Shown: in pieces, positions 1 through 64,000 of the stretch
Position numbering within the stretch: the first letter of the stretch is position 1
How the letters are laid out: each line of letters begins with the position of its first letter
DNA from: Rubrobacter marinus
Lineage (GTDB): Bacteria > Actinomycetota > Rubrobacteria > Rubrobacterales > Rubrobacteraceae
Length of the DNA: 64,000 nucleotides
Direction of reading: 5' to 3'
NCBI RefSeq assembly: GCF_011492965.1
Contig: NZ_CP045121.1
Span: 310,001-374,000, forward strand
Position numbers and translations under genes: made by a program
The notes under the pieces: generated by a model
The model's input: the letters and a program-made list of their open reading frames with translations, nothing else
Told to the model about the DNA's origin: nothing
Databases searched by the model: none

Positions 1-1
1 C

Positions 2-784
2 ATCACCGGCTCCTCGCACGTCATGATCGGGCAGTCCGCCAGGCCCGTCCACAACCAGGGCTTCTGGGGCGCCTACACGGACGCCATGATCCCGGGCCAG
101 TACACGGTGGAGGCGGGGCAGGCCTCGACCGGGTCCGTCGTGGCATGGTTCAAGAATCAGTTCGCCGCCGACGCCGTGGCCGAGGGCAGGAAGCGCGGGG
201 TAGACCCCTACGACGTCCTGACCGAGATGGCGGAGAGGGTGCCGATAGGCTCCGAAGGGCTCATCGCGCTCGACTACTTCCAGGGGAACCGCTCGCCCCA
301 CACGGACCCCCTGGTGCGCGGCGCGATCTGGGGCCTCTCGCTCGGGCACACGCCGGGCCACATCTTCCGCGCGATCCTCGAGGGCATCTGCTTCGGCACC
401 GAGAACATCTTCCGCACCATGCGGGCCCAGAACTTCGAGCCCAGGGTCAACGTCGTCTCCGGGGGACCTGCGAAGAGCCGGCTTTGGATGCAGATGCACG
501 CCGACGTCTCCAACGTGCCGATAGCGTTCACGAAGGTGAGCGAGGGCCCCGTGCTCGGGGCGGCGATGCTGGCCGCGGTCGGGGCCGGGATCTACCCGAG
601 CATCCAGGAGGCCGCCGAGAACATGGTGCACACCGAGAGCACCATCGAGCCGGACGCGGCGCGCCACGAGGAGTACATGTTCTACATGGACCGCTACACC
701 GAGACGTACGAGAAGATGCGCGAGTCGATGCACAAGATGTCGCGCCACGAGGCGAACGTGGGCAAGGCCACTGCGGAGGCCTAG
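2..784 (+). CDS. FGGY-family carbohydrate (polyol/sugar) kinase, C-terminal part
   Basis: The frame is open from the first bases of the window, so the N-terminal half lies upstream. The visible 260 residues are the FGGY C-terminal ATPase lobe: the FQGNRSPHTDP segment typical of this lobe near residue 93, a conserved glycine-rich VVSGGPAKSRLWMQ adenine-binding loop, and the closing GPVLGAAMLAAVGAGIY helix. The family phosphorylates pentuloses, glycerol, erythritol and similar substrates; the substrate cannot be read from this half. It is followed by two glycerol-3-phosphate-dehydrogenase-like genes and an epimerase, so a polyol or ketose substrate is likely (inference). Ribulokinase or xylulokinase are alternatives. 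Confidence 0.85.
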   Translation: MTGSSHVMIGQSARPVHNQGFWGAYTDAMIPGQYTVEAGQASTGSVVAWFKNQFAADAVAEGRKRGVDPYDVLTEMAERVPIGSEGLIALDYFQGNRSPHTDPLVRGAIWGLSLGHTPGHIFRAILEGICFGTENIFRTMRAQNFEPRVNVVSGGPAKSRLWMQMHADVSNVPIAFTKVSEGPVLGAAMLAAVGAGIYPSIQEAAENMVHTESTIEPDAARHEEYMFYMDRYTETYEKMRESMHKMSRHEANVGKATAEA

Positions 785-923
785 CGCGAGCGGTAGAACA
801 TGGTCGGGGCCGCGAACCTCGCCGCCCCGGCCGATCCCGAAGAGGACGCGCCGATGATGACGGGGCCGTGAATCGGGGTAGAAGGGACTCTCGACCGGTG
901 GCAGTGCTCGAGGAGAGGAGACG

Positions 924-2008
924 ATGGCGACGGTAAGCGTTTTGGGGTCGGGGATCATGGCGACGGCGCTTGCCTTCCCGCTGACGGACAACGGCCACGA
1001 GGTGCGCCTGGTCGGCACCCATCTGGACCGCGAGATCATCGACGGCATCAAGGAGACCGGCGTGCATCCCGGCCTGGACCTCGAGCTGCCCGAGGGCGTG
1101 CGCGCCTATCAGTTGGAGGAGGCCGAGGAGGCGTTCGACGGGGCGGAGATCGCCATGAGCGGGGTCAACTCCTTCGGGGTGCACTGGGCGGGCGAGAGGC
1201 TCGCGTCGCTGTTGAAGCCGGGGATGATGGTGATCGCCGTGACCAAGGGGATGGAGGCCGACGAGAACGGCGACCTCAAGATCCTGCCGGACGTGCTGGC
1301 CGAGGGGTGCCCCAGGAGCTACGGGAGAGCGTCTCCTGGTCGGCCATAGTCGGCCCCGCCATCGCCGGCGAGGTTGCGGTGCGCCACGAGACCTGCGTCG
1401 TCTTCACGGGTCGGGACGGGGAGGTCCTGGAGAAGCTCGCCGCGACCTTCCGCCCCCCTACTACCACGTGTGGACCAGCACCGACCTCGTAGGGTGCGAG
1501 GTGTGCGCGGCGGTCAAGAACTGCTACGCCTTCGGCGGGGGGTTCATGGATGGCCTGCTGGACAAGGAGGGCAAGTCCGACGGCAGGTACCGCCGCTACA
1601 ACTACGGGGCGGCGCTCTTCGGGCAGGCGACGCTCGAGCTCGGGCAGTGGGTCGAGCTTCTGGGCGGGGAGCCCGAGACGCCGCGTGGCCTGCCTGGCGT
1701 CGGGGACATGTTCGTCACCACCATGGGGGGACGTAACGTCAAGGCCGGGCGCCTCGTCGCGTCGGGAATCCCTTCTCCGAGGTGCAGAACGAGAAGATGA
1801 AGGGCGTGACGCTGGAGGGGTGGCGGCGATCCGGGTGATCGGCGGCGCGCTGCCGAAGCTGACCGAGCGCGGGATCGTCGGGCCGGAGGACTTCCCGCTC
1901 ATGCGCCACCTCCACGCCGTCGTCGCGGAGGACGAGCCCCTGAACATGCCCTGGGAGAAGTTCTTCGGGGGCGAACCGACACAGAAAGCAGGGAAGGTAC
2001 GGAGATGA
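924..2008 (+). pseudogene. NAD(P)H-dependent glycerol-3-phosphate dehydrogenase-like (GpsA family), four frameshifts
   Basis: ATG at 924 follows GAGGAGAGG. The N-terminal Rossmann motif VLGSGIMATALA, the central GPAIAGEVA and VKNCYAFGGGF segments (the catalytic-lysine region of the GpsA family) and a complete C-terminal domain are all present, but spread over different frames. Frame changes fall near 1310, 1460, 1767 and 1818. Each is repaired by adding one base to a G or C run (for example GAGGGG followed by TGCCCC). All four go in the -1 direction, so assembly error is more likely than decay. The stop overlaps the glpD-like start (ATGA at 2005). The family interconverts dihydroxyacetone phosphate and sn-glycerol 3-phosphate; here a related polyol phosphate is possible. 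Confidence 0.8.
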
Positions 2009-3735
2009 CCTCACGCATACCGCACGACCTAGGGACCAGAACGTTCGACGTGGTAGTGATCGGCGCCGGCATAAACGGCGCCGGCGTCGCGCGCGACGCC
2101 GCGATGCGCGGCCTGCGGGTGTTGCTGCTCGACAAGGGCGACATCTCCAACGGGACGACGCAGTGGGCGACGCGCCTGATCCACGGCGGCCTGCGCTACC
2201 TGGAGCACTACGAGTTCGCGCTCGTGAGGGAATCCCTGAGGGATAGGGAGGCGATCCTCCACGTGGCGCCGCACCTCGTCCATCCCCTGGGCTTCATGGT
2301 CCCGATCTACGACCGGAGCAAGCGCGGCCCGCTCCTCGTCCGGCTCGGCATGACCCTCTACGACGTCCTCTCCTACGACAAGAGCATGGCCAACCACAAG
2401 ATGTTCAACCGCAACCAGGCCCGCGAGCGCGAGCCGGGCCTCAACCCCGAGGGCCTGAAGGCGGCGGCCTTCTACTACGACGCCCAGGTGGAGTACGCCG
2501 AGAGGATCGCCGTCGAGAACGCGGTCTCCGCGCGAGATCACGGCGCCACGGTCATAACCTACGCGAACGTCGAGCGCCTGCTCGTGGAGAACGGCGACGT
2601 CAGGGGCGTGGAGTTCTCGGACGTGCTGGGCGAGGGCAAGCGCTACACGGTCCGAGCCCCCGTCACGGTGAACGTCACCGGCCCCTGGGTGGACGAGATA
2701 CTCGCGGAGCTGCAGCTCCCCGGCACCGGCGAGCACTCCGGGCGCTTCATGGGGGGGACGAAGGGGAGCCACCTTATCGTGGACCCGTTCCCGGGCGCCC
2801 CGAAGGGCGAGGCGCTGTACGTCGAGGCCAGGAAGGACGGACGGCCGTACTTTATCGTGCCGTGGAACGGGCGCTACCTCATCGGTACCACCGACCTGCG
2901 CTACGACGGCGACCTCGACTACGTCTCCGCGACGGAGGACGAGATCCAGTACCTCCTCGACGAGACGAACTACGTGATCCCGTCGGCGAACCTGACCCGC
3001 GAGGACGTGCTGTTCACCTACTCCGGCGTGCGCCCCCTCCCCTACAACCCGGAGGGCGAGGCCGGCGGCGTAACCCGCAGCCACGTCGTCTTCGACCACG
3101 CCAGGGGAGAGTCGGCGGCCGGCGGCAAGGTGACGAGCGCCAGCGCCGAGATGCCGCAGGTCGGAGGCCTCCTCTCGATCATCGGCGGCAAGCTGACCAC
3201 CTACCTGAACCTCTCGCGCCAGACGACCGACGCCGTCTTCAAGAAGCTCGGCCGCAAGGCGCCGAAGAGCACGTCGCGCAAGGTCCCGCTCCCCGGGGGC
3301 GCGACCTCCGACTTCGCCTCGTACGCCGCGGGCTTCAAGGCCGCGACCGCCATCCCCGAGGTGCTGGCCGAGAGGCTCCTCAAGCTCTACGGCGTGCGGG
3401 CCGCCGAGGTCTTGCGGCTCGCCGGCGACGACCCGGAGCTCAACACCCCGCTCTCCTCGAGCGTGAGCGTCGAGACGGCGCTTATCGGGGCGGAGGTGAT
3501 CTGGGCCTTCCGCGAGGAGATGGCCGAGACGCTCTCGGACGTCCTGTTGAGGCGCACGATGGCCGGGTACGGCCCCGACGTCGCCCTCGACGTCGCCGAC
3601 GCCGCGGCCGAGGTAGCGGTCAAGCACCTCGGGTGGTCGCAGGAGCGCGCCGAGCGCGAGGTGCGCCAGTACCGCGAGTGGATCGAGCGCTACACCCCGA
3701 AGCAATACCGCGAGCGCGAATCCGCACGGGCCTAG
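2005..3735 (+). CDS. FAD-dependent glycerol-3-phosphate dehydrogenase-like protein (GlpD/EryB family)
   Basis: The protein has 576 residues, the usual GlpD length. The FAD-binding GAGINGAGVARDAAMRG motif starts near residue 17, followed by the family signature TRLIHGGLRYLE near 57 and the GTTDLRYDGDLD and GGKLTTYLN segments of the substrate half; a C-terminal helical domain closes it. It should oxidise sn-glycerol 3-phosphate, or a related polyol phosphate, to the keto-phosphate with electrons going to quinone at the membrane. ATG overlaps the preceding stop (ATGA) with GGTACGGAG upstream, so it is translationally coupled to the GpsA-like gene. The neighbourhood resembles erythritol operons, where EryB is a GlpD homologue, so substrate assignment is open. 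Confidence 0.88.
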   Translation: MTSRIPHDLGTRTFDVVVIGAGINGAGVARDAAMRGLRVLLLDKGDISNGTTQWATRLIHGGLRYLEHYEFALVRESLRDREAILHVAPHLVHPLGFMVPIYDRSKRGPLLVRLGMTLYDVLSYDKSMANHKMFNRNQAREREPGLNPEGLKAAAFYYDAQVEYAERIAVENAVSARDHGATVITYANVERLLVENGDVRGVEFSDVLGEGKRYTVRAPVTVNVTGPWVDEILAELQLPGTGEHSGRFMGGTKGSHLIVDPFPGAPKGEALYVEARKDGRPYFIVPWNGRYLIGTTDLRYDGDLDYVSATEDEIQYLLDETNYVIPSANLTREDVLFTYSGVRPLPYNPEGEAGGVTRSHVVFDHARGESAAGGKVTSASAEMPQVGGLLSIIGGKLTTYLNLSRQTTDAVFKKLGRKAPKSTSRKVPLPGGATSDFASYAAGFKAATAIPEVLAERLLKLYGVRAAEVLRLAGDDPELNTPLSSSVSVETALIGAEVIWAFREEMAETLSDVLLRRTMAGYGPDVALDVADAAAEVAVKHLGWSQERAEREVRQYREWIERYTPKQYRERESARA

Positions 3736-3909
3736 AGAACGGCGTCTTTGGGACGAAGACCATGACCTCCACCGCGATCTTCGACCAGGACGACGCCCCA
3801 GCGACGGAGCCCTTGCGCCGCTCCGTCGCCGAGAAACACACGGGCTGCCGGGGCGCCGCCTTCGACGCGGACGGCCCCGGGCTCTGAAGGACCCTGTGGG
3901 GGTGGAACG

Positions 3910-4587
3910 GTGAAGTTGTTCTCCGGTCTGGGCGACAGGGTGGTCGGTGGTCCCTCGATCCTCGCGGCCGACTTCGCCAACCTGGCCGAGGACGTGCGCA
4001 GGGCGAGGGACGGCGGGGCGGGGTTCGTGCATTTCGATGCGATGGACAACCACTACGTGCCGAACCTGTCCATCGGGCCGCTCGTAGCCGCCTCGCTCGT
4101 CCCGCGGACGGACCTTCCCGTGGACGTCCACCTCATGGTCGATAACCCCGACAACCTTATTCCCATGTTCCTGGACGCCGGGGTGGCGAGCATCTCGGTC
4201 CACCCGGAGGCGGTGACGCACCTGCACCGCGTCCTCGGGATGATCCGGGCCGGAGGCGCCGAGGCCGGCGTGGCGCTCAACCCGACCACCCCGCCCGAGA
4301 CGCTGGAGTGGGCGCTGCCCTACCTCGATTACGTCCTCCTGCTGAGCGTCAACCCCGGCTTCGGGGGACAGACCTTTATCCCGGAGACGACGGAGAAGAT
4401 CCGGCGCCTGAGGGAGATGACCGATCTTCCCATCGCGGTCGACGGCGGCATCAACGCCCAGACGGCGCCCCTGGTGGTGGAGGCCGGGGCCAGGGCGTTG
4501 GTCGCCGGCTCCGCCGTGTACAAGGGCGACCCGGCGACGGAGATGCGCAAGATTATCGAGTCGGGGCGACGAGCCGCCGAAGGGTAG
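3910..4587 (+). CDS. rpe: Ribulose-phosphate 3-epimerase family protein
   Basis: The 225-residue TIM-barrel protein has the Rpe signatures: PSILAADFANL, VHFDAMDNHYVPN (metal-binding His and Asp, in the E. coli-type MDNHYVPN form), DVHLMV, LLLSVNPGFGGQTFIP and AVDGGI with the catalytic Asp. All metal and acid-base residues are conserved. GTG at 3910 is preceded by a GGGGGTGG-like site. Rpe interconverts ribulose 5-phosphate and xylulose 5-phosphate. Being last in an operon with an FGGY kinase and two polyol-phosphate dehydrogenases, it may act on the keto-phosphate made there rather than serve as the housekeeping pentose-phosphate enzyme; sequence alone does not decide. Confidence 0.88.
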   Translation: MKLFSGLGDRVVGGPSILAADFANLAEDVRRARDGGAGFVHFDAMDNHYVPNLSIGPLVAASLVPRTDLPVDVHLMVDNPDNLIPMFLDAGVASISVHPEAVTHLHRVLGMIRAGGAEAGVALNPTTPPETLEWALPYLDYVLLLSVNPGFGGQTFIPETTEKIRRLREMTDLPIAVDGGINAQTAPLVVEAGARALVAGSAVYKGDPATEMRKIIESGRRAAEG

Positions 4588-4782
4588 CGGGAGCGCCGCG
4601 CTCGTGGGCCGAGGAACGCGAGGGTCTACGCGGGCGAAAGCTTCGTCATCGAAGCGTACGGGTTCCGAGCGTGTAGGGGCCTCACGGCGCCTCCCTACTC
4701 GCGTTCGCGGAAATATGGTCGAGCCTTTTGCTAGGGTGTGCGCCGTGACCACTCCACGGAGGATCGAGCAGAGGGCGGCGGG

Positions 4783-5247
4783 ATGAAGGGCGCGGGCAGG
4801 ACGGGCACGGCCCTCGTGCTCGTCGCGCTGCTGCTGTCCTACGCGGGGTCTTTCGGTGCTCCCGCGCTCGCCCAATACGACGTCGCGCCCCCCGCCGAAC
4901 AGTACGGCGCTCCCGCCGAGGAGCCGTACGATCCCCTGGCGCCCGCCACGGTCCCGGAGGACCAGTACGACGCGCCACCTGAGGACGGCGGCGGCGCGGG
5001 CGGCGACACGGAGGGCGACGCGGGTGGCGATACGAGCGGCACTGTGCCCGCCGAGGGGGACAACGAGGAGGACGAGGGCGTGAACGAGGCCGGCAGGACA
5101 CCGGACCGTCCGTCCCCCGGCGATGGCGGGCTTCCCGGATACCTGGACGGTGTCCTGCTGGACGGGTTCGTGCTGCTCGCGGTGGCCTCCGTGATCGCCA
5201 CCCTCGTCCTCCTCGCCGATAGGTTCAAGGACCGTCTGGGGCTGTAA
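4783..5247 (+). CDS. Hypothetical secreted or membrane-anchored acidic Pro/Gly-rich protein
   Basis: I do not recognise a family. From ATG 4783 (GGAGGATCG upstream) the 154-residue product has a signal peptide (basic MKGAGR, hydrophobic run to about residue 25, ending near APALAQ). A low-complexity acidic stretch rich in Pro, Glu, Gly and Tyr follows, with short EQYGAP/DQYDAP-like repeats. A single C-terminal hydrophobic segment (about 125-147) is followed by charged ADRFKDRLGL. It looks like an extracytoplasmic linker protein anchored at the C-terminus. It lies just upstream of another single-span Pro/Glu-rich protein at 5422, so the two may act together (inference). Confidence 0.6.
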   Translation: MKGAGRTGTALVLVALLLSYAGSFGAPALAQYDVAPPAEQYGAPAEEPYDPLAPATVPEDQYDAPPEDGGGAGGDTEGDAGGDTSGTVPAEGDNEEDEGVNEAGRTPDRPSPGDGGLPGYLDGVLLDGFVLLAVASVIATLVLLADRFKDRLGL

Positions 5248-5421
5248 CGGGCCGTTCCGGTTGGATCTCCACGGGTTACTATCTCCCGGCCTGCGTCGAC
5301 CCAGAAGGTCGTATCGTACCTGCCCACTACCGCTATTCTCTCGAGGGCGACCGTTTCCCGCGGCCCGGCCGGGGGCAAAAGACGCATAGATAACATGAAC
5401 CGAGTAGGACGGAGGCCGACC

Positions 5422-6363
5422 ATGGTCGAAGTACTGGTCCGGGCCCGGTGGCTGGCCAAGGGTGCAGCAGGGGCATCGGCGGAAAAGCGACGCCCTTCGG
5501 GGACCGCAGCGAGTTTCAGACGACGTCGGACTGGTCGGTCCTGGATCCGGTAGAGCCCGCCGGCAGCACGTATCTGCGCGACGGGCTGCTATTGCTCGGC
5601 GTCGTGGCGGCGGGGCTCCTGCTGGGTCGCCGGGGCACGTGGGCGGGGCGTCGCCCTTCCCGTCCACCGGTGCCGGGGAGGAGGGCGCCGACGCGGTCGA
5701 GCCGACGATCCCGGAACCCGCCGGGGACCCCGGTCCTCCCCCGAGCGTACCCAGGAGCTCACGGACGAACCCGGGGACCGGTCCTGCGCCAGCCGGAACC
5801 GCAGGACGCCGTCCCGCCCACGCCCGCCTCCCCGGTCGAGCCCTCGCGCCCGGAGGAGCCGTCCGGCCGGCTCGACGAAGACCTCGATCGGGCGTCTGCT
5901 GAGGAAGCTCCCCGGGACGGTCCGCGGGCACGCCTCCTTCCGGGGAGCCGGCCGCCACCGCCGAGGAACCGCCCGCGGCCCAAGAGACGGAGCCCCTCGC
6001 CGAAGAGGCGTCGGGGGTGGCCGATGAGCCGTCTCCGGCCCTCGAAGAGGGGGAGGTGGATCTGTCACCGCCACCCCCGTGCCCAACATCCTCGACGAGC
6101 TGCCACCGCCGCCGGTCCCGGAGGAGCAGATCGTCGGCGACGTGGCGCCGGCACCGCCGGAGACGGAGCCGACGGCAGAGCCTCCCGCCGAGGTCCCGCG
6201 GGCGGGAGAGCCTCGGGGCAGGAGGCGTGTGACGGCTACCTCGGCGGCCCGGCGCAGGGCCAAGGAGCTCGGCGTAGATCTCTTCGAGGTCGAAGGGACC
6301 GGTAGGGACGGCAAGATCACGGTCGACGACGTGCGCAGGTCGAGCGAGCAGAAGCGGCCTTAG
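5422..6363 (+). pseudogene. Membrane-anchored Pro/Glu-rich protein with C-terminal E3-binding (peripheral subunit-binding) domain, about six frameshifts
   Basis: ATG 5422 follows GGACGGAGG. Joined across frames, the product has a short cytoplasmic N-terminus, one membrane span (GLLLLGVVAAGLLLG), about 180 residues of acidic Pro/Glu-rich linker, and a C-terminal domain of about 40 residues reading VTATSAARRRAKELGVDL then GTGRDGKITVDDVR. That is a clear peripheral subunit-binding domain as in 2-oxoacid dehydrogenase E2 proteins, but no lipoyl or acyltransferase domain is present. Six frame changes (about 5490, 5635, 5745, 5780, 5930, 6075) all go in the -1 direction. Compositional continuity across them argues for missing bases rather than decay. 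Function unknown. Confidence 0.6.
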
Positions 6364-6480
6364 CGGATCTTCGTGGTAGCGCCCGCGCGGGGCGCCGGGA
6401 ATACCTCCCCGGTCCCGGCTACCCGGTAAATCCTTTAGGATTGCGGTAGGGAGAGGAATACGACAGTGAGGTGACCGATA

Positions 6481-6567
6481 GTGCCCTTCGTGCTGCTGGC
6501 GTTCTTTGCGGTCTTCATGGTCCTGGGGCTGGTGGCGTTCGTCTACTACCTGACCCGGCGATGGTGA
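6481..6567 (+). CDS. Predicted 28-residue single-span membrane peptide
   Basis: GTG 6481 is preceded by a GAGGTG site about 8 bases upstream. The predicted peptide is almost entirely one hydrophobic helix (PFVLLAFFAVFMVLGLVAFV) ending YYLTRRW, a positive-inside tail. Such tiny membrane peptides are common in actinobacteria, but there is no family match that I recognise and the call rests only on hydrophobicity and the start site. The rest of 6364-7085 has no other coding region I can support. Confidence 0.35.
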   Translation: MPFVLLAFFAVFMVLGLVAFVYYLTRRW

Positions 6568-7085
6568 ATCCCGGCGGGGGTATCGTTTGCATCCCCGTGG
6601 CATACAGGAGGGTACGGAAACGGACACCGGCGATCGACCTGTCTCTGGCCCGGCGGCGGGACGACGGGTCCCCGGTGCTCCGTGCTTTCCTCGACACGTT
6701 CGCGAAGGTCTCCGAAGGGAGCATTAGAGGAGCCTGACCAGAAATTCCTTAAGGGGAGCGGTACGAACGATGCCATCTTCAGGATGCACTGCTCGTCCGA
6801 AGACGGCCCCTTGGCTCCGGGTCGATCTCGACATCTCCGCGAGCGTCGTTCTCCAGCGCTACCGGGAAGCGTACGACGCCGCAGAACTGTAGCTTGGCGG
6901 CTTACCGTGCCCGCGCCGTGTTAGGCAACCGCTGCAACCTTACGTCTCCATCTCCGAAATCCTCACCGGTGGCGGATCTCCGCGTGGGGGACCCCGGCCG
7001 AGAACGGAACCCGTATACTACGAGTAATCTGCTTAACAGCTTGTTGCATCTGATGGCGGGTTCGTCGGGCGAGGAGTGGGTCAGG

Positions 7086-7818
7086 TTGGATAAGATCGAG
7101 AGAACCTCCCTGGCCGACGCCGTTACGGACAGGGTCATCTCCCAGATACGGGAAGGCCGGTACCGTGCCGGGATCGTCTCCCGACCGAGAGGGAGCTCGC
7201 GGAGCAATTGGGGTCGGCAGGACCTCGGTGCGCGAGGGACTACGGTTCCTGGAGAAGCTGGGCATACTGGAGATCCGCCAGGGGACGGGGACTGTGGTGC
7301 GCTCCCTCTCGCTGGGGGAGGTCTTCGAGCACCTGCTCCCCGTTCAGACGATCATCGAGCTCCCCGACAGAGACGTCCGCAACATCATGCACGTGAGGCG
7401 TGTCCTGGAATCCGAGTCGGCCCACCTGGCGGCGCAGCATGCGACCGAGGAGCAACTCGAGCGTCTGGGGGAGCTTCTCGATGGCATGGCCGCTTCTCTG
7501 GAGAGGCCCAGAAACTACCTGGAATTGGACCTCGAGTTCCACGTGCTGGTCGCCGAAGCCGCGGCCAACCCCGTGCTGGCTCAATTGATCAACCTGATCC
7601 GCGACATCTACACCAGGTACTTCGAGATCGTGCTCGAGGACCCCGACATGAACACCACCTCGCTGGAGTTTCACCGCCAACTGTACGCGGCCCTTCGCGA
7701 ACGCAACGCCGACGCCGCCCGCCGACACATGCTCGCCCACCTGCGCCAGGCCGAGAGGGACGTGCTGAAGCTGCTCGACCCCACGGGCGAGAACGGCAAC
7801 GGCTCCCCGCCGCCGTAG
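7086..7818 (+). pseudogene. GntR-family regulator, FadR/FCD subgroup, two frameshifts
   Basis: TTG 7086 lies 9 bases after GAGGAG (ATG 7053 is an in-frame alternative). The N-terminal winged HTH reads LADAVTDRVISQIREGRY, then after one missing G near 7172 DRLPTERELAEQLG, and after another near 7214 VGRTSVREGLRFLEKLGI. This is the standard GntR sequence once two bases are restored. The C-terminal FCD domain is intact, with the metal-ligand pattern LDLEFHVLVAEAAANP, TTSLEFHRQLY and RRHMLAHL. FCD regulators sense sugar acids or organic acids. It sits just upstream of the sugar catabolic operon starting at 8490, so it is the best candidate regulator of that operon (inference). Confidence 0.8.
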
Positions 7819-8060
7819 AGCTCCTCGTTCCTCGTTATCCGGGAGGAACGCGCTCGATTCGAGGCGTACCGTCGAAGAACGGGTCGCCTCCGGGTCGGCG
7901 TCAGGCACGACACGAGGCGAAACGATCGGCGCAGTCGCCCCCGCGCAGCGGTATCTGCCGCTGACCCCTTCGAGATGGTCGCGTTGGCTGCGTCGACGAT
8001 CTAGCACGTCAGCAAGGCAACGACCGTCCCGACCCTCGTCGAACAGAGGCCTTTCGAGTC

Positions 8061-8089
8061 TTGCACGATAGCAACAAACGCTGTTAGAG
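8061..8089 (+). promoter_or_regulatory. Candidate sigma-70 promoter for the sugar operon
   Basis: TTGCAC (8061-8066) and TTAGAG (8084-8089) are separated by exactly 17 bases in a locally AT-richer stretch. The -35 is good and the -10 weak. It lies directly upstream of the operator-like palindrome, which suits repression by the neighbouring FadR-type regulator. Confidence 0.3.
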
Positions 8090-8100
8090 TGCTTCGCAGA

Positions 8101-8135
8101 TGGTCCAGTGAACTGATAACCAGTACATCAGACCA
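8101..8135. promoter_or_regulatory. Operator-like inverted repeat, possible FadR/GntR site
   Basis: CTGAT (8113-8117) and ATCAG (8127-8131) form a perfect inverted repeat spaced by 9 bases. The outer TGGTC (8101) and GACCA (8131-8135) are also inverse complements. TGGTC/GACCA half-sites are typical of FadR-type GntR operators. The position just after the candidate promoter suits repression. Confidence 0.3.
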
Positions 8136-8218
8136 AACACGGGGAGAGGTTGTAAGGCGAAGGACCAGGTGGAAGGTGGTAATAGACCGAGCTTGGCTTG
8201 CGCACGGGGGAGGAGGAC

Positions 8219-8299
8219 GTGCTGTTTGAAGAGGTAGCGTTCGAGGCCGCGTTGGAAGGGGCGTCGGAGGTGGAGCTAGAGTCGGAGGTGAGGAGATAG
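8219..8299 (+). CDS. Possible 26-codon leader ORF upstream of the sugar operon
   Basis: GTG 8219 follows GGGGGAGGAGGAC, one of the strongest ribosome binding sites in the region. It opens a short acidic frame (LFEEVAFEAALEG, then SEVELESEVRR) ending at TAG 8297. No family is recognised. It could be a translated leader peptide or a chance frame; the strong ribosome binding site is the main support. The remaining bases to 8489 contain nothing else I can identify. Confidence 0.3.
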   Translation: MLFEEVAFEAALEGASEVELESEVRR

Positions 8300-8489
8300 G
8301 CCGCCGGCTGAGACGTTGCCTTCGTTGTACGGCCGGGGTAGTGCTCCGGAGTGAGGGGGAGGGAGCCTTCTTCCGGGCACGCGTGGAGGGTTCTGTCGCT
8401 GAGTACCTTTGCCGGCCAATGCAATCAAGGTAACATTACGAGGGGTTGAAGCATTCGCGTCGGTCGAGACGCGAGGGGAAGGAGGAAAG

Positions 8490-9896
8490 GTGGCTGCGGG
8501 AAGTACCAGTTCTGGGAGCGCCGAGAGGCGCAGGTTCGTCAACGTCGCGGCGGCGATTACGGCGACGGGCGGGTTGCTGTTCGGCTACGACACGGGCGTG
8601 ATATCGGGCGCCTTGCCGTTCATCAGGGACGACTTCGGTATCTCCGCCTTCACGCAGGGCGTCGTCGTTAGCTTCCTGCTCGTAGGCGCGATGGTCGGCG
8701 CGCTCTCGGGGGGGCCGCTCTCCGACAGGATCGGGCGCAGGTCGACCGCGCTCATCGCCGCCGTCATCTTCGGGGTGGGGGCGTTGGTCGTTGCTCTTGC
8801 GCCGAGCGTCGCCGTCATTATCTTGGGCCGCTTCGTGCTCGGTTTAGGGGTCGGTCTCGCGTCGATGATCGTGCCGCTCTACATAGCGGAGATAGCTCCG
8901 GCCGACAGGCGGGGCGGGCTCGTCTCGCTCAACCAGCTTCTGATCACCGTCGGCATCCTCGTCTCCTACATCGTCGGCGTGATCTTCGCTCCGGTCGAGG
9001 GCTGGCGCTGGATGTTCGGCGTCGCCCTGATCCCGGCTCTCGTCCTGTTCTTCGGCATGCTCAGGTTGCCCGAGAGCCCGCGCTGGCTCTTCGAGCAGGG
9101 GCGGACGGATCAGGCCCGCTCCGTGCTCAGCCGCTCCCGTAGCGAAGCGGAGATAGAGCGGGAGATCCAGGACATGCAGCAGATAAAGGAGCAGGAGCTC
9201 CAGCAGTCGCAGGCGGGGTACGGGGAGCTCCTGGCCCCCTACGTGCGGCCCGCGCTCGTCATAGGCATCGGGCTCGCGATCTTCCAGCAGGTCACCGGCA
9301 TCAACACCGTCATCTACTACGCCCCCACGATCCTGGAGAGCGTGGGCTTCTCCGTGCAGGGCGCGCTCGTCGCGAACGCTCTGGGCGTGGGGCTGGTCAA
9401 CGTCGGGTTCACCATCCTCGCCGTCCGCATCATTGACCGCGTCGGACGCAGGCCGCTGCTCCTCATCGGCCTCGTCGGCATGACCATCAGCCTCGCCCTG
9501 CTCGCCATAGTCTTCACCGTGGGCGGCGAGTCGGTGAGCACCGGCCTGGGCATCCTGGCGACGGTCTGCCTGGCGCTCTACATCGCGTCGTTCGCGATCA
9601 GCCTCGGGCCGGTTTTCTGGCTGATGATCTCCGAGATCTACCCCTTGAGGATCCGGGGCACCGCCATGAGCGCGGCCTCCATCGCCAACTGGGGCTCGAA
9701 CTTTATCGTCGCCCTGTCGTTCCCGGTCTTGCTGGCGGCTCTGGGCGGCGCGACCTTGTTCTGGGTGTTCGCCGTGCTCGGCATCGTGGCGTGGGTCTTT
9801 ATCTACTTCCGCGTGCCCGAGACGAAGAACCGCACCCTCGAGGAGATAGAGGCGAGCTTCCGCGGTACGCAGGTGGCCTCGAGCCGCGTGCGCTAG
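8490..9896 (+). CDS. MFS sugar:H+ symporter (SP family)
   Basis: GTG 8490 directly follows GGAGGAAAG, giving 468 residues with twelve hydrophobic segments. Sugar-porter signatures are all present: GYDTGVISGALPFI in TM1, SDRIGRRS in loop 2-3, PESPRWLFEQGR after TM6, QQVTGINTVIYYAPTI in TM7, RVGRRPLLL in loop 8-9, and PETKNRTLEEIE at the C-terminus. The family imports hexoses, pentoses or inositol with protons. As the first gene of an operon with beta-phosphoglucomutase, glucokinase and a GH65 enzyme, it probably imports glucose or a glucosyl disaccharide (inference). Confidence 0.9.
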   Translation: MAAGSTSSGSAERRRFVNVAAAITATGGLLFGYDTGVISGALPFIRDDFGISAFTQGVVVSFLLVGAMVGALSGGPLSDRIGRRSTALIAAVIFGVGALVVALAPSVAVIILGRFVLGLGVGLASMIVPLYIAEIAPADRRGGLVSLNQLLITVGILVSYIVGVIFAPVEGWRWMFGVALIPALVLFFGMLRLPESPRWLFEQGRTDQARSVLSRSRSEAEIEREIQDMQQIKEQELQQSQAGYGELLAPYVRPALVIGIGLAIFQQVTGINTVIYYAPTILESVGFSVQGALVANALGVGLVNVGFTILAVRIIDRVGRRPLLLIGLVGMTISLALLAIVFTVGGESVSTGLGILATVCLALYIASFAISLGPVFWLMISEIYPLRIRGTAMSAASIANWGSNFIVALSFPVLLAALGGATLFWVFAVLGIVAWVFIYFRVPETKNRTLEEIEASFRGTQVASSRVR

Positions 9897-9911
9897 AAGG
9901 GGGGATCCAGC

Positions 9912-10697
9912 GTGGCATTTACCGGAGCTATCTTCGACGTCGACGGGGTGTTGGTCGACTCGCCGCACGAGAAGGCGTGGCGCGAGGGCCTGAGGCAGCT
10001 CATGGAGGGCGACTGGAGCGACATAAGGGAGCAGACCTCCTGGTCGCCGGAGGCGTTCACCCCGCAGGTCTACCAGAGGGAGATGAGCGGCAAGCCGCGC
10101 TTCAAGGGGGCGCAGGCGGCGCTGGAGTACTTCGGCGTCCCCGACGCCGAGCGGCGGGCCCTGGAGTACGGCAACCGCAAGCAGGAGATGATTGTCGAGC
10201 TTATCGAGGCCGCCGACTTCGAGGAGTATCCCGACGCCCTGCGCTTCGTGCTCGAGGTCAAGGCGGCGGGCATCCTGATCGCCGCCGCCTCCTCGTCCAA
10301 GAACGCCGGCGCCTTCCTCAGGCTCGTCCGCCTGGATGCTTTCGCCGAGAAGGAGGGCCTCGGCTACGATTTTCTGCGCCCCGGTTACACGCTGCTCGAC
10401 ATCCTCGACGGCGACGTGAGCGGGCGCGACTTCGCTCAAGGCAAGCCGCACCCGGAGATCTTTCTGACCGCCGCCGGGGAGCTGAGCCTCGCGCCCGGGG
10501 AGTGCTTCGTGGTCGAGGACGCCGTCAACGGGGTGCAGGCGGCGAAGGCCGGCGAGATGACCGCCCTCGGCGTCGCGCGCGCCGACGACGAGGAGGCGCT
10601 GGCCGAGGCGGGCGCGGACCTGGTGGTGACGAGCCTCGACGACGTCTCCGTCGGCGCGCTCGCCGAGGGGCGCCTGGAGCGGGCGAGCGTGCGGTGA
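9912..10697 (+). CDS. pgmB: HAD-superfamily hydrolase, beta-phosphoglucomutase-like
   Basis: GTG 9912 follows GGGGGGATC. The 261-residue protein has HAD motif I FDVDGVLVDS (nucleophile Asp9 and acid/base Asp11), motif II in AAASSS, motif III Lys in GKPHPEIF, and motif IV VVEDAVNGVQAA. The cap insertion after motif I is of the beta-PGM type, though longer than in Lactococcus PgmB. The enzyme would convert beta-glucose 1-phosphate, the product of inverting GH65 phosphorylases, to glucose 6-phosphate. Genes for both partner steps follow. It also matches the N-terminal domain of mycobacterial OtsB1 (Rv2006) in position. Confidence 0.82.
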   Translation: MAFTGAIFDVDGVLVDSPHEKAWREGLRQLMEGDWSDIREQTSWSPEAFTPQVYQREMSGKPRFKGAQAALEYFGVPDAERRALEYGNRKQEMIVELIEAADFEEYPDALRFVLEVKAAGILIAAASSSKNAGAFLRLVRLDAFAEKEGLGYDFLRPGYTLLDILDGDVSGRDFAQGKPHPEIFLTAAGELSLAPGECFVVEDAVNGVQAAKAGEMTALGVARADDEEALAEAGADLVVTSLDDVSVGALAEGRLERASVR

Positions 10698-10745
10698 CGG
10701 AGCCTCGCTGGCGCCCGTCCGTATAGAAGGACGAGGAGGTAGAGG

Positions 10746-11714
10746 ATGAACGCCATTGGGGTGGACGTCGGCGGGACCAAGATAGCCGCCGCGGTGGTTT
10801 CCTCGGAGGGCGAGATCCTGAACGAGGTCAGGTATCCGACGCAGGCGGTCCCGCCGAACCGGTTGGTGGAGACGATAGCCAGGGCGGTCACGGAGGTCAA
10901 GGACGGCTACGCGGTGGGCGGGGTGTGCCTGGCCGTTCCGGGTCTTATCCTGGCCGCAGAGAACAAGGTCGTCTTCTCGCCCAACCTCCACGAGATAGAA
11001 GACATCCGTCTCGACGAGGAGATGGGGCGGAGAACGGGCCTGTCGGTGACCGTGGAGAACGACGCGAACGCGGCCGCCTGGGGGGAGTTCCGGTTCGGCG
11101 CCGGCAAGGACGTCGATCATCTCGTCTTTATCACCCTCGGCACCGGGGTCGGCGGCGGGGTCATCACCCACGGGGTCCTGCTGAGGGGCTCCCAGGGGTC
11201 CGGCGGGGAGTTGGGGCACGTGACCATAGACCCCGCGGGGCCGCGTTGCGGCTGCGGCAACCACGGCTGTCTCGAGGCCCTCGCCTCGGGCACGGCCATC
11301 GAGCGCCGCGCCCGCGAGGTCGCCAGCGAGCTGCCGAACTCCGCGCTGGGGCGGCTCGCCATCCAGAGGCGCGTGCTCGGGGAGGACGTGACGAGGCTCG
11401 CCCAGGAGGGCGACGAGGCCGCCTTGCAAGTGCTGCAGGAGACCGGCATGTGGCTGGGGATCGGCCTGGCGGGGTTCGTGAACGTCTTCAACCCGGAGGT
11501 GATCGCCGTCGGCGGCGGCGCCTCCCGGGCGGGGGAGTTCGTTCTTGGTCCCGCGCGCAAGGAGGTGCAACTCAGGGCCCGCTCCCCGTCGCGGGATCTG
11601 GTCCAGATACAGGAGGCGAGCCTCGGCCCGGAATCCGGCGTGCTCGGCGCCGCCGCGCTCGCCCGGGGCGAGGACGGGGAGTACGTGCTCGGTCCCTCCA
11701 AGCGCGTGACATGA
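10746..11714 (+). CDS. glk: ROK-family glucokinase
   Basis: The 322-residue protein starts at ATG 10746 after AGGAGGTAGAGG. It has the ATP-binding GVDVGGTKIAAAVV at the N-terminus, the catalytic ENDANAAAWGE, and the ROK zinc signature GELGHVTIDP with CGCGNHGCLEA near residues 157-178. It phosphorylates glucose released by the GH65 phosphorylase or imported by the symporter. Its stop overlaps the possible ATG 11711 of the OtsB gene. It interrupts what in mycobacteria is one fused HAD-OtsB-GH65 protein. Confidence 0.9.
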   Translation: MNAIGVDVGGTKIAAAVVSSEGEILNEVRYPTQAVPPNRLVETIARAVTEVKDGYAVGGVCLAVPGLILAAENKVVFSPNLHEIEDIRLDEEMGRRTGLSVTVENDANAAAWGEFRFGAGKDVDHLVFITLGTGVGGGVITHGVLLRGSQGSGGELGHVTIDPAGPRCGCGNHGCLEALASGTAIERRAREVASELPNSALGRLAIQRRVLGEDVTRLAQEGDEAALQVLQETGMWLGIGLAGFVNVFNPEVIAVGGGASRAGEFVLGPARKEVQLRARSPSRDLVQIQEASLGPESGVLGAAALARGEDGEYVLGPSKRVT

Positions 11715-11728
11715 GAGAGGGGGAGTTC

Positions 11729-12550
11729 GTGGCCAGAAACATCGGCGACCTGCCGCACGCGCTCCACGACGGCGAGGAGTTGGCCCGGCGCCTCGCGGGG
11801 AAGCGGCCGGCCGTGTTCCTCGACTACGACGGGACGCTGACCCCGATCGTGGACAGGCCGGAGGACGCGATCATCTCGGAGAGCATGCGAGACGCCGTGC
11901 GTGGTCTGGCCGGCCGGTGCCCGGTGTGCGTGGTGAGCGGGCGAGACAGGCAGGTCGTGCAGGAGCTTATGGGCGTGGACGACCTCATCGTCGCGGGCAG
12001 CCACGGCTTCGACATCTGGAGCCCCTCGGGCGGCGAGATCCAGCGCGAGGAGGGCGCGGGGTCCAGAGACCTGCTCGACGGGGTGAAGGAGAGGCTGCGC
12101 CGGGAGATCGGGTCGATCGAAGGCGCGCTCATCGAGCCGAAACAGACCTCGGTCGCCGCCCACTACCGGCTCGTCTCCGAGGAGGAGAGGCCGAAGGTCG
12201 CGGCGGTCGTCGAGGCGGTCCTCTCCGAGCACCCGGACGAGTTGAAGGTGACGCCCGGCAAGATGGTCTACGAGATCCAGCCGAAGATAGATTGGGACAA
12301 GGGGAAGGCCGTCCTCTACCTGCTGCACGCTTTGGAGCTCGACAGCGATGACGTCGTGCCGATCTACCTCGGCGACGACATCACCGACGAGCACGCCTTC
12401 GAGGCGCTCGCGGGGGCGTCGCCGAAGGGCATCGGCGTATTCGTCGGCCGCGCCGACGACCCGGAGGTGGCCGGGAGGACCACCTCCGCCGACTACGTCC
12501 TCAACACGATGGGGGAAGTGGAGCGGTTCCTGGACACGCTCGCGCGCTGA
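11729..12550 (+). CDS. otsB: Trehalose-6-phosphate phosphatase
   Basis: The product has 273 residues from GTG 11729 (AGAGAGGGGGAG just upstream); the ATG at 11711 overlapping the glk stop is an alternative. HAD motifs are complete: VFLDYDGTLTPIVDRP with the Asp nucleophile, VVSGRDRQVVQEL, GSHGFDIW, and IYLGDDITDEHAF near the C-terminus. KMVYEIQPKIDWDKGKA is the OtsB substrate-cap lysine region. The enzyme releases trehalose from trehalose 6-phosphate. No otsA is seen in the window, and the next gene is a GH65 enzyme, so the product could be degraded on the spot or the pair may scavenge trehalose 6-phosphate. Confidence 0.92.
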   Translation: MARNIGDLPHALHDGEELARRLAGKRPAVFLDYDGTLTPIVDRPEDAIISESMRDAVRGLAGRCPVCVVSGRDRQVVQELMGVDDLIVAGSHGFDIWSPSGGEIQREEGAGSRDLLDGVKERLRREIGSIEGALIEPKQTSVAAHYRLVSEEERPKVAAVVEAVLSEHPDELKVTPGKMVYEIQPKIDWDKGKAVLYLLHALELDSDDVVPIYLGDDITDEHAFEALAGASPKGIGVFVGRADDPEVAGRTTSADYVLNTMGEVERFLDTLAR

Positions 12551-12588
12551 GTTCGACCGGTCACCACGAGACGCCTAAGGAGCAAACG

Positions 12589-15012
12589 ATGCTGGAAGAG
12601 AGAGCAGGAACCACGGGGCCGAACTGGACCCTCGCCTACGACTCCTTCGAGCCCGAGCAGGAGGGGCTGCGCGAGGCCCTGACCTCCACCGGCAACGGCT
12701 ACTTCTGCACGCGGGGTACCCTGGCGTGGGCCGAGGCCGACGGGGTGAGCTACCCGGGCACCTACACCCACGGCGGGTTCAACCGGGAGACCACCATCAT
12801 GAACGGGGTGCCGGTCCTCAACGAGGACCTGGTAAACCTCCCGAACTGGCTCTTGCTCGAGCTCAGAATAGAGGGGGAGGAGGCCGTCGACATGAGCAAC
12901 GTCGAGCTCCTCTCCTACCGCCACGAGTACGACGTCCGAAACGCGGCGCTCCGGCGCGTCTCGAGGTTCCGCGACCGGGCGGGCCGCGAGACGACGCTGG
13001 AGACGCGCCGCTTCGTCAGCATGGCCGACATGCACCAGGCGGCGATGCAGTGGACCGTCACGCCGGAGAACTGGTCGGGCAGGGTCGAGGTGATCTCCTC
13101 GCTGGACGGGCGGGTCACGAACGGGGGCGTCGCCCGCTACAGCAGGCTCGAGGGTCGCCACCTCGACCCCGTCTCCCCCAGGACGTTCGGTCCCGAGATC
13201 ATCGCCCTCGAGGCACGGACCCGCCAGTCGCGGATCTACGTCGCCGAGGCGGCCCGCACCCGCGTCTACGGCGAGGACGGCGGGGTGCTCGACGTACGCC
13301 GCGGCCTCTACCAGATGCAGGACTACATCCACCAGGTGCTCTCCTTCGAGGTCGAGGAGGGGAGGCCCGCGCGGATCGAGAAGATGGTCTCTTTCTACAC
13401 GTCGCGAGACAGCGCCATAAACGAGCCGCTGACCAACGCCGGCAAGGCCGTCGGCCGCTACGGGACGTACGAGGAGGCCTTCGAGCGCCACGCCCGGGCG
13501 TGGGACGAGTTGTGGGACGTGTGCGACGTGCTCGTCCCCCGGGACGACCGGGTGCAGCTCCTGCTGCGCCTGCACATCTCCCACGTCCTCCAGGTCTGCT
13601 CGCCCCACACGGCCGACCTCGACGCCGGCGTCCCGGCCCGGGGGCTCAACGGCGAGGCCTACCGCGGCCACATCTTCTGGGACGAGCTCTTCATCTACCC
13701 GTTCCTGAACTTCCGGCTGCCCGAGATCACGCGCGGCCTCCTGATGTACCGCTACCGCAGGCTAAACGAGGCCCGGGCGGCGGCGAAGGAGGCCGGTTAC
13801 GAGGGGGCGATGTACCCCTGGCAGAGCGGCTCCGACGGGCAGGAGGAGACCCAGACCGTACACCTGAACCCCAAGTCGGGGAGGTGGGAGCCGGACCTCT
13901 CCCACAACCAGCGCCACGTCAGCGCGGACATCTTCTACAACATCTGGCGCTACTACGAGGCGACGGGCGATTTCGAGTTCCTGCTCGACTACGGCGCCGA
14001 GATGATGCTCGACATCGCCCGCTTCTGGGCGAGCATCGCCCACTACAACCCCGAGCGAGACCGCTACGAGATCCACGGCGTCATGGGCCCGGACGAGTTC
14101 CACGAGAAGTACCCGGGCTCGGACGAGGAGGGGCTCAGGAACAACGCCTACACCAACGTGATGGTCGCTTGGCTCTCCGAGATCTCCCTGGAGGTGCTGG
14201 ATCTCCTCACCGAGCGCCACCGGAAGGCGCTGAGCGCCAGGATCGGCCTGACCGACGACGAGGTGGGAACCCTGGAGGAGATGAGCCGCAAGATGTTCGT
14301 CCCGTTCCACGGCGACGGGATCGTCAGCCAGTTCGAGGGCTACGAGGACCTCGAAGAACTGGACTGGGAATCCTATCGGGAGAAGTACGGCAACATCCAG
14401 CGGCTCGACCGCATCCTGAAGGCCGAGGGGGACGACCCGGACAAGTACAAGCTGACCAAGCAGGCCGACGCCGTGCTGCTCTTCTTCCTGTTCCCGTCCG
14501 ACGTCCTGCGGCGGCTCTTCGAACGGCTCGGCTACGACTACGAGCCCGAGATGGTGCGCAAGAACGTCGACTACTACGACGGCCGGACCTCCCACGGCTC
14601 CACCCTGAGCTTTATCGCCCACGCCGGCATCCTCGCCGGCATCCACCCCGAGAGCTCGTGGACCCGGTACATGGTGGCTTTGGAGAGCGACGTCGGCGAC
14701 GTGCAGGGCGGCACCACCCAGGAGGGCATCCACATGGGGGTGATGGCGGGGACGCTGGACCTCATCCAGCGCGGCTACCTGGGCACCGAGATCCGCGACG
14801 GGACGCTCTACTTCGACCCGAAGCCCGTGGGGAACCTGGACGGGCTGTCGTTCCCCATGCGCTTCCGCGGGACGCCGCTGGAGGTGACGCTCGAAGGGGG
14901 CGAGCTGAGGGTCGCCGCGCAGGCCGACGGCCTCAACCAACCCGTCAAGGTCGGCGTCAACGGGACCGTCGAGGAGATAGAGGCCGGCGAGAGCCACACC
15001 TTCGTCCTCTGA
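12589..15012 (+). CDS. Glycoside hydrolase family 65 protein (trehalose/maltose/kojibiose phosphorylase type)
   Basis: The 807-residue protein starts at ATG 12589 after TAAGGAGC. GH65 landmarks are in order: FWDELFIYPF near 366, YPWQSGSDGQEET near 408, the catalytic acid Glu in VMGPDEFHEKYPG near 502, NNAYTN, KQADAVLL near 624, and the phosphate-binding SHGSTLS near 669. The C-terminal jelly-roll ends at 807. Together these indicate an inverting phosphorylase giving beta-glucose 1-phosphate plus glucose. The disaccharide (trehalose, maltose, nigerose or kojibiose) cannot be read safely. The otsB neighbour favours trehalose; upstream PgmB and glucokinase handle both products. Confidence 0.9.
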   Translation: MLEERAGTTGPNWTLAYDSFEPEQEGLREALTSTGNGYFCTRGTLAWAEADGVSYPGTYTHGGFNRETTIMNGVPVLNEDLVNLPNWLLLELRIEGEEAVDMSNVELLSYRHEYDVRNAALRRVSRFRDRAGRETTLETRRFVSMADMHQAAMQWTVTPENWSGRVEVISSLDGRVTNGGVARYSRLEGRHLDPVSPRTFGPEIIALEARTRQSRIYVAEAARTRVYGEDGGVLDVRRGLYQMQDYIHQVLSFEVEEGRPARIEKMVSFYTSRDSAINEPLTNAGKAVGRYGTYEEAFERHARAWDELWDVCDVLVPRDDRVQLLLRLHISHVLQVCSPHTADLDAGVPARGLNGEAYRGHIFWDELFIYPFLNFRLPEITRGLLMYRYRRLNEARAAAKEAGYEGAMYPWQSGSDGQEETQTVHLNPKSGRWEPDLSHNQRHVSADIFYNIWRYYEATGDFEFLLDYGAEMMLDIARFWASIAHYNPERDRYEIHGVMGPDEFHEKYPGSDEEGLRNNAYTNVMVAWLSEISLEVLDLLTERHRKALSARIGLTDDEVGTLEEMSRKMFVPFHGDGIVSQFEGYEDLEELDWESYREKYGNIQRLDRILKAEGDDPDKYKLTKQADAVLLFFLFPSDVLRRLFERLGYDYEPEMVRKNVDYYDGRTSHGSTLSFIAHAGILAGIHPESSWTRYMVALESDVGDVQGGTTQEGIHMGVMAGTLDLIQRGYLGTEIRDGTLYFDPKPVGNLDGLSFPMRFRGTPLEVTLEGGELRVAAQADGLNQPVKVGVNGTVEEIEAGESHTFVL

Positions 15013-15066
15013 GATGCGTGGGGGGCGGACCGTATGGATTATCTTCGGCGCGAAGGAGGAGTATCC

Positions 15067-16509
15067 GTGGTAGAGCGCATAGTGATCTTCGGGGCCACCG
15101 GGGACCTGACGGGGCGGTACCTGATGCCCGCCCTGGCCAAACTCTACGAGGCCGGCAAGCTGCCGGGCGGGATCAGGATCACCGGGGTGGACCGCAGGGG
15201 GTGGGAGGACGACGAGGCGGGCTTCCGCCGCCTGGTGCTGGACAACCTGGAGCGCCACGCGGGCGGCGTGTCGGCGAGCGTCCGCGAGAAGATGGCCCTT
15301 GAGGTCGTGGAGTACCGCCGGGCCGACGTGACCGACGCCGAGAGCGTCATCTCCGCCCTCGGGCCGCTGACGGGGCCGATCCTGGCCTACCTGGCCCTGC
15401 CGCCGGCGGTCTTCGCCCCGACGATCGAGGCGTTGAAGGCGGCCGACCTTCCGGAGGGGAGCCGCGTCGCCGTCGAGAAGCCCTTCGGGGTGGACCTGGA
15501 GTCGGCCCAGAATCTCAACCGGCTGCTGCACGAGTTTCTCCCCGAGTCGGCCATTTTCCGCGTGGACCACTTCCTCGCCTGGCAGCCGTTCCCCACGATC
15601 ATGGGGCTGCGCTTCGCGAACGGGATCTTCGAGCCGCTCTGGGACCGCAACTTTATAGATCGCGTCGAGATCGTCTGGGAGGAGACCCTGGCGCTGGAGG
15701 GGAGGGCCGGCTACTTCGACCACGCCGGGGCGTTCAAGGACCTGATCCAGAACCACCTCCTCCAGCTTCTGTGCCTGACCGCTATGGAGGCCCCGACCGC
15801 CCTCCACCGGCGCAACCTGCGCGACCGCAAGGTGGACCTCCTGCGGGCCATCCGGCGCCTCTCCCCCGAGGAGGCGCGCCTTCAAACCGTGCGCGCCCGC
15901 TATTCCGCCGGCAAGATCGGGGAGAGGAGCATCCCGGCGTACGCCGACGAGGAGGGGGTGGACCCGGACCGCGGGACCGAGACCTTCGCCGAGGTCACGC
16001 TCTCCATAGAGAACCTGCGCTGGGCGGGGGTGCCGTTCGTGCTGCGCGCGGGCAAGGCCCTGAGCGGTTTTCGCGGCGAGATCGCCGTCCACTTCAAGCC
16101 GGTGCCCCACCTTGCGTTCCAGCGCGCCGACGACCCCCGGCCCAACGTGCTCCGCGTCGGGCTGGAGCCGAACAGGGTGACTTTGAACCTGAACGTCAAC
16201 GGACCCTACGACCCCTTCGACCTGGAACAGATAGAGCTCGGCGCCGCCCTCGACCCTCAGGAGTTTTTCGCCGCCTACGAGGCCCTCTTCCTCGACCTGC
16301 TCGAAGGCAACACCACCCTCTTCGTGCGGGCCGACGAGGCGGAAGAGGCGTGGCGCGTGAGCGAGCCGATCCTGGACGCGTGGGAGAAGGGGCTGGTGCC
16401 GCTCCTCGAATACCCCGCCGGCTCGAACGGCCCCGCCGAGGCGCCGGCCGAGCCGGAGCCGTCCAGGAGCGGCGCGGGCCGCGAGGAGCCGACCCCGTGG
16501 GCCCGCTGA
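15067..16509 (+). CDS. Divergent glucose-6-phosphate dehydrogenase (Zwf) homologue lacking phosphate-binding residues
   Basis: GTG 15067 follows GAAGGAGGA; 480 residues, normal Zwf length. Dinucleotide motif FGATGDL, EKPFGVDLESAQNLN, FRVDHFLAWQ (catalytic Asp near 166), FANGIFEPLWD, GRAGYFDHAGAFKDLIQNH (catalytic His) and TTLFVRADEAEEAW are present. Aligned by eye with Leuconostoc G6PDH, the residues that hold the 6-phosphate are changed: Tyr179 to Phe, Lys182 to Trp (RIDHYLGKE against RVDHFLAWQ), Lys343 to Phe (GKRLAAK against GKALSGF), and Lys21 to Tyr. The catalytic pair is kept. It may therefore oxidise an unphosphorylated sugar (inference). Neighbours encode KDG kinase and KDPG aldolase. 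Confidence 0.85.
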   Translation: MVERIVIFGATGDLTGRYLMPALAKLYEAGKLPGGIRITGVDRRGWEDDEAGFRRLVLDNLERHAGGVSASVREKMALEVVEYRRADVTDAESVISALGPLTGPILAYLALPPAVFAPTIEALKAADLPEGSRVAVEKPFGVDLESAQNLNRLLHEFLPESAIFRVDHFLAWQPFPTIMGLRFANGIFEPLWDRNFIDRVEIVWEETLALEGRAGYFDHAGAFKDLIQNHLLQLLCLTAMEAPTALHRRNLRDRKVDLLRAIRRLSPEEARLQTVRARYSAGKIGERSIPAYADEEGVDPDRGTETFAEVTLSIENLRWAGVPFVLRAGKALSGFRGEIAVHFKPVPHLAFQRADDPRPNVLRVGLEPNRVTLNLNVNGPYDPFDLEQIELGAALDPQEFFAAYEALFLDLLEGNTTLFVRADEAEEAWRVSEPILDAWEKGLVPLLEYPAGSNGPAEAPAEPEPSRSGAGREEPTPWAR

Positions 16510-16681
16510 CGCCGTCCCAGAGACGCGCGGCTCGCGCTCCGCACGAAGAGGGCCCCAACGCTTGAACATGGTGTGGCGAAGGTTGCCGGAGCCGCCCCTG
16601 CGCGCGACGGACGTCTGCCGAAGGGCGTGAGCAGACCGCGTCGCGTCCGGTGCCGGCCGGTCTTGGAAGAGGAGGTCCCTC

Positions 16682-17353
16682 GTGGACGATAGCGGCTCCC
16701 GAAAGCCGGTTGGAGAAGGCTGGATCGACGTCTCCGTCCCGCTGCGCAGCGGGATGGTCCGCTGGCCGGATAACCCGCCGGTCGAGATCGAACGGACGCT
16801 CGACATGGAACGCGGGGACGTCGCCAACGTCTCCCGGCTCTCGTTCGGGTCGCACACGGGCACGCACATGGACGCGCCGCTCCACTTCGTGCGCGGCGGC
16901 GATGGGCTGGACCTGATGCCCCTCGACGCCACGGTTGGGACGGCGCGGGTGATCGGTATCGAGGACCCCGTCTCCGTCAAGCGCGAGGAGATCGAACCGC
17001 ACGGTATCGGCCGCGGCGAGCGCGTCCTGTTCAGGACGCGAAACTCGGCCCGGCGCTGGTGGACCGAGGACTTCATGGAGGACTTCGTGTACGTCTCGGA
17101 AGGGGCGGCCCTGTACCTCGCGGAGCGCGAGGTCAGGACCGTCGGCGTAGACTACCTCTCGGTCGGGGGGTTCCACGAAGACGGCGTAGAGACGCACGAA
17201 GCGCTCCTCGGCGCCGGGATCTGGGTCATCGAGGGCCTCGAACTCTCCGGGGTAGAGCCGGGCGGGTACGAGCTGGTCTGCCTGCCGCTCAAGGTCGCAA
17301 ACGGCGACGGCGCCCCCGCCCGGGCGATCCTGCGCAAGCTCGAGGAGACGTAA
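16682..17353 (+). CDS. Cyclase-family metal-dependent hydrolase (kynurenine formamidase-like)
   Basis: GTG 16682 follows AGGAGGTCCCTC; 223 residues. The family signature HTGTHMDAPLHF (HxGTHxDxPxH metal site) lies near residue 58, with WIDVSVPLRSGMVRWP at the N-terminus and VGVDYLSVGG near 157. Members hydrolyse cyclic amides or formamides such as N-formylkynurenine; several are uncharacterised lactone or amide hydrolases. There is no tryptophan-pathway gene nearby. Its place between a sugar dehydrogenase and KDG kinase makes a lactonase role plausible, but that is inference. Confidence 0.85.
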   Translation: MDDSGSRKPVGEGWIDVSVPLRSGMVRWPDNPPVEIERTLDMERGDVANVSRLSFGSHTGTHMDAPLHFVRGGDGLDLMPLDATVGTARVIGIEDPVSVKREEIEPHGIGRGERVLFRTRNSARRWWTEDFMEDFVYVSEGAALYLAEREVRTVGVDYLSVGGFHEDGVETHEALLGAGIWVIEGLELSGVEPGGYELVCLPLKVANGDGAPARAILRKLEET

Positions 17354-17444
17354 TACGAGGGATGCCGACGGATGGCCGCAACCCGCGCGGCGGGTCGATG
17401 GCCACCGGAGCAGCGACGCTCCCGTCGCGGGGAGGTTGGGGAAG

Positions 17445-18395
17445 ATGAGCACTTTGCAACTGACGACCCTGGGCGAGGCTCTGGTGGTGATGGACCCCGT
17501 CTCCAGGGGGCACCTCAGGCACGTCGGCGGGTTCGAGAAGAACCTGGGCGGGGCCGAGCTCAACGTGGCGGTGGGCCTCTCGAGGCTCGGGCACCGGGTC
17601 GGGTGGGCGGGGCGGCTCGGCGACGACGAGTTCGGGAAGGAGATCCTGACCTTCGCGCGGGGAGAAGGGGTGGACGTCTCCGGGGCGGCCATGGACACCG
17701 AGGCCCCGACCGGCCTCTACTTCAAGGAGTGGAGGGCCCTCGGCCAGCTGCGCGTCTATTACTACCGGGCGGGCTCGGCGGCGAGCCGGATGCGTTTCGA
17801 GGACCTGGACCTGGAGCACCTGCTCTCCGGCGAGATCCTGCACCTCACCGGCATCACGCCCGCCCTCTCGGAGGGCTGCCACGACCTGGTCGAGCGCCTC
17901 CTCTCCGCGGCCAACGAGCGGGGCGTCGCCGTCTCCTTCGACGTCAACGTGCGGTGGAAGCTGTTCGAGGGGCGCGACCCGCGCATGGTCCTGGGTCCCC
18001 TCGCCGCCCGCGCCGACCTCGTCTTCCTCTCGGACGAAGAGGCCGAGCTCCTGTTCGGGGGGAGCGATCCGGCCTCCATCCAGGAGGCCATGCCGGGCAC
18101 AAGGGCCGGGACCGTGGTCGTCCACGGGGCGGCGGGCGCCTTCGCCGTGGAGGAGGGAGGCGTCTTCGAGAAGGCGTCCTACCCGGTGGAGGTGGTGGAT
18201 ACCGTGGGGGCGGGCGACGCGTTCGTCGCGGGGTTTCTCTCCGGGCGGCTGAGGGGTTGGAACGCGGAGGAGTGCCTGGACATGGCCAACGCCTGCGGCG
18301 CGTGCGCGGTCACCGTGCCGGGGGACCTCAAGGGGCTCCCCACGACCGAAGAAGCCCTGGCGCTCATGCGCGGTCGTCCGGGCGTCGAGCGCTAG
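17445..18395 (+). CDS. kdgK: PfkB-family sugar kinase, 2-keto-3-deoxygluconate kinase-like
   Basis: ATG 17445 follows GGGGAGG; 316 residues. PfkB features: GGAELNVAVGLSRLG near residue 32 (first signature), the substrate-lid region, DVNVRWKLF near 165, and the anion-hole/catalytic motif DTVGAGDAFVAGF near 250 with the catalytic Asp. The YYYRAGSAASRM segment is characteristic of KDG kinases. It would phosphorylate 2-keto-3-deoxygluconate to KDPG. The next gene, 17 bases downstream, is the KDPG aldolase, which supports the assignment. Fructokinase or ribokinase are less likely. Confidence 0.86.
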   Translation: MSTLQLTTLGEALVVMDPVSRGHLRHVGGFEKNLGGAELNVAVGLSRLGHRVGWAGRLGDDEFGKEILTFARGEGVDVSGAAMDTEAPTGLYFKEWRALGQLRVYYYRAGSAASRMRFEDLDLEHLLSGEILHLTGITPALSEGCHDLVERLLSAANERGVAVSFDVNVRWKLFEGRDPRMVLGPLAARADLVFLSDEEAELLFGGSDPASIQEAMPGTRAGTVVVHGAAGAFAVEEGGVFEKASYPVEVVDTVGAGDAFVAGFLSGRLRGWNAEECLDMANACGACAVTVPGDLKGLPTTEEALALMRGRPGVER

Positions 18396-18411
18396 GGAGG
18401 GAGACGGGAGC

Positions 18412-19056
18412 ATGGAGCGAGATTCGATCCTGAAGAGGACCGGGGACCTGGGGCTCGTGGCCGTGGTTCGGGGGGAGTCGCGGGAGGCCGCGCTGGAGGT
18501 GGTCGACGCCCTCGTCGAGGGCGGCGTCCTGGGCATCGAGATCACCTTCACCACCCCCGATGCCCCGCTGGTCATACGGGACCTGAACGAGAAGTACGGA
18601 GACGACATCCTCCTCGGCGCCGGGACCGTGATCACCCGCGGACAGGCGGAGGAGTCGGCGAGGGCCGGGGCGACCTTCCTCGTCAGCCCGGGCTCGGACC
18701 CGGAGCTTCTGCCCGCCATGCTGGACACCGGTCTCCTGGTGCTGCCGGGCGCCCTCACACCCTCTGAGGTAATGATCGCCCGCAGGCTGGGCGCGCAGGC
18801 GTTGAAGCTCTTCCCGGGCTCCCTGGGCGGTCCGTCCCACCTCAAGGCCCTGCGCGGCCCCTTCCCCGACGTGCCCTTCATACCCACGGGCGGCGTCTCC
18901 TTGGACAACATCGCCGACTGGTTCGCGGCCGGTGCCCTCGCGGTCGGCGCCGGAGGAGCCCTGGTCCCGTCGTCGCTGGGGGGGCGAGACCGCGGCGAGG
19001 TAGTCGAGACGGCGCGGCGGTTCGCCGAGGCCGTGCGTGCGGCCAGGGAGCGCTGA
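18412..19056 (+). CDS. eda: 2-dehydro-3-deoxyphosphogluconate (KDPG) aldolase
   Basis: ATG 18412 follows GGGAGGGAGACGGGAGC; 214 residues, the usual class I KDPG aldolase size. VVRGES at the N-terminus, the catalytic Glu in GIEITFTTPDA near 43, GAGTVI, and the Schiff-base Lys in AQALKLFPGSLGG near 126 are all present, with PTGGVSLDN near 157 as the phosphate site. It cleaves KDPG to pyruvate and glyceraldehyde 3-phosphate. It is the last gene of the operon beginning at 8490. No 6-phosphogluconate or gluconate dehydratase is seen in the window. Confidence 0.93.
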   Translation: MERDSILKRTGDLGLVAVVRGESREAALEVVDALVEGGVLGIEITFTTPDAPLVIRDLNEKYGDDILLGAGTVITRGQAEESARAGATFLVSPGSDPELLPAMLDTGLLVLPGALTPSEVMIARRLGAQALKLFPGSLGGPSHLKALRGPFPDVPFIPTGGVSLDNIADWFAAGALAVGAGGALVPSSLGGRDRGEVVETARRFAEAVRAARER

Positions 19057-19414
19057 GCGGGCAAAGCCGTTCGGTAGGTACGGTGGGATGAGAGGAAAGA
19101 GGCAGGGGCGCGGGCTCAACCACCTGGTCGGGACGTCAGGGGCAGAGACCTGGCCGGTCGCGTCTTCGCGGAAGCGGAGACGGCGAGGAACGGGCAGACC
19201 TTGGAGATAACGGACGTAAGGACGGCCGTGGCGTAGGCAAACCCCGACGCCAAGACGGGCGTACCGCCGACGAACCGGCGATGCATGGTTCTCTCGACGC
19301 TCCTACCTCTCGCAGGTCTCGCCCTTGGGGAGGTCCCCTACGGCGCGCTCCCTCCCGGTGCGTTCTGGTAAGGTCCGGGGCGTCCGTGTATGTCGAGCGT
19401 AACTGGCGGTTCTG
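19057..19414. other. Intergenic stretch after the sugar operon
   Basis: About 360 bases with no gene I can support. Short frames are unlike coding sequence and I see no U-tailed terminator. Confidence 0.4.
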
Positions 19415-20218
19415 GTGAAGCCACCGAGCGACGAGAAGCGAAGGCTGCGGGACGATCCGGACCTCCGGGAAGACCTTCGACGGCGTCTGGACCGGTACCT
19501 GGACCTGCCGCTAGCCCTGGCCTCCGTGCTGCTGATCTTGATAGCCGTGATCGAGCTGGGCGGTGAGCCGTCCGGGCCCTGGAGCGGCCGCCTGATGGTC
19601 CTGGGATGGGTCTTGTGGGGGCTCTTCTTCGCCGAGTTCGTCGCGAAGTTCGTGCTGGCGCCCAACAAGCGTGCGTACCTCAAACACCATCCTCTGGACC
19701 TGCTGGTCCTGCTGGTGCCCTTCCTGCGCTTCCTCCGGGTGCTCCGCGTCCTGCGCGCCACCCGGGCCTTCCCCGTGTTCCGGCTCCTGGTCTTCGGCGG
19801 CCGGGGGTCGGGCGCGGCCCTCGTCCTCCTCCGACGCCGCAGGCTCGGACAGCTCGCCCTCGTCTCCGTGATCGTGGTCCTCATCGGGGCCGCGGCCGGG
19901 TTCGCCCTGGAGGCCGGAGCGCCCGGTGCGGTGATAACGGATCTCGGCGACGCGTTGTGGTGGTCGGCCGCTCTCCTCACCACCGTCGGCAGCGAGCTCT
20001 ACCCCGTGACGGCCGCCGGCCGCGTCCTGGGCTTTCTCCTGATGCTGTACGCCGTCGGCGTCTTCTCCTACCTCATCGCCTCCGTCGCCTCCATCCTCGT
20101 CGGCCTCGACGCCGGGGAGGCGCGGCAAGAGGAAGCGCCGCCTCGGGGGAAGAGCGTCCGGATCACCGCGGACGAGGTCGAGACCCTGCGTCGCATCGTC
20201 GACAAAACGAGAGAATAA
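19415..20218 (+). CDS. Voltage-gated-like potassium/ion channel protein with variant selectivity filter
   Basis: GTG 19415; 267 residues with about six hydrophobic segments. TM4 is a short voltage-sensor-like helix with regularly spaced arginines (FLRFLRVLRVLRATRAF, near 107-123). The pore loop reads ALWWSAALLTTVGSELYPVT near 190. The canonical K+ filter TVGYGD is here TVGSEL, so the GYG signature is missing. A soluble tail of about 40 residues ends in charged helix. The general 6TM channel architecture is clear; ion selectivity is uncertain because of the filter change. It is monocistronic, convergent with the metallophosphatase gene. Confidence 0.75.
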   Translation: MKPPSDEKRRLRDDPDLREDLRRRLDRYLDLPLALASVLLILIAVIELGGEPSGPWSGRLMVLGWVLWGLFFAEFVAKFVLAPNKRAYLKHHPLDLLVLLVPFLRFLRVLRVLRATRAFPVFRLLVFGGRGSGAALVLLRRRRLGQLALVSVIVVLIGAAAGFALEAGAPGAVITDLGDALWWSAALLTTVGSELYPVTAAGRVLGFLLMLYAVGVFSYLIASVASILVGLDAGEARQEEAPPRGKSVRITADEVETLRRIVDKTRE

Positions 20219-20410
20219 AGCCAGCGGATCGTCTCTTGAGGGCGACCAGGAAGACGAAGCGCCAGAAGGATACCCTGGAGAGACCCGACGCGGCGGGCAT
20301 CCGGCCGCCGTGGCCTCGACGCTCCGTCGCGTCCGCTTCGCCGCGGCTTCGCGGGGGGAGGGCACGCGATGAGCCTCCCCGTCGAGGCCGTCCTTACCCT
20401 CCAAAGAAGC

Positions 20411-21835
20411 TCATCGGTCTCTGGACGGCGTCCCGCGCGCCGAGATCCGGGGCTCCGCGCCCGGGTCGGGCTGGGCCGGCAGGCGTCCCAGGACCGCCAG
20501 CCGCTCGGTGGCCCGCAGGCTTCGGGGCGCGGGCTTCGGGTGTCTCCAGAGCTCCGTCCGGATCTCCGTGCCTTCCAGGTAGACGCGCGCGTGGGTCTGC
20601 ACGAACTCCGACACGTACACCGGGGGGCCGCCGAAGCGCGCAGGGACCGGCCGGAGCTGCCTGAGCCAGCAGCCGGAGTTGATGACCACGGCCTCCCCGG
20701 CCTCCCTCGGGATGCGGGAGAGCGCGGGCGCGTGGGTGTGCCCCGAGACGAAGACGTCGATCTCCCGGCCCGGGAGGTCCCGCCGTTGCGGCGGGTGGCC
20801 GTCGGACCCGAGGAGGGCTTCTATCCCGTCGGCGGACGAGCCCGTTCGGGGGGCGTTGCTCGCCTCTCCGGGCAACCGCGAGGTCACGGAGGAGATCGTG
20901 CGGGTCGCCGCCCGCCGGACCGCGAGGAAGAAGAGGACGAGCACGGTGACGAGCAGCAGCCCGTCCCAGGCGACCTCCCCGAAGACGGCCTGCACGACCG
21001 GCAGCGTGGCGTAGCTGTCCCAGAAAGAGACGGCCCGCGAGCCGCTCGACGAGACGGCGATCCCGTACGCGACGATCCTGTAAGCCGCGTACCCGACGAG
21101 CAGCGGCAGCAGCAGGTAGGTCGCCACCCGGCTCAGGAGGTCGTAGAAGACGCGGCCGGCCACCCACTCGGGGATGCCCACCACCGGGTAGACCATGCCC
21201 ATGTCCCGCAGATCCAGGTCCCTGCCTATGCGCCCCGCCGGCGCGATGCGCCGCACCACGTCGGTGACGATGTGGTCCCCGAAGGGCGTGTCGAGGGGAT
21301 CTTCGTAGTCCGTTATCGTGTTGGCCGGGTCGAACTGGTTGCCGTGCTCGCAGTAGATCAGCCCTTCCGGGGCCGACCCGAACCGGGCGGCGTACGAGAG
21401 CGCGAACTCGTCCACCAGCCCCTCGTCGCGCAGCGTGTACCGGATCTCCTCGTTCCACCAGACCTCCGCGTCGTGGTTGCCCGGCAGGTAGAGGACCCGG
21501 CGGTCCGGGCCGCCCGCGAGGGACCGCAACGCGGAGAAGAGCCGCCGGTACTCCGGGCGCGAGATCGTCATCGAGGCCCGGTTCTCCCCGGCGGGCACCT
21601 CGCCGATCTTCAGGAAGTCGAAGAAGTCCCCGGCCAGCACCAGCTCCACGGGCCCGTCGTGGCCCGAGACCTCCCCGAAGAGGGCGGCGAGCTCCTCGGG
21701 CGACTCGAAGTAGTCCTGGCCCGGGTCGCCGCCGATGTGGGCGTCCGAGACGAAGACCACGAGCGTGTCGTCCCGGAGCGTCCTCGTGCCGGCGGGAGGG
21801 CCTGCTCCTTCCCCGGCCTCGCTAGGCCGGGTCAT
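20411..21835 (-). CDS. Metallophosphoesterase with internal transmembrane segments
   Basis: The 474-residue protein has all calcineurin-like metal motifs: FVSDAHIGGD (DxH), LAGDFFDF (GDxxD), YLPGNHD, CEHGNQFD and, far downstream, VSGHTHAP (GHTH). Between the CEHG and GHTH motifs lies an insertion of about 160 residues with two or three membrane spans (near 238-262 and 285-305). The catalytic domain is thus split by a membrane-embedded insert. The soluble part resembles UDP-2,3-diacylglucosamine hydrolase-like phosphatases, but the substrate is unknown. Start ATG 21835. Confidence 0.8.
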   Translation of the reverse strand: MTRPSEAGEGAGPPAGTRTLRDDTLVVFVSDAHIGGDPGQDYFESPEELAALFGEVSGHDGPVELVLAGDFFDFLKIGEVPAGENRASMTISRPEYRRLFSALRSLAGGPDRRVLYLPGNHDAEVWWNEEIRYTLRDEGLVDEFALSYAARFGSAPEGLIYCEHGNQFDPANTITDYEDPLDTPFGDHIVTDVVRRIAPAGRIGRDLDLRDMGMVYPVVGIPEWVAGRVFYDLLSRVATYLLLPLLVGYAAYRIVAYGIAVSSSGSRAVSFWDSYATLPVVQAVFGEVAWDGLLLVTVLVLFFLAVRRAATRTISSVTSRLPGEASNAPRTGSSADGIEALLGSDGHPPQRRDLPGREIDVFVSGHTHAPALSRIPREAGEAVVINSGCWLRQLRPVPARFGGPPVYVSEFVQTHARVYLEGTEIRTELWRHPKPAPRSLRATERLAVLGRLPAQPDPGAEPRISARGTPSRDR

Positions 21836-21929
21836 GGCGACGTTCCGAAGGTCGCGCGGGCCGGAGAACCGCCGACGTTGGTTCCCGGTTCGCGCTTCCC
21901 TTCCACTGCTCTCGCCTCTCCTCCTGGCG

Positions 21930-23611
21930 CTAGATATGGCTCAGGTACTCGTGTACTTGCTGGATGGCGACGGACCCCTCTCCGACGGCCGAGGCCACCC
22001 GCTTCACCGAACCATACCTCACGTCCCCCACGGCGAAAACGCCGGGCATGCTGGTCTCCATGAGCAGCGAGGGGCGCCGCGTCGACCGTCCTTCCGCGGT
22101 CCCTTCCCGCGTCAGGTCCTGCCCGGTGGCTACGAAGCCCCCCTCGCCGCGCTCGATCTCCCCCGGCATCCAGCCCGTTCGCGGCCGGGCCCCGATAAGG
22201 ACGAAGAGGGCCGCGGCCGGGACGGTCTCCGTCCGTCCGGTGGAGGCGTCCCGGAGGACGAGGCGCTCGAGGCGTCCCGCGCCCCCGCCGCCCACGACGC
22301 GGGTGCCCAGGCGCACCCGGACGTTCTCCGAGGCCTCGATCTGCGTGACGAGGTAGTCGGACATTCGAGCGGACAGGGAGTCGCCGCGCGCGAGGAGGGT
22401 GACGCGCGAGGCGTACTTCGAGAGGTGTATCGCCGCCTGCCCGGCGGAGTTCGCGCCGCCGACCACGTACACCTCCTGGCCCGTCATGGCCGCGGCCTCG
22501 GTCGTCGCGGCGCCGTAGAACACCCCGACGCCGCTCAGCGCCTCTAGCTCCGGGACGTCCAGGCGCCGGTAGGAGGCCCCCGTCGCCACGACTACCGCCC
22601 GCCCGGAGACCTCGGTCCCGTCCGAGAGGGCGACCGCGAGCTCTTCGCCCTTCCGCCGCAGTCCGACGGCGTCGCGCATCAGCTTGAAGCCGGCGCCGAA
22701 GGAGGCCGCCTGATGGAAAGCATCCCTGGCCAGCCGCTGGCCGCTGACCCCCCGCGCGAAGCCGAGGTAGTTCCGGATCAGGGAGCTCTTCCCGGCCTGG
22801 CCGCCCACGGCCTCGCCCTCCACGACGAGGGTGGACAGCCCCTCCGACGCCCCGTAGACCGCGGCGGCCAGCCCCGCGGGCCCACCGCCGACGACGACCA
22901 GGTCGAAGCTTTGCCCTTTGGGGAGGGCGTCCGCGCCCGCGTAGGCGTCGGCGACCTCCTCGTTCGAGGGGTCTTGCAGCACCCGCCCGTCGGGCATCGC
23001 GAGCACCGGCCACCGCACCGCCGTCCGGTCCGTCCCCCCGAGGATCTCGGCGCCCTCCTTCGAGTCGGCGGGGTAGAAGGCGGACGCGACCAGGTAGCGT
23101 TCGAAGATGTCCCTCAGCTCGTGGGTGCGCGGGGACCGCCGCTCGCCGACGATGCGGACCGCGGGGTTCGTCTCGGAGCGGTGGGGCCAGCTCCACTCTT
23201 CCAGGAGGTCCGTGACGGCCCGGTGGAACCCGTCGTTTGGGGGCGGCCCCGGCCTGGGCTCGAAGTGGTCGATCCGCCCGAGCGCCATGGCCTGGGGCAG
23301 TACGGTCCCGGTGCTCCTCTCCGTCGGCGCGGTCAGGAGCAGCCGACGGGCGGTGGGATCTACCCCTTCACGCGCGCCAGGAAACCGACGCCGTCCGTCC
23401 CGTCTAGAAGCTGGTCCGCCAGGACGAGGGCGACGCGCGCGCCGGCGGCCTTCAGGTCCTGCAAGGACCCCAACGCCCGCTCCGGCGACTCCTCGCACGC
23501 GACGCGGTAGTCCTCGGCGTAGCGGGCGTGCAGCTCGCGCGAGATCGTGCGCAGGTCCTCCGGCCGGTCGCAGACGGCGAGGATCACCGGCTTGGTGGGG
23601 CGCGGCCTCAT
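21930..23611 (-). pseudogene. Response-regulator-like receiver fused to thioredoxin-reductase-like FAD oxidoreductase, one frameshift
   Basis: ATG 23611 overlaps the upstream stop (ATGA). The N-terminal receiver-like domain contains ILAVCDRPEDLRTISREL and VALVLADQLLDGTDG. After a glutaredoxin-like middle region, the FAD domain has VVVGGGPAGLAAAVYGASEG, VEGEAVGGQAGKSS, an NADP-site VVGGANSAGQAAIHLSK and a closing GVFAVGDVRYG. The CxxC of true thioredoxin reductases is replaced by YGAATTEA, as in known fused response regulator/TrxR proteins. At 23365 VKG runs into a stop; one extra G in a GGGG run continues it as VKGVDPTARR. The break is probably an assembly error. Confidence 0.82.
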
Positions 23612-24261
23612 GCCCCGCGCCTTCGGAGCCGGCGCAGCGCGCGGTCCCCGTAGACCTGCCAGAGCCCTCCCAGAAACAGGGCGTCGAACCGTCCGATGGC
23701 CGCGGCGCGTGCCGCCGGCGAGTCCCCGCCGGCCCGGAAGGTAGCGAGCTGCCTGAGAAAGCCCGGCACCCTCAAGCGGAGGATGCCCGATGCGACCGTC
23801 TCGGCCGGCTCGTCGCCCTCCTCCACGTGGCCGCGCGACACACGGGTGTACAGGGTAGTGGTGTCGCGCCAGACGCGGATGCCGGAGCCCGCACCGACGA
23901 ACTTGGTGCCGGTCAGGGTGAGCGGATGGCCGACGCCGTCGCGGAAGAAGAGGCGGTAGAGCATCCGCTTCCGGCCCGGGCCGGCCTCGTCGACGAGGAG
24001 GTTGAAGGCGCCGCCTTCCACGGGCAGCCGGCCGCCGAGCGCCTCGCATTCGACGAACCCCTGCACGCCCGCCGCGCGGCGGGCGTCGGCGGCGAAACGG
24101 TCGAGGTCCTCGACCTCGATGGTGAGATGGAACATCAGGCGGGTGCCCGCCTCGCGCCCCTCCCGAGCGCCGCGTTCGTAGTCCTCCTCCCCGAACGAGA
24201 CGTAACCCTTCATCTCCTCGGTGAAGCGGACGCCCGTGCGGGCTCTCGCGTTGCCGGTCAT
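23608..24261 (-). CDS. Uncharacterised protein, domain that accompanies cholesterol-oxidase-like GMC enzymes
   Basis: ATG 24261; 217 residues, soluble. The N-terminus TGVRFTEEMKGYVSFGEED, then GTRLMFHLTIEVEDLDRF and GHPLTLTGTKFVG, recall a domain that I remember as fused to or next to GMC/cholesterol-oxidase-like proteins in actinobacteria and proteobacteria; this is recognition from memory, not a search. The nearest GMC oxidoreductase is at 24573-26288, on the same strand and upstream, which fits. Its stop overlaps the start of the REC-TrxR gene. Biochemical role unknown; it could bind a lipid-like substrate. Confidence 0.6.
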   Translation of the reverse strand: MTGNARARTGVRFTEEMKGYVSFGEEDYERGAREGREAGTRLMFHLTIEVEDLDRFAADARRAAGVQGFVECEALGGRLPVEGGAFNLLVDEAGPGRKRMLYRLFFRDGVGHPLTLTGTKFVGAGSGIRVWRDTTTLYTRVSRGHVEEGDEPAETVASGILRLRVPGFLRQLATFRAGGDSPAARAAAIGRFDALFLGGLWQVYGDRALRRLRRRGA

Positions 24262-24280
24262 GTGGTCGGACCGTCCTTTA

Positions 24281-24526
24281 CTAGCCGGTAGCGTTCGCGG
24301 TTCCGTGCCGGCGCCGCCGGCGGGCGCGGGAGATCTGACGCCTCGGGCGCGCCTGCTGCCACATCGTCACACCGGTCAGGACGAGGGCGGGGATCGGGCC
24401 GACCTGCGCGAAGGGGACGAACGCCTCGCTCTCGCGCCGGGGTGTAGACGAAGGCGCCGAGAAGCCACGCCATCGGCAGGTGCGTCCATCGCATCGACGT
24501 CCTCATCGCCCTGTTTGCGTCCTCAT
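24281..24526 (-). pseudogene. Small membrane protein (paralogue of the 29236-29589 gene), broken frame
   Basis: ATG 24526 has a good site (GGAGGGGGAACACC) but the frame meets a stop. Resuming at ATG 24506 gives RWTHLPMAWLLGAFVYTPAR, then a second break near 24430, then EAFVPFAQVGPIPALVLTG and VTMWQQARPRR to a stop at 24281. Piece by piece it matches the intact small protein at 29236-29589 (RWTHLLVGFLIGVLVYTPAR, EAFVLLMQ, MWQQGRIRR). The second break is explained by loss of one CG from a CGCGCG run. It has two membrane spans and no known function. Confidence 0.55.
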
Positions 24527-24572
24527 GGTGTTCCCCCTCCGTCCCGGCGGTCCGATCCTCATGGATAGGCCC

Positions 24573-26288
24573 TCATCCGGCCGAACCGTTCTTTCGTTCG
24601 ATCATCCCGTCCGCGAAGCGGTCCGCGAGGGCGGCGATGGTAAGGCTCGGGTTGGCGCCGACCGGCCCGGGCATGACCGCGCCGTCGGCCACGTAGAGGC
24701 CCGGGTAGCCGAAGACCTCGCCGGAGGAGTCCACCACGCCTTCATCCGCATTGCGGCCCATCGGGCAGCCGCCGAGGGGGTGGACGGTGATCAGGCGGTT
24801 CAGGTCGGTGACGATGCGGCCCAGAGACCTCAGGGGGTCGTGCACGAAGCGGGCGCCCAGGGCGTCGGAGATCCTCCTCGACGCGTCCCTGACGCGCTCG
24901 AAGTGCGCGCCGGACTTGCGGTGCTTCCAGTTTATGTCGAGCCTGCCCGAGCGCAGCGTCATGCGCCCGTTGGGGAGGTCCCGGCCCATGCCGAGGAGCG
25001 GCAGCACCCCGGCCGAGAGCGCGGTGTTGGCGAGCACGTCGGAGAGCTCGACGCTGAGGTTCGGGTCCGCGCTCACCCCGAACCAGTCCCATATGAAACG
25101 GCGCTTGACGAGCCGCCAGATCGACCCCGGGAGGTTTATCGTCTGCAGCATCCAGGCCAGGTGCTGAGGAAACCCGGCGTCCTCCAGATAAAATCCGCGG
25201 CCCTCCCCGCCGTCGGCCGCGTCGGCGCCCCGGACGGCGCTCGTGATGACGGGCCCGAAGCCGGGATCTATGACGCGCGGGACCCGTCCCTCCTCGGTCT
25301 CGCGGGTGGCCCCGACGGCGAGGGTGAGGTAGTCCCCGTTGCCGCAGAAGCGCGTGCCCAAGGTCTTGCTCACGCGCGGGAAGGCGCTCCGGTTCTTCAA
25401 GAGCAGATAGGTGGATCCCAGAGCGCCGGCCGAGAGGATCAGGCGGTCGGCCGTGAGGGTCCGCGGCCCCGGTGAGCCGTCGGAGCCGGGCGAGATCGGG
25501 TGTTCCCTGTAACGGACGGAATACCCTCCGCCGGCTTCGCTCCGCGGCTCGAAGGCCTCGACCTCGCAGCCGGTCCGGAGCTGCGCGCCGAGGCGCTTGG
25601 CCGCGGAGAGGTAGTTGTAGTCGAGGGTGTTCTTGGACCCGTAGTTGCACCCGAAGTCGCACTCGCCGACGAGCCTGCAGGTCTGGCGGGTGCGGCCGTG
25701 GAGGTTGCCGTGCTCCTCCCGGATCGGCTCTCCCGGCACCGGCTCCTCGCCCTCGGCGGGGGCGAAGGTGACGGCGAGGTTGGGGAAGAACGGCTCCATC
25801 CCGGCTTTCCTCGCCGCCTCCCTGAAGGCTACGGTCTTCGACGTGCCGCTGTAGGGCTCCGTGTCGAAGGGATACTTCTCGGGGCGCAGCATCCCTTCGA
25901 CTTGATCGTAGTGCGGGTCGAGGTCGTCGCGCGTTACGGGCCAGTATTCCAGGCCGCCGCGCCGGAGGTCCTCCCTGGCGAACCACTTCTCGTCCTTGCG
26001 CAGGAGGACGTTCGCGTAGATGAGCGAGCCGCCGCCGAGCCCGCTGGCGACGAGGGCGTGGACCCTGTGGAAGGACCAGAAGTCGTAGAGGCCGTGCAGC
26101 CCCTCGCTCGGGTCCCAGAAGTTCTCGCGCATCGTGTAGGGGCTGCGGGGGAACGAGCCCGGCGGGTAGGCCTTGCCCCGCTCCAGGAGGCACACGCTCA
26201 GGCCCGCCTCCGCGAGGCGGTAGGCCGTCACCGAGCCGCCGAACCCGCTGCCTACTACGATCGCGTCGAAGTGGGTCTCTTCCATCAC
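24573..26288 (-). CDS. GMC oxidoreductase, cholesterol-oxidase-like
   Basis: ATG 26288 (GGAGGGAGC upstream; the next codon ATG is also possible); 571 residues. FAD-binding VVGSGFGGSVTAYRLAEAG at residue 11, SGLGGGSLIYANVLLR, the cysteine-containing GECDFGCNYGSKNTLDYNYL near 215, and the C-terminal GMC signature ITVHPLGGCPMGRNADEGVV and GAVMPGPVGANPSLTIAALA are present. GMC enzymes of this subgroup oxidise sterols or other bulky alcohols. No signal peptide is seen, so it is cytoplasmic or peripheral. It is transcribed with the small membrane protein, the accompanying-domain protein and the REC-TrxR fusion. Confidence 0.86.
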   Translation of the reverse strand: MMEETHFDAIVVGSGFGGSVTAYRLAEAGLSVCLLERGKAYPPGSFPRSPYTMRENFWDPSEGLHGLYDFWSFHRVHALVASGLGGGSLIYANVLLRKDEKWFAREDLRRGGLEYWPVTRDDLDPHYDQVEGMLRPEKYPFDTEPYSGTSKTVAFREAARKAGMEPFFPNLAVTFAPAEGEEPVPGEPIREEHGNLHGRTRQTCRLVGECDFGCNYGSKNTLDYNYLSAAKRLGAQLRTGCEVEAFEPRSEAGGGYSVRYREHPISPGSDGSPGPRTLTADRLILSAGALGSTYLLLKNRSAFPRVSKTLGTRFCGNGDYLTLAVGATRETEEGRVPRVIDPGFGPVITSAVRGADAADGGEGRGFYLEDAGFPQHLAWMLQTINLPGSIWRLVKRRFIWDWFGVSADPNLSVELSDVLANTALSAGVLPLLGMGRDLPNGRMTLRSGRLDINWKHRKSGAHFERVRDASRRISDALGARFVHDPLRSLGRIVTDLNRLITVHPLGGCPMGRNADEGVVDSSGEVFGYPGLYVADGAVMPGPVGANPSLTIAALADRFADGMIERKNGSAG

Positions 26289-26368
26289 GCTCCCTCCCGC
26301 CGGACTTCGGGTAATGGTAACTCGGGCGCGGGCCGCCGCGGCTTCTGGTCGCGCTCGGGCGACACCTC

Positions 26369-27622
26369 CTACTCCCTCCTGAGGGCCTCCACAGGCGCGA
26401 GCCGGGCCGAGCGGTACGCCGGGACGACGCCGAACAGCACCCCGATCAGGGCCGAGACCCCGAAGGCCAGGGCTATCTGCGTCGTCGCGAACGCGGCGGC
26501 CGGAAGGTCCGAGATCAGGACGGGCAGCAGGACCGAGGACCCGACCCCGAGCGCGACCCCGGCGAGCCCGCCGAGGGTCGCCAAGAGGACCGCCTCGAAG
26601 AGGAACTGCAGCAGCACGTCCCCGTCGGTGGCGCCCAGGGCCTTCCTCACCCCGATCTCGCGCGTCCTCTCGGCGACGGAGACGAGCATGATGTTCATGA
26701 TGCCGATGCCCCCGACGAGCAGGGAGATGCCGGCGATGCCCGCGAGGAAGACGTTGAGCTGGTCCGTTATCTGGGAGAAGGTGGAGAGCAGCTCCTCCTG
26801 CGTCTCGACCGTGAAGTCCTCCTGCCCGCCGTGGGCGGCCCGTATCTCGGAGGCGATCCCGGCCTTCGCCTCGCCCACCGCGCCGGCGCCCGTGGCGGCG
26901 ACCAGGATCTGGCCGACGGTCTCCGAGCCGGAGAGCTCCAGGGCGTCGGCGGTGGTCACGTAGGAGACGGCCGAGGCAGCCTGGACCAGGCCGCCCTCCG
27001 GCTGCGAGGCGACGACGCCCACGACCTCGTACTCCCTGACAGGCCGCTCCTGCCGGGAGTCCTGCGCCTGCTCGGGCGGGAGGCCCTCGGGAACGTTCCG
27101 GGCGGAGCCACCGACGGGTAGGGTCTTCCCCACGGCCCCTTCGGGCTTCCCGCCGAACAGCTTCTCCGCGTCGGCGTGGGAGAGCACGATCTCCCCGCCT
27201 CCCTCCACGAAGCGCCCGGAGGCGAGCTCGACCTTGCGGACCTCGTCGTACGAGGGGTCCACGCCCGAGAGCTGCACGCCCTTGCCGTCGACGAAGGCGC
27301 CGGTCGCGGCGTTGGACGAGGCCGCCTTCACCGAGGGCAGGGCCGCGACGTTCCTCGTGTCCTGGGGGGTGAGCGTGCTGACCATCTCGGCGTCTATGGC
27401 GCCGCCGCCATCGGCGGACTCCGAGCCGGGGCTCACGGTGACGATGTTCGGGCCGAGGTCCGTGATCTGTCCGGAGACGCTGTCGCGGATGCCGTTGCCG
27501 AGCGAGGTCAGGGCGACGACCGACGCGACCCCGATGACTATGCCCAGAGCCGACAGCGCCGTCCTCAAGGGCTTGCCGAGAAGGCCGCGCAAGCCCATCG
27601 CGATTATCCTGAGTATCTTCAT
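26369..27622 (-). CDS. ABC transporter permease, MacB/FtsX family
   Basis: ATG 27622 overlaps the stop of the ATPase gene. The 417-residue protein has an N-terminal span (about 15-40), a large extracytoplasmic MacB-type periplasmic-core domain (about 45-270), and three C-terminal spans with FtsX signatures (GGIGIMNIMLVSVAERTREI, then IGVRKALGATDGDVLLQFL). It forms the membrane half of a MacB-like exporter. MacB-type systems export peptides, antibiotics or lipoproteins; the substrate here is unknown. It ends in ARLAPVEALRRE, the usual tail of this family. Confidence 0.92.
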   Translation of the reverse strand: MKILRIIAMGLRGLLGKPLRTALSALGIVIGVASVVALTSLGNGIRDSVSGQITDLGPNIVTVSPGSESADGGGAIDAEMVSTLTPQDTRNVAALPSVKAASSNAATGAFVDGKGVQLSGVDPSYDEVRKVELASGRFVEGGGEIVLSHADAEKLFGGKPEGAVGKTLPVGGSARNVPEGLPPEQAQDSRQERPVREYEVVGVVASQPEGGLVQAASAVSYVTTADALELSGSETVGQILVAATGAGAVGEAKAGIASEIRAAHGGQEDFTVETQEELLSTFSQITDQLNVFLAGIAGISLLVGGIGIMNIMLVSVAERTREIGVRKALGATDGDVLLQFLFEAVLLATLGGLAGVALGVGSSVLLPVLISDLPAAAFATTQIALAFGVSALIGVLFGVVPAYRSARLAPVEALRRE

Positions 27623-28389
27623 CGCCGTCCTCCGTTCTCTACGTCGCGTCCGGGGCTCCGGCCTTCGTCGCCGAAGATCCTGCCGTCGCGGATCTCTATC
27701 GTCCTGTCGCCCCGCTCGGCGACCTCCGCCTCGTGGGTAACGACCATGATGGTCACGCCCGAGTCGTGCAGCTCCCCGAAGAGCGACATGATCTCCTCGC
27801 TCGTCTTGGAGTCGAGGTTCCCGGTCGGCTCGTCGGCCAGGAGCAGCGACGGCCCGTTGACGAGGGCGCGGGCTATCGCCACCCGCTGCATCTGCCCGCC
27901 GGAGAGCTCGGTCGGCTTGTGCTTTAACCTGCCGGAGAGCCCGACCCGCTCCAAAGCCTCCGTCGCCCGCCTGCGCCTCTCCTTGCGGCCGACGTCGGCG
28001 TAGACCATGGGCAGCTCCACGTTGGCGAGCGCCGTCTCGCCGGGGAGGAGGTTGTAGCTCTGGAAGACGAACCCCACGAGGTCTCGTCTGGCCCTACTGA
28101 GCTCCCCGCCCCTCAGCCCGGAGACCTCGCGGCCGCCCAGGTTGTAGGAGCCGCCCGTCGGCCGGTCGAGCAGGCCGAGCAGGTTCATCAGGGTGCTCTT
28201 GCCGCTCCCCGAGGGCCCTATCAGGGAGACCCACTCCCCGGCCTCGACCGCGAGGCTCACCCCGGCCAGCGCCTCGACCGTGTTCTCCCCGCGGCCGTAA
28301 ACCTTCGTCAGATCCCTGGCCTCGATCACGGCCCGGGAAGCCCGTCCCGCTCCACCCTCCGTTCCTTCCCTGGTCTTCGTCGACTGCAT
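27619..28389 (-). CDS. ABC transporter ATP-binding protein, MacB/LolD type
   Basis: The 256-residue protein has Walker A GPSGSGKSTLMN near 58, Q-loop FVFQSYNLLPGETALANVE, signature LSGGQMQRVAIARAL, Walker B LLLADEPTGNLDSKTS and H-loop VVTHEAEVAERGDR. The ENTVEALAGVSL N-terminus and the LolD-like Q-loop assign it to the MacB/LolD group. Its stop overlaps the permease start by four bases (ATGA at 27619-27622), so the two are translationally coupled. No adaptor (MacA-like) gene is seen next to them. Confidence 0.93.
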   Translation of the reverse strand: MQSTKTREGTEGGAGRASRAVIEARDLTKVYGRGENTVEALAGVSLAVEAGEWVSLIGPSGSGKSTLMNLLGLLDRPTGGSYNLGGREVSGLRGGELSRARRDLVGFVFQSYNLLPGETALANVELPMVYADVGRKERRRRATEALERVGLSGRLKHKPTELSGGQMQRVAIARALVNGPSLLLADEPTGNLDSKTSEEIMSLFGELHDSGVTIMVVTHEAEVAERGDRTIEIRDGRIFGDEGRSPGRDVENGGRR

Positions 28390-28427
28390 GGTTCCTCCCG
28401 TCGTCTCGTCGCTTCTCTGCCTCGCCT

Positions 28428-28444
28428 CGGCGGAGCCTCCGCCG
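28428..28444 (-). terminator. Short GC hairpin after the TVP38-like gene
   Basis: CGGCGGA and TCCGCCG form a perfect 7-bp stem with a 3-base loop between the stop of the TVP38-like gene (28493) and the start of the ABC ATPase gene. There is no U-run, so its strength is uncertain. Confidence 0.3.
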
Positions 28445-28492
28445 TGCCCCCGTCGCGGCCGGGCGGTGGCCTCGGATCTCCTGGTGCCGCGC

Positions 28493-29239
28493 TCACGGCG
28501 TGCCCTCCCCGCGCAATGCCGCGCGGCGGAGCATCCAGGCCTCCAGCCGCCCCCTGAACGCCAACCCGAGCGCCATGACCGCGGCGACGACGATGCCCGC
28601 CGTGACCCAGGTCGCCGTCGAGCCCGTCACCCAGTCCGAGGCCAGAAGGGCCGTCATGGCGCTACTGGGCGTCCTGCCCAGGACCAGCATCACCAGGAAG
28701 CGGCGGAAGCCGAGCGCCGAGAGCCCCGCGAGGGCGACCGCGGCGTCGTCGGGCATGAAGGGGACGAGCAGAACCGCGAGCATCCACCAGCCCCGACGGT
28801 CGAGGACCCCGACGTACCTTCGGACCACCTCCCGGCCCACGAGCCGCGCGACCAGCACCTCGCCCCACCTGCGCACCGCCAGGAACACCAGGACCGAGCC
28901 GACGACCGAACCGGCCAGGCCCAGGGCCAGGCCCTCCCAGACGCCGAAGACGAGCGCGCCTACCAGGGAGAAGGGCCCGGACGGGATCGGCGCGACAAAC
29001 ACCTGAGCGACCATCGCGAAGAAGTAGACGACCGGCGCGAAGGCCCCGAACGAGAGAACGAAGCCCTCGACGCCGGCCGCGTACGCGTCTCCCGCCAGGG
29101 CGGCGAAACCGACGAGGTCCGCGCGCAACCCGGGCGAGACCGCGAAAGCCAACAAAGACGTACCCGCGACGGCGAGGGCGCCGACGGTCCGCCGGCCTCC
29201 GAACGCCCCGAAAGCGCCATCCTTGACGGTAGTCTTCAT
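28493..29239 (-). CDS. TVP38/TMEM64 (DedA-like, VTT domain) membrane protein
   Basis: The 248-residue protein has about five to six hydrophobic segments. The VTT/SNARE-associated core shows FVAPIPSGPFSLVGALVFG near 95-115, GLAGSVVGSVLVFLAVRRWGE, and LLVPFMPDDAAVALAGLSALG near 160. These match the DedA/TVP38 pattern of re-entrant loops implicated in lipid scrambling or membrane homeostasis. Start ATG 29239 overlaps the stop of the upstream small membrane protein gene, implying co-expression. The TAACTNAGTTA palindrome at 29282 lies about 45 bases upstream of its start. Confidence 0.82.
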   Translation of the reverse strand: MKTTVKDGAFGAFGGRRTVGALAVAGTSLLAFAVSPGLRADLVGFAALAGDAYAAGVEGFVLSFGAFAPVVYFFAMVAQVFVAPIPSGPFSLVGALVFGVWEGLALGLAGSVVGSVLVFLAVRRWGEVLVARLVGREVVRRYVGVLDRRGWWMLAVLLVPFMPDDAAVALAGLSALGFRRFLVMLVLGRTPSSAMTALLASDWVTGSTATWVTAGIVVAAVMALGLAFRGRLEAWMLRRAALRGEGTP

Positions 29240-29589
29240 CTCGACACCCCTTCCTGTCTTCCTCGACGGACGAACCTCTTGCTAACTAAGTTAAGTAAAC
29301 GTCGAAGGACGTCTGCGTCGCCGCTCGTGTGTTCCGGTGGTCGCGATCCGGGCGTCCCTCCGCGCGGGTTTACCCGGCCTGAGAGGCGGCGGTAGAGGCG
29401 ACGGATGCGGCCCTGCTGCCACATCCACAGCCCGGTCTGGGTAACGACGGGGACGATTATGGCCTGCATGAGCAGGACGAAGGCTTCGCTGTCGCGCGCC
29501 GGGGTGTAGACGAGGACCCCGATCAGGAAGCCAACCAGAAGGTGCGTCCACCGCAGGAGGGCCCGCGCCTTCTTGTTCGGGTTGCTCAT
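29236..29589 (-). CDS. Small two-span membrane protein of unknown function
   Basis: ATG 29589; 117 residues. It has two hydrophobic segments (WTHLLVGFLIGVLVYTP about 14-30 and LLMQAIIVPVVTQTGLWMW about 40-58) followed by a basic MWQQGRIRRLYRRLSG and a polar C-terminal tail that overruns the palindrome at 29282. A second, broken copy lies at 24281-24526. Its stop overlaps the TVP38-like start. I do not recognise the family. The genes next to both copies deal with membranes or redox functions. Confidence 0.65.
   Translation of the reverse strand: MSNPNKKARALLRWTHLLVGFLIGVLVYTPARDSEAFVLLMQAIIVPVVTQTGLWMWQQGRIRRLYRRLSGRVNPRGGTPGSRPPEHTSGDADVLRRLLNLVSKRFVRRGRQEGVSR
29282..29295. promoter_or_regulatory. 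Operator-like palindrome, copy 1 (TAACTNAGTTA)
   Basis: CTAACTAAGTTAAG contains TAACT-A-AGTTA, a perfect odd palindrome, in an AT-rich island within GC-rich DNA. It lies just upstream of the TVP38-like start. Related copies are at 31325 and 31421. Confidence 0.45.
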
Positions 29590-29611
29590 AGCTTCGGCCT
29601 CCTGATCCGGG

Positions 29612-30667
29612 TTACCGGGCGTCGGGCCGCGTGCCGGGTTCCGGCACGAGCACGACCTTGCCGCTCGCCCCGCCGGAGGCCAGGAGCTCGAGCGCCTCGG
29701 AAGCCCTTTCCAGCGGCATCCGGGTGGTCGCGTGCGCCTCGATCTCCCCCTTTGCCAGGAGCGACAGGACCGTCGAGAGGTCCTCCTGGAAGAACTTGGG
29801 CCATCGCTGGACGTAGTAGAACGTCGCCCGCTTGCCGTTGGGGACGGCGCCCCAGAGCAGCACCCGGCCCACGATCGGCAGGTAGGGCTTCAGGCGATGA
29901 CCGGCGTCCCCCAGCGTGGACGCCGAGCCGTAGGAGACCAGCGTGCCGCCCTTGCGGAGCATTCGGTAGGAGTCCACGAGCCCGGGACCGCCCACGTGGT
30001 CGAAGACCGCGTCCACCCCTTCGGGGGAGATCTCGCGCACCCGGGCGGGCACGTCGTCGTTCCTGTAGTCGACCGGGACGGCGCCCAGAGCGCGCACGTG
30101 CTCGTGCTTGGAGGCCGAGGCGGTCCCTATCACCTCCGCGCCGGCGAGCCGCGCGAGCTGCACCAGGAGCGTCCCCACGCCGCCGGAGGCCCCGTGAACG
30201 AGCACGGTCTGGCCGGGGCGAACCCGTGCCGCGCGGTGGATCATCTGCCAGGCGGTGACCCCGTTGGTGACGGCCGCTACCGCCTCGGCGGGGTCGAGGC
30301 CGTCCGGCACCGGCGCGAGATCCTTCGCGGGAAGCGCCACCCGCTCGGCCCACGAGCCCGTCTGCGTGAGCGCGGCGACGCGCCGACCCACCAACCCCCC
30401 GTCGACGCCCTCGCCGACGCTCTCCACCTCACCTACCAAATCGTAGCCGGGGACGAAGGGGAACTTGGGCTGCATGAAGTAGCGCCCCTTGAGCATCTGC
30501 ACCTCGGCGAAGGAGACGCCTGTCGCCTCCACGCGGACCACGGCCTCTCCTGGCCCCGGGCCGGGCAGGTCCCGCCGGTGCGCCTCGAGCACCCCCGGCC
30601 CACCCTCGCGCGGCATCACTATCTCGGTCGTCGTGGCCACTGCGGCCTCCGTGGTCTTCGTCGTCAT
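29612..30667 (-). CDS. Medium-chain dehydrogenase/reductase, zeta-crystallin/quinone-oxidoreductase type
   Basis: ATG 30667, or the in-frame ATG 30616; up to 351 residues. It has the N-terminal GroES-like fold (GPGEAVVRVEATGVSFAEVQ, FVPGYDLVGEVESVG), the NADPH site VLVHGASGGVGTLLVQLA near 165-183, and no catalytic- or structural-zinc cysteine cluster, which places it with NADPH:quinone oxidoreductases (QOR/VAT-1 group) rather than alcohol dehydrogenases. It probably reduces quinones or reactive enones. It follows the DUF6069-like gene with about 35 bases between them, suggesting one transcript. Confidence 0.86.
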   Translation of the reverse strand: MTTKTTEAAVATTTEIVMPREGGPGVLEAHRRDLPGPGPGEAVVRVEATGVSFAEVQMLKGRYFMQPKFPFVPGYDLVGEVESVGEGVDGGLVGRRVAALTQTGSWAERVALPAKDLAPVPDGLDPAEAVAAVTNGVTAWQMIHRAARVRPGQTVLVHGASGGVGTLLVQLARLAGAEVIGTASASKHEHVRALGAVPVDYRNDDVPARVREISPEGVDAVFDHVGGPGLVDSYRMLRKGGTLVSYGSASTLGDAGHRLKPYLPIVGRVLLWGAVPNGKRATFYYVQRWPKFFQEDLSTVLSLLAKGEIEAHATTRMPLERASEALELLASGGASGKVVLVPEPGTRPDAR

Positions 30668-30702
30668 GGTCGTTGCTCCTTTCGGTCGCGTTGCCGGGTG
30701 GT

Positions 30703-31170
30703 TTACTTGACCGCCGTCTCCGCCGGGAGTCCCAGGACGTTGTCCGGGGCGATGCCCGGGCGCAGGGCGAGCAGCGCGGGCACCGCGACGGCGACGGCGA
30801 CCACGTTGAGGGTGGCGGCGACGACGAAGGCGGTGACGGTGCCGCCGGCGAGCAGCCCCCAGACGGGGATGGACATGAACGCCACGAAGAAACCGGCGGC
30901 CGGCACGAGGAACTTGACGAGCGCCCGCGGGTCGTAGGAGCGGTAGGACATATAGAAGCCCAGGGCGTTCCCCAGGACCGCCGGGATCGTCGCCAGCACC
31001 ACCTTCACGGTGCCGAACTGGGAGACCTCGTCCGGCGCCCCGAGGGCCGGCGGGCCCGCGCTGGCGATCAGCGTGTTGATAGCGAAGGCCACCGCCGACA
31101 GGACCAGGCCCACCAGCACCACGGCGGCCGGGCGGATCTCGCCCTCCGGACTAAACGCGATGCGGTTCAT
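30703..31170 (-). CDS. Four-span membrane protein, DUF6069-like
   Basis: ATG 31170 follows GAGGAGGAAGAGTTT; 155 residues. Four hydrophobic helices (about 15-37, 55-77, 88-110, 116-140) dominate. The pattern VLVGLVLSAVAFAINTLIA, VVLATIPAVLGNALGFYM and LVKFLVPAAGFFVAFMSIPV resembles actinobacterial DUF6069 proteins. No function is established. It lies downstream of the leader ORF at 31229-31288 and of two copies of the TAACTNAGTTA palindrome, which are likely to control it. Confidence 0.7.
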   Translation of the reverse strand: MNRIAFSPEGEIRPAAVVLVGLVLSAVAFAINTLIASAGPPALGAPDEVSQFGTVKVVLATIPAVLGNALGFYMSYRSYDPRALVKFLVPAAGFFVAFMSIPVWGLLAGGTVTAFVVAATLNVVAVAVAVPALLALRPGIAPDNVLGLPAETAVK

Positions 31171-31228
31171 AAACTCTTCCTCCTCGTTTCGTGCGACCCC
31201 CGATGGATCGCGGTTCTCCCCGGACTCC

Positions 31229-31288
31229 CTACAAGCCCCTGACTGCCCTCGCCGCCCCGTTGCGGGCCCCGCCCAAAACCTTCGTCAC
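31229..31288 (-). CDS. Possible 19-codon leader ORF
   Basis: On the minus strand AAGGAGGGAGGTGATTCAC precedes GTG at 31288, a near-ideal ribosome binding site. The frame encodes TKVLGGARNGAARAVRGL and stops at TAG 31229, 58 bases before the DUF6069-like start. The strength of the site on so short a basic peptide suggests a translated leader; regulation by it is conjecture. Confidence 0.35.
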   Translation of the reverse strand: MTKVLGGARNGAARAVRGL

Positions 31289-31324
31289 GTGAATCACCTC
31301 CCTCCTTAACGGCTCTCGTTTTAT

Positions 31325-31336
31325 GAACTAAGTTAG
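31325..31336. promoter_or_regulatory. Operator-like palindrome, copy 2
   Basis: GAACTAAGTTAG matches TAACTNAGTTA with one mismatch. It lies about 40 bases upstream of the leader ORF, overlapping an AT-rich promoter-like island on the minus strand. Confidence 0.4.
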
Positions 31337-31420
31337 ATTGCGGGTAAAAGAGAGGGTGCTGCCTCTGCCTGCGCTCCTTGATGCCCGAGATACCTCCGTT
31401 TCCTATCGTTGGTCTAAAAT

Positions 31421-31434
31421 CTAACACAGTTAAA
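31421..31434. promoter_or_regulatory. Operator-like palindrome, copy 3
   Basis: CTAACACAGTTAAA matches TAACTNAGTTA with one mismatch. It is about 95 bases from copy 2, in the same AT-rich intergenic region; 31437-31584 holds no other feature I can identify. Confidence 0.4.
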
Positions 31435-31584
31435 TAACGCCGTCAAGCCTCTTGTGGCATCGATAGGAAAAAAGGTGGCGAGCGAGCGAGATCCAACGTT
31501 CACAAGCCCTGACGATCGGTGAAGGCCACACCGATCCTGCCTCGTTCGCGATGTTTCGGGGGAGGGCAGCATCGCGGGTGAGTG

Positions 31585-32253
31585 CTAGCCGCGCAGGTAG
31601 GCCAGCACCGCCAGCACGCGGCGGTGGTCGGCCTCGCCCTGGGGCAGCCCGAGCTTGCCGAAGATGCTTTTTACGTGCTTCTCCACCGCCCCGCCGGTGA
31701 CGAAGAGCGCCTTTGCTATGGCCTGGTTGGTGCGGCCCTCGGCGACGAGGGCGAGGACCTCGCCCTCGCGCGGGGTGAGGGACGCGAGGCCTTCGTTGCG
31801 CCTCCTGCGGGCCAGGAGTTGGCCCACTACCTCGGGGTCGAGCACCGTCCCGCCGGAGCCGACGGACTCGAGCGCCGATACGAACTCGGCGACGTCGGCG
31901 ACGCGGTCCTTCAGCAGGTAGCCCGTGCCCTCCATCCCGGACTCCAGGAGCTCCCTGCCGTAGCGCTCCTCGACGTACTGCGAGAGCACCAGCACCGCGA
32001 GGCCGGGCCTCCGCCTCCTCGCCTCCAGGGCGGCCTTGAGGCCCTCGTCCTTGAAGCCCGGCGGCATGCGCACGTCCACGACGGCCACGTCGGGGGGGTG
32101 CTCCTCGACGGCGCTCAGGAAGCCCGGTCCGTCGCTCGCCTCGGCGACGACCCGGTGGCCTGCGTCGGTTATGAGGCGCGCGATGCCAGCCCGCAGCAGG
32201 CCGGAGTCCTCTGCGATCGCGACCTTCAGGGGGCTCTTCTGGGGTGTCCTCAC
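31585..32253 (-). CDS. NarL/LuxR-family response regulator
   Basis: GTG 32253 overlaps the histidine kinase stop (GTGA). The 222-residue protein has a receiver domain with acidic pocket AEDSG, phosphoacceptor Asp in VAVVDVRMPPG near 60, and conserved Lys in GYLLKDRVAD. The C-terminal LuxR HTH reads LTPREGEVLALVAEGRTNQ then AVEKHVKSIFGKLGL. It is the cognate output of the adjacent kinase. No target promoter can be named. The divergent palindromes are of a different type (short, odd) and need not be its sites. Confidence 0.93.
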   Translation of the reverse strand: MRTPQKSPLKVAIAEDSGLLRAGIARLITDAGHRVVAEASDGPGFLSAVEEHPPDVAVVDVRMPPGFKDEGLKAALEARRRRPGLAVLVLSQYVEERYGRELLESGMEGTGYLLKDRVADVAEFVSALESVGSGGTVLDPEVVGQLLARRRRNEGLASLTPREGEVLALVAEGRTNQAIAKALFVTGGAVEKHVKSIFGKLGLPQGEADHRRVLAVLAYLRG

Positions 32254-33619
32254 TCATCGTCTCGTCCTCCCCACGGTAGCTCCGCGCGCACCCTGGTCGG
32301 GCCGCCGGCTGGGCTCTCGACCGTCAGGCGGCCGTCGAGGACGACCGCGCGGTCGGCCAGCCCCCGAGGCCCGTGCCCGAGGGGTCGGCCCCTCCGTGGC
32401 CGTCGTCTTCGACCTCCGCCACGAGGAGGTCTTTCGGAAGCTCCCCGTCCCCTCCGGGGAGGCCCCTCTCCCGGCGCACCGAGACGCGGGCTTCGGAGGC
32501 GCCCGAGTGCTTGGCGACGTTGGCCAGGGCCTCGGCGATCACGAAGTAGGCGGTGATCTCGGTCGCCTCGGGGGGACGTTCGTCGAGCTCGACCTCGACG
32601 GAGGTGGGCACCGGGGAGCGGTGCGCCAGCGCGGAGATCGCCGCGTCCAGGCCCCTGTCGGTGAGGACGGCCGGGTGGATGCCGCGGATGAGGTCCCGGA
32701 TCTCGGCCAGGGCGCGCTTGGCCTCCTCGTGGGCCTCGGCCACGAGCTCCGTCGCCTTTGCCGCCTCGCGCTGCCCTGCGGCGCCCACGCCGGGGCCGTT
32801 CTCCAGCTTCTGCCGGGCCATGCCGAGCGTCATCGCCAGGGAGACGAGGCGCTGCTGGGCGCCGTCGTGGAGGTCGCGCTCTATCCTGCGCCGCTCGACG
32901 ATGGCGGCCTCCACGGCCTTCGAGCGGCGCTCGGTCAGGGCCTCGACCCGTTCGTCGAGCGCCTCGCGCCTGCGGGGGCCGAGCAGGCGCCGGCCCAGCG
33001 AGGCGTGCGCCTGACAAGCTTGCGCGCCGAAGACCGCCGCGGCCGACGCGAGCACGAGGCCGACGAGCGCGACCAGCAACGTTTCGGGCACGGTGTCCGC
33101 GACGAAGGCGTCCGTCGCCAGTATGGCCACGCCGTCGGGGAGCGCCCAGAACCAGATCGGGTAGCTTACCAGGACCGCCGACAAGGCCAGGAGGAGGACG
33201 ACTACGATCTCGACCAGGCCTATCGGGAGCAGCAGGAGCAGGTACAGCAGGCCGCGCCACAGCGCGGGGTCCGCCGCCCGGGCCCGCACGCGGGCGACGA
33301 CCGACCCGCGGGGCAGGGGACGGTAGGGGGAAGGCAGGCGGGTGCCCAGCAGCGCCCTTAGGCGCCACCGCTCGACGCCGGTGCCCAGGACGCACACCAG
33401 CACGGCGAGCGCGAGGACGGGCAGCCCGACCCAAACGATCGTCAGCGCGAGGCCGGACAGCACCAGCACGGCCAGGGCGGCGAACCAGAACAGGCCGAGG
33501 GGGAGGCTCGAAAGCAAGAAGAGCGTCGAGAGCAAGGCCCTGGGGAGGAGACGCCCGCGGGGCGTCTCCTCCCGGCCAGAGCCCTCGGCCGCTGCCCGGG
33601 TCACTTCGGTGTGGTCCAT
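32250..33619 (-). pseudogene. NarL-type sensor histidine kinase, one frameshift
   Basis: ATG 33619 follows GAGGGAGTTCTC. Four to six membrane spans occupy the N-terminal half (about 20-200, a putative sensor region). The HisKA_3 box reads RRRIERDLHDGAQQRLVS near 265 with the phospho-His, and the HATPase N-box is ITAYFVIAEALANVAKHSGA. Near 32365 the frame switches: GLGGWP should read GLGGLADRAVVLDGRLTVES, restored by one G in a G run. The last 40 residues are therefore in another frame and end GGRDDE, overlapping the regulator start. Probably an assembly error, so a functional kinase. Confidence 0.85.
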
Positions 33620-33668
33620 GAGAACTCCCTCTCGTCGCAGTCTACTCGACACGCCGCGCTCCCGTCTC

Positions 33669-35734
33669 TCAGGCCCCGAGTTGGAGACTCAGCAGGTTGT
33701 AGTAGCCGAGCAGCGCGACGAAGGTCAGCGCCGCGAGGGCGACCAGCGAGTAGTGCGCCCGCCCGAAGAGGCCCCAGTACCGGCGCTTCCACGAGAGCGC
33801 CGCGCAGACGACCACGCCGACCGCGAGGGCGGCGACGGGGTAGGGCAGCGCCAGGACGGCGGCGAGGAGCGGCGAGTCGAAGAACAGGGCCTGGGCCTCG
33901 TTCGAGACCAGCAGCGCCATCCCGCCCAAGAAGAGCAGGGCGAGGGCGCAGAGGGCCCAGGCCAGCAGCCGCGCCACGCGCGCGCCCCTCGCGGCCTTTG
34001 CGGGCTCGCCGCCCGGCTCCCCGCGGGGCTTCCGGTACCGTCTCTCGTACCGCCGGGAGATCAACGCCCCGGCGGGCCACGCGAGGGCCGTGAGCCCGAA
34101 GACCGCCAGGGCACCGGCCAGCAGGGGAAGGTGAAGTCCTGCGGACTCGTAGAAGGGCATCTTCTCGAAGGCGGATGTCGGGTCCGCGTCGGCGGACATG
34201 TACGTGACGCGGCCCTCGCCGTCCCGGCGGAAGGCCAGGCGCTCGTCGCCCCCCTCCGCGCGGAACGCCATCGGCCCGTCCTGGACCCACCGCTGCTCGG
34301 GGCCCGTGAGGTCCTCGCGGGTGGGCACGCGGCTCGTGGTTATGCTGCCGTCCTCGTTGGCCGTCACGCTCGTGGGGCTCGGGAGCGAGAACACCTTCTC
34401 GAAACCGGTCTCGTTCGAGCGCGTGGAACGGTAGCTGCCGGCGACGCGCTCGGCGTCCCCGGAGGTCCCTTCGGCGGAGGGTTCGGGGGCCGGCGGCGGG
34501 GTCGCGGGGTAGTAGCGGTCGAAGAACGCTTCGAGCAGCTCGTATTCGGCGAAGTCCCCGCCCTCCCCGTAGGAGTTGTACGCGACGAAGATCCCGACGT
34601 TCCTCTCGGGGACCATGGCGGCCAGCGCGTGGAACCGGAAGAGGTTGCCCCCGTGCTCGATCACGCGCTCGCCGTTCACCGTCTGCTCGTAGAAACCGAG
34701 GGCCATCCCGTCCAGGCGTTCGTCGCCCGCGAACTGCTTCGCGTGCATCTCCCTCGCGGTGGCCTCCTCGAGGATGCGCGCGTCGCCGTAGCGGCCGTCC
34801 TGGAGGTGGGCGATCATGAAGCGCGCCATGTCCGTGGCGGTGGTGCTGAGGCTGCCCGCCGGCGCCTCGTCGATGTACTCGAAGGGCCCCGCGACGGGCT
34901 CGCCGCCCGCGACCCCGTAGCCGGTGGCCACCCTCTCCCTCAGCTCGCCCACGGGCGGCTGGTCGAAGGTCGTGCTCTCCATGCCCAGGGGACCCGTGAC
35001 GTTCTCCTCGACGTAGCGCGCGAAGGGGACCCCGAGACGTCTTCCACGACGAGGCCGGCCAGGGACATGCCGTAGTTGGAGTAAGAGGTCGCCTCGCCCG
35101 GCGGCCTGACGCGCTCGGGCACGTTGTCCGACAGGTACTCCCCGAGCGGCTCCACGCCGGCGGCGTCGCGCGCCCCCGATCCGGTGATCACCTGCTCGAA
35201 GCCCGCGGTGTGGGTGAGGAGGTGGCGCAGGGTGACGGGCCGCCCGGGATACGCATCCGGGATCTCGACGTCGTCGAGGTAGACGTTCACGTCCTCGTCG
35301 AGGTCGAGCCTGCCCTCCTCCACGAGTTGCATCGCCGCCGTGGAGGTGAAGAGCTTGCTGGTGGAGGCTATCCTGAAGAGCGTCTCGTCGGCGACGACGG
35401 GCTTGCCTCTCGCCACGTCGGCCTCGCTGTAGCCCTTGGCGAAGAGGACCTCCCCGTCCTTCACCACGGAGACCGTAGCGCCCGGGATCTTATGGCCTTC
35501 GAGTTGCTGCGCGAAGTACCCGTCCAGAAAGGCCTCGACCTCCCGTTCGTCGGTCGGGCCGCGGCCCGCCGAGGGCGCGGGGTTCGGGGAGTCCGGTGGT
35601 GCCTGCGCCAGCGCGGGCGAGATCGTGACGGTCGCGACCACGACGGCGATAAAGGCGAGGAGCGCGAGGCGTACGCGGGTCGCGCCCGTGCGGAGCGTGC
35701 GTGGATCGGCGGTGTTCTTTCTGAAGGGCGACAC
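33669..35734 (-). pseudogene. Serine hydrolase (beta-lactamase/PBP-like) with C-terminal membrane domain, one frameshift
   Basis: GTG 35734 follows GGAGGTCTCCCA. A signal peptide ends near SPALAQ, then a class C beta-lactamase-like domain carries SxxK in RIASTSKLFTSTAAM, YSN in SYSNYGMSLAGLV and HGG in VIEHGGNLFRFHA. The C-terminal 150 residues hold five membrane spans. At about 35033 the frame breaks: DVSGSPSRA should read DVSGVPFARYVEENV, one G short in a GGGG run. This type of protein (penicillin-binding protein-like esterase or peptidase) usually acts outside the cell. Likely intact in the real genome. Confidence 0.82.
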
Positions 35735-36218
35735 TGGGAGACCTCCTGATCCTCTGGTTCGTCGTCTGGTACGAGCATAGGTTCGGCGGCGACTGCGGCC
35801 AATGGGGCGGCCGGGAGACTTGGCGGTAGGGATAACCCCACCCTCGCGCAAGCGGTGTCGCCGGCGTGGTGCCTTCGGGGCGCACCGCGGCGAGGCGCCG
35901 GGGCCGACCGGGGGCGTCGAGCCCCGGCCGGGAGACCCGTACGGGAACAAGCTATCCGGCGCGAGTTTCGCCCCGAGCCCCGGCCAGGGGAGCCGGGAAC
36001 GGGTGTCGGCGCCTCGATGGACGCTACGGAGATCTGGGGGGCACCTGGCCGGCCGTTATCCGGAGAACCTCGCCGAGGTGCCCTGGGCGCGTGAGCCGGC
36101 CCAGCTCGGCGGGTGAACGGCCTCGCCGACCATGGAGGCGTACGGGCCGCCCCGGCGCTAAGATTGCGCGCATGCGAAGCACGCCGCCAGGGGTACCGTC
36201 TACGCGCCGGCCGCTAGC
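35735..36218. other. Divergent intergenic region, no gene recognised
   Basis: About 480 bases between the serine hydrolase (minus) and the exporter (plus). Frames here are GC-rich and arginine-heavy, unlike real proteins. I see no clear promoter. Confidence 0.4.
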
Positions 36219-37151
36219 TTGACGGACGGGGGTACGGGCCGGACGCGGACCGGCACGAAGGGCGCGGCGCTCGCCGAGGTCTCCCTGCTCCTGGCCGCCT
36301 TTTTCGTCGGCACGGACGTCGTCTCGGTCAAGTACGCGCTGGAGGGGTTCCCGCCGCTGGTCTTCATGCCGATCAGGTACGTGCTGGCCGGGCTTCTGCT
36401 GCTCGCCTCCCTCCGGTTTCTCGGCCGGAAGGGCGGGGGCGAGCCTGGCCGCCGGGGCCTCCTCGTTCTGGCGGGCCTCGGGCTGGTGGGCGTCGCCCTG
36501 AACCACGTCGGGTACACGGTGGGCCTGAGCCTCACCAGCGGCTCGAACGCCTCGCTGGTCTTCGCCACGGCCCCGGTCTGGGGCCTCCTGCTCGGCGTCG
36601 TTCTGAGGCTGGAGCGCAGCTCATGGAGGGGCGCCCTCGGCCTCGGGCTCGCCATCGCGGGCGTGGCCCTCGTCGTGGGCGGGGGCCTGGGGTCCCCGGA
36701 GGCGTCCGTGGGAGGCGACCTGCTCGTGTGCCTGAGCGCCCTCTCCTGGGGTGCCTATACGGTGCTTTCGCTGCCCGTATTGCGGCGCCTCGATCCCCTG
36801 GCCGTGGCTGGCTGGACGATGCTGCTCGGCGGCGTCGCGGCCCTTCCCCTGGCCTTCACCGGTTTCCCCGGTCTCTCGGAGCCGCTCTCTTCCGTCCGTT
36901 GGGGTTCGGTGAGCGCGGCGTCCTGGGCGGCAGTCGTCTACTCGACGGTGCTGTGCAGCAGCTTCGCCATAGCCGCGTGGCAGGTCAACGTCTCCCGGCT
37001 GGGGGCCAACAGGGTCCTCGTCTACCTGTACCTGGTGACGCTCGTCGGGCTCATGGCCAGCGTCGTGCTGCTCGGGGAGGACCTGGGGGCGAGCAAGATC
37101 GCGGGGGCGGCCGCCATCCTGCTGGGCGTCTACCTGGCTCGCCGCGCCTAG
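36219..37151 (+). CDS. EamA/DMT-family transporter
   Basis: TTG 36219; 310 residues, ten hydrophobic segments in two EamA repeats of five. Repeat 1 contains FFVGTDVVSVKYALEGFPPL and RYVLAGLLLLASLRFL; repeat 2 contains LVCLSALSWGAYTVLSLPVL and NRVLVYLYLVTLVGLMASVV. The DMT superfamily exports metabolites or amino acids or imports nucleotide sugars; the substrate is not predictable. No strong ribosome binding site precedes the TTG, so a downstream start is possible. It is followed by a MerR-type regulator on the same strand. Confidence 0.88.
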   Translation: MTDGGTGRTRTGTKGAALAEVSLLLAAFFVGTDVVSVKYALEGFPPLVFMPIRYVLAGLLLLASLRFLGRKGGGEPGRRGLLVLAGLGLVGVALNHVGYTVGLSLTSGSNASLVFATAPVWGLLLGVVLRLERSSWRGALGLGLAIAGVALVVGGGLGSPEASVGGDLLVCLSALSWGAYTVLSLPVLRRLDPLAVAGWTMLLGGVAALPLAFTGFPGLSEPLSSVRWGSVSAASWAAVVYSTVLCSSFAIAAWQVNVSRLGANRVLVYLYLVTLVGLMASVVLLGEDLGASKIAGAAAILLGVYLARRA

Positions 37152-37412
37152 AAGAACTTCGAGAACCTCGGCCATCGCATGGTTCGAGGAGGATCGTCCG
37201 CCAACGGCGCCGCGTCGCTGGCGGTGCTGCGCTGGCACCCGCAGGAGGGCCGATCCGCGATCCCGAAGTCGACCAGGCCCGCCCGCATCGACCCTCTTGC
37301 CCCTGCGCCTTCCCATCTTCTCTCCGATCCTTTCGGGGCCCAACCGGCGTGGACGGACGCCGAAGGAGAGCGTAAAGTCTCCCGTGACCGGAGAGTCGAG
37401 CGGGAGGGCGCG

Positions 37413-38405
37413 GTGGAGGGGAAGAAAGGCGGGCTGTACAGGATCGGGGAGGTCTCGCGCCTGAGCGGCGTCTCGGTCAAGACCATTCGCCACTACTCGG
37501 ACGAGGGCGTGCTTCCTCCTTCGGGGGTCACCGGGGCGGGCTACCGGATGTACTCGGAGGCAGATCGCTCGCGCCTGGAGCTGGTGCGCACGCTGAGGGC
37601 CGCGGGCTTCGACCTTGCTACAATAAGACGCCTCCTCGAAGGGGACGTAGAGCCCTTGGAGGCGCTCAGGCTCCAGGCGGAGGCCGTGGACCTGCAGCTC
37701 AAGACCTTGACGCGCCGACGCGCGCTCCTGCAGGCCACCCTGGGCGCAGACGGCGGCCCGGACACCTCCTACCCCGATCGGGCGCGGGCGCTGGGGCTGC
37801 TGGAGGCGAGGGAGCGGGAGGCTTTCCTGGCCGAGCACCTGAGGAGAGGCCTCGACGGGGTGCCCATGGACCCGGACGCCGAAGCGTGGTTCTGGCGGAG
37901 AATCGTCTCCGGCATGCCCGACGAGCTGGACGAGGAGCGATTAGAGGCGTGGGCGGAGCTGGCGCGGCTCGCCTCCGACGACACCTTCGTCGAAGCGATC
38001 CGGAAGCAGACGAAGCCGGTCTGGGAGGCGGCCGAGGGGAGCCTCGACTCGGCCGGTTGGAGCGGTGCCGTCAGAGGCGCGATCGACGAGGCCGCGAGGG
38101 CCGTGCGGGAGGGACGCCCGCCGACCGGGGAGCGCGAGCAGCGCGTGGTCGCGGGCTGGGTCGAGGCCTCCGCACGCGCCATGGGCAAACGGGACGACCC
38201 GCGCTTCGCCGGATGGATGCTCTCCCACCACGAGGGGACCTACGATCCCCGCATGGAGCGCTACTGGGAGCTGATCTCCACCCTCAAGAGGTGGGAGTAC
38301 GACCCCACCGTATCGAAGGCTTATCGGTGGCTCATCGAGGGTCTGCGCTGGCGAGTCGCGGGAAGCCAACGCACCGACGGCGACGGTAGCATCGCACCAG
38401 ACTGA
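37413..38405 (+). CDS. MerR-family transcriptional regulator with large effector domain
   Basis: GTG 37413 follows GGGAGGGCGCG; 330 residues. The N-terminal MerR winged HTH is typical: YRIGEVSRLSGVSVKTIRHY then GYRMYSEADRSRLELVRTLRAAG. A coiled-coil dimerisation helix (about 70-110) precedes a C-terminal domain of about 210 residues, helical and rich in Trp, of the type seen in actinobacterial MerR effector domains. No cysteines occupy metal-sensor positions, so a small-molecule ligand is more likely than a metal. The upstream exporter could be its target; no MerR-type spaced promoter was found. Confidence 0.88.
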   Translation: MEGKKGGLYRIGEVSRLSGVSVKTIRHYSDEGVLPPSGVTGAGYRMYSEADRSRLELVRTLRAAGFDLATIRRLLEGDVEPLEALRLQAEAVDLQLKTLTRRRALLQATLGADGGPDTSYPDRARALGLLEAREREAFLAEHLRRGLDGVPMDPDAEAWFWRRIVSGMPDELDEERLEAWAELARLASDDTFVEAIRKQTKPVWEAAEGSLDSAGWSGAVRGAIDEAARAVREGRPPTGEREQRVVAGWVEASARAMGKRDDPRFAGWMLSHHEGTYDPRMERYWELISTLKRWEYDPTVSKAYRWLIEGLRWRVAGSQRTDGDGSIAPD

Positions 38406-38796
38406 GCTTGCGGACAGGCTCTAGTCGGGGACCTCCGGGTAGGGGAGCAGCGCTTCCTAAAACACCCGCGTCGCGCTGGCCGCCGGGGCGCGTAGTCCTC
38501 CAGCCACCCCGCTCCTCCGATTCCTCGGCCCCCTGGGAGAACGGCTCCCGGTGCAGGTCGTAGCCGTGGGCGGGTCCGGTCTCGCGCGCACGGCACGGAG
38601 CCCGCAAGTTGCCGTGGTGGCGGTCTTCGGGCGGAAGACAGGGAGCAGTTCCTGGCCGTGGCCTCCGCCCAGCTCACCTACCGGGAGATCCCACGCGCCT
38701 GAACAAAGCCGACTACTCGGGGGGAAGATTCCTCGCTGCCTTCGTCCTCGAGTCGGGCAACTCGTTACGCGACCATACTCCTCGAACCCGCGGCTC
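38406..38796. other. Intergenic stretch upstream of the PadR operon
   Basis: About 390 bases with no intact gene. A minus-strand frame encodes GPAHGYDLHREPFSQGAEES, which looks protein-like and may be a remnant, but I cannot place it in a family. Confidence 0.3.
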
Positions 38797-38836
38797 TTAC
38801 ATTACATAGCACCGCCATGTATAATGCTGCTATGTA
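38797..38836 (+). promoter_or_regulatory. padR promoter with overlapping inverted-repeat operator
   Basis: TATAAT at 38820-38825 is a perfect -10; TTACAT at 38797-38802 is a weak -35 at 17-base spacing. The -10 lies between the arms of an inverted repeat, TACATAGC (38803-38810) and GCTATGTA (38829-38836). An ATGT/ACAT-containing dyad is typical of PadR operators, so autoregulation of the next gene is likely. Confidence 0.6.
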
Positions 38837-38874
38837 CGTTCGGATGAGTTCATCAGCGCTGTGCGACGGGTGAG

Positions 38875-39264
38875 ATGATGGAGATCGGCAAGGACCTGAT
38901 AGCCGCTTCCTCGACCCCGATCGTTCTGGCGATCCTGGCCGAGGAGGACAGCTACGGCTACGCGATCCTCCAGCGGGTTCGGGAGTTGTCCGGAGGGCGC
39001 ATGGAGTGGACGGACGGGATGCTCTACCCCGTTCTGCACCGGCTCGAGCGGCTCGGTCACGTCGAGGCGCGGTGGGTGGTTGCGGAGAGCGGCCGTCGTC
39101 GCAAGTACTACCGGATCACGTCCCAGGGCCGGTCTCAGCTCGCGGAGGAGCGCAGGCAGTGGCAGGCGGTGGACGCCACGCTGCGGGGGATCTGGCAGGC
39201 GCTCTCCGTCTCCGTTCCGGTGGGCCACCCGGCGCTGGCCGCGCCACGGCCAGAGGGGGCCTGA
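38875..39264 (+). CDS. PadR-family transcriptional regulator
   Basis: ATG 38875 (GGGTGAG upstream); 129 residues. The winged HTH shows the PadR pattern: ILAEEDSYGYAILQRVREL, the TDGMLYPVLHRLERLGHVE recognition helix, the wing RRKYYRITSQGRSQL, and a short dimerisation helix. Small PadR proteins sense phenolics or drugs and often repress their own operon. The gene is followed, 2 bases later, by a membrane protein with the permease prefix domain, a pairing common for PadR regulators. The inverted repeat over its promoter suggests autorepression. Confidence 0.93.
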   Translation: MMEIGKDLIAASSTPIVLAILAEEDSYGYAILQRVRELSGGRMEWTDGMLYPVLHRLERLGHVEARWVVAESGRRRKYYRITSQGRSQLAEERRQWQAVDATLRGIWQALSVSVPVGHPALAAPRPEGA

Positions 39265-39266
39265 GG

Positions 39267-40643
39267 ATGCCGGACCCGGGTCACGGGGTATCGCTCGAGG
39301 AGCAGATCGACCGGTGGCGGAGCTACCTCCGCCGCCGGCAGGCGATCCACTCCGTCGACGTAGCGGAGCTGGAAGACCATCTGCGCGAGCAGGTAGCGGT
39401 CCTGGTCGACGCGGGGCTCGCCACCGACGAAGCGTTCCTGGTGGCGGTGAAGCGCATGGGCGACCTCGACGCCCTCTCGCGGGAGTTCGCGAGCGAGCAC
39501 TCGGAGCGCCTCTGGAAGCAGCTCGTCGTCGTCCCTTCGAATTCCGGCGATCCACGAGCGCGGGCCCGAACGGAGGCCGTCGTCGCCTTCTGTCTCGCGG
39601 TGGCGGCGGCCGTGGTCATCAAGGTGCCGGCGCTCTTCGGGATCCAATTGGACGGGGACGCCGGCTTCTACGCCCGCAACCTGAGCCTCTTCGTGCTGCC
39701 CCTCCTGACCGGCTATTTCGTCTGGAACCGGCGGCTTGGCACCGGCACGATCCTCTGGCTGGCCGTGGCGTTCGTCGCGGCGGGCGTCTTCGCCAACGTC
39801 TATCCCTTCGGAGGGGACCTCGACGGCTACACCGAGGCGCTCACGGCGCTTCACCTGCCGATCGCGCTCTGGCTGGTGGTGGGCATCGCGTACGCCGGCG
39901 GCCGCTGGAGGCAGGTCGCGGGCCGCATGGACTTCATCCGATTCTCGGGCGAGCTGTTCATCTACTACGTCCTGATCGCCCTCGGCGGCGGCGTGCTCAC
40001 GGCGTTTATGGCGATGATCTTCCGGTCCATCGGGATCGACGTCGAGCCCTTCTTCGAGTCGTGGCTGCTGCCGTGCGGGGCGGCCGGGGCCGTCGTGGTC
40101 GCCTCCTGGCTGGTGGAGGCCAAGCAGAGCGTGATCGAGAACATGGCGCCCGTGTTGACGCGCCTCTTCACGCCCCTTTTCGCCGCCGTGCTGGTCACCT
40201 TTCTGGGGACCCTGCTGTGGACCGGGCGCGGGGTCGGCATCGAGCGGAACGTGCTCATCGCCTTCGACCTGCTCCTGGTGCTGGTCCTCGGCCTCCTGCT
40301 GTATTCCGTCTCCGCCCGGGACCCCCAGTCGCCCCCCGGGGCCTTCGATGTGGTGCAGGTCGTGCTCGTGGTCAGCGCGCTGCTGGCCGACGCGGTGGCG
40401 CTGTGGGCCATCGCCGCGCGCATCACCGAGTTCGGCTTCAGCCCGAACCGCGTGGCCGCCCTGGGCGAGAACGTGATCCTCCTGGTCAACCTGGCGTGGT
40501 CCGCCGTGCTCTACGTCCGCTTTCTGAGAGGGCGCGGATCTTTCACGGGCCTCGAACGGTGGCAGACGGCTTACCTGCCGGTCTACGCCGCGTGGGCGGC
40601 GATCGTCGTGATCGTCTTTCCGCCGGTGTTCGGGTACGTCTGA
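39267..40643 (+). CDS. Permease-prefix-domain membrane protein
   Basis: ATG 39267 follows CTGAG close after the padR stop; 458 residues. The N-terminal soluble prefix (about 1-85) reads EEQIDRWRSYLRRRQAIH, DVAELEDHLREQVAVL and AVKRMGDLDALSREF, the permease prefix domain 1 found with PadR partners. Eleven or so membrane spans fill the rest. No transport motif was recognised. Its expression should be set by the PadR repressor. The function may be a drug- or envelope-stress-related membrane protein; unknown. Confidence 0.8.
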   Translation: MPDPGHGVSLEEQIDRWRSYLRRRQAIHSVDVAELEDHLREQVAVLVDAGLATDEAFLVAVKRMGDLDALSREFASEHSERLWKQLVVVPSNSGDPRARARTEAVVAFCLAVAAAVVIKVPALFGIQLDGDAGFYARNLSLFVLPLLTGYFVWNRRLGTGTILWLAVAFVAAGVFANVYPFGGDLDGYTEALTALHLPIALWLVVGIAYAGGRWRQVAGRMDFIRFSGELFIYYVLIALGGGVLTAFMAMIFRSIGIDVEPFFESWLLPCGAAGAVVVASWLVEAKQSVIENMAPVLTRLFTPLFAAVLVTFLGTLLWTGRGVGIERNVLIAFDLLLVLVLGLLLYSVSARDPQSPPGAFDVVQVVLVVSALLADAVALWAIAARITEFGFSPNRVAALGENVILLVNLAWSAVLYVRFLRGRGSFTGLERWQTAYLPVYAAWAAIVVIVFPPVFGYV

Positions 40644-40884
40644 TCGGGCGCCGCACCCGTTCTCCACGGCGACGTTCGCGGGCGACGGGCAGCTACTGGA
40701 GTTATGCCTAAAGCACGCCGCCCCGAGCTGGAGCGTGCGCTCGGAGGCGCCCGTCTCCTCGTCGCGCTCCCGAACCACGCCGAGCAGGGGGCGAGGAGGA
40801 GAGGCCATGCGCGGGCGGTTTGCTCCTGGACGGCGGCGCCAATACACTGCGCCCGGGTTAGCGAGCCAAGAGGAGGGAACCGAG

Positions 40885-41634
40885 TTGAATCTCAAGGGTG
40901 CGGTCGCGGTCGTGACGGGCGCCAGCCGCGGCATAGGCAACGCGATAGCCGAGGACCTGGGTCGAGCCGGGGCGAAGGTCGTGGTCAACTACGCCGGAAG
41001 CCGGGAGCCGGCCGAGGAACTGGCGGAGAAGATCAACCAGACCGGGGGCGGCGGCAAGGCGGTGGCGATCCAGGCCGACGTCTCGGACCCGGAGGACGCC
41101 CGGAAGCTCATGGAAGGGGCCGTCGAGCAGTTCGGCGGCATAGACGTCCTCGTCAACAACGCCGGCGTCAACGTCGACAAGACGGTGGACAAGCTGGAGG
41201 TGGAGGACTGGCAGAAGGTCATCGAGCTCGACCTGAACGGCTGCTTCTACACCGTGCACGCAGCGCTCCCGCACATGAAGGAGCGGAACGCCGGCGCGAT
41301 CGTCAACATGAGCTCCTTCGTCGGCGAGGCGGGCAACATGGGCCAGGCCAACTACGCGGCCGCCAAGGCCGGCTTGCTCGGCTTCACCAAGACCCTGGCT
41401 CTTGAGCTCGCCAGGAACAACATCACCGTCAACGCCGTCTGCCCGGGCTTTATCGAGACCGACATGACCGACGCCATCCCCGAGGAGGTGCAGGAGAAGA
41501 TCACCAAGACGATCCCCATGGGCCGCTTCGGCAAGCCCGAGGACATAGCCCAGGCCGTGCGCTTCTGCATCGAGAACGCCTACATGACCGGCGCCACCCT
41601 CGACATAAACGGCGGCGTCTACATGAGGACGTAA
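40885..41634 (+). CDS. fabG: Short-chain dehydrogenase, 3-oxoacyl-ACP / acetoacetyl-CoA reductase type
   Basis: TTG 40885 follows AGGAGGGAACCGAG; 249 residues. Classical SDR features are present: VVTGASRGIGNAIAEDLGRA, NNAGVN near 92, catalytic Ser in VNMSSFVGE, YAAAKAG with the Tyr/Lys pair near 157-161, and PGFIETDMT. NADPH preference is suggested by the basic residue after the glycine motif. FabG or PhaB-type ketoacyl reduction is the best match; as a lone gene it may be a paralogue with another alcohol or ketone substrate. Confidence 0.85.
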   Translation: MNLKGAVAVVTGASRGIGNAIAEDLGRAGAKVVVNYAGSREPAEELAEKINQTGGGGKAVAIQADVSDPEDARKLMEGAVEQFGGIDVLVNNAGVNVDKTVDKLEVEDWQKVIELDLNGCFYTVHAALPHMKERNAGAIVNMSSFVGEAGNMGQANYAAAKAGLLGFTKTLALELARNNITVNAVCPGFIETDMTDAIPEEVQEKITKTIPMGRFGKPEDIAQAVRFCIENAYMTGATLDINGGVYMRT

Positions 41635-41674
41635 CGGTCCCGAGACCCGGGACGGCCGCGGTCGGGTGATCCGC

Positions 41675-41752
41675 TCCTGCTCCATCACCAAAGACCCGAC
41701 GACCTGATGGGCGAGATCCACCACCGCATGCCCGCCATCTTCCCGAGAACTA
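41675..41752 (+). pseudogene. Remnant of an SOS-response-associated peptidase (YedK/HMCES)-like gene
   Basis: Two adjacent frames read SCSITKDP and DDLMGEIHHRMPAIFP, recalling the SRAP segment with the conserved IHxRMPxIL motif. The catalytic N-terminal Cys2 region and most of the domain are absent, so this is a fragment, not a working gene. The rest of 41635-41976 shows no other gene; a weak 6-bp hairpin (GTCCCG/CGGGAC at 41637-41653) follows the fabG stop. Confidence 0.35.
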
Positions 41753-41976
41753 CGGGGCGTGGCCGGACTCCGGCCCGGCGAGACGGAGGCCCACACGGTC
41801 AGCCGCGGGGCGAACAGACCGGCCAACGACGAGCCCGGCGTCGAGCCGGAGACTCTGCGGCCGTACAAAGGACGCGCTGACCACGCAGGCGCGTCGTCGT
41901 GGGCGCGCCGGCGAGGTAGCCGTTGGGTCCGATCTCTCCGCGGCGAGAAGGTCCGCCGCAGGCAGGAGGAGGAGTT

Positions 41977-42609
41977 TTGGACGGTTCGGAGAGGTCCGAG
42001 AGGCTGCGGAGGGTGTACTCGGCCCGGGACAACCGGGAGCTGGCGACGGGCTACGACGAGTGGGCGCGGGACTACGAAGAAGACATGCTGCGCTTCGGGT
42101 ACGCGATACCCGCCGTGGCGGCCGGGTTCGTGGGACGCCATGTCCCGCCCGAAGGGCGCGTGCTCGACGCGGGCGCGGGCACCGGCATGTTCGGCAGCAT
42201 CCTCGGCGTGCTCGGCTACGAGGACCTCGTGGGGATAGACATCTCCGAGCGCATGCTCGAGAAGGCCGGCGAAAAGGACGCGTACCGCGCGTTGCATCGC
42301 ATGGTGCTGGGCGAGCCTTTAGGCTTCGCTGATGGCACCTTCTCGGCCGCCGTCTCGGTGGGGGTCTTCACGACGAACCACGCCCCGCCCGAGGCGCTCG
42401 ACGAGCTGGTGCGGGTCGTCGAGCCGGGCGGGCACGTGATCTTCAGTGTCCGCGACGACGTGTACCGGAACGAGGGTTTCGAAGAGAAGCAGGCGTCGCT
42501 GGAGAAGGAAGGTGGCTGGCGTAGGGTGGCGATGAGCGAAGCGTTCCAGCCCTTCCCCGCCGGGAACACCTCGCACACGACCCGCCTCTTCGTCTACGAG
42601 ACGGGGTAG
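41977..42609 (+). CDS. Class I SAM-dependent methyltransferase
   Basis: TTG 41977 follows AGGAGGAGGAGTT; 210 residues. Motif I VLDAGAGTGMFGSILG, motif II DISERMLEKAGEK, motif IV region ADGTFSAAVSVGVFTTNHAP and motif V VVEPGGHVIFSVRDDVY are all present, as in UbiE/Methyltransf_11 proteins. The YDEWARDYEEDM N-terminus is typical of Williams-Beuren-like methyltransferases in bacteria. The acceptor is unknown. It stands alone, with no operon partner. Confidence 0.85.
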   Translation: MDGSERSERLRRVYSARDNRELATGYDEWARDYEEDMLRFGYAIPAVAAGFVGRHVPPEGRVLDAGAGTGMFGSILGVLGYEDLVGIDISERMLEKAGEKDAYRALHRMVLGEPLGFADGTFSAAVSVGVFTTNHAPPEALDELVRVVEPGGHVIFSVRDDVYRNEGFEEKQASLEKEGGWRRVAMSEAFQPFPAGNTSHTTRLFVYETG

Positions 42610-42843
42610 CGTCTCCGCTGCGAACGCCTCATTCGCCGTTCCCCCGCGCCTCGTCCATGCCGCGGCCCTGAACAGTCTATGTTCGGCCCGAGCCTTCCCG
42701 CGTCGCGGCGGACCTCGTGGTTGGTCTGGAGCGCGTCCGGGTCGTTCCCGTGCGCCCCGGGCTCCACGTCCCTGCCCCGCTTCCTACCCGTGCTTCTACC
42801 CTCGCGTAAGTCGCCCTGACCCGCCTTGGCGAGACCTCTTCGG

Positions 42844-42927
42844 CTACCGCCCGCGGCGGTGCTGCTGGATCTTGCGCCAGATGATCGGTGCTGCCGCGAT
42901 CAGAACCCGCCTGAGCAGAAAACTCAT
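42844..42927 (-). CDS. Predicted 27-residue basic membrane-associated peptide
   Basis: On the minus strand GAGGGAGTACGG precedes ATG 42927. The peptide is MSFLLRRVLIAAAPIIW followed by RKIQQHRRGR and a stop at 42844: one short amphipathic/hydrophobic helix with a very basic tail. It lies 86 bases downstream of the DUF2382 stop, beyond a strong hairpin. No family is recognised; the ribosome binding site and composition make it a reasonable small protein. Confidence 0.4.
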   Translation of the reverse strand: MSFLLRRVLIAAAPIIWRKIQQHRRGR

Positions 42928-42960
42928 CCGTACTCCCTCTTGATCGGTTCTCTTCCGAGC

Positions 42961-42991
42961 ACGGGAAGGGGTCCCCAAGGCCCCTTCCCGT
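42961..42991 (-). terminator. Hairpin terminator after the DUF2382 gene
   Basis: ACGGGAAGGGG and CCCCTTCCCGT form a perfect 11-bp stem with a 9-base loop, directly downstream of the DUF2382 stop (43013). No U-tract follows. Confidence 0.6.
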
Positions 42992-43012
42992 ACGGCGTTC
43001 GTAGCGCTTCTG

Positions 43013-43524
43013 CTAGCCCCGCCCGACGGTGCCGGAGGCGTCGTCGATGTCGACCTCCTCCTTGCGCACGTCCTCCTCGACGATCTCCTCGTCCCGGACG
43101 ACGTCCTTGCGGACCCGGATCTCTTCCTTGACCTTGGCTCGCTTGTCGACGACGACCTCCTCCTCGACGACCGGCACGCTGACCGCGTCCTCGCCGATCT
43201 CGCCGGGGGTGCCGTCGTTGACCGGCACGCGGTCCACCGAGACCTCCTCGCGCTTCTTCGGGACCGCGATCCTCTCGCGCTCGGTCCTCACGGTCTTGCG
43301 CACGCCGACCTGACCGGCCTCGCGCTCCCTGACCCCGGCGCGCAGCTCCTCCTCGGAGCGCTGAATCCTGAGCTCGTCGTCGTCGCGGCCCACGCCCTCC
43401 TGATCGGAGGCGTGACCCTCGAAGTGCCCGGACTCGGTGTCGCCCTCGTACATCCCGGGGCCCACGCGGCCGGACTCGACGTCGTCGCCTTCCCCGATGC
43501 CCTGTTCCTGTCGTTCTGCTCCAT
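43013..43524 (-). pseudogene. DUF2382 (YsnF/AvaK-like) stress protein, one frameshift
   Basis: ATG 43524 follows GAGGAGGCACGAG. The DUF2382 domain is clear: LRIQRSEEELRAGVREREAG then VGVRKTVRTERERIAVPKKR, EEVSVDRVPVN and a highly charged tail of EEEVVVDKRAKVKEEIRVRK type. Near 43500 the frame breaks after EQNDRNR; one G in a GGG run gives NRGIGEGDDVESGRVGPGMYEG and joins the rest. DUF2382 proteins are general-stress proteins of unknown action in Bacillus, Nostoc and actinobacteria. Strong hairpins stand on both sides of the gene. Likely intact in the real genome. Confidence 0.75.
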
Positions 43525-43567
43525 CTCGTGCCTCCTCGTTCTCGTCGTTGCCCTGCTACGCACACCG

Positions 43568-43606
43568 ACGGGGGCCGGGGCCGCTTCCGCGCGCCCCGGC
43601 CCCCGT
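43568..43606 (-). terminator. Very stable hairpin after the WGxxGxxG gene
   Basis: A perfect 14-bp stem (ACGGGGGCCGGGGC with GCCCCGGCCCCCGT) and an 11-base loop sit 11 bases after the WGxxGxxG stop and before the DUF2382 start. No U-tract follows. Confidence 0.65.
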
Positions 43607-43616
43607 TCGATAGCTA

Positions 43617-44036
43617 CTACCTCTTGCGGTGGACGTCGACCTTGTCGCCGTCGACGCTACCGTCGGTGCTGCTCACGACCTCGGAGTCGCGCACAGTGCC
43701 CCTCCGGACGCCGTCGCCGTCGTCCGCCGAGGTAACGTTCCTCGTCCCGGAGTTCCTCTCGGCGCTCGGGGCGCGCTTGACGTCCACGTTGTCGTCCTTC
43801 CTGCGCCTCAAGCCGGCCAGCCCCGCCAGACCCAGGAGCCCCAACAGGCCCCAGAGCCCCGTGTAGTCGCGGTCCTCGTTGACGACGACATCGCGGTTGA
43901 CTACCTCGCCCTCACCCTGGGACTGCGCCTCGGCGGCTTGCCCGGCCGCCGTCAGGGCGCCCGCGCTCAGGAGCCCGGCCAATGCCGCCGCCGCAAGCTT
44001 CTTCTGAGTGATGGTCCGCGCGCTTTCTAGCAACAT
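43617..44036 (-). CDS. WGxxGxxG-type secreted/membrane protein
   Basis: ATG 44036 follows GGAAAGACC; 139 residues. A signal peptide (about 10-36, LAAAALAGLLSAGALTAAG, cut near AEAQS) is followed by a short mature region and the motif GLWGLLGLLGLAGLAGLRRR near 60-79. That motif defines WGxxGxxG-CTERM-like proteins, whose hydrophobic repeat and arginines resemble a membrane-sorting signal; here it lies mid-protein with a charged tail of about 60 residues after it. Function unknown. It sits with stress genes and has its own promoter (44103-44130). Confidence 0.72.
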   Translation of the reverse strand: MLLESARTITQKKLAAAALAGLLSAGALTAAGQAAEAQSQGEGEVVNRDVVVNEDRDYTGLWGLLGLLGLAGLAGLRRRKDDNVDVKRAPSAERNSGTRNVTSADDGDGVRRGTVRDSEVVSSTDGSVDGDKVDVHRKR

Positions 44037-44102
44037 GGTCTTTCCTTTCGTCCGTTTTCCGCGCCGCGTCGTTGCGCCGCGCCGGGTCATCTGCCAGACG
44101 AC

Positions 44103-44130
44103 ATGGTAAGCTGCGAATGTCTAAAGTCAA
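44103..44130 (-). promoter_or_regulatory. Promoter for the WGxxGxxG gene
   Basis: On the minus strand TTGACT (44130-44125) and TACCAT (44108-44103) are 16 bases apart. They sit in a conspicuous AT-rich island of about 70 bases between the divergent WGxxGxxG and HTH genes; repeated AAAGT/CAAC words in it could be binding sites. Confidence 0.5.
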
Positions 44131-44215
44131 CAAAAGTAAAGTACTAACAAGCAAAATGCACATTAAGGTGCAGCGCAAGCGCAGGCGAATGTAGCCGGCG
44201 TGGGAAGGCAGAGGC

Positions 44216-44965
44216 GTGAAGGAGCTATCGGAGAACGGGTTGCTGGGGCCGGGGGAGGTCGCAGGGCTTGTAGGGGTGAAGGAGTCGACGGTGTGGCGAT
44301 GGTGCCGGGAGGGGACGCTGCCGGCGTTAAAGGTCGGCAAGCACTGGCGGGTGAGGCGGGGAGCCCTGGAGGACTTCCTGAGGAGGAGCGAGCGGCCGGT
44401 GACGCTCGCCGGGCAGCTGAGCGCCTTCCTCAGGGTGCCCGACAACGTGCTCGCCATCGCCCAGAACCGCGATGTCCTGCACCGCCTCGACGCCGCCTTC
44501 TTCAGCGTCGGGGAGGCGCACGACGGGCTGTTGGTGAAGTTCTACGGCGGGGAGGACAGGACCGAGGACGAGTTGGTCTCCCGGTTCGAGCAGAACGGCC
44601 TGGAGGCCGGGCGCCTGCGGGACGAGGGGCGGCTCCTGATGAGGGAGGAGGAGGTTTCTACGGGGGAGCGGGGCGACCGGCTCGGCCGGCTCGTCGAGGA
44701 GGAGTCCGGCAACGGGCGCACGGTGTGGGCGTCTTTCGACTGGGTCCTGGACGTGGAGCTGAACACGGCCCTGGAGCAGCAGGAGAATCTCGCCGAGCTC
44801 GTCGACGCCGAGCAGCTCGTCGTGAAGACGGCGGCGCTCAAGGAGGCGATCGAGGAGTGGTCCTCGTCGGCGCTCGTGAGGGCGCAGACATCGCACTCGG
44901 GGACGATCCTGGCGCTGGAGAAGGGCCTGTGGCTCGCCCGCGGGGGGCCTATGCCGGCGTCTTGA
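44216..44965 (+). CDS. HTH (excisionase/BldC-like) regulator fused to a MEDS-like sensory domain
   Basis: GTG 44216 follows GGAAGGCAGAGGC; 249 residues. The N-terminal MerR/excisionase HTH reads LLGPGEVAGLVGVKESTVWRW and LPALKVGKHWRVRRGALEDF. After a linker, the C-terminal half (about 80-249) is alpha/beta and ends VEEWSSSALV-like helices (EEWSSSALVRAQTSHS), which recalls the MEDS/DcmR sensory domain. That second assignment is tentative. It is transcribed divergently from the WGxxGxxG gene, so it may control it or itself. No recombinase gene is near, so a phage excisionase role is unlikely. Confidence 0.65.
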   Translation: MKELSENGLLGPGEVAGLVGVKESTVWRWCREGTLPALKVGKHWRVRRGALEDFLRRSERPVTLAGQLSAFLRVPDNVLAIAQNRDVLHRLDAAFFSVGEAHDGLLVKFYGGEDRTEDELVSRFEQNGLEAGRLRDEGRLLMREEEVSTGERGDRLGRLVEEESGNGRTVWASFDWVLDVELNTALEQQENLAELVDAEQLVVKTAALKEAIEEWSSSALVRAQTSHSGTILALEKGLWLARGGPMPAS

Positions 44966-45047
44966 GGGGCCCGAGGAAGACACCCACGAGCAACACGCGC
45001 TAAGAACGCCGGCGCCGAGGGCGCCGGGGCGAGAAAGGGGAGGAGCT

Positions 45048-45419
45048 TTGCTAACCGAACGGATCGAGGGCGCGGGGAGGATCGCGGGCCTGCCGCTGTG
45101 GCTGATCTCGAGGGAGACGGGAGGACGCCGGGGGCTTCCGCCGGAGCCCCTGCTCGTGGACGGCGGGGAAGCCTTGGCGGTCTTCGGCCACGAGGAGGAG
45201 GCCGAGATGTTCCTCGGGTTCTGGGCACCGAGAGACGGATGGCGGGCCAGGGAGGTCGGGGCCGAAGCTCTCGCCTCGCTGCTCCGCGGCCCTTCGTGGC
45301 CGGGCGTGCGGCGCGTGGCCCTCGACCCGCTCCCAGGGGGCCTCGGCGGGGCGGCGCTCGACCCGCTGGTCGGCATGGACCGCGACCGCTTCGCCGAGCG
45401 CCTCGCCCCTTCGGGGTAG
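45048..45419 (+). CDS. Conserved-looking hypothetical protein, 123 residues
   Basis: TTG 45048 follows GGGGAGGAGCT. The product is soluble, without signal peptide or membrane span, and has a proper amino-acid balance: GLPLWLISRETGGRRGLPPE, LVDGGEALAVFGHEEEAEMF and VRRVALDPLPGGLGG. The pattern (a short beta-rich start, an EEAEMFL helix, a DPLPG turn) is vaguely SseB-like, but I do not recognise a family. It lies about 80 bases after the HTH-MEDS gene and may be co-transcribed with it. Confidence 0.55.
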   Translation: MLTERIEGAGRIAGLPLWLISRETGGRRGLPPEPLLVDGGEALAVFGHEEEAEMFLGFWAPRDGWRAREVGAEALASLLRGPSWPGVRRVALDPLPGGLGGAALDPLVGMDRDRFAERLAPSG

Positions 45420-45544
45420 GGACGGCGGCGGCAGCGGGATCCCCGGGCCGCCGTTTCGGGAGGGCGCGGCGCGGGTAGCCCTTGGGCGTAGGGGCGCCGA
45501 AGGCCGCGTCCGAGGACCCGCCTTAGCGGATGAGGGAGGACCCA

Positions 45545-45955
45545 GTGAAGAAGCTCGCATACGTCGTGGTGGCCGCTCTTCTGGCCGCGGCGCTGCTAGT
45601 GCCGGCCGCGGCGTTGGCGCAGGAAGAGACGACGATAATAGAGGAGACCACCGTGTACCCCGAGGGAGCCCCCGCAGGCGGCCAAACCGGCGGAGAGGCG
45701 ACCGGCGGCGGAGCGACGGACGGCGCGAGCAGCGCCGCTGGGACCGGGGGCACGACGGACGGCGCGGCCGACGGCGCCGCGATGCAGGGCACGACGGCGA
45801 CGACGAGCGACGCGGGGGCCGGCACGACGGCGCCCGCCGGTGGCGCGGGCGAGCCGCTGCCCACGAGCGGGGGCCCGTCGCTTCTGGCGCCCGCCGTCGC
45901 CCTGCTCCTGGGCTCCGGCGTGGTGGCGTTCGCGGTGCTGCGGCGCGGGAGGTAG
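45545..45955 (+). CDS. Secreted Gly/Thr/Ala-rich protein with sortase-like C-terminal signal
   Basis: GTG 45545 follows GAGGGAGGACCCA; 136 residues. It has a signal peptide (KKLAYVVVAALLAAALLVPAA to about 25, cleaved near ALAQE), a low-complexity Gly/Ala/Thr-rich stretch (about 45-100), and a tripartite end: LPTSGGPS, then a hydrophobic span (LLAPAVALLLGSGVVAFAVL) and RRGR. The layout matches cell-wall sorting signals; the motif is LPTSG, not the strict LPxTG. No sortase gene is in the window. Probably a surface protein or linker of unknown role. Confidence 0.6.
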   Translation: MKKLAYVVVAALLAAALLVPAAALAQEETTIIEETTVYPEGAPAGGQTGGEATGGGATDGASSAAGTGGTTDGAADGAAMQGTTATTSDAGAGTTAPAGGAGEPLPTSGGPSLLAPAVALLLGSGVVAFAVLRRGR

Positions 45956-46043
45956 CCCGCCCGGCCCCGCACGTCCAGCGTCTTGGCGGAGGGCGGAGGC
46001 ACTACCCGCCCCCGAACACGGAGCTTATCTCCCCGGAAAGCGC

Positions 46044-46104
46044 AGCCCAGGCTTGCCGTCACCCCTGGTATCCCTGCGGGGTCTCTTCCTGGGCTGAAGG
46101 GCAA
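46044..46104 (+). ncRNA. Candidate structured RNA with possible pseudoknot upstream of the BCCT gene
   Basis: AGCCCAGG (46044-46051) pairs perfectly with CCTGGGCT (46088-46095). Inside, CCCC pairs with GGGG around TGGTATCCCTGC. TTGCC (46053-46057) can pair with GGCAA (46100-46104) outside the stem, an H-type pseudoknot. No known riboswitch class was recognised; it may be a chance fold of GC-rich DNA. Confidence 0.25.
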
Positions 46105-46232
46105 CGGAGGGAGGTTGTACCCATGCTGCGGGGCTCATCAGGATTCCGTACCCTTTCTCCTCGTCGAGGCCGGTCCGGGAGACGGGCGCCTCCACGGAAC
46201 ATTCACGCTTCAGTCGCGCGGCCAATTCAAGG

Positions 46233-46278
46233 TGCGCTATGCTTTACAATGCAAATGCGCTATGCTCTACAATGCAAA
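46233..46278 (+). repeat. Two adjacent 23-base direct repeats, probable tandem operators
   Basis: Repeat 1 (46233-46255) and repeat 2 (46256-46278) abut and match at 22 of 23 bases; they differ only at 46244 (T) against 46267 (C). Each holds GCTATGCT and a TACAAT word that resembles a -10 hexamer. They end 57 bases before the BCCT start at 46335. Confidence 0.6.
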
Positions 46279-46334
46279 ATCCTTTGCATGAGGGTCGGGA
46301 AAGTGGTGAGAAGGTGGGTAAAGGAAGGAAGACA

Positions 46335-47981
46335 ATGCAAAGACCGGCAAGTCCAAGAATAGACTCGACAGTGTTTTGGGTCGCGGCGGTCCTGTCGGCG
46401 TTGTTCGTGGCATGGGGCGTGTTCTTCGCGGACAGCCTCGCCGCCGTCTTCGACGCGGTCCTGTTCGACTTCCTGGTGCCTAGCTTCGGCTGGGTGTTCA
46501 TCCTGTCGTCTTTCGGCTTTCTGGCCTTCTCGGTCTACCTGGCCTTCAGTCGCTACGGCAGGATCAGGCTGGGCGCTGACGACGAGCAACCGGAGTTCCG
46601 AACGGTCTCGTGGGTCGCGATGATGTTCAGCGCGGGGATGGGCATCGGGCTGATGTTCTTCGGGGTCGCGGAGCCCATGACCCACATGGGCACTCCCCCG
46701 GCCGGGGCGGCGGAGCCGAACACCAGGGGGGCCGCCCAGGTAGCCATGGAGTACTCGTACTTCCACTGGGCGTTCCACCCGTGGGCCATCTACGCGATCA
46801 TGGGGCTGGCCCTCGCGTACTTCTGCTTCCGCAGGGGGATGCCGAACCTTATAAGCACGGCCTTCCACCCGCTCCTCGGCGACAGGGTCTACGGGCCCGC
46901 GGGCAAGACCATAGACATCCTGGCGATCTTCGCCACCCTGTTCGGTTCGGCCACCTCGCTGGGCCTGGGAGCCCTGCAGATCAACGAGGGGCTGGACGTT
47001 CTGTTCGGCGTCGGCGGACGCGACGCTGTCGGGCTTGCGATCGTGGTCATCGTCGTCCTGACGCTGTGCTTTATCCTCTCGGCGGTCAGCGGGGTACACC
47101 GCGGCATCCAGTGGCTCTCCAACACCAACATGGTGCTGGCCGTGCTCCTCCTCTTCTTCCTGTTCGTGGTGGGGCCGACGGTCTTTATCCTCGACACCTT
47201 CGTGCAGTCGCTCGGCGGGTACCTGGCCAACCTCGTTCCGATGAGCTTCAGGACGGCCTCCTACGGCGACTCCGAGTTCGTCTCCGGCTGGACCATCTTC
47301 TACTGGGCGTGGTGGATAAGCTGGGCGCCGTTCGTGGGCACCTTTATAGCCCGCATCTCCCGGGGCCGGACGATCCGGGAGTTCGTCGTCGGGGTCATCC
47401 TGGTCCCGAGCCTGGTCAGCTGGGTGTGGTTCGCCGTCCTCGGCGGCACGGCCATCAACCTGCAGCTCACGGGAGGAGCGGACATAGCCGGCGCCGTGGC
47501 CGAGAGCCAGCCGGCGGCGCTGTTCTCCACCCTGAGCGCGTTCCCGCTCTCGGGCCTGACGTCGCTGATCGCGATCATCCTGGTCGCGCTGTTCTTTATC
47601 AGCGGGGCCGACGCGGCCTCGGTGGTGATGGGCATGCTCTCCTCCAAGGGCAACATAAATCCCAGGGCGTGGGCCGTCGTCGTGTGGGGCGTCTTCACCG
47701 GGGCGGCCGCGGCGATCTGCCTGCTGGCCGGGGCTATCCAGGGCTCGGTGGACGCGGCGATAACGGCCCTGCAGTCGGTGGCGATCGCGTCCGCGGCGCC
47801 GTTCGTGCTCATCCTGATCGGGCTGTGCTTCTCCCTACTCAAGGCGCTGCGCGCCGACCGGGGGCCGGACACGCTCGCCGCGCCGGAGCCGGACAGGGCG
47901 ATCTCCGGTACCGGCGGGGCTCCCGCCCCGCAGCAGATGTCCGCCGAGAGCCCTCAAGAGCGGGACCGACGCCGCATCTAA
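46335..47981 (+). CDS. BCCT-family betaine/choline/carnitine transporter
   Basis: ATG 46335 follows AGGAAGGAAGACA; 548 residues, twelve spans. BCCT signatures: MFSAGMGIGLMFFGVAEPM (glycine-rich Na+/substrate site, TM3), YSYFHWAFHPWAIYAI (aromatic box residues), FYWAWWISWAPFVGTFIARI (TM8) and SRGRTIREFVVGVILVPSL. The GMGIG form is usual for Na+-coupled betaine carriers. It imports compatible solutes or their precursors under osmotic stress. The tandem repeats upstream are likely regulatory sites. Hairpin at 48016 follows. Betaine is the most likely substrate; choline or ectoine cannot be excluded. Confidence 0.93.
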   Translation: MQRPASPRIDSTVFWVAAVLSALFVAWGVFFADSLAAVFDAVLFDFLVPSFGWVFILSSFGFLAFSVYLAFSRYGRIRLGADDEQPEFRTVSWVAMMFSAGMGIGLMFFGVAEPMTHMGTPPAGAAEPNTRGAAQVAMEYSYFHWAFHPWAIYAIMGLALAYFCFRRGMPNLISTAFHPLLGDRVYGPAGKTIDILAIFATLFGSATSLGLGALQINEGLDVLFGVGGRDAVGLAIVVIVVLTLCFILSAVSGVHRGIQWLSNTNMVLAVLLLFFLFVVGPTVFILDTFVQSLGGYLANLVPMSFRTASYGDSEFVSGWTIFYWAWWISWAPFVGTFIARISRGRTIREFVVGVILVPSLVSWVWFAVLGGTAINLQLTGGADIAGAVAESQPAALFSTLSAFPLSGLTSLIAIILVALFFISGADAASVVMGMLSSKGNINPRAWAVVVWGVFTGAAAAICLLAGAIQGSVDAAITALQSVAIASAAPFVLILIGLCFSLLKALRADRGPDTLAAPEPDRAISGTGGAPAPQQMSAESPQERDRRRI

Positions 47982-48352
47982 CGGGGCTTCGGCGCCGGTC
48001 CGAGTAGCTGTTGGAGCGGGCGGCCGAAGCCGCCCGCCCGACACGTCGGCGGGCGGGGATGGAGGTTCTCGCCCTGAAGGGGACCGGATACCCCGGGCCT
48101 CCCGTGTGGAACGAGGCCGGACCCTCCGCAGGACGGGCACCGAGAGCTGGGAGCCGGTGATGTCTTCGGGGGCAAACGAGTCGGGCCTCGCCTGCGCCTG
48201 CAACACGGGCGAAGTGAGAGGCGAGACGGTCTTCGTCCCCCGGGCCTCGGTGGGACGGACACGGCCCCCGGTACCCGGGGATGAGGAAGCCCGGGGGGCG
48301 TAAACTGGCCGGAGAAAAACGTGACCCGGAGAAGAAGCCAGAAGGAGGGAGC
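47982..48352. other. Intergenic region between the BCCT and Hsp20 genes
   Basis: About 370 bases. Apart from the hairpin at 48016-48037, I see no gene, no HrcA/HspR-type repeat and no clear promoter. Confidence 0.4.
48016..48037 (+). terminator. Hairpin terminator after the BCCT gene
   Basis: GCGGGCGGC and GCCGCCCGC form a perfect 9-bp stem with a CGAA tetraloop, 35 bases after the BCCT stop. No U-run follows. Confidence 0.5.
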
Positions 48353-48817
48353 ATGGAGAGAGCGCGCAATCCGTTCCGCGGCCTCATAGACCACATGAGC
48401 GAGATGGCCCGGATGCGGGAGGTGGTAGCCGAGGGTGGGGGGCAGGCGCGGGAGGATCGTCGCAGGACCTACGCCACCGCCTGGGTTCCGACCACGGACA
48501 TATTCGCCAAGGGCGACGACCTGGTGATCCGGTGCGAGCTCGCCGGCGTGCGCCAGGACGACGTAGACATCACGCTCGCCAACGGCGTGTTGAGCGTGTC
48601 CGGTGAGCGCAGGAGCGAGCTGGACGACGAGGAGCCGGCTTTCTACACGCGGGAGCGCTCCTACGGTCAGTTTCGTCGCGTCATCAATCTGCCCGATGGC
48701 GTGGACGGGAGCAAGATGGACGCTAGGTTCGAGGACGGCTTGCTGGAGATCAAGATAGAGGGCGGGGCCAACTTGCCGGAGCCCCAGCACGTCCGAATTC
48801 GAAGCCGCGACGGCTGA
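48353..48817 (+). CDS. hsp20: Small heat-shock protein Hsp20/alpha-crystallin
   Basis: ATG 48353 follows AAGGAGGGAGC; 154 residues. The alpha-crystallin domain spans about 40-140: WVPTTDIFAKGDDLVIRCEL at its start, LAGVRQDDVDITLANGVLSV, FYTRERSYGQFRRVINLPDG and the closing GLLEIKI. The C-terminal I-x-I anchor appears as VRIRS. It is an ATP-independent holdase chaperone that keeps unfolding proteins soluble in the cytoplasm. It stands near other stress genes (DUF2382, BCCT). Confidence 0.95.
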   Translation: MERARNPFRGLIDHMSEMARMREVVAEGGGQAREDRRRTYATAWVPTTDIFAKGDDLVIRCELAGVRQDDVDITLANGVLSVSGERRSELDDEEPAFYTRERSYGQFRRVINLPDGVDGSKMDARFEDGLLEIKIEGGANLPEPQHVRIRSRDG

Positions 48818-49087
48818 GCGTGGAGGGAGGCGGTGGCCTCGCAGTAGAGCTCCGGCGCCGGTGTTGCGGCTCGGGCCGTCATCTGGAGCCGACCCGGCGC
48901 GAAGCTCTGCAAGAAGGGGCGTTGCGCGCTCTCTCGCCGTGCGCTGCAAGCACCTCAACGCCGCGCAGGAGGCCGAGGGGCGGAGCGACCGTCGCGGCCA
49001 CGGCCCGGCCCCGACGCGGAGCGCCTCGCCGGTCCCGCTTGCCCCCGAAGCGCGGTTGAGGCCGCTCGGGAGTGGGGGCCGAACCCC

Positions 49088-49837
49088 GTGAGCCGCTCGG
49101 CGAAGCTCGCGCTCGACGTCCTCCTGGGCGCGGTCGTGCCGATCCTGGTGCTCTCCTACCTCTCCGAACCCCTGGGTGCCGTCCCCGCGTACCTCCTGTC
49201 GGCACTCGTCCCGGTGGGCTGGGTCGTGGTGGACCTCTTCTTCGTCACCAAGCGCCTCAACTTCATCACGGCCTTTCTGGGCCTCAACGCCCTCGTGCGG
49301 GGGCTCCTGGCGTTCTGGTTCGTCGACGGGGCGCTCTTCGCGCTCAAGGACTCCGCGGGCAGCGCCGTGACCGTCCTGATCCTCGCCGGCTCGCTCCTCC
49401 TCGGCCGCCCCGCCCTGCGGGCCTTCGCGGAGCAGGGCCTCGACCCGCGCACCCCCGAGCAGGAGTCGGCCCTGCACGGGCTCTTCGCCGAGCGCCCGGT
49501 GCGCAGGGCGCTGGTGCGGGGCACCGCCATGCTCGCCGTGGTGCACGCCGCCGCGGGGGTCGCCAACTTCCTCCTGAACCTCTCGATCGTCACCGCGTCG
49601 TTCGGCACGGACGGGTTCAACGCCCAGGTGGCGAAGGTCAACGCGATAACGCGCCTCGCGATCGGGCTGCCGGAGGGCTTGGCGACGGGGCTCGCGATCT
49701 GGCTGGTCCTTCGGGCGCTCTACTCCCTCCTGCCGGGCGTCCCCGGGGAGGAGGGCTTCTGGGAGCTCGTCGGGCGGCGTAGAAGCAAGGGGTCGCCGGG
49801 GGGCCCGCAAGCGCCGGCGCGGGGGCGGTCCGAATGA
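49088..49837 (+). CDS. Polytopic membrane protein, VC0807-like
   Basis: GTG 49088; 249 residues with five or six hydrophobic segments. ALDVLLGAVVPILVLSYLSE and LLSALVPVGWVVVDLFFVTK open it; the middle has VTVLILAGSLLLGRPALRAF, and ANFLLNLSIVTASFGTDGFN follows near 160. The pattern is that of VC0807/intracellular-septation-A-like proteins found in many actinobacteria, of unknown function. A polar, arginine-rich tail ends the protein. The 270 bases before it show no gene. Confidence 0.65.
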   Translation: MSRSAKLALDVLLGAVVPILVLSYLSEPLGAVPAYLLSALVPVGWVVVDLFFVTKRLNFITAFLGLNALVRGLLAFWFVDGALFALKDSAGSAVTVLILAGSLLLGRPALRAFAEQGLDPRTPEQESALHGLFAERPVRRALVRGTAMLAVVHAAAGVANFLLNLSIVTASFGTDGFNAQVAKVNAITRLAIGLPEGLATGLAIWLVLRALYSLLPGVPGEEGFWELVGRRRSKGSPGGPQAPARGRSE

Positions 49838-50292
49838 GCCACCGCGCCGGTGGGCCGCGCTTGTTTGCGATACCCGAGGGATCGGACCTCGGCACGAAAG
49901 ACCCGAGCAAGACCGAAGCTACTCCGGCAGAGAGATGATCCGTGTCGAGGGGCGCGAGTCGAGGCGTGGCGGGACGATCCCGACGTCGGATGTCCATGCC
50001 TTATTCGCCGTTGAAAATAGAAGGTCAAACGCGACCAAAGGTCGGTACCGTTTCGCTCGCTGTAAGGCTTCCGAACCGAAAGGCTTCATGTCGTCGCGGG
50101 TCGGAGGAGTGAGCCAGAATCGCCGGGCGGTTTCCCGTCGATCGCTACCCGTGCATCAGTAGACCGAGCGTGCCGTTCGGGGGTGGATCGGCGGGTTTCC
50201 CGCGCAAGGCCCGAGCACGCGATAGGATCGGGGGATGGGCTCATACGATCGGACGGCGGATCGGGCTTGGCCGCCAACGAGGAGGCGTGATC
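49838..50292. other. Intergenic region, no gene recognised
   Basis: About 455 bases, less GC-rich than its surroundings near 49990-50080. I see no coding frame with a plausible start and no terminator; a promoter for the SMP-30 gene is expected but not evident. Confidence 0.4.
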
Positions 50293-51135
50293 ATGCGGGC
50301 TGAACAAGTCACCGACCCCGTGGCTTACCACGGCGAGGGACCGGTCTGGTCGGAGCGATGGGGCGGGCTGCGCTGGGTGGACATGATGGCCGGCGACGTC
50401 CTGTCTCTGGGGGCCGACGGCGCGGTCGGCCGGCGCCGCGTCGGCAGCATCGCCGCCGCCCTCCGCCCCCGCCGCCGGGGCGGGGCGGTCATCGGCGTGG
50501 AGCGGGGCTTCGCGATGGAGGACCCCGACGGGACGCTCACGCACCTCGACGAGCTGTGGACCGACGAAACGGTGCGGATGAACGAGGGGGGCTGCGACCC
50601 CGACGGCCGCTTCTACTGCGGGTCGATGGCCTACGATCAGCGCGCCGGCGCCGGCGCGCTGTACCGGCTCGACCCCGACGGCTCCGCGCGCGTGGTGCTG
50701 GAGGACGTGAGCGTCTCGAACGGGCTGGAGTGGAGCCCGGACGGCTCGCGCGCCTACTACAACGACACCCCCACCGGCCGCACCGACGTCTTCGACTACG
50801 ACGCCGACACCGGTCTGACCGGGCGGCGCCCGTTCGTGCAGATCCCGGACGGAAACCCGGACGGCCTGACAGTCGACGGGGAGGGCGGCGTCTGGGTGGC
50901 GCTCTACGGGGACGGCGCGGTACGCCGCTACACGCCGGACGGCGTACTCGACGAGGTGGTCGAGGTGCCGGCGAGCAAGGTGACCGCCTGTGCCTTCGGC
51001 GGCCCGAACCTGGACGAGCTTTTTATCACCACGTCGCGAGAGAACCTCGATCCCGGCGAGGAGCCGCTGGCAGGCTCGCTGTTCCGGGCCGCGGTGGGGG
51101 TGGCCGGATTGCCGGCTCGCGAGTTCGCCGGCTGA
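50293..51135 (+). CDS. SMP-30/gluconolactonase/LRE-family protein
   Basis: ATG 50293 follows AGGAGGCGTGATC; 280 residues, six-bladed propeller size. Metal ligands are recognisable: Glu in HGEGPVWSERWGGLRWVD near 17, Asn in VSVSNGLEWSPDGSRAYYND near 145, and Asp in GNPDGLTVDGEGGVWVAL near 198, plus NEGGCDPDGRFYCGSM near 97. The family hydrolyses sugar lactones such as gluconolactone, or related esters. It is far from the Zwf-like gene (15067) but could open the lactone that enzyme makes (inference). Monocistronic. Confidence 0.9.
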   Translation: MRAEQVTDPVAYHGEGPVWSERWGGLRWVDMMAGDVLSLGADGAVGRRRVGSIAAALRPRRRGGAVIGVERGFAMEDPDGTLTHLDELWTDETVRMNEGGCDPDGRFYCGSMAYDQRAGAGALYRLDPDGSARVVLEDVSVSNGLEWSPDGSRAYYNDTPTGRTDVFDYDADTGLTGRRPFVQIPDGNPDGLTVDGEGGVWVALYGDGAVRRYTPDGVLDEVVEVPASKVTACAFGGPNLDELFITTSRENLDPGEEPLAGSLFRAAVGVAGLPAREFAG

Positions 51136-51189
51136 ACGGTCCGCCCTCTCCGGGACCGTCGGCCCGGCTCCGATCGCCGCGGGCGCGGA

Positions 51190-51342
51190 GCTCTGGCGCA
51201 CCTAGACGACTACATCTTCGGGGACGCCGCCGCCGGCCGGCGCTTCGCCGACGCGCCCGAGGAGAGGGCGCGAGAAGGCGTGCCGGTGCGTGTGCTCGCG
51301 GGCTGGTTCGGCCGATCGGCCGTCCTCGTACCAGGCGACGCC
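51190..51342 (+). pseudogene. Fragment of a phospholipase D/cardiolipin-synthase-like gene
   Basis: A frame of about 45 codons reads LDDYIFGDAAAGRRFADAP then EERAREGVPVRVLAGWFGRS. This recalls the N-terminal segment of bacterial PLD-type cardiolipin synthases (typically LDDYIFGDDxAGRRFAxAL and VRVLYDWFG). No HKD motif and no start codon are attached, and the rest of the gene is missing. It is a remnant or a heavily damaged copy. Confidence 0.4.
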
Positions 51343-51434
51343 TCGCACTCCTTGTCAGGCTGCCGGCACCGCGCCGAGCGCCGCGATGACCTCGGGTGCG
51401 AATCCTGGGGCGTGAGCGGCCCCAGGACGTCGCG

Positions 51435-51653
51435 CTAGAGGTCGGGGAGGTAGCCCGTTGAGACGTCGGCCGGGCCCTCGATCTCGACCCGCCCGAGCGC
51501 CGCCGGCGACAGCAGCGTCTCCGCCCGCCCGGGCCGCTGCGACGAGCCCCCGGCGTTCACGGAGACGGGCTCCCCGACGCTGCTGAGGATGATCGCGGTC
51601 TCGCCGCGATCAGCCAGGTGAGCGTGAAGGGTACGCATACGGCCGCGATCCAC
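51435..51653 (-). pseudogene. C-terminal fragment resembling type I phosphomannose isomerase
   Basis: The frame on the minus strand encodes about 70 residues, ending GETAIILSSVGEPVSVNAGG, GRAETLLSPAALGRVEIEGP and TGYLPDL. The VPAALGxVxIEGP and GYLPDL ending resembles the cupin C-terminal end of type I mannose-6-phosphate isomerases. The catalytic zinc-binding domain is missing. I assign it with low confidence; it may be another cupin fragment. Confidence 0.3.
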
Positions 51654-51701
51654 TCGAGGGCGACCGAACGACGATCCTTCTCGGTCGCGGACGATGCCCC
51701 T

Positions 51702-52043
51702 TCAGTCGAGGCGAGATGCGAAGCGCTTTCGGTCGACGACGGCGCGCGTCACTTCGCCGCGGCCCACGAGCAAGCCCTCCCCGTCCTCGGCGCGCACCGT
51801 GAAACGCAGCAGCCACCCAGCGATGCCAACGAGCTCCGCGTGCGCGGCGACCCGCTTACCGACCCCGGTCGCCCGGAGATGTTCGAGTTCCACTCGTGTG
51901 CCGACCGAAGTTTCGTGTTCGGGTAGATGACCGGCGAGGGCGGCGACCGTTGCGGCCGCGGCGAGCGCGAGCAAGCGCGGCGTCGCAAGCGCCGACACTT
52001 CGCCGCTGCCCATCGTCGCGGTGTCGTCGTCGCCGACGACCAT
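51702..52043 (-). CDS. FlK-like hot-dog thioesterase, possibly N-terminally truncated
   Basis: ATG 52043; 113 residues. DDDTATMGSGEVSALATPRL near 5-24, LLALAAAATVAALAGHLPEH, the SVGTRVELEHLRATGVGKRV strand and the closing RGEVTRAVVDRKRF fit the FlK/thioesterase family in which Thr, Glu and His act on acyl-CoA; the His in AALAGHLPE and the Glu in VELEH are visible. Frame 52043 onwards reads LWYDAAEMV before the start and meets a stop, so the usual N-terminal strand may be lost. Substrate unknown; similarity to fluoroacetyl-CoA thioesterase is only at family level. Confidence 0.6.
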   Translation of the reverse strand: MVVGDDDTATMGSGEVSALATPRLLALAAAATVAALAGHLPEHETSVGTRVELEHLRATGVGKRVAAHAELVGIAGWLLRFTVRAEDGEGLLVGRGEVTRAVVDRKRFASRLD

Positions 52044-52409
52044 CTCCGCCGCGTCGTACCACAGCGCCCCCCGTCGGGGACATCATGGCCGTCCCCCACC
52101 ATCAAGAACGCCTCGATCTCCGTTCCGCGTTCCGACCGCATCAGGTCCGTAACGACCTGGCCCATAGTTTCGATCGTAGCCATTGCGGCAATATAGAGAC
52201 TTAATGGGTTGATTGTGCCATGCTGGTACTTGACTCGAACCACGTTTCGGAAGGTTCTAGGTTCCGTACGAGGCAGCGAAAACGGCCTTTTGGGCAGGCG
52301 CTCATCGAAGCGAGGGCTGGCCAGAAGTTAGAGGTATCGCAAAGGGCACCATCCCTGGCCTCGCAGGCACACGCGAGCTAGGGGCTTCAGGGAAGCGCGA
52401 AAGGAGCAA

Positions 52410-53018
52410 GTGAAGAACCGAGCAAAGCCGACCAACCGCCAGGGTGGCGCGGTAACCGCAGAGAAGCTCAGGGAGGAAGCCGCGCGGCTCTTCTGGGAGA
52501 AGGGTTACGCGGCGACCACGACGCGCGAGATCGCCGAATCGCTCGGGGTACAGAGGGCCTCGATCTATTACCACATCGAGAGCAAGGAAGAGTTGCTCTA
52601 CGATCTCTGCGTGGAGTCGCTGCGCAACATCCGCTCCGCGGTCGCTACGGCAGTTGCGGACAAGAGCGACCCGCTGGATCGGGTCAGGGCGATGATACGG
52701 GCGCACGTCGTCTCCATGCTCGAAGACAGGGAGAAACACGCGACGATGCTGACGGAGCTCAGGGCCCTATCGGCCCCTCGACGAGCGGAGATCGTGCGTC
52801 TCAGGGACGAGTACGAGAGCCTGGTGCGAGCCATCGTTTCGGAGGCGCAGGAGGCCGGGGTGCTGTGGAAGGAGGCGTCGGCCAAAGAGCTCGAGCTGGC
52901 GCTCCTGAACCTTCTGAACTGGACCATTTTCTGGTACAGGACCGACGGCGAGCTCTCCCCCGAGGACCTGGCCAAGCTGTTCGAGAAGATCTACCTCGGC
53001 GGCGTAGCCCGGACGTAA
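52410..53018 (+). CDS. TetR-family transcriptional regulator
   Basis: GTG 52410 follows AAAGGAGCAA; 202 residues. The N-terminal HTH reads LREEAARLFWEKGYAATTTR then EIAESLGVQRASIYYHIESK, the TetR consensus. The ligand-binding part is helical, with LLNLLNWTIFWYRTDGELS near 175. Similar regulators of the KstR2/FadR-like group sense acyl-CoA esters. It lies just upstream of the catabolic operon starting at 53411, and a perfect 16-bp palindrome sits in that operon's promoter, so it is the probable repressor. Confidence 0.92.
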   Translation: MKNRAKPTNRQGGAVTAEKLREEAARLFWEKGYAATTTREIAESLGVQRASIYYHIESKEELLYDLCVESLRNIRSAVATAVADKSDPLDRVRAMIRAHVVSMLEDREKHATMLTELRALSAPRRAEIVRLRDEYESLVRAIVSEAQEAGVLWKEASAKELELALLNLLNWTIFWYRTDGELSPEDLAKLFEKIYLGGVART

Positions 53019-53410
53019 CCCTTCTTCCACACGACGCTATCCGATGTTGATGGTCGTACTGTTCGAGCATTCGACCCCGCCGCGTAAACGATGCTTTAGC
53101 CGGGTACGTGGCTAATTCCATATGGCTGCCCCTCTCTGCGCCAGAATTGTCAAAAGGCACAAATCATATTTAACGAACGGGCGCTCGGTTGACATAATGA
53201 CCGGTCATTAGTAAGCTGCGTCGCATTGGGAAAGAGGAGGCGGTCAAAAGGGGGCAGCCAGAGACGCATGAAGAAGTAGGGTTCGACCACGGACGAAGGT
53301 TGTCGTCGCTTGCAGGTGACCGGGCAATGCTTGTTTTTGCCTGCTCGGCGTAACCCCATGCTAAATGCTGCACTCGACACGTAGCCGGATCAGGGGACGA
53401 AGGAGGAAAG
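53019..53410. other. Intergenic region carrying the operon promoter
   Basis: About 390 bases, AT-richer than average. The promoter and palindrome at 53189-53217 are the only features seen. The transcribed leader would be about 190 bases. Confidence 0.5.
53189..53217 (+). promoter_or_regulatory. Promoter with TetR-type operator in the spacer
   Basis: TTGACA (53189-53194) is a perfect -35; TAAGCT (53212-53217) a partial -10 at 17 bases. The spacer contains TAATGACCGGTCATTA (53195-53210), a perfect 16-bp palindrome. A repressor bound there would block RNA polymerase. The TetR gene 170 bases upstream is the natural candidate. Confidence 0.7.
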
Positions 53411-54994
53411 ATGGCTACAGACGATTCTACGCAACGCACCACGGACGGGACCGTACCGGCCGGCGCCCTGCAAACCGAGGAAGCTCCGAGGGACCGGCAC
53501 GTCGGGGAGATGTCCATATACATCAACGGTGAGTGGGGGCCGGCGTCCTCCGGCGAGACCTTCGAGACCGTGGATCCGGCCACGGGCCGGGTGATCGGCA
53601 CCGTACCGCGAGGCACGGCCGAGGACGTAGATCGTGCGGTACGGGCGGCCAAGGAGGCGCTCCCGGCCTGGCGCGACACCCCCGCCTTCGCCCGGGGCAT
53701 GATGCTGCGCCAGCTCTCGGTGCTCCTGGCGGAGCAGAAAGAGGAGTTCGCCCGCATCGAGGCTCTGGATAGCGGACACTACTACGCCAAGGCGCTGCAG
53801 CTCATGGAGGCGACCCCGCTCTGGTTCGACTACCACGCGGGGCTCGCGGACAAGGTCGGCGGCCGGACGATCAACGTACCCGGGGGCCAGCTGGACTTCA
53901 CGCTGCTGGAGCCGCTGGGCGTGACGGCGCACATCATCCCTTGGAACTACCCGTTCCTGATCACCGTCCGCTCGGTGGCGCCCGCGCTCGCGATGGGGAA
54001 CACCGTGGTCATCAAGCCCGCCGAGGAGACGCCCCTGAGCGCGCTGAAGTTCGCGGAGCTCTGCGAGCAGGCCGGCTTCCCGCCGGGGGTCGTAAACGTA
54101 GTGACCGGCTACGGGGCCGAGGCCGGGGCCGCGCTCGCGTCGCACGAGCTCGTCGAGGGGATCACGTTCACCGGCTCGGTCTCCACGGGCAAGCTCGTCG
54201 CGAAGATGGCCGCCGACCACATCGCCCAGATCAACCTGGAGCTCGGCGGCAAGAGCCCCCAGATCATCTTCCCCGACGCCCGTTTCGAGGACGCGGTCGA
54301 GGGCACGATGCAGGGCGTCTTCTCGCACGCCGGGCAGGTCTGCGTGGCCGGCACGCGGCTGTTCCTGCACCGCGACATCTACGACCGTTTCCTCGACGCC
54401 CTCGTCGAGAGGATCAAGAGCGTGCGCGTCGGCGACACCTTCGACGACGGGACGCAGATGGGGCCCCTGGTCTCGCAGGAGCAGCTCGAGCGCGTGCTCA
54501 ACTACATCGACGTCGGCAAGCAGGAGGGCGCCGAGCTGCTCATCGGCGGCGACCGCATCGAGGAGAACGGTCTCGGGGACGGGTACTACGTCGAGCCCAC
54601 CGTCTTCACCAACGTCGACAACAAGATGCGCATAGCGCAGGAGGAGATCTTCGGTCCGGTGCTCTCGGTGATCGCCTGGGACGACGAGGAGGAGATGATC
54701 CGGCAGGCCAACGACTCGCCGTTCGGGCTGTTCGCGGGCATCTGGACGCAGGACATCGACAAGGCGCTCAGGACGGCCCGACGCCTCGAGGCGGGCGGCG
54801 TGATCATCAACGACTGGTACGGCGAGGTGCCCCAGGCGCCGCACGGCGGCAACAAGCAGAGCGGGGTCAACCGCGAGGAGGGCCTGGAGACGATCCAGAG
54901 CTACACCCAGGTCAAGCACGTCACGGTCAACCTCGATGGGCGCCTGACCGGTGCCCCGGGGCTCCCCGCAAACTGGGCCGACGCTCCGCTGTAG
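53411..54994 (+). CDS. NAD(P)-dependent aldehyde dehydrogenase
   Basis: ATG 53411 follows GAAGGAGGAAAG; 527 residues with an N-terminal extension of about 30 residues. Family motifs: IIPWNYPFLITVRSVAPALA, GNTVVIKPAEETPLSA (cofactor lysine), FTGSVSTGKLVA, the general-base Glu in LELGGKSPQI near 281, the catalytic Cys in HAGQVCVAGTR near 315, and EEIFGPVLSV. It resembles betaine-aldehyde or hydroxyaldehyde dehydrogenases. With GMC oxidoreductase downstream it would oxidise the aldehyde that enzyme makes. DUF779 follows 9 bases later. Confidence 0.93.
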   Translation: MATDDSTQRTTDGTVPAGALQTEEAPRDRHVGEMSIYINGEWGPASSGETFETVDPATGRVIGTVPRGTAEDVDRAVRAAKEALPAWRDTPAFARGMMLRQLSVLLAEQKEEFARIEALDSGHYYAKALQLMEATPLWFDYHAGLADKVGGRTINVPGGQLDFTLLEPLGVTAHIIPWNYPFLITVRSVAPALAMGNTVVIKPAEETPLSALKFAELCEQAGFPPGVVNVVTGYGAEAGAALASHELVEGITFTGSVSTGKLVAKMAADHIAQINLELGGKSPQIIFPDARFEDAVEGTMQGVFSHAGQVCVAGTRLFLHRDIYDRFLDALVERIKSVRVGDTFDDGTQMGPLVSQEQLERVLNYIDVGKQEGAELLIGGDRIEENGLGDGYYVEPTVFTNVDNKMRIAQEEIFGPVLSVIAWDDEEEMIRQANDSPFGLFAGIWTQDIDKALRTARRLEAGGVIINDWYGEVPQAPHGGNKQSGVNREEGLETIQSYTQVKHVTVNLDGRLTGAPGLPANWADAPL

Positions 54995-55003
54995 CCGGCG
55001 ACG

Positions 55004-55396
55004 ATGGCGCAGATAACGATAACGCCGGACGCCGGGAAGAAGCTGGCGGAGCTCAAGGAACGCCGCGGCGAGGTCGCCTTCAAGATCGACAACGGCTGCT
55101 GCGGCGGGACGACGCTGCTCCTGATCGACGCCTCGTTTCTGGGCGGCGGGGACATACACGTCGGCGAGGCGGCCGGCGTGGGGGTGTACGTGGAGCGCCC
55201 GTTCGCCGACGTCTACTCGTCGGACAGCTACCACATCTACGCCCGCGAGGGCGGCAGGGATTCGGGGTTCTCCGTCGAGATCCCCTACGGTTACAAGTTC
55301 CTGATGGAGCGGGGCGTGGGAGGGGGGCGCAGGTCCGCGCCCTCCGCGTCCTCGCAGGAGGGCAAGGGGGAGGGGAGCTCGCAGGGGACACGGTAG
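55004..55396 (+). CDS. DUF779 protein (aldehyde-dehydrogenase-associated)
   Basis: ATG 55004, 9 bases after the aldehyde dehydrogenase stop; 130 residues. DUF779 signature: ITPDAGKKLAELKERRG, the CCGGT in FKIDNGCCGGTTLLLID near 30, and FSVEIPYGYKFLMERG near 95, with a C-terminal low-complexity tail. The family commonly follows acetaldehyde-type dehydrogenases; its role is not established, though the twin Cys suggests metal or redox binding. Co-translation with the dehydrogenase is likely. Confidence 0.88.
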   Translation: MAQITITPDAGKKLAELKERRGEVAFKIDNGCCGGTTLLLIDASFLGGGDIHVGEAAGVGVYVERPFADVYSSDSYHIYAREGGRDSGFSVEIPYGYKFLMERGVGGGRRSAPSASSQEGKGEGSSQGTR

Positions 55397-55451
55397 ACCC
55401 GGAAGGTCGAGCAAGCAGAGCGCGTAACGTAATCGGGGAAGGGAGTACGCG

Positions 55452-56114
55452 ATGAGTGAGAAGCTGGACCAGGAACAGCCGATGGTGTGGGGGGCGCCGG
55501 AAGTCGCCCCGGATCCCGAGCTATCCGGCTTCGACGTCGGGAGGCCCCGGCTCGGTGGCCACGAGGAGCCGGTCGAGTTCTCGGATCGGCAGGTCGAGAT
55601 CCTGAACGCGGCTGCGGACGAGATCATCCCGCCGGGCGAGGGCTTCCCCGCGCCGAGCGAGGTGGACGTGGTGGACTTTATCGGGCGCTACACCGCGCCG
55701 AGCGGCGAGAAGGCGCTCCACTACCCCTTCGCCGAGGAGGACGAGTTCAAGGCCGCCATCGACAACCTCGGCGACGAGTTTTTGCAGGCCGATGGGGCCG
55801 GGCGGGTCGAGATCCTCAAGCGGGTCGAGAAGGAGGACGAGACCTTCTTCACCCAGCTCCGCAACATGGTCTTCTACGGGTACTACTCCAGGCCCGCCGT
55901 GACGCTGGCGATCCAGGAGAACCTGCCGGCGGCCAGGGACTACCACGGTCCGCCGCAGCCCTACGGCTACATCCGCACCATCGAGCGGTGGAGCGCGGAC
56001 GAGGAGACCTTCAACGCGCGCGGGGGCGGTAATTACATCGCGACCGAGGACGTCAAGCGGATCGACCTGAGCAAGATCGGCTGGATCCAGAACAGCCCGA
56101 ACGGCCAGCAATAA
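55452..56114 (+). CDS. Gluconate 2-dehydrogenase subunit 3 family protein (GMC partner)
   Basis: ATG 55452 follows GGGGAAGGGAG; 220 residues. The domain is recognisable from FSDRQVEILNAAADEIIPPG near 41, VDVVDFIGRYTAPSGE, and the FFTQLRNMVFYGYYSRPAVT segment near 137, which closely match subunit 3 of membrane gluconate dehydrogenases. No twin-arginine signal is seen, unlike in classical subunits. It is 33 bases upstream of the GMC oxidoreductase and probably forms a complex with it. Confidence 0.85.
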   Translation: MSEKLDQEQPMVWGAPEVAPDPELSGFDVGRPRLGGHEEPVEFSDRQVEILNAAADEIIPPGEGFPAPSEVDVVDFIGRYTAPSGEKALHYPFAEEDEFKAAIDNLGDEFLQADGAGRVEILKRVEKEDETFFTQLRNMVFYGYYSRPAVTLAIQENLPAARDYHGPPQPYGYIRTIERWSADEETFNARGGGNYIATEDVKRIDLSKIGWIQNSPNGQQ

Positions 56115-56147
56115 ACGGCGCCATTCCCGAAGGAAGCGAGGGAGAAC

Positions 56148-57806
56148 GTGGGTAGAAGAAGCTACGACGAGACCGATGTCCTGGTCATCGGCTCGGGACC
56201 GGGAGGGGCGGGGGTCAGCAAGAAGCTGGCCGCGGCCGGGATGAAGGTCATGTGCCTGGAGCAGGGCCCCTGGGTGAAGCCCGCGCAGCACGCCCACTTC
56301 CACAACGAGTGGGAGATCGAGAAGAACCGGGGCTGGGCCTACGACCCCAACGTCCGCCAGCTCCCCGAGGACTACCCGGTCAGCGGGTTCACGACGCCGT
56401 ACATGATGAACAACGTCGGCGGCAGCACCCTCCACTACGCCGGACACTGGCCGCGCTACAAGCCCGTGGACTTCAAGAAGGGAACCGAGCACGGGCTCGA
56501 GGGGACGATAGACTGGCCGATCACCTACGAGGACCTCGCCCCGTTCTACGACGAGAACGACGCGGAGTACGGGATCTCCGGCATGACCGGCGACCCTTCC
56601 TACCCTCCCCGGAACGGCCTGCAGCGCGACCCCGCCGTCCACCCCGGGAAGCTGGGCCTCAGGTTCGCCCGCGGCGCCAAACAGCTGGGCTGGCACTGGT
56701 GGCCGTCGGACAACGCCATCATCACCAAGGGCCGCGACGGCCGCCTCCCCTGCAACGCCTGCGGTAACTGCCTCTCCGGCTGCCCGCGGGGGTCTTTGGG
56801 CACGCCGGACTACACGCACTGGCCACAGGCGATCAGGGACGGCGCTGACCTCAGGCCGATGGCGCGCGTCGAGCAGATCAACTCCAGCAACGGCAAGGTG
56901 ACGGGCGCGACCTACATCGACCGCAACACGGGCAGCCGGCGCGAGGTGCGGGCCAAGATCGTGGTGCTGGCCGCGAACGGGATCGGCTCCCCGCGCCTGC
57001 TCCTGATGAGCGCCCAGAACGGGCATCCCGACGGGCTCGCTAACAGCAACGGGCTTGTGGGCAAGTACCTCATGCACCACATCTTCGCGTTCTGCGACTC
57101 GTGGTTCGAGGACCCGATCGAGGGCTTCAAGGGCGCCTTCGGGGCCCCCCTGTACTGCCACGAGTTCTACCACACGGACACGGACCGCGGCTTCGTCAAC
57201 GGCCTCGGGATGCAGGTCGCCCGCTCCTTCGGCTCGGCGTACACCTCCGTGGGCACCCACACCGGTTACACGGCGCCGTGGGGCGAGGGCCATCGCAAGT
57301 TCTTCAACGACCACTTCGCGCACCACCTCATGGTCTTCATGTTCGGGGAGGACCTGCCGGTCGAGACGAACAGGGTCACCCTGGACCACGACGTCACCGA
57401 CTCGGACGGGCTCCCGGCCGCGAACGTCAACTGGGTGCCCCACGAGAACGACATCGCGCTCTCGAACTTCGGGATCGAGCGCATCTTCGAGGCCACGGAG
57501 GCCGTCGGGGCGACCGAGACGAACGACACCGGCGTCCTGAACCCGCCGCCCGCCTGGCACCTCATGGGCACCTGCCGGATGGGCAACAACCCCGAGGACT
57601 CGGTGACCAACAAGTACAACCAGACCTGGGACGTCCCGAACCTGTTCATCGTCGACGGGAGCTCCCTGACCACCGGCGGCGCGGTCAACCCGACGTCCAC
57701 CATCGGCGCGCTGGCGGTGCGGTGCGGCGAGTACATCAAGCGCAACTACGACGAGATCGTCTCCCAGAAGACGACGCCCAGCAACACGGACGCCCCCGGC
57801 ATGTAA
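56148..57806 (+). CDS. GMC oxidoreductase (alcohol/gluconate dehydrogenase large-subunit-like)
   Basis: GTG 56148; 552 residues. FAD-binding VLVIGSGPGGAGVSKKLAAA near 10, MNNVGGSTLHYAGHWPRYKP near 85, a cysteine cluster LPCNACGNCLSGCPRGSLGT near 205 that could bind a metal centre, and the C-terminal GMC signature WHLMGTCRMGNNPEDSVTNK and GSSLTTGGAVNPTSTIGALA. It should oxidise an alcohol to the aldehyde (or ketone), with the neighbouring subunit-3 protein. No signal peptide is seen. Substrate unknown: a diol, sugar alcohol or hydroxyalkane is compatible with the operon. Confidence 0.88.
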   Translation: MGRRSYDETDVLVIGSGPGGAGVSKKLAAAGMKVMCLEQGPWVKPAQHAHFHNEWEIEKNRGWAYDPNVRQLPEDYPVSGFTTPYMMNNVGGSTLHYAGHWPRYKPVDFKKGTEHGLEGTIDWPITYEDLAPFYDENDAEYGISGMTGDPSYPPRNGLQRDPAVHPGKLGLRFARGAKQLGWHWWPSDNAIITKGRDGRLPCNACGNCLSGCPRGSLGTPDYTHWPQAIRDGADLRPMARVEQINSSNGKVTGATYIDRNTGSRREVRAKIVVLAANGIGSPRLLLMSAQNGHPDGLANSNGLVGKYLMHHIFAFCDSWFEDPIEGFKGAFGAPLYCHEFYHTDTDRGFVNGLGMQVARSFGSAYTSVGTHTGYTAPWGEGHRKFFNDHFAHHLMVFMFGEDLPVETNRVTLDHDVTDSDGLPAANVNWVPHENDIALSNFGIERIFEATEAVGATETNDTGVLNPPPAWHLMGTCRMGNNPEDSVTNKYNQTWDVPNLFIVDGSSLTTGGAVNPTSTIGALAVRCGEYIKRNYDEIVSQKTTPSNTDAPGM

Positions 57807-57834
57807 GGCCGCGCGGGGACGTCCTCTTCGTCCG

Positions 57835-57858
57835 GGGGAGGCTCGTCAGGGCCTCCCC
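57835..57858 (+). terminator. Hairpin after the GMC oxidoreductase gene
   Basis: GGGGAGGC and GCCTCCCC form a perfect 8-bp stem with an 8-base loop, about 30 bases after the GMC stop. It may attenuate transcription into the following Ohr/ThDP genes. No U-run. Confidence 0.5.
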
Positions 57859-58075
57859 GAACGCACGACGACCGCCCGGCGCTTCGGCTCGCCGTCGGCG
57901 CGGGTAGCCCCGATTCCGGCCTCCTGGTCCCCGCGCGAGAGCCGGAGAAGCGCCGCCGGGCGCTCTCGGGGACGGCGAGCGCGATGCCCGGACTCATTGG
58001 GCTCGCGGGGACCGTCCGTGCCGCAGGAGGACCCCGGGGGTTCGTCTGCCGTGGCGGCAGGATAGGAGGAAGAAG

Positions 58076-58486
58076 GTGCAGAAGCTGTACAGCGCGAGCG
58101 CAACCGTGGAGGGCGGCCGCCAGGGCCACGTGGCGTCCTCGGACGGCGTGCTCGACATGGACCTCGCGATGCCGAAGGGGCTCGGCGGGCAGGGGACGAA
58201 CCCCGAGCAGCTCTTCGCCGCCGGCTACGCGGCGTGCTTCGAGAGCGCCATACGGCTCGTCGCCCGTCAGGAGGGAGTAGACGTAAACGGGGTCAGCGTG
58301 ACCGCGAACGTGGACATCGGCCACCCCCCCGACGGCGGCTTCGCGCTCGAGACCGAGCTTGTCGGAAGGATGCCGTCCCTCTCCAGGGAGGAGGCCGAGC
58401 AGATGATGGAGAAGGCCCACCAGGTCTGCCCCTACTCCAGGGCCACGCGGGGGAACATGCCCGTCAAGCTCCGCGTGGAAGCGTGA
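58076..58486 (+). CDS. ohr: Organic hydroperoxide resistance protein (Ohr/OsmC family)
   Basis: GTG 58076 follows AGGAGGAAGAAG; 136 residues. The Ohr fold shows YSASATVEGGRQGHV, the first peroxidatic Cys in FAAGYAACFESAIRLVAR near 57, and the second Cys in KAHQVCPYSRATRGNM near 120, both as in Ohr rather than OsmC. It reduces organic peroxides using lipoylated partners or small thiols. It probably protects against peroxides made during oxidation by the flavoenzymes encoded next to it (inference). Confidence 0.9.
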   Translation: MQKLYSASATVEGGRQGHVASSDGVLDMDLAMPKGLGGQGTNPEQLFAAGYAACFESAIRLVARQEGVDVNGVSVTANVDIGHPPDGGFALETELVGRMPSLSREEAEQMMEKAHQVCPYSRATRGNMPVKLRVEA

Positions 58487-58959
58487 GCGAGGGGGGGCGA
58501 GGCACGGCTCGAGAACCCTCCCTCGCCGGGGAAGGAGCCGGGGCGCAGACCTCGAAGGGCGTGGAGACCGTCCGGGAGATGTATCGCCTGTTCGCCGAGC
58601 GTGACGACGGCGGTCTCCGCCGGCTGTTCGACCCAGGAGTAGAGTGGGTGCAGATGGAGGGCTTCCCCGGCGGGGGCCGCTACGTCGGGGCGGACGCCAT
58701 CTTCGGCGGCGCCTTCGCCGGGCTCAGGGAGGACTGGGAGGGCTGGAGGGCCATCGTCGAGCGGTACCTCGACGCGGGCGAGTCCGTGGTCGCTCTGGGC
58801 TTCTACGAGGGGACTCACCGGGGCACCGGCAGGCCCATGCGGGCGGAGTTCGCGCACCTCGTGGAGCTCGGGGACGGCCGCATCGTCCGGTTCGTCCAGT
58901 ACACGGACACGTTCAAGCAAGCCGAGGCCGCGGGCCTCATCCGGGAGGGACGGGCTTGA
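58483..58959 (+). CDS. SnoaL-like (NTF2-fold) protein
   Basis: GTG 58483 overlaps the ohr stop (GTGA), or starts downstream near 58561; up to 158 residues. The first 25 residues look unstructured. The NTF2 fold then has TVREMYRLFAERDDGGLRRL, FDPGVEWVQMEGFPGGGRY and AEFAHLVELGDGRIVRFVQ, ending YTDTFKQAEAAG. SnoaL-like proteins bind or isomerise small hydrophobic ligands; many have no known reaction. It lies inside the catabolic operon. Confidence 0.78.
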   Translation: MSEGGRGTAREPSLAGEGAGAQTSKGVETVREMYRLFAERDDGGLRRLFDPGVEWVQMEGFPGGGRYVGADAIFGGAFAGLREDWEGWRAIVERYLDAGESVVALGFYEGTHRGTGRPMRAEFAHLVELGDGRIVRFVQYTDTFKQAEAAGLIREGRA

Positions 58960-58985
58960 TGCCGAGAGATCGACGGGAGGAAGTG

Positions 58986-60742
58986 ATGGAGGCGACGACG
59001 GCCCCTGCCAGGACCGGCTCGCGTACGGGCGCCCGCCTGGTCGCGGAGTTTCTGGCGCGCCGGGGGGTAGGGAGGATCTACGGCCTCTGCGGGGGGCACG
59101 TCCAGCCGATCTGGGACGAGGCCGCGCGGGCCGGCATCAGGGTCGTGGACGTGCGCCACGAGTGCGCCGCCGTGTACATGGCGCACGCCGAGGCGGACCT
59201 CACGGGGTCTTTGGGTGTGGCGATGGTGACCGCCGGTCCCGGGCTGACGAACGCCATCACGGGCATCGCCAACGCGAGCGTCTCCCGCTCCCCGTCCTCG
59301 TCGTCTCGGGGCGGCCGCCGCGTCCGCAGGCCGGGATGGGGGCGCTTCAGGACATCCCGCAGGGGGAGTTGATCCGGCCGATCTGCCGCAGGGTCGAGTC
59401 CGTCTACGAGAGCCACCACATCCTCCCAAGGCTGGAGGCCGCGATGCGCGCGGCCGAGGGCGTCGGGACCCCGGCCGGCCCGGCGTACATAGACTTCCCC
59501 ACGGACCTCCTCCGGGCGGACATCCCCGACGCGGACGTCGACGAGCTGTTCTTCGAGCCGCGTCCCGGGGAAGGGGTCGTGCCTCCCGAGGAGGCGGTCG
59601 CGAGGGCGGCCTCCGTCATACGGGAGGGGAGGCGCCCGCTCGTCATCTCGGGCAAGGGCGCGAGGGCGGCCGGCAAGGAGCTCTCGGACTTTCTCGAGGC
59701 CAGCGGCGCGCTGTACCTCGATACGGCCGAGAGCCGCGGGGTGATACCCCTGGATCACCCCGCCTCCGTCCCCGCCTCGCGCGCGAAGGCCATGTCGGAG
59801 GCGGACGTCGTCGTCACGGTCGCGCGTAAGCTGGACTTCCAGCTCGCCTACGGCTCCAGGGCCGTGTTCTCGGACGACGCGAAGTTCGTCAGGCTGGGGG
59901 CGAGCGGCGACGAACTCTTCGACAACCGCCGCGGCGACGCGGAGATCCTGGGCGACGTCGCCGCGTCCTTGAGGGCGCTGACCGGAGCGGGCGCCGCCCC
60001 CGAGCGGCCGGATGCGGAGTGGATCGAAGCCCTCAAAGCCTACGACCGCGAGAAGGGCGAAAAGTTCGTCGCCCGGATGGGGGAGCAGCCCCCGGGCTCG
60101 GACGGCTACATGCATCCTGCGTCCCTTCTGGCGGCGGTCAACGAATTCATCGACGAGGACACGATCGTGGTGGCGGACGGCGGGGACATCCTCTCGTTCG
60201 CCCGGGGGGGCTTGAGGGCGGAGACCTACCTGGATCCCGGTCCTCTGGGATGCCTCGGCGTCGGGGTGCCGTTCGCGAACTCGGCGGCCCTGAACTTCCC
60301 CGATCGGCGCGTGATCGCGGTGGTCGGGGACGGCTCGTTCGGCCTGACCGCGATGGAGATCGACACGGCGGTCCGCCACGGGGCACGCGCCGTGTTCGTG
60401 GTGGCGAACAACGAGTCGTGGGCGATCGAGCGCAACGACCAGATCGTCGGGTACGGCGGCAACCTGGTCGGCGTGGACCTTCCCGGCTGCCGCTACGACC
60501 GGGTGGCCGAGGGGCTCGGATTGTACGCCGAACGGGTCGAGAAGGCGGAAGACCTGCCCGGCGCCCTGGAGCGCGCCTTCGCGAACGCCCCGGCCCTGCT
60601 GAACGTGGCGGTCACGAAGGAGGCCGAGTCGCCCGACTTCAAGAACGGGCTGGCCTGGGTGCCCGACCGCCAGGCCCTGGAGGTCTGGGACCGGGCCGAG
60701 AAGGGCCGGTACGCCGGCAACGGGGAACAGAGCCAGACGTAG
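58986..60742 (+). pseudogene. Thiamine-diphosphate enzyme, 2-hydroxyacyl-CoA lyase/acetolactate-synthase-like, one frameshift
   Basis: ATG 58986 follows GGGAGGAAGTG. The N-terminal half has GRIYGLCGGHVQPIWDEAAR near 30 and VRHECAAVYMAHAEADLTGS with the ThDP-activating Glu. The frame breaks near 59292: ASVSR should continue LPVLVVSGRPPRPQAGMGAL, with one C missing. The rest is intact, with the cofactor motif GDGSFGLTAMEIDTAVRHG and VVANNESW near 435. Total about 585 residues, ThDP-lyase size. It resembles oxalyl-CoA decarboxylase/2-hydroxyacyl-CoA lyases by gene order and PPRPQAGMGALQD. The next gene, acyl-CoA synthetase, suits such a lyase. Confidence 0.78.
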
Positions 60743-60776
60743 GAGAAGGCAACCGCGGGGAAAGGAAGGCCATCGC

Positions 60777-62409
60777 ATGGGATCGCTCACGACCTTGACG
60801 ACAGAGGTAAAGGACGGCTGGACGATCGGCAACATGCTGTCCCGCCAGGCCAGGGAGAGACCGGACTCCCGGCTCTGGGGTGGCAGACCGAGGAGCCGCT
60901 CTCCTACCGGGAGCTCTACGAGCGTTGCCTGCGCGTCGCCGGGGGCTGAGGGGACTGGGCGTCGAGGCCGGCGACAAGGTCCTGATCATGCTGCCCAACA
61001 GCATCGAGATCGTGCTGTCGTGGTTCGGCACGAACCTCCTGGGGCCGCCGAGGTCCCCATCAACATCCACTACAAGGAGGGTTGGCTCACCCACGAGGTG
61101 AACGACTGCGGGGCGCGCGTGGCGATCGTGCACCAGGAGTACCTCCCGAGGTTCGAGAAGGTCACAGGCGACCTGGAGGGCCTGGAGAAGATCGTCGTGG
61201 TAGGCGATGGCGGGGCCGATGGGCGCGCGAATAGTTCCCTGGAGATGCGCTCCTGGGGCGAGCTGGAGGGCGCGGAGGCCCTCCCCGAGCCCGCCGAGAC
61301 CCGCTTCTACGACACGATGGGCATCCTGTACACGTCCGGCACGACGGGACCCTCGAAGGGGGTCGTGCTCCCGTACGGGGTCAGCGGCATCTTCGCCCAG
61401 GCCGTCATAGACAATGCGCACCTGACGAGCGACGACGTCGGCTACGTCTGCAACCCGCTCTTTCACGGGAACGCGCAGTTCATGCAGGTCCTCCCGGTGC
61501 TGCTTGCCGGGGGGCGCGTCAGCATTTGGCCGAAGTTCACCGTCTCCGGCTGGCTCCGGCAGATACGGGAGTGCGGCGCGACCATAACCAACACGATCGG
61601 GGTGATCCTCCAGTTTATCTACGGTCAGCCCGCGCGCGACGACGACTGGGACAACCCGCTTCGGCGGGTGCTCGTCCAGCCGGCGCCGAGCGACATCGTC
61701 GAGGATTTCGAGGAGCGGTTCGGGTTGAAGTGCCTGGAAGGCTACGGCATGACCGAGATAGGCGTCGTCACGTACCGGAACATGGACGACCCCCTGCGCC
61801 CCGGTGCCGCCGGAAAACCGCTGGAGAAGTGGTTCGACGTCAAGATAGAGGATCCCGAGACCGGCGAGCCGCGAGGCCCCGACGAGCTCGGCGCGATCGT
61901 GGTGCGCCCCAAGTCCTCGGGCATCCTCATGAAGGGGTACAACAACCTCCCCGAGAAGACCCTGGAGGCCTGGCGCGACCTGTGGTTCCGCACCGACGAC
62001 ATGGCGAAGCTGGACGAGGAGGGCTACCTGTACTTCGCCGACCGGGCGAAGGACGTCATTCGCCGCCGGGGGGAGAACATCTCGTCGTTCACCATCGAGA
62101 GCATCCTGAACAACCATCCGTCCGTGAAGGAGGCCGCCGCGTTCGCCGTGCCGTCGGACCTCGGCCCGGGGCGGAGGACGAGGTCAAGGTCTGCGTCGTG
62201 CTGGATGGGGGGAGAAGCCGGACCCGGCGGAGCTCCACGAGTACTGCGCCGACAGGATGCCGTACTTCGCGGTCCCCCGCTACATAGAGTTCGTCGCGGA
62301 GATACCCAAAACGCCCAACCAGAAGGTCAGGAAGAGCGTGCTCAGGGAACAGGGCATCACCCCTGATACGTGGGACAGTGAGGCGGCGGACGTTCGGGTG
62401 CGCAAGTAG
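60777..62409 (+). pseudogene. AMP-dependent acyl-CoA synthetase, five frameshifts
   Basis: ATG 60777 follows GGGGAAAGGAAGGCCATCGC. Joined across frames the protein is a full ANL-family ligase of about 544 residues: YTSGTTGPSKGVVLPYGV near 183, YGMTEIGVVTYR near 325, RTDDMAKLDEEGYLYFADRA near 405, and the catalytic Lys in KTPNQKVRKSVLR. Frame changes lie near 60880, 60947, 61048, 62170 and 62208, each one G short in a G run and all in the same direction. It would activate a carboxylic acid to its CoA thioester; CaiC-like. Likely intact in reality. It directly follows the ThDP lyase. Confidence 0.82.
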
Positions 62410-62564
62410 GAGTCCGTCCGCCGCCCGACTACTCCTGTAGCGGCCTACGCGACGCGAGAAGTCGTGTCTGCGAACCCGGGCGAGGCGCGCGGGCTACGGC
62501 TGGCGAAGGTCTCGAAGGGGCGTCCGTAAGGCCTCTTGGATGATGTGATGAGGGGGCGCGAGGT

Positions 62565-63437
62565 ATGGACTGGAATCACGGGTACGCCCGGGCGAACGGG
62601 ATCGGGGTCCACTACGTTCGCCATGGGGCTGGCATGCCGCTCGTGCTGCTGCACGGGTGGCCCGAGTTCTGGTACGTCTACCGGAAGAACATCCCCGTTC
62701 TGGCCGAACGCTTCGACGTTGTAGTGCCCGACCTCAGGGGGTTCGGCGAGACCGAGAAGCCCGGCCTGCCCGATCCCCCGAGCCGGCTCCTCGACGCGCT
62801 GGTGGAGGACTTGAGGGGGCTCGCGGATTCTCTGGGGATAGAGCGCTTCGGTCTGGTCAGCCACGACTTGGGCTCCTTCGTCGCCCAGGCCTTTGCCAGG
62901 AAGTACCCGGGGAGGCTCCTGGGCCTGTTCTTCTTCCACTGCGCCTACCCCGGCATCGGGAAGCGCTGGATCGAGCCGCGGAGCGTCAAGGAGATCTGGT
63001 ACCAGTCGTTCAACCAGCAGCCGTGGGCCGCGTCCCTCGTCGGCCGGGACCGCGAGACGTGCAGGACTTACATCAAGCACTTCCTCGACCACTGGGCGCA
63101 CGAGCCCGGCCGCTTCGACGAGGACCTGGAGGCCTGGGTGGACAACTTCATGAAGCCGGGCAACCTCCAGGGCGGCTTCGACTGGTACAGAGGCATCGAC
63201 GAGGCGAGGACCGAGATCTGGCGGCACGGGCCACCGAAGCTGCCGAAGATAGACGTACCTACCCGCTTCTACTGGGGCGAGGAGGACCCCCTGATCAAGC
63301 TCGAATGGGCGGACCGCCTCGGCGACTACTTCTCGGACTATTCCTTGAAAGCCGCCCCGGGCGCCGGGCACTTCGTCCACTACGAGCAGCCCGAGGCGGC
63401 CAACCGCGAGATCATGGACTTCTTCTCCGCAAGGTAG
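62565..63437 (+). CDS. Alpha/beta hydrolase, epoxide hydrolase/haloacetate dehalogenase type
   Basis: ATG 62565 follows GGGGGCGCGAGGT; 290 residues. Features are VLLHGWPEFWYVYRKNIPVL (oxyanion HGxP motif), the aspartate nucleophile in SHDLGSFVAQAFARK near 105, acid Asp in WGEEDPLIKLE near 234, and the catalytic His in GAGHFVHYEQPEA near 265. The nucleophile and HGWP place it with epoxide hydrolases and fluoroacetate-type dehalogenases rather than esterases. It may open an epoxide to a diol that the upstream operon then oxidises (inference). Confidence 0.87.
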   Translation: MDWNHGYARANGIGVHYVRHGAGMPLVLLHGWPEFWYVYRKNIPVLAERFDVVVPDLRGFGETEKPGLPDPPSRLLDALVEDLRGLADSLGIERFGLVSHDLGSFVAQAFARKYPGRLLGLFFFHCAYPGIGKRWIEPRSVKEIWYQSFNQQPWAASLVGRDRETCRTYIKHFLDHWAHEPGRFDEDLEAWVDNFMKPGNLQGGFDWYRGIDEARTEIWRHGPPKLPKIDVPTRFYWGEEDPLIKLEWADRLGDYFSDYSLKAAPGAGHFVHYEQPEAANREIMDFFSAR

Positions 63438-63505
63438 CCGGGCCGTGCTCGCCGCGGCGCACGACCCGGAGCAGGTCGCGCGACCGGCTCCGGGTCTCGC
63501 CCTCG

Positions 63506-64000
63506 TCAACCCCTGGTCGGCTCTTTCTGCGAGACCTGCTCCGGGGCTTTTGTCCCCTTGCGGCGTTCGAGCTCCGCGTCGTTCCACGTGTTGAGCGCCT
63601 GGTAGTCGGCGACGAAGCCAAGCCCCTTCTTGGCGTCGGACGAGACGGCCTCCCTGCTGACGAGGACGTCGAGCAGGGCGGGCGCGTTGTCCAGGGCGCG
63701 CCGGAGCGCGTTGGGCAGGTCCTCGGGGTCGGTTACCCTTTCTCCGTAAGCTCCAAAAGCCTCTGCCATCCGGGCGTAGTTGGCCTCCCCCAACTCGGTC
63801 CCGACCACCAGCCCGTAGTTCGTGGCCTGGTCGTAGCGCTCGATGTTCCACGCGCCGTTGTTGGCGACGATGAACACGGCGCCTGCCCCGTGGCGCACCG
63901 CCGTGTCTACCTCCATCGCGTTGAGGCCGAACGCACCGTCGCCGTTAACCGAGATCACGGTCCTGTCCGGATAAGCGAGCGCCGCCGCGACCGCGAAGGG
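63506..64000 (-). CDS. Thiamine-diphosphate enzyme, C-terminal end (second copy)
   Basis: The frame is open from 64000 downward, so only the last 164 residues are in the window. It has the cofactor motif [20 protein letters not shown] and [14 protein letters not shown], and aligns along its length with the C-terminus of the 58986 enzyme ([26 protein letters not shown]). It is thus a paralogue on the other strand, converging on the alpha/beta hydrolase. Its family is the same 2-hydroxyacyl-CoA-lyase/acetolactate-synthase-like group; the substrate may differ. Confidence 0.82.

Follow-up and report, generated by a model that had tools for sequence, protein, structure and literature searches.

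The window analysed here is a stretch of 64,000 nucleotides from Rubrobacter marinus (NZ_CP045121.1, positions 310,001 to 374,000). Four of its genes, confirmed in position and strand and by Pfam, follow one another at 9912-15012 in the order HAD, ROK, OtsB and GH65, as the earlier note had described (Table 1). The ATG of the OtsB gene overlaps the ROK stop codon by 4 bases, and the remaining spacings within the four-gene set are 48 and 38 bp. The gene of an MFS transporter ends 15 bp before the HAD gene starts and is probably a member of the same operon, and zwf starts 21 bp downstream of the GH65 gene. The set is wider than first described, with the transporter on its 5' side and zwf, a PF04199 gene, a PfkB kinase and a KDPG aldolase on its 3' side, all on the same strand. 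Its overall look is that of a sugar utilisation operon. The set is not a chance assembly, since it recurs, including the ROK gene, in the Rubrobacteraceae genome AVDCRST_MAG02 (L090/L242), and HAD-OtsB-GH65 recurs in many phyla.

Table 1. Genes of the locus and its surroundings, with the models that support their names.
Feature	Position	Strand	Evidence
MFS sugar-porter (glucose/xylose type) transporter	8409..9896	+	PF00083 1e-132; TIGR00879 sugar porter above cut-off
Beta-phosphoglucomutase-like HAD protein, 261 aa	9912..10697	+	PF00702
ROK-family sugar kinase, 322 aa	10746..11714	+	PF00480 2e-78
OtsB-type trehalose-6-phosphate phosphatase, 279 aa	11711..12550	+	PF02358 8e-49; TIGR00685 167 bits (cut-off 68)
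GH65 protein, 807 aa	12589..15012	+	PF03636/PF03632/PF03633 (N, central, C domains); central 1.5e-124
zwf, glucose-6-phosphate dehydrogenase (context; consumes G6P)	15034..16509	+	PRK12853 511 bits (cut-off 428)
PF04199 gene	downstream of zwf	+	
PfkB sugar kinase, KDG-kinase-like (context)	17436..18395	+	PF00294; KDG kinase models below cut-off
KDPG/KHG aldolase, eda (context; Entner-Doudoroff step)	18412..19056	+	TIGR01182 195 bits (cut-off 156)

Among the NCBIfam models, OtsB passes the trehalose-phosphatase cut-off. HAD, ROK and GH65 all score below the cut-offs of their specific naming models, so their names hold at the subfamily level. The HAD protein passes just one broad model (HAD-IA subfamily); it reaches 81 bits against the cut-off of 189 of the beta-phosphoglucomutase (beta-PGM) equivalog TIGR01990 and is also below TIGR02009. 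Its active site carries the beta-PGM set D, D, H, R, S, S, N, K, E and D, and 15 of 15 checked positions are identical to the M. tuberculosis beta-PGM structure 8h5s. The ROK protein belongs to PF00480 but scores 239 bits against the 260 of the glucokinase model TIGR00744; it is probably a glucokinase. The GlcP model gives the transporter 440 bits, under its cut-off of 750. In OtsB, the HAD-IIB catalytic motifs DxDGT, SGR, K and GDDxTDE are intact.

Substrate fingerprint of the GH65 enzyme

The substrate fingerprint was read at six specificity positions known from published work on GH65, the columns of CsKP positions 64, 392, 394, 402, 416 and 585; as controls, the CsKP and LbMP columns recover the published kojibiose and maltose motifs. 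In the window enzyme these positions read DQGQDE (D80, Q412, G414, Q422, D436 and E613), which agrees at all six with the fingerprint of trehalose-6-phosphate (T6P) phosphorylase and differs from those of trehalose, maltose, kojibiose and nigerose phosphorylases. The same motif had predicted the T6P phosphorylase of Caldithrix abyssi, later confirmed to make T6P from beta-glucose 1-phosphate (beta-G1P) and glucose 6-phosphate (G6P) (PMC8537180). By fingerprint and clade, the window enzyme appears to be of the T6P phosphorylase type, with T6P as its presumed substrate, rather than trehalose as the earlier note had assumed. A trehalose phosphorylase was considered and rejected, as the fingerprint is not TRIGPP and TRIxPP enzymes form a separate clade in the tree, which has members in the Rubrobacteraceae G003 and G014.

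In GH65 phosphorylases, phosphate is bound by two Ser, a His and a Lys in place of the hydrolase base Glu (PMC8626586). The window enzyme has S671, T672 and H715 at this site and an Arg at the Lys position, as in PDB entry 9lb6, so that the site is kept, the Thr and the Arg being conservative replacements of Ser and Lys. Its general acid is E503, and Q706 occupies the inferred position of the hydrolase base, mapped via motif spacing. A hydrolase is rejected on these grounds (the phosphate site is present and the inferred base position holds no Glu), and the proposal of a phosphorylase made in the earlier note fits the retained active site.

The predicted model of the enzyme (pLDDT 89.7) has 9lb6 as its top PDB match (TM 0.91). 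The closest enzyme of known structure, both in sequence and in fold, comes from Weissella ceti and is named after T6P in the PDB. Entry 9lb6 bears conflicting names, and no publication on it was found. Three arginines, R391, R605 and R608, are specific to the clade.

Distribution, fusions and neighbouring genes

HAD, OtsB and GH65 are found fused, part-fused or adjacent across many phyla. In many actinobacteria, HAD-GH65 or GH65 occurs with no OtsB. One close relative (G205) has the same operon without OtsB, which was lost leaving no trace. The unfused state had been over-read as special: it also occurs in Pontibacter, Omnitrophota, Dormibacteraeota and other Rubrobacteraceae, and it was rejected as a rare ancestor since it is scattered over phyla. 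In Rubrobacter radiotolerans, an OtsB-GH65 pair is plasmid-borne.

In several lineages the module lies next to trehalose genes. OtsA and PGI adjoin it in Sulfurovum, OtsA in Bacteroidota and Cloacimonadota, and TreT in Thioalkalivibrio thiocyanoxidans. In one OtsA-less member of Thioalkalivibrio, a genus of obligate chemoautotrophs (PMC9062515), a complete GlgB-GlgE-TreS/Mak operon lies 3' of the fusion. OtsA is present in most carriers (44 of 50 named carriers; 36 of 42 carrier genomes examined). Six genomes carry the module and neither OtsA nor PTS EIIC, namely G023 (100% complete), the isolate T. thiocyanoxidans and four metagenome-assembled genomes (MAGs); as both are missing, these carriers have no obvious alternative source of T6P. 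The window genome also encodes OtsA and a second OtsB. A PTS EIIC able to import T6P was not found in it, and PTS import of T6P was therefore rejected for this genome.

A possible route from glucose 6-phosphate to trehalose

The HAD, GH65 and OtsB core may make trehalose from G6P without a nucleotide sugar, a reading to which we give a probability of about one half from sequence evidence. The HAD protein, as a beta-PGM, would convert G6P to beta-G1P. GH65, acting as a T6P phosphorylase in reverse, would then join beta-G1P and G6P to T6P and phosphate. OtsB would irreversibly dephosphorylate T6P to trehalose and so draw the two reversible reactions towards synthesis. The G6P would be provided in the window from glucose by the transporter and the ROK kinase, to be divided with zwf and the Entner-Doudoroff genes. 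We infer the substrate, the direction of flux, the channelling and the role in the window organism. For degradation there is little reason to place a T6P phosphorylase beside a T6P phosphatase, but for synthesis the pairing is sensible, and a fusion of the two fits the passage of product to substrate, not competition.

Besides the fingerprint and the 9lb6 match, synthesis is favoured by the intact HAD and OtsB sites, the fusions, the OtsA-less carriers, the trehalose-making neighbours, the chemoautotrophy of Thioalkalivibrio and the synthesis of T6P by a T6P phosphorylase in vitro, which reaches a 93% yield (PMC13121652). Several observations speak against it. OtsA is found in the window genome and most carriers, OtsB is lost from the operon of G205 and does not accompany GH65 or HAD-GH65 in many actinobacteria, the operon looks like one for sugar utilisation, and T. 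thiocyanoxidans has TreT as a second trehalose route. In M. tuberculosis, OtsA is the main source of T6P during growth, because deletion of otsA abolishes the essentiality of otsB2 (PMC5148154). A recent review places T6P phosphorylase under degradation only (PMC12125463).

The strongest alternative, which we hold to be unlikely yet credible, is the control or breakdown of T6P. GH65 would run forward and dispose of or recycle T6P made by OtsA, the HAD protein would turn beta-G1P into G6P for zwf, and OtsB would be a second exit. The fingerprint and active sites fit this reading equally. OtsA is encoded in the window genome and in most carriers and adjoins the module in several, the gene right after GH65 in the window is zwf, and G205 lacks the cassette OtsB. 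Accumulating T6P is toxic in M. tuberculosis (PMC5148154), and the Lactococcus T6P phosphorylase is catabolic, according to a citation in PMC12125463. Breakdown, however, would leave phosphatase and phosphorylase competing for the same substrate in one chain, and it sits poorly with the six carriers lacking OtsA and PTS EIIC, with the window genome, in which no T6P-importing EIIC was found, and with the GlgE operon context in Thioalkalivibrio, which requires trehalose as the product.

The route favoured by the earlier note, in which OtsB makes trehalose, GH65 splits it with phosphate into glucose and beta-G1P, and both products reach G6P through ROK and HAD, is improbable. It would account for the gene order, the phosphorylase-type active site and the presence of ROK kinase, sugar transporter and zwf in one run, but DQGQDE makes trehalose phosphorolysis unlikely, and a forward T6P phosphorylase frees no glucose, which would leave the glucokinase without a substrate from GH65. 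ROK in this set is confined to the window and two close relatives and absent from nearly all carriers. Very unlikely is another natural glucoside for the clade, such as a phosphorylated sugar alcohol glucoside on which OtsB would also act: position 64 varies in the clade (D, S, H, C or E), some parts of it carry Q or P at position 402, 9lb6 is named inconsistently and De Beul et al. describe GH65 subgroups without an identifiable natural substrate (PMC8537180), but all six T6P positions are matched in the window enzyme and most non-mycobacterial members, OtsB scores above the curated trehalose-phosphatase cut-off and trehalose genes are neighbours.

Synthesis from G6P may also be a natural, widespread pathway (2 G6P to trehalose and 2 phosphate), often borne by one trifunctional protein, with OtsB1 of M. 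tuberculosis as a relic or dormancy form and with the GlgE glycogen pathway fed by it in some autotrophs. This wider proposal is tentative, at somewhat less than even odds. If true, it would be a new trehalose route, absent from the route lists consulted, and would save one nucleotide triphosphate per trehalose. The genome paper on R. radiotolerans, in which trehalose is tied to radiation resistance, names four routes to trehalose, none of which is the one proposed here (PMC4148983, PMC3505630). No earlier report of T6P phosphorylase in trehalose synthesis was recognised in the open literature, which leaves most subscription journals outside.

Comparison with known systems

The OtsA-OtsB (TPS/TPP) pathway shares the T6P intermediate and the OtsB step with the proposed module, but its T6P is made from UDP- or ADP-glucose by GT20 and not from beta-G1P and G6P by a phosphorylase. 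Trehalose phosphorylase of GH65 (EC 2.4.1.64, TRIGPP) is alike in fold and phosphorylase chemistry and differs in fingerprint and clade. T6P phosphorylase (EC 2.4.1.216; Caldithrix CaGP, Lactococcus TrePP) has all six DQGQDE positions in common with the window enzyme, as well as the general acid and the phosphate site. TrePP, as cited in PMC12125463, serves trehalose use, whereas the window GH65 adjoins OtsB in a genome in which no PTS EIIC was found. The in vitro cocktails of T6P phosphorylase and glucokinase (PMC13121652) form T6P from beta-G1P and G6P, as proposed here; however, they are man-made, end at T6P, take beta-G1P from maltose and are called new-to-nature by their authors.

OtsB1 (Rv2006, 1327 aa) has HAD, OtsB and GH65 in one chain. 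It has been found in carbon-starved M. tuberculosis, is linked to DosR and was never biochemically characterised (PMC12090744); a 2024 review lists its function as unknown (PMC11046441). In the window the same order is spread over separate genes, without the single polypeptide that marks the Rv2006 type. Among 297 sampled genomes of that genus, no hit was recognisable as M. tuberculosis. Mycobacterial fusion homologues were compared in place of Rv2006 itself, and the window GH65 is 46-47% identical to their GH65 part. The homology of the parts and their shared order, claimed in the earlier note, are thus upheld, and the likeness to the fusion appears genuine from this comparison. The suggestion that these genes might account for OtsB1 also holds, by another route than trehalose phosphorolysis: the mycobacterial fusion would be the synthetic module in a single chain, partly decayed in many species, and its unfused relative with intact enzymes makes the three-step hypothesis testable by ordinary enzymology. 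The GH65 active site is intact in the window enzyme and the fusions alike, with mostly SQGQDE or SQGPDE in mycobacteria and DQGQDE in the window. In many mycobacterial fusions the cap and the catalytic residues of HAD are gone, and in a few the OtsB nucleophile has been lost, whereas the HAD protein and the OtsB motifs of the window are intact.

Gene run and protein identities in the window

The four genes recognised in the earlier note (HAD, ROK, OtsB and GH65) are confirmed as members of a tight run. Spacing from the MFS gene to zwf is 15, 48, -4, 38 and 21 bp, and from zwf to the KDPG aldolase gene 172, 82 and 16 bp. Upstream of the operon, a FadR/GntR-type regulator lies in two frames (6894-7964 and 7165-7818), with its N-terminal DNA-binding part and its FCD part in different frames; it is either broken or affected by a sequencing frameshift.

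Genes of the run in the window
Gene	Position	Strand	Place in run
sugar-porter MFS	8409-9896	+	member of tight run
beta-PGM-like HAD	9912-10697	+	member of tight run
ROK kinase	10746-11714	+	member of tight run
OtsB	11711-12550	+	member of tight run
GH65	12589-15012	+	member of tight run
glucose-6-phosphate dehydrogenase (zwf)	15034-16509	+	member of tight run
PF04199 protein, then PfkB kinase, then KDPG aldolase	downstream of zwf	+	end of run

All 15 active-site positions checked in the HAD protein agree with those of the M. tuberculosis beta-PGM structure 8h5s, and the protein scores below the curated beta-PGM cut-offs. OtsB exceeds its curated cut-off with intact motifs, and the ROK protein falls slightly below the glucokinase model cut-off.

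Specificity in GH65 depends on six positions defined and tested by De Beul et al. (PMC8537180), which read TRIGPP in trehalose phosphorylase, DQGQDE in trehalose-6-phosphate (T6P) phosphorylase, EEAPxx in kojibiose phosphorylase, KV[MF]NES in maltose phosphorylase and FAITQA in alpha-1,3-oligoglucan phosphorylase. Mapped by alignment to the numbering of the Caldicellulosiruptor kojibiose phosphorylase, the window protein reads DQGQDE (D80, Q412, G414, Q422, D436, E613). In the same alignments, the kojibiose and maltose phosphorylase reference structures give EEAPWE and KV-N-S (KVF-ES in a second alignment), matching the published motifs apart from gaps. In the tree, the window clade is separate from a well-supported TRIxPP clade, which includes GH65 proteins from other members of the same genus and family; the closest named relative is from an uncultured Rubrobacteraceae bacterium, in keeping with a host from that family. 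The closest PDB entry by both sequence (34% identity) and fold (TM 0.91) is 9lb6 from Weissella ceti, which we read as a T6P-active GH65. The PDB gives this protein (9lb6/9lb7) two conflicting names in different fields, T6P hydrolase and T6P phosphatase, and the literature search found no publication on 9lb6. By the criteria of PMC8626586 for phosphorylase and hydrolase active sites, the general acid E503 and the residues S671/T672 and H715 are present, and no hydrolase base Glu was found at the inferred base position. Because of this fingerprint, the tree, 9lb6, the phosphate-site residues and the missing base, the enzyme is likely a phosphorylase acting on T6P and not on trehalose. The phosphorolysis of trehalose proposed in the earlier note is thus probably wrong. 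R391, R605 and R608 are nearly invariant across the clade and in 9lb6, and missing in kojibiose, maltose and glucosylglycerol phosphorylases; they are candidate binding residues for the T6P 6-phosphate.

Fusion states and distribution

The sample combined 80 regions of same-phylum genomes with 80 named loci retrieved with a mycobacterial fusion as query, and profiles were made for each part. Among loci with a GH65 of the window clade, there were 63 HAD-OtsB-GH65 fusions plus one with a split HAD, 11 HAD-OtsB fusions adjoining GH65, 9 OtsB-GH65 and 10 HAD-GH65 fusions, 5 loci with all parts separate, 16 with adjacent OtsB and GH65, and 24 with GH65 alone or partners below threshold; these tallies are not frequencies, since loci are shared between sets, a fusion served as query for the named set, and mycobacteria are over-represented. 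Mycobacteria, Nocardia, Thermodesulfobacteriota, Campylobacterota, Thioalkalivibrio and others carry fusions. Three separate genes are found in Pontibacter, one Omnitrophota, one Dormibacteraeota and Rubrobacteraceae. Within this sample, the ROK kinase was seen only in the window, in Rubrobacteraceae AVDCRST_MAG02 (L090/L242) and in L091, the locus of the close relative G205. Given this distribution, the unfused state is common, not special, and the kinase is a local addition.

In R. radiotolerans, the OtsB-GH65 pair lies on plasmid 2 (L253) and is absent from the trehalose routes given in the genome paper. In L253, L096 and L100 (Rubrobacter and a relative), a gene for polyphosphate kinase 2 lies immediately after GH65 or close to it. 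Cassette-type OtsB occurs without GH65 in the fetched stretches L158, L159, L160 and L161-L169, adjoining TreT and OtsA in L168 and L169.

Direction of the pathway

We give a probability of about one half to the reading that the module of HAD, OtsB and GH65 in the window works towards trehalose. The order would be G6P, beta-G1P, T6P and trehalose, T6P being common to GH65 and OtsB. In breakdown, these two activities fused in a single protein would draw on the same T6P; in synthesis they would perform consecutive steps, which argues for synthesis. The reaction as a whole should run downhill, because the trehalose bond costs less than two steps of G6P hydrolysis release. In vitro, T6P phosphorylases do catalyse synthesis (PMC8537180; PMC13121652). 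The families are known; the literature searched yielded no report of their combined use as a nucleotide-sugar-free route to trehalose.

Genomic evidence of three kinds points to synthesis: carriers lacking OtsA, neighbouring genes and autotrophic carriers. The module occurs without OtsA (PF00982) or PTS EIIC (PF02378) in G023 (a 100% complete genome), the isolate Thioalkalivibrio thiocyanoxidans ARh2 and four MAGs, and without OtsA but with PTS genes in G013 and G024; such absence is weak evidence in drafts, and the genome-wide survey covered OtsA and PTS EIIC rather than TreT, TreS and TreYZ. OtsA and PGI directly follow the fusion in Sulfurovum, and in T. thiocyanoxidans TreT immediately precedes HAD-OtsB and GH65. 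In Bacteroidota and Cloacimonadota, HAD-OtsB and GH65 adjoin an OtsA-OtsB whose OtsB part is impaired (D to N). Such degenerate fusions (D to N) lie by the module in L227, L229 and L235, as if the HAD-OtsB protein supplied their phosphatase. In a Thioalkalivibrio MAG (L213, 68-11963), the HAD-OtsB-GH65 fusion is followed by GlgB, GlgE and TreS-maltokinase, and OtsA was not found in the genome; the locus is a GlgE glycogen operon (trehalose to glycogen) with a putative trehalose supply of its own. GT20/OtsA is the commonest Pfam family (7) among 91 flanking proteins, and the 25 families listed for them include no trehalase or PTS family. Because Thioalkalivibrio live as obligate chemoautotrophs (PMC9062515), the module is unlikely to serve sugar breakdown in them.

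T6P phosphorolysis run forward to feed zwf, the direction in which a fused phosphatase would be a competitor, is less probable in the window, at perhaps one chance in four. It is a serious rival because the same genome encodes OtsA (C1:747187) and another OtsB (C1:749238), because the HAD-ROK-GH65-zwf operon of G205 has unrelated sequence with no remnant in place of OtsB (L091, 8206-8619), and because the window operon resembles a sugar-use operon with a GntR regulator, possibly frame-broken.

Comparison with the mycobacterial fusions and OtsB1

The likeness to OtsB1 (Rv2006) drawn in the earlier note, compared here through mycobacterial homologues of Rv2006, holds for the homologous parts and probably fails for the pathway. 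The function of OtsB1 is unknown according to the literature (PMC11046441). It is under DosR and KstR1 control and, in a proteomics paper from 2025, was detected only in carbon-starved cells; a 2004 claim that it lacks phosphatase activity presented no data (PMC12090744). Deletion of otsA removes the essentiality of otsB2 in M. tuberculosis (PMC5148154), so OtsA is the relevant T6P source during growth, dormancy being outside that test.

All mycobacterial fusions surveyed keep the general acid and the phosphate-site residues of GH65. The HAD cap and key catalytic residues are gone from many of them (L123, L170, L171-L175, L180-L183, L185-L188, L191, L193-L195, L197, L199, L205), including the shorter proteins of about 1220-1270 aa such as L123, L170 and L180. 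Asn replaces the OtsB nucleophile Asp in L187, L191 and L199 of the kansasii group (M. innocens, M. ostraviense and M. gastri) and in L170 (M. angelicum), where the phosphatase domain is probably dead. Fusions of about 1320-1380 aa keep the full HAD signature (e.g. L178, L176, L201), and Rv2006 (1327 aa) would, by length alone, belong to this class.

Follow-up and report, generated by a model that had tools for sequence, protein, structure and literature searches.

A Zwf-fold protein that has lost its sugar-phosphate pocket represents a bacterial branch annotated as glucose-6-phosphate dehydrogenase and probably active on glucose

Glucose-6-phosphate dehydrogenase (G6PDH), the product of zwf, is a textbook enzyme, and zwf copy counts serve to infer pentose-phosphate and Entner-Doudoroff flux as well as NADPH supply. 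The same fold occurs in H6PD, an enzyme with broad sugar use that extends to free glucose at high concentration. In the G6PDH of Leishmania donovani, the phosphate of glucose 6-phosphate (G6P) is contacted by H250, Y251, K254, K411 and Q440, and the sugar ring by K220, E288, I304, D307, H312 and K406 (PMC9734377). The arginine at the R43 position is the NADP-phosphate arginine (PMC8546961, PMC4807051), and an excess of zwf isozymes and multiple zwf genes have been reported for Actinobacteria (PMC8546961).

A Zwf-like protein of 480 amino acids is encoded in Rubrobacter marinus, in a stretch of 64,000 nucleotides that was analysed whole and is called the window here, by a reading frame with a GTG start and a GAAGGAGG-type ribosome site immediately 5' (Table 1). 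The protein matches both Pfam domains of G6PDH (PF00479 and PF02781) and aligns with 42 distinct solved G6PDH-type sequences; it is about 39% identical to the canonical Zwf of its own genome and shorter than the OpcA-linked Zwf. Structure prediction returns the Zwf fold: an AF2 model built on a 50-row alignment has a pLDDT of 89 (44 for single-sequence AF2), and by Foldseek its TM-score is 0.85 to 1DPG and 0.89 to 7XHL, with a range of 0.85-0.89 over solved G6PDHs.

Table 1. Features of the cluster in gene order, with positions in the window
Feature	Position	Strand	Basis
GntR/FadR-type regulator, possible operon regulator	7165..7818	+	Sequence read; upstream of transporter; same order in related locus L142
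MFS sugar-porter-like transporter, cluster head	8409..9896	+	Sequence read; homologue directly before Zwf-like gene in related loci L034, L144
HAD protein, beta-phosphoglucomutase (beta-PGM)-like	9912..10697	+	TIGR02009 110 bits, cut-off 153
ROK family kinase, glucokinase-like	10746..11714	+	PF00480; TIGR00744 239 bits, cut-off 260
Trehalose-6-phosphate-phosphatase-like HAD protein, approximate start	11708..12550	+	Identified by reading; conserved in L033, L034
GH65 family enzyme	12589..15012	+	PF03632/PF03636
Zwf-fold dehydrogenase with lost 6-phosphate pocket; proposed NADP-type glucose 1-dehydrogenase	15067..16509	+	Residues, tree, model
PF04199 metal-dependent hydrolase ('cyclase'), between Zwf-like and KDG kinase genes; proposed gluconolactonase	16682..17353	+	Pfam; lactonase role inferred
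PfkB-family 2-keto-3-deoxygluconate (KDG/KDGal) kinase	17436..18395	+	Best NCBIfam model NF040938, 219.6 bits, below 400-bit cut-off
KDPG/KHG aldolase (Eda family)	18412..19056	+	TIGR01182 194.7 bits, cut-off 156

The original prediction held that this protein keeps the dinucleotide motif and the catalytic Asp/His pair but has Phe, Trp, Phe and Tyr in place of Tyr179, Lys182, Lys343 and Lys21, and alignment to solved G6PDHs bears out both points. The motifs GATGDLTGRYL, RVDHFLAWQ and RAGKALSGFRGE stand where canonical enzymes have ...RK., RIDHYLGKE and RTGKRLPKK. The catalytic D167 and H230 (D177 and H240 in canonical numbering) are intact, together with K138 of the EKPFG motif (K148), D225 (D235), K330 (K338) and the ring residue E206 (E216 position); the replacements are K21 to Y18, Y179 to F169, K182 to W172 and K343 to F335. 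The Leishmania ligands were placed on the window protein through its alignment with 8FUY, the solved enzyme of Crithidia, whose numbering is one below that of Leishmania by count. The five phosphate-ligand positions are thereby assigned to H168, F169, W172, F335 and E367, such that one of the five is kept, the His (H178 position), and four are replaced; the glutamate found for the phosphate Gln is a further loss, absent from the original prediction. Every ring side chain checked (K138, E206, D225, H230 and K330) is retained.

Genome contigs of 84,980 species were scanned and combined with searches within the same family to give 103 usable sequences. In their tree, 38 sequences make up a canonical part and 65 form a single branch (SH-aLRT 100, internal length 1.1) sampled from Actinomycetota, Myxococcota and Deltaproteobacteria; the window gene falls inside the branch. 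The Tyr179 column is invariant in 38/38 canonical sequences and retained in 0/65 of the branch (F in 63, V in 2); Lys182 is invariant in 38/38 and is K in 6/65; the phosphate Gln, E367 in the window protein, is invariant in 38/38 and found in 0/65. Because the Y, K and Q columns do not vary among the canonical sequences yet are lost across a branch of 65 members, loss of the phosphate residues is not a matter of chance. The Lys21 column is K in 37/38 canonical sequences and in 0/65 of the branch. K or R fills the K343 column in just 25/38 canonical sequences, and F335 taken by itself therefore carries little weight. The catalytic and ring residues tested are conserved in all 65 branch members.

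If either K or R counts as retained at the two lysine positions, four or five of the five phosphate ligands are present in canonical sequences, and branch members keep one (43 members), two (9) or three (13). The K182 and K343 positions are both occupied by basic residues in 13 branch members, which come mainly from Microbacterium and its fellow Microbacteriaceae and mostly lie near a GH15 gene; the branch is therefore perhaps not uniform, and this subclade, with R182/K343, is possibly active on G6P. The Microbacterium loci L082, L089 and L091 are among these members. The right unit is a subfamily and not one gene, with one subclade, mostly Microbacteriaceae, that keeps two basic residues.

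The branch has also gained basic residues. Residue 278 of the window protein (15898-15900) is Gln in 38/38 canonical sequences and Arg in 65/65 of the branch (RGQY to RARY), and R336, beside the K343 position, occurs in 50/65 and lies outside the common residues of canonical sequences; R278 and R336 may restore a phosphate site. In the human enzyme the residue equivalent to R336 is K366, which points to the structural NADP site; this speaks against R336 in that role, though it is no test. The window protein falls in the branch marked by F/V169, R278 and A331, of which A331 (A339 position) was dropped as a marker of branch function, given that human G6PD has Ala there too. R43, the cofactor-phosphate arginine, is present in the window protein, which is therefore expected to use NADP+ or both cofactors; it is absent from 27/65 branch members, which may prefer NAD+. 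When 150 Actinomycetota genomes were drawn evenly and searched at a threshold chosen to leave out canonical Zwf, 13 of them gave a match.

Annotation follows the profile models. NCBIfam PRK12853.1-3 (NF009492), named as a G6PDH equivalog, is the best model for the window protein (510.8 bits, cut-off 428) and also the best fit for the five other branch members tested; TIGR00871 gives the window protein 409.2 bits (cut-off 400.6). For the canonical Zwf of the same genome the order is reversed, with 444 bits for NF009492 and 665 bits for TIGR00871. Since the NF009492 cut-off is passed on both branches, by the window gene (15067-16509) and by the canonical one (L118:9151-10683, 444 against 428), this model is unable to tell them apart. 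A search of the open-access literature found no published test of any branch member.

The search for a second, canonical zwf that accompanied the original prediction was answered in the same genome, where a copy with HYLGKE and GKRMPKK intact lies beside opcA and pgl. All 37 genomes with a branch member that were tested carry a canonical Zwf, so the branch is unnecessary for oxidation of G6P. Gene neighbourhoods separate the two groups as well. OpcA and/or PGL genes lie within about 8 kb at 21/21 canonical loci, namely the own-genome copy and 20 from genomes in which a branch member occurs as well, and at 0/60 branch loci. A GH15 gene of the glucosidase/trehalase type is found no more than 3 kb away at 36/60 branch loci, compared with 0/41 canonical loci (Fisher p 1.4e-11, kinship ignored), and a GntK-type gluconokinase (TIGR01313, 148-172 bits, cut-off 113.75) adjoins the gene at 10/60 and 0/41 (Fisher p 0.005, kinship ignored). 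A general linkage of GH15 to zwf was dropped, as 20 of the 41 canonical loci come from genomes with a branch member and none of the 41 has it. Nine further genomes were taken unselected, of which eight were informative; GH15 was seen in 2, gluconokinase in 1 and OpcA/PGL in 0. Given that 3/8 of these loci had either partner, the link to GH15 or gluconokinase is real, though not universal. The gene order in an Archangium MAG (L040) is PF04199, GH15, Zwf-like gene and gluconokinase, and at L051-L053 the Zwf-like gene has genes for an IlvD-family dehydratase and for a 2-hydroxyacid dehydrogenase in its vicinity. Gluconokinase is a sensible partner only if the product of the dehydrogenase is still unphosphorylated.

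KDG kinase and KDPG aldolase had been named as the next catabolic genes after the Zwf-like gene, and the two are present together in the cluster, the kinase below its equivalog cut-off, with the PF04199 gene lying in between. A PF04199 gene stands beside the Zwf-like gene also in Archangium (L040, 60% identical) and in the Rubrobacteraceae locus L034, and on these two separate linkages we would guess that its product is a lactonase. A scan of the window operon for promoters and terminators gave results at chance level. Among 40 family genomes, orthologs of the KDG kinase (75-82%) occur only alongside a Zwf-like gene of the W172 type (G000, G037, G026, G009 and G023), and in G035 the contig breaks off within the Zwf-like gene; W172 is itself confined to the clade with the kinase. 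A KDG kinase homologue (66-68%) without any Zwf-like gene is found in three genomes from a different genus. In the one of three that is readable, G015 (Rubrobacteraceae), the kinase homologue follows an SDR dehydrogenase (L151:8176-8919) for which PRK07231 glucose 1-dehydrogenase is the second-best model (213.6 bits, cut-off 215). Lying at the place that the Zwf-like gene takes in relatives, this SDR is a possible non-orthologous replacement.

In L034 (genome G037) the order is transporter, Zwf-like gene, PF04199 gene on the opposite strand, KDG kinase, KDPG aldolase and an enolase-superfamily sugar-acid dehydratase. The pathway set is thus complete in one place there, since the dehydratase follows the aldolase; its best model is galactonate dehydratase (266 bits, below the cut-off of 311). 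A dehydratase of this type was not found in the R. marinus genome, which has an unlinked PRK13017-type sugar-acid dehydratase of the IlvD/Edd family that also occurs in genomes lacking the Zwf-like gene. Edd was not found among the two full PF00920 genes of this 94%-complete genome: the PRK13017-type gene scores 1003 bits and reaches 183 bits with the edd model (cut-off 708), and the second was judged IlvD-like from alignment alone. Because no Edd was found, the KDPG aldolase of the cluster is most simply fed by the KDG kinase and not from 6-phosphogluconate. Two further genes were seen in related operons. A fragment of a polyphosphate-glucose phosphotransferase of about half length, probably a broken gene, lies between the Zwf-like gene and the KDG kinase gene at L142:10944-11333 (G026), and a PPK2-like polyphosphate kinase lies between the GH65 and sugar transporter genes at L034:7317-8216.

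From residues, tree and gene linkage, the window protein is quite probably an NADP-type, Zwf-fold dehydrogenase of free glucose that feeds a semi-phosphorylative Entner-Doudoroff route. In short, the subfamily would oxidize unphosphorylated beta-D-glucopyranose to glucono-1,5-lactone with NADP+, by ordinary G6PDH chemistry on C1 in which the D167/H230 dyad would abstract the proton of the C1 hydroxyl. The ring would be held as in G6PDH by K138, E206, D225 and K330. Hydrophobic residues (F169, W172, F335) and an acidic one (E367) are predicted to line the phosphate end of the pocket, which should disfavour a dianionic phosphate. Glucose would come from import or from the GH65 enzyme, which is probably an alpha-glucosyl disaccharide phosphorylase, its substrate being predicted, releasing beta-glucose 1-phosphate and free glucose. 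The PF04199 protein may open the lactone, the unlinked IlvD/Edd-family dehydratase may make KDG, and KDG kinase followed by KDPG aldolase would complete the route. For other members of the subfamily, GH15 glucosidases/trehalases would supply the substrate and gluconokinase would draw off the product. The window cluster would yield G6P as well as free glucose, by way of the GH65 enzyme, the beta-PGM-like HAD protein and the glucokinase-like ROK kinase.

The earlier expectation that an unphosphorylated sugar is preferred has to be weighed against a protein that is still a G6PDH, a second isozyme without an OpcA link that has either low affinity or a phosphate site rebuilt from H168 with R336 or R278. 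The expectation is favoured by the ring residues kept while phosphate residues are lost, by linkage across phyla to genes for GH15 enzymes, which release free glucose, and for gluconokinase and sugar-acid dehydratases, by the canonical zwf and by the lack of any Edd found; a rebuilt site and the G6P that the cluster also gives leave it qualified. A persisting G6PDH would agree with the names of both models, the retained H168, the newly fixed R278 and R336, the G6P-yielding glucokinase-like and beta-PGM-like genes and the two basic residues of some Microbacteriaceae members. It seems unlikely, however, given the loss of three columns invariant in 38 canonical sequences and the lack of PGL or OpcA at all 60 branch loci; in addition, 6-phosphogluconate would have no path to the cluster's KDPG aldolase in a genome where no Edd was found, and a gluconokinase partner would serve no purpose if the dehydrogenase product carried a phosphate from the start.

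A different free aldose or a glucose modified at C6 (galactose, xylose, a 6-deoxy or other derivative), for which the KDG/KDGal kinase and a dehydratase of the galactonate type would serve as partners, is more doubtful still. Galactose is possible because the best model of the kinase is a bifunctional KDG/KDGal kinase and the linked L034 dehydratase scores best, at 266 bits (cut-off 311), with a galactonate dehydratase model, and the limitation of W172 to the KDG-kinase clade means that substrates may differ among subclades; the GH15, GH65 and GntK partners, however, all indicate glucose and gluconate. The long branch between the subfamily and canonical Zwf would suit a catalytically weak or regulatory relic, but with catalytic and ring residues conserved in 65/65 members and operon linkage maintained, this is very improbable.

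The claim of a new type of sugar dehydrogenase needs adjustment. The gene is not singular, since the branch to which it belongs is widespread and already has a model, PRK12853, under the name G6PDH, although the reading is likely right in substance. The window protein would stand for a mislabelled bacterial enzyme branch, probably of glucose dehydrogenases. For the large 'G6PDH'-annotated branch as a whole, free-glucose dehydrogenase activity is the reading we lean towards, which would mean that NAD(P)-dependent glucose 1-dehydrogenase evolved once more, by way of a dismantled Zwf phosphate pocket. If the branch uses free glucose, the excess of 'zwf' in Actinobacteria is partly explained, and if all of it does so, flux models based on zwf counts are wrong for many actinomycetes. 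It would be a natural case of an enzyme that sheds the phosphate handle of its substrate and keeps its catalytic site, and the product would be a useful redox enzyme.

In comparison with described systems, canonical Zwf (TIGR00871; 1DPG, 7XHL, 9EMM) has in common with the window protein the fold, dinucleotide site, catalytic Asp/His, EKP lysine and ring residues, but keeps the phosphate Y, K, (K) and Q and the link to OpcA/PGL that the window protein lacks. The PRK12853.1-3 family is the one that the window protein fits best, under a model named G6PDH. Mammalian H6PD (8EM2) is a weak match (124.6 bits) and is a bifunctional ER protein with a PGL domain. The classical glucose 1-dehydrogenases (SDR, MDR and PQQ) have an unrelated fold, yet their reaction and pathway position are those proposed for the window protein. 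The semi-phosphorylative Entner-Doudoroff pathway is matched by the KDG kinase and KDPG aldolase in a genome with no Edd found; this pathway normally begins with an MDR or SDR glucose dehydrogenase, whereas here a Zwf-fold enzyme is proposed to take that first step.
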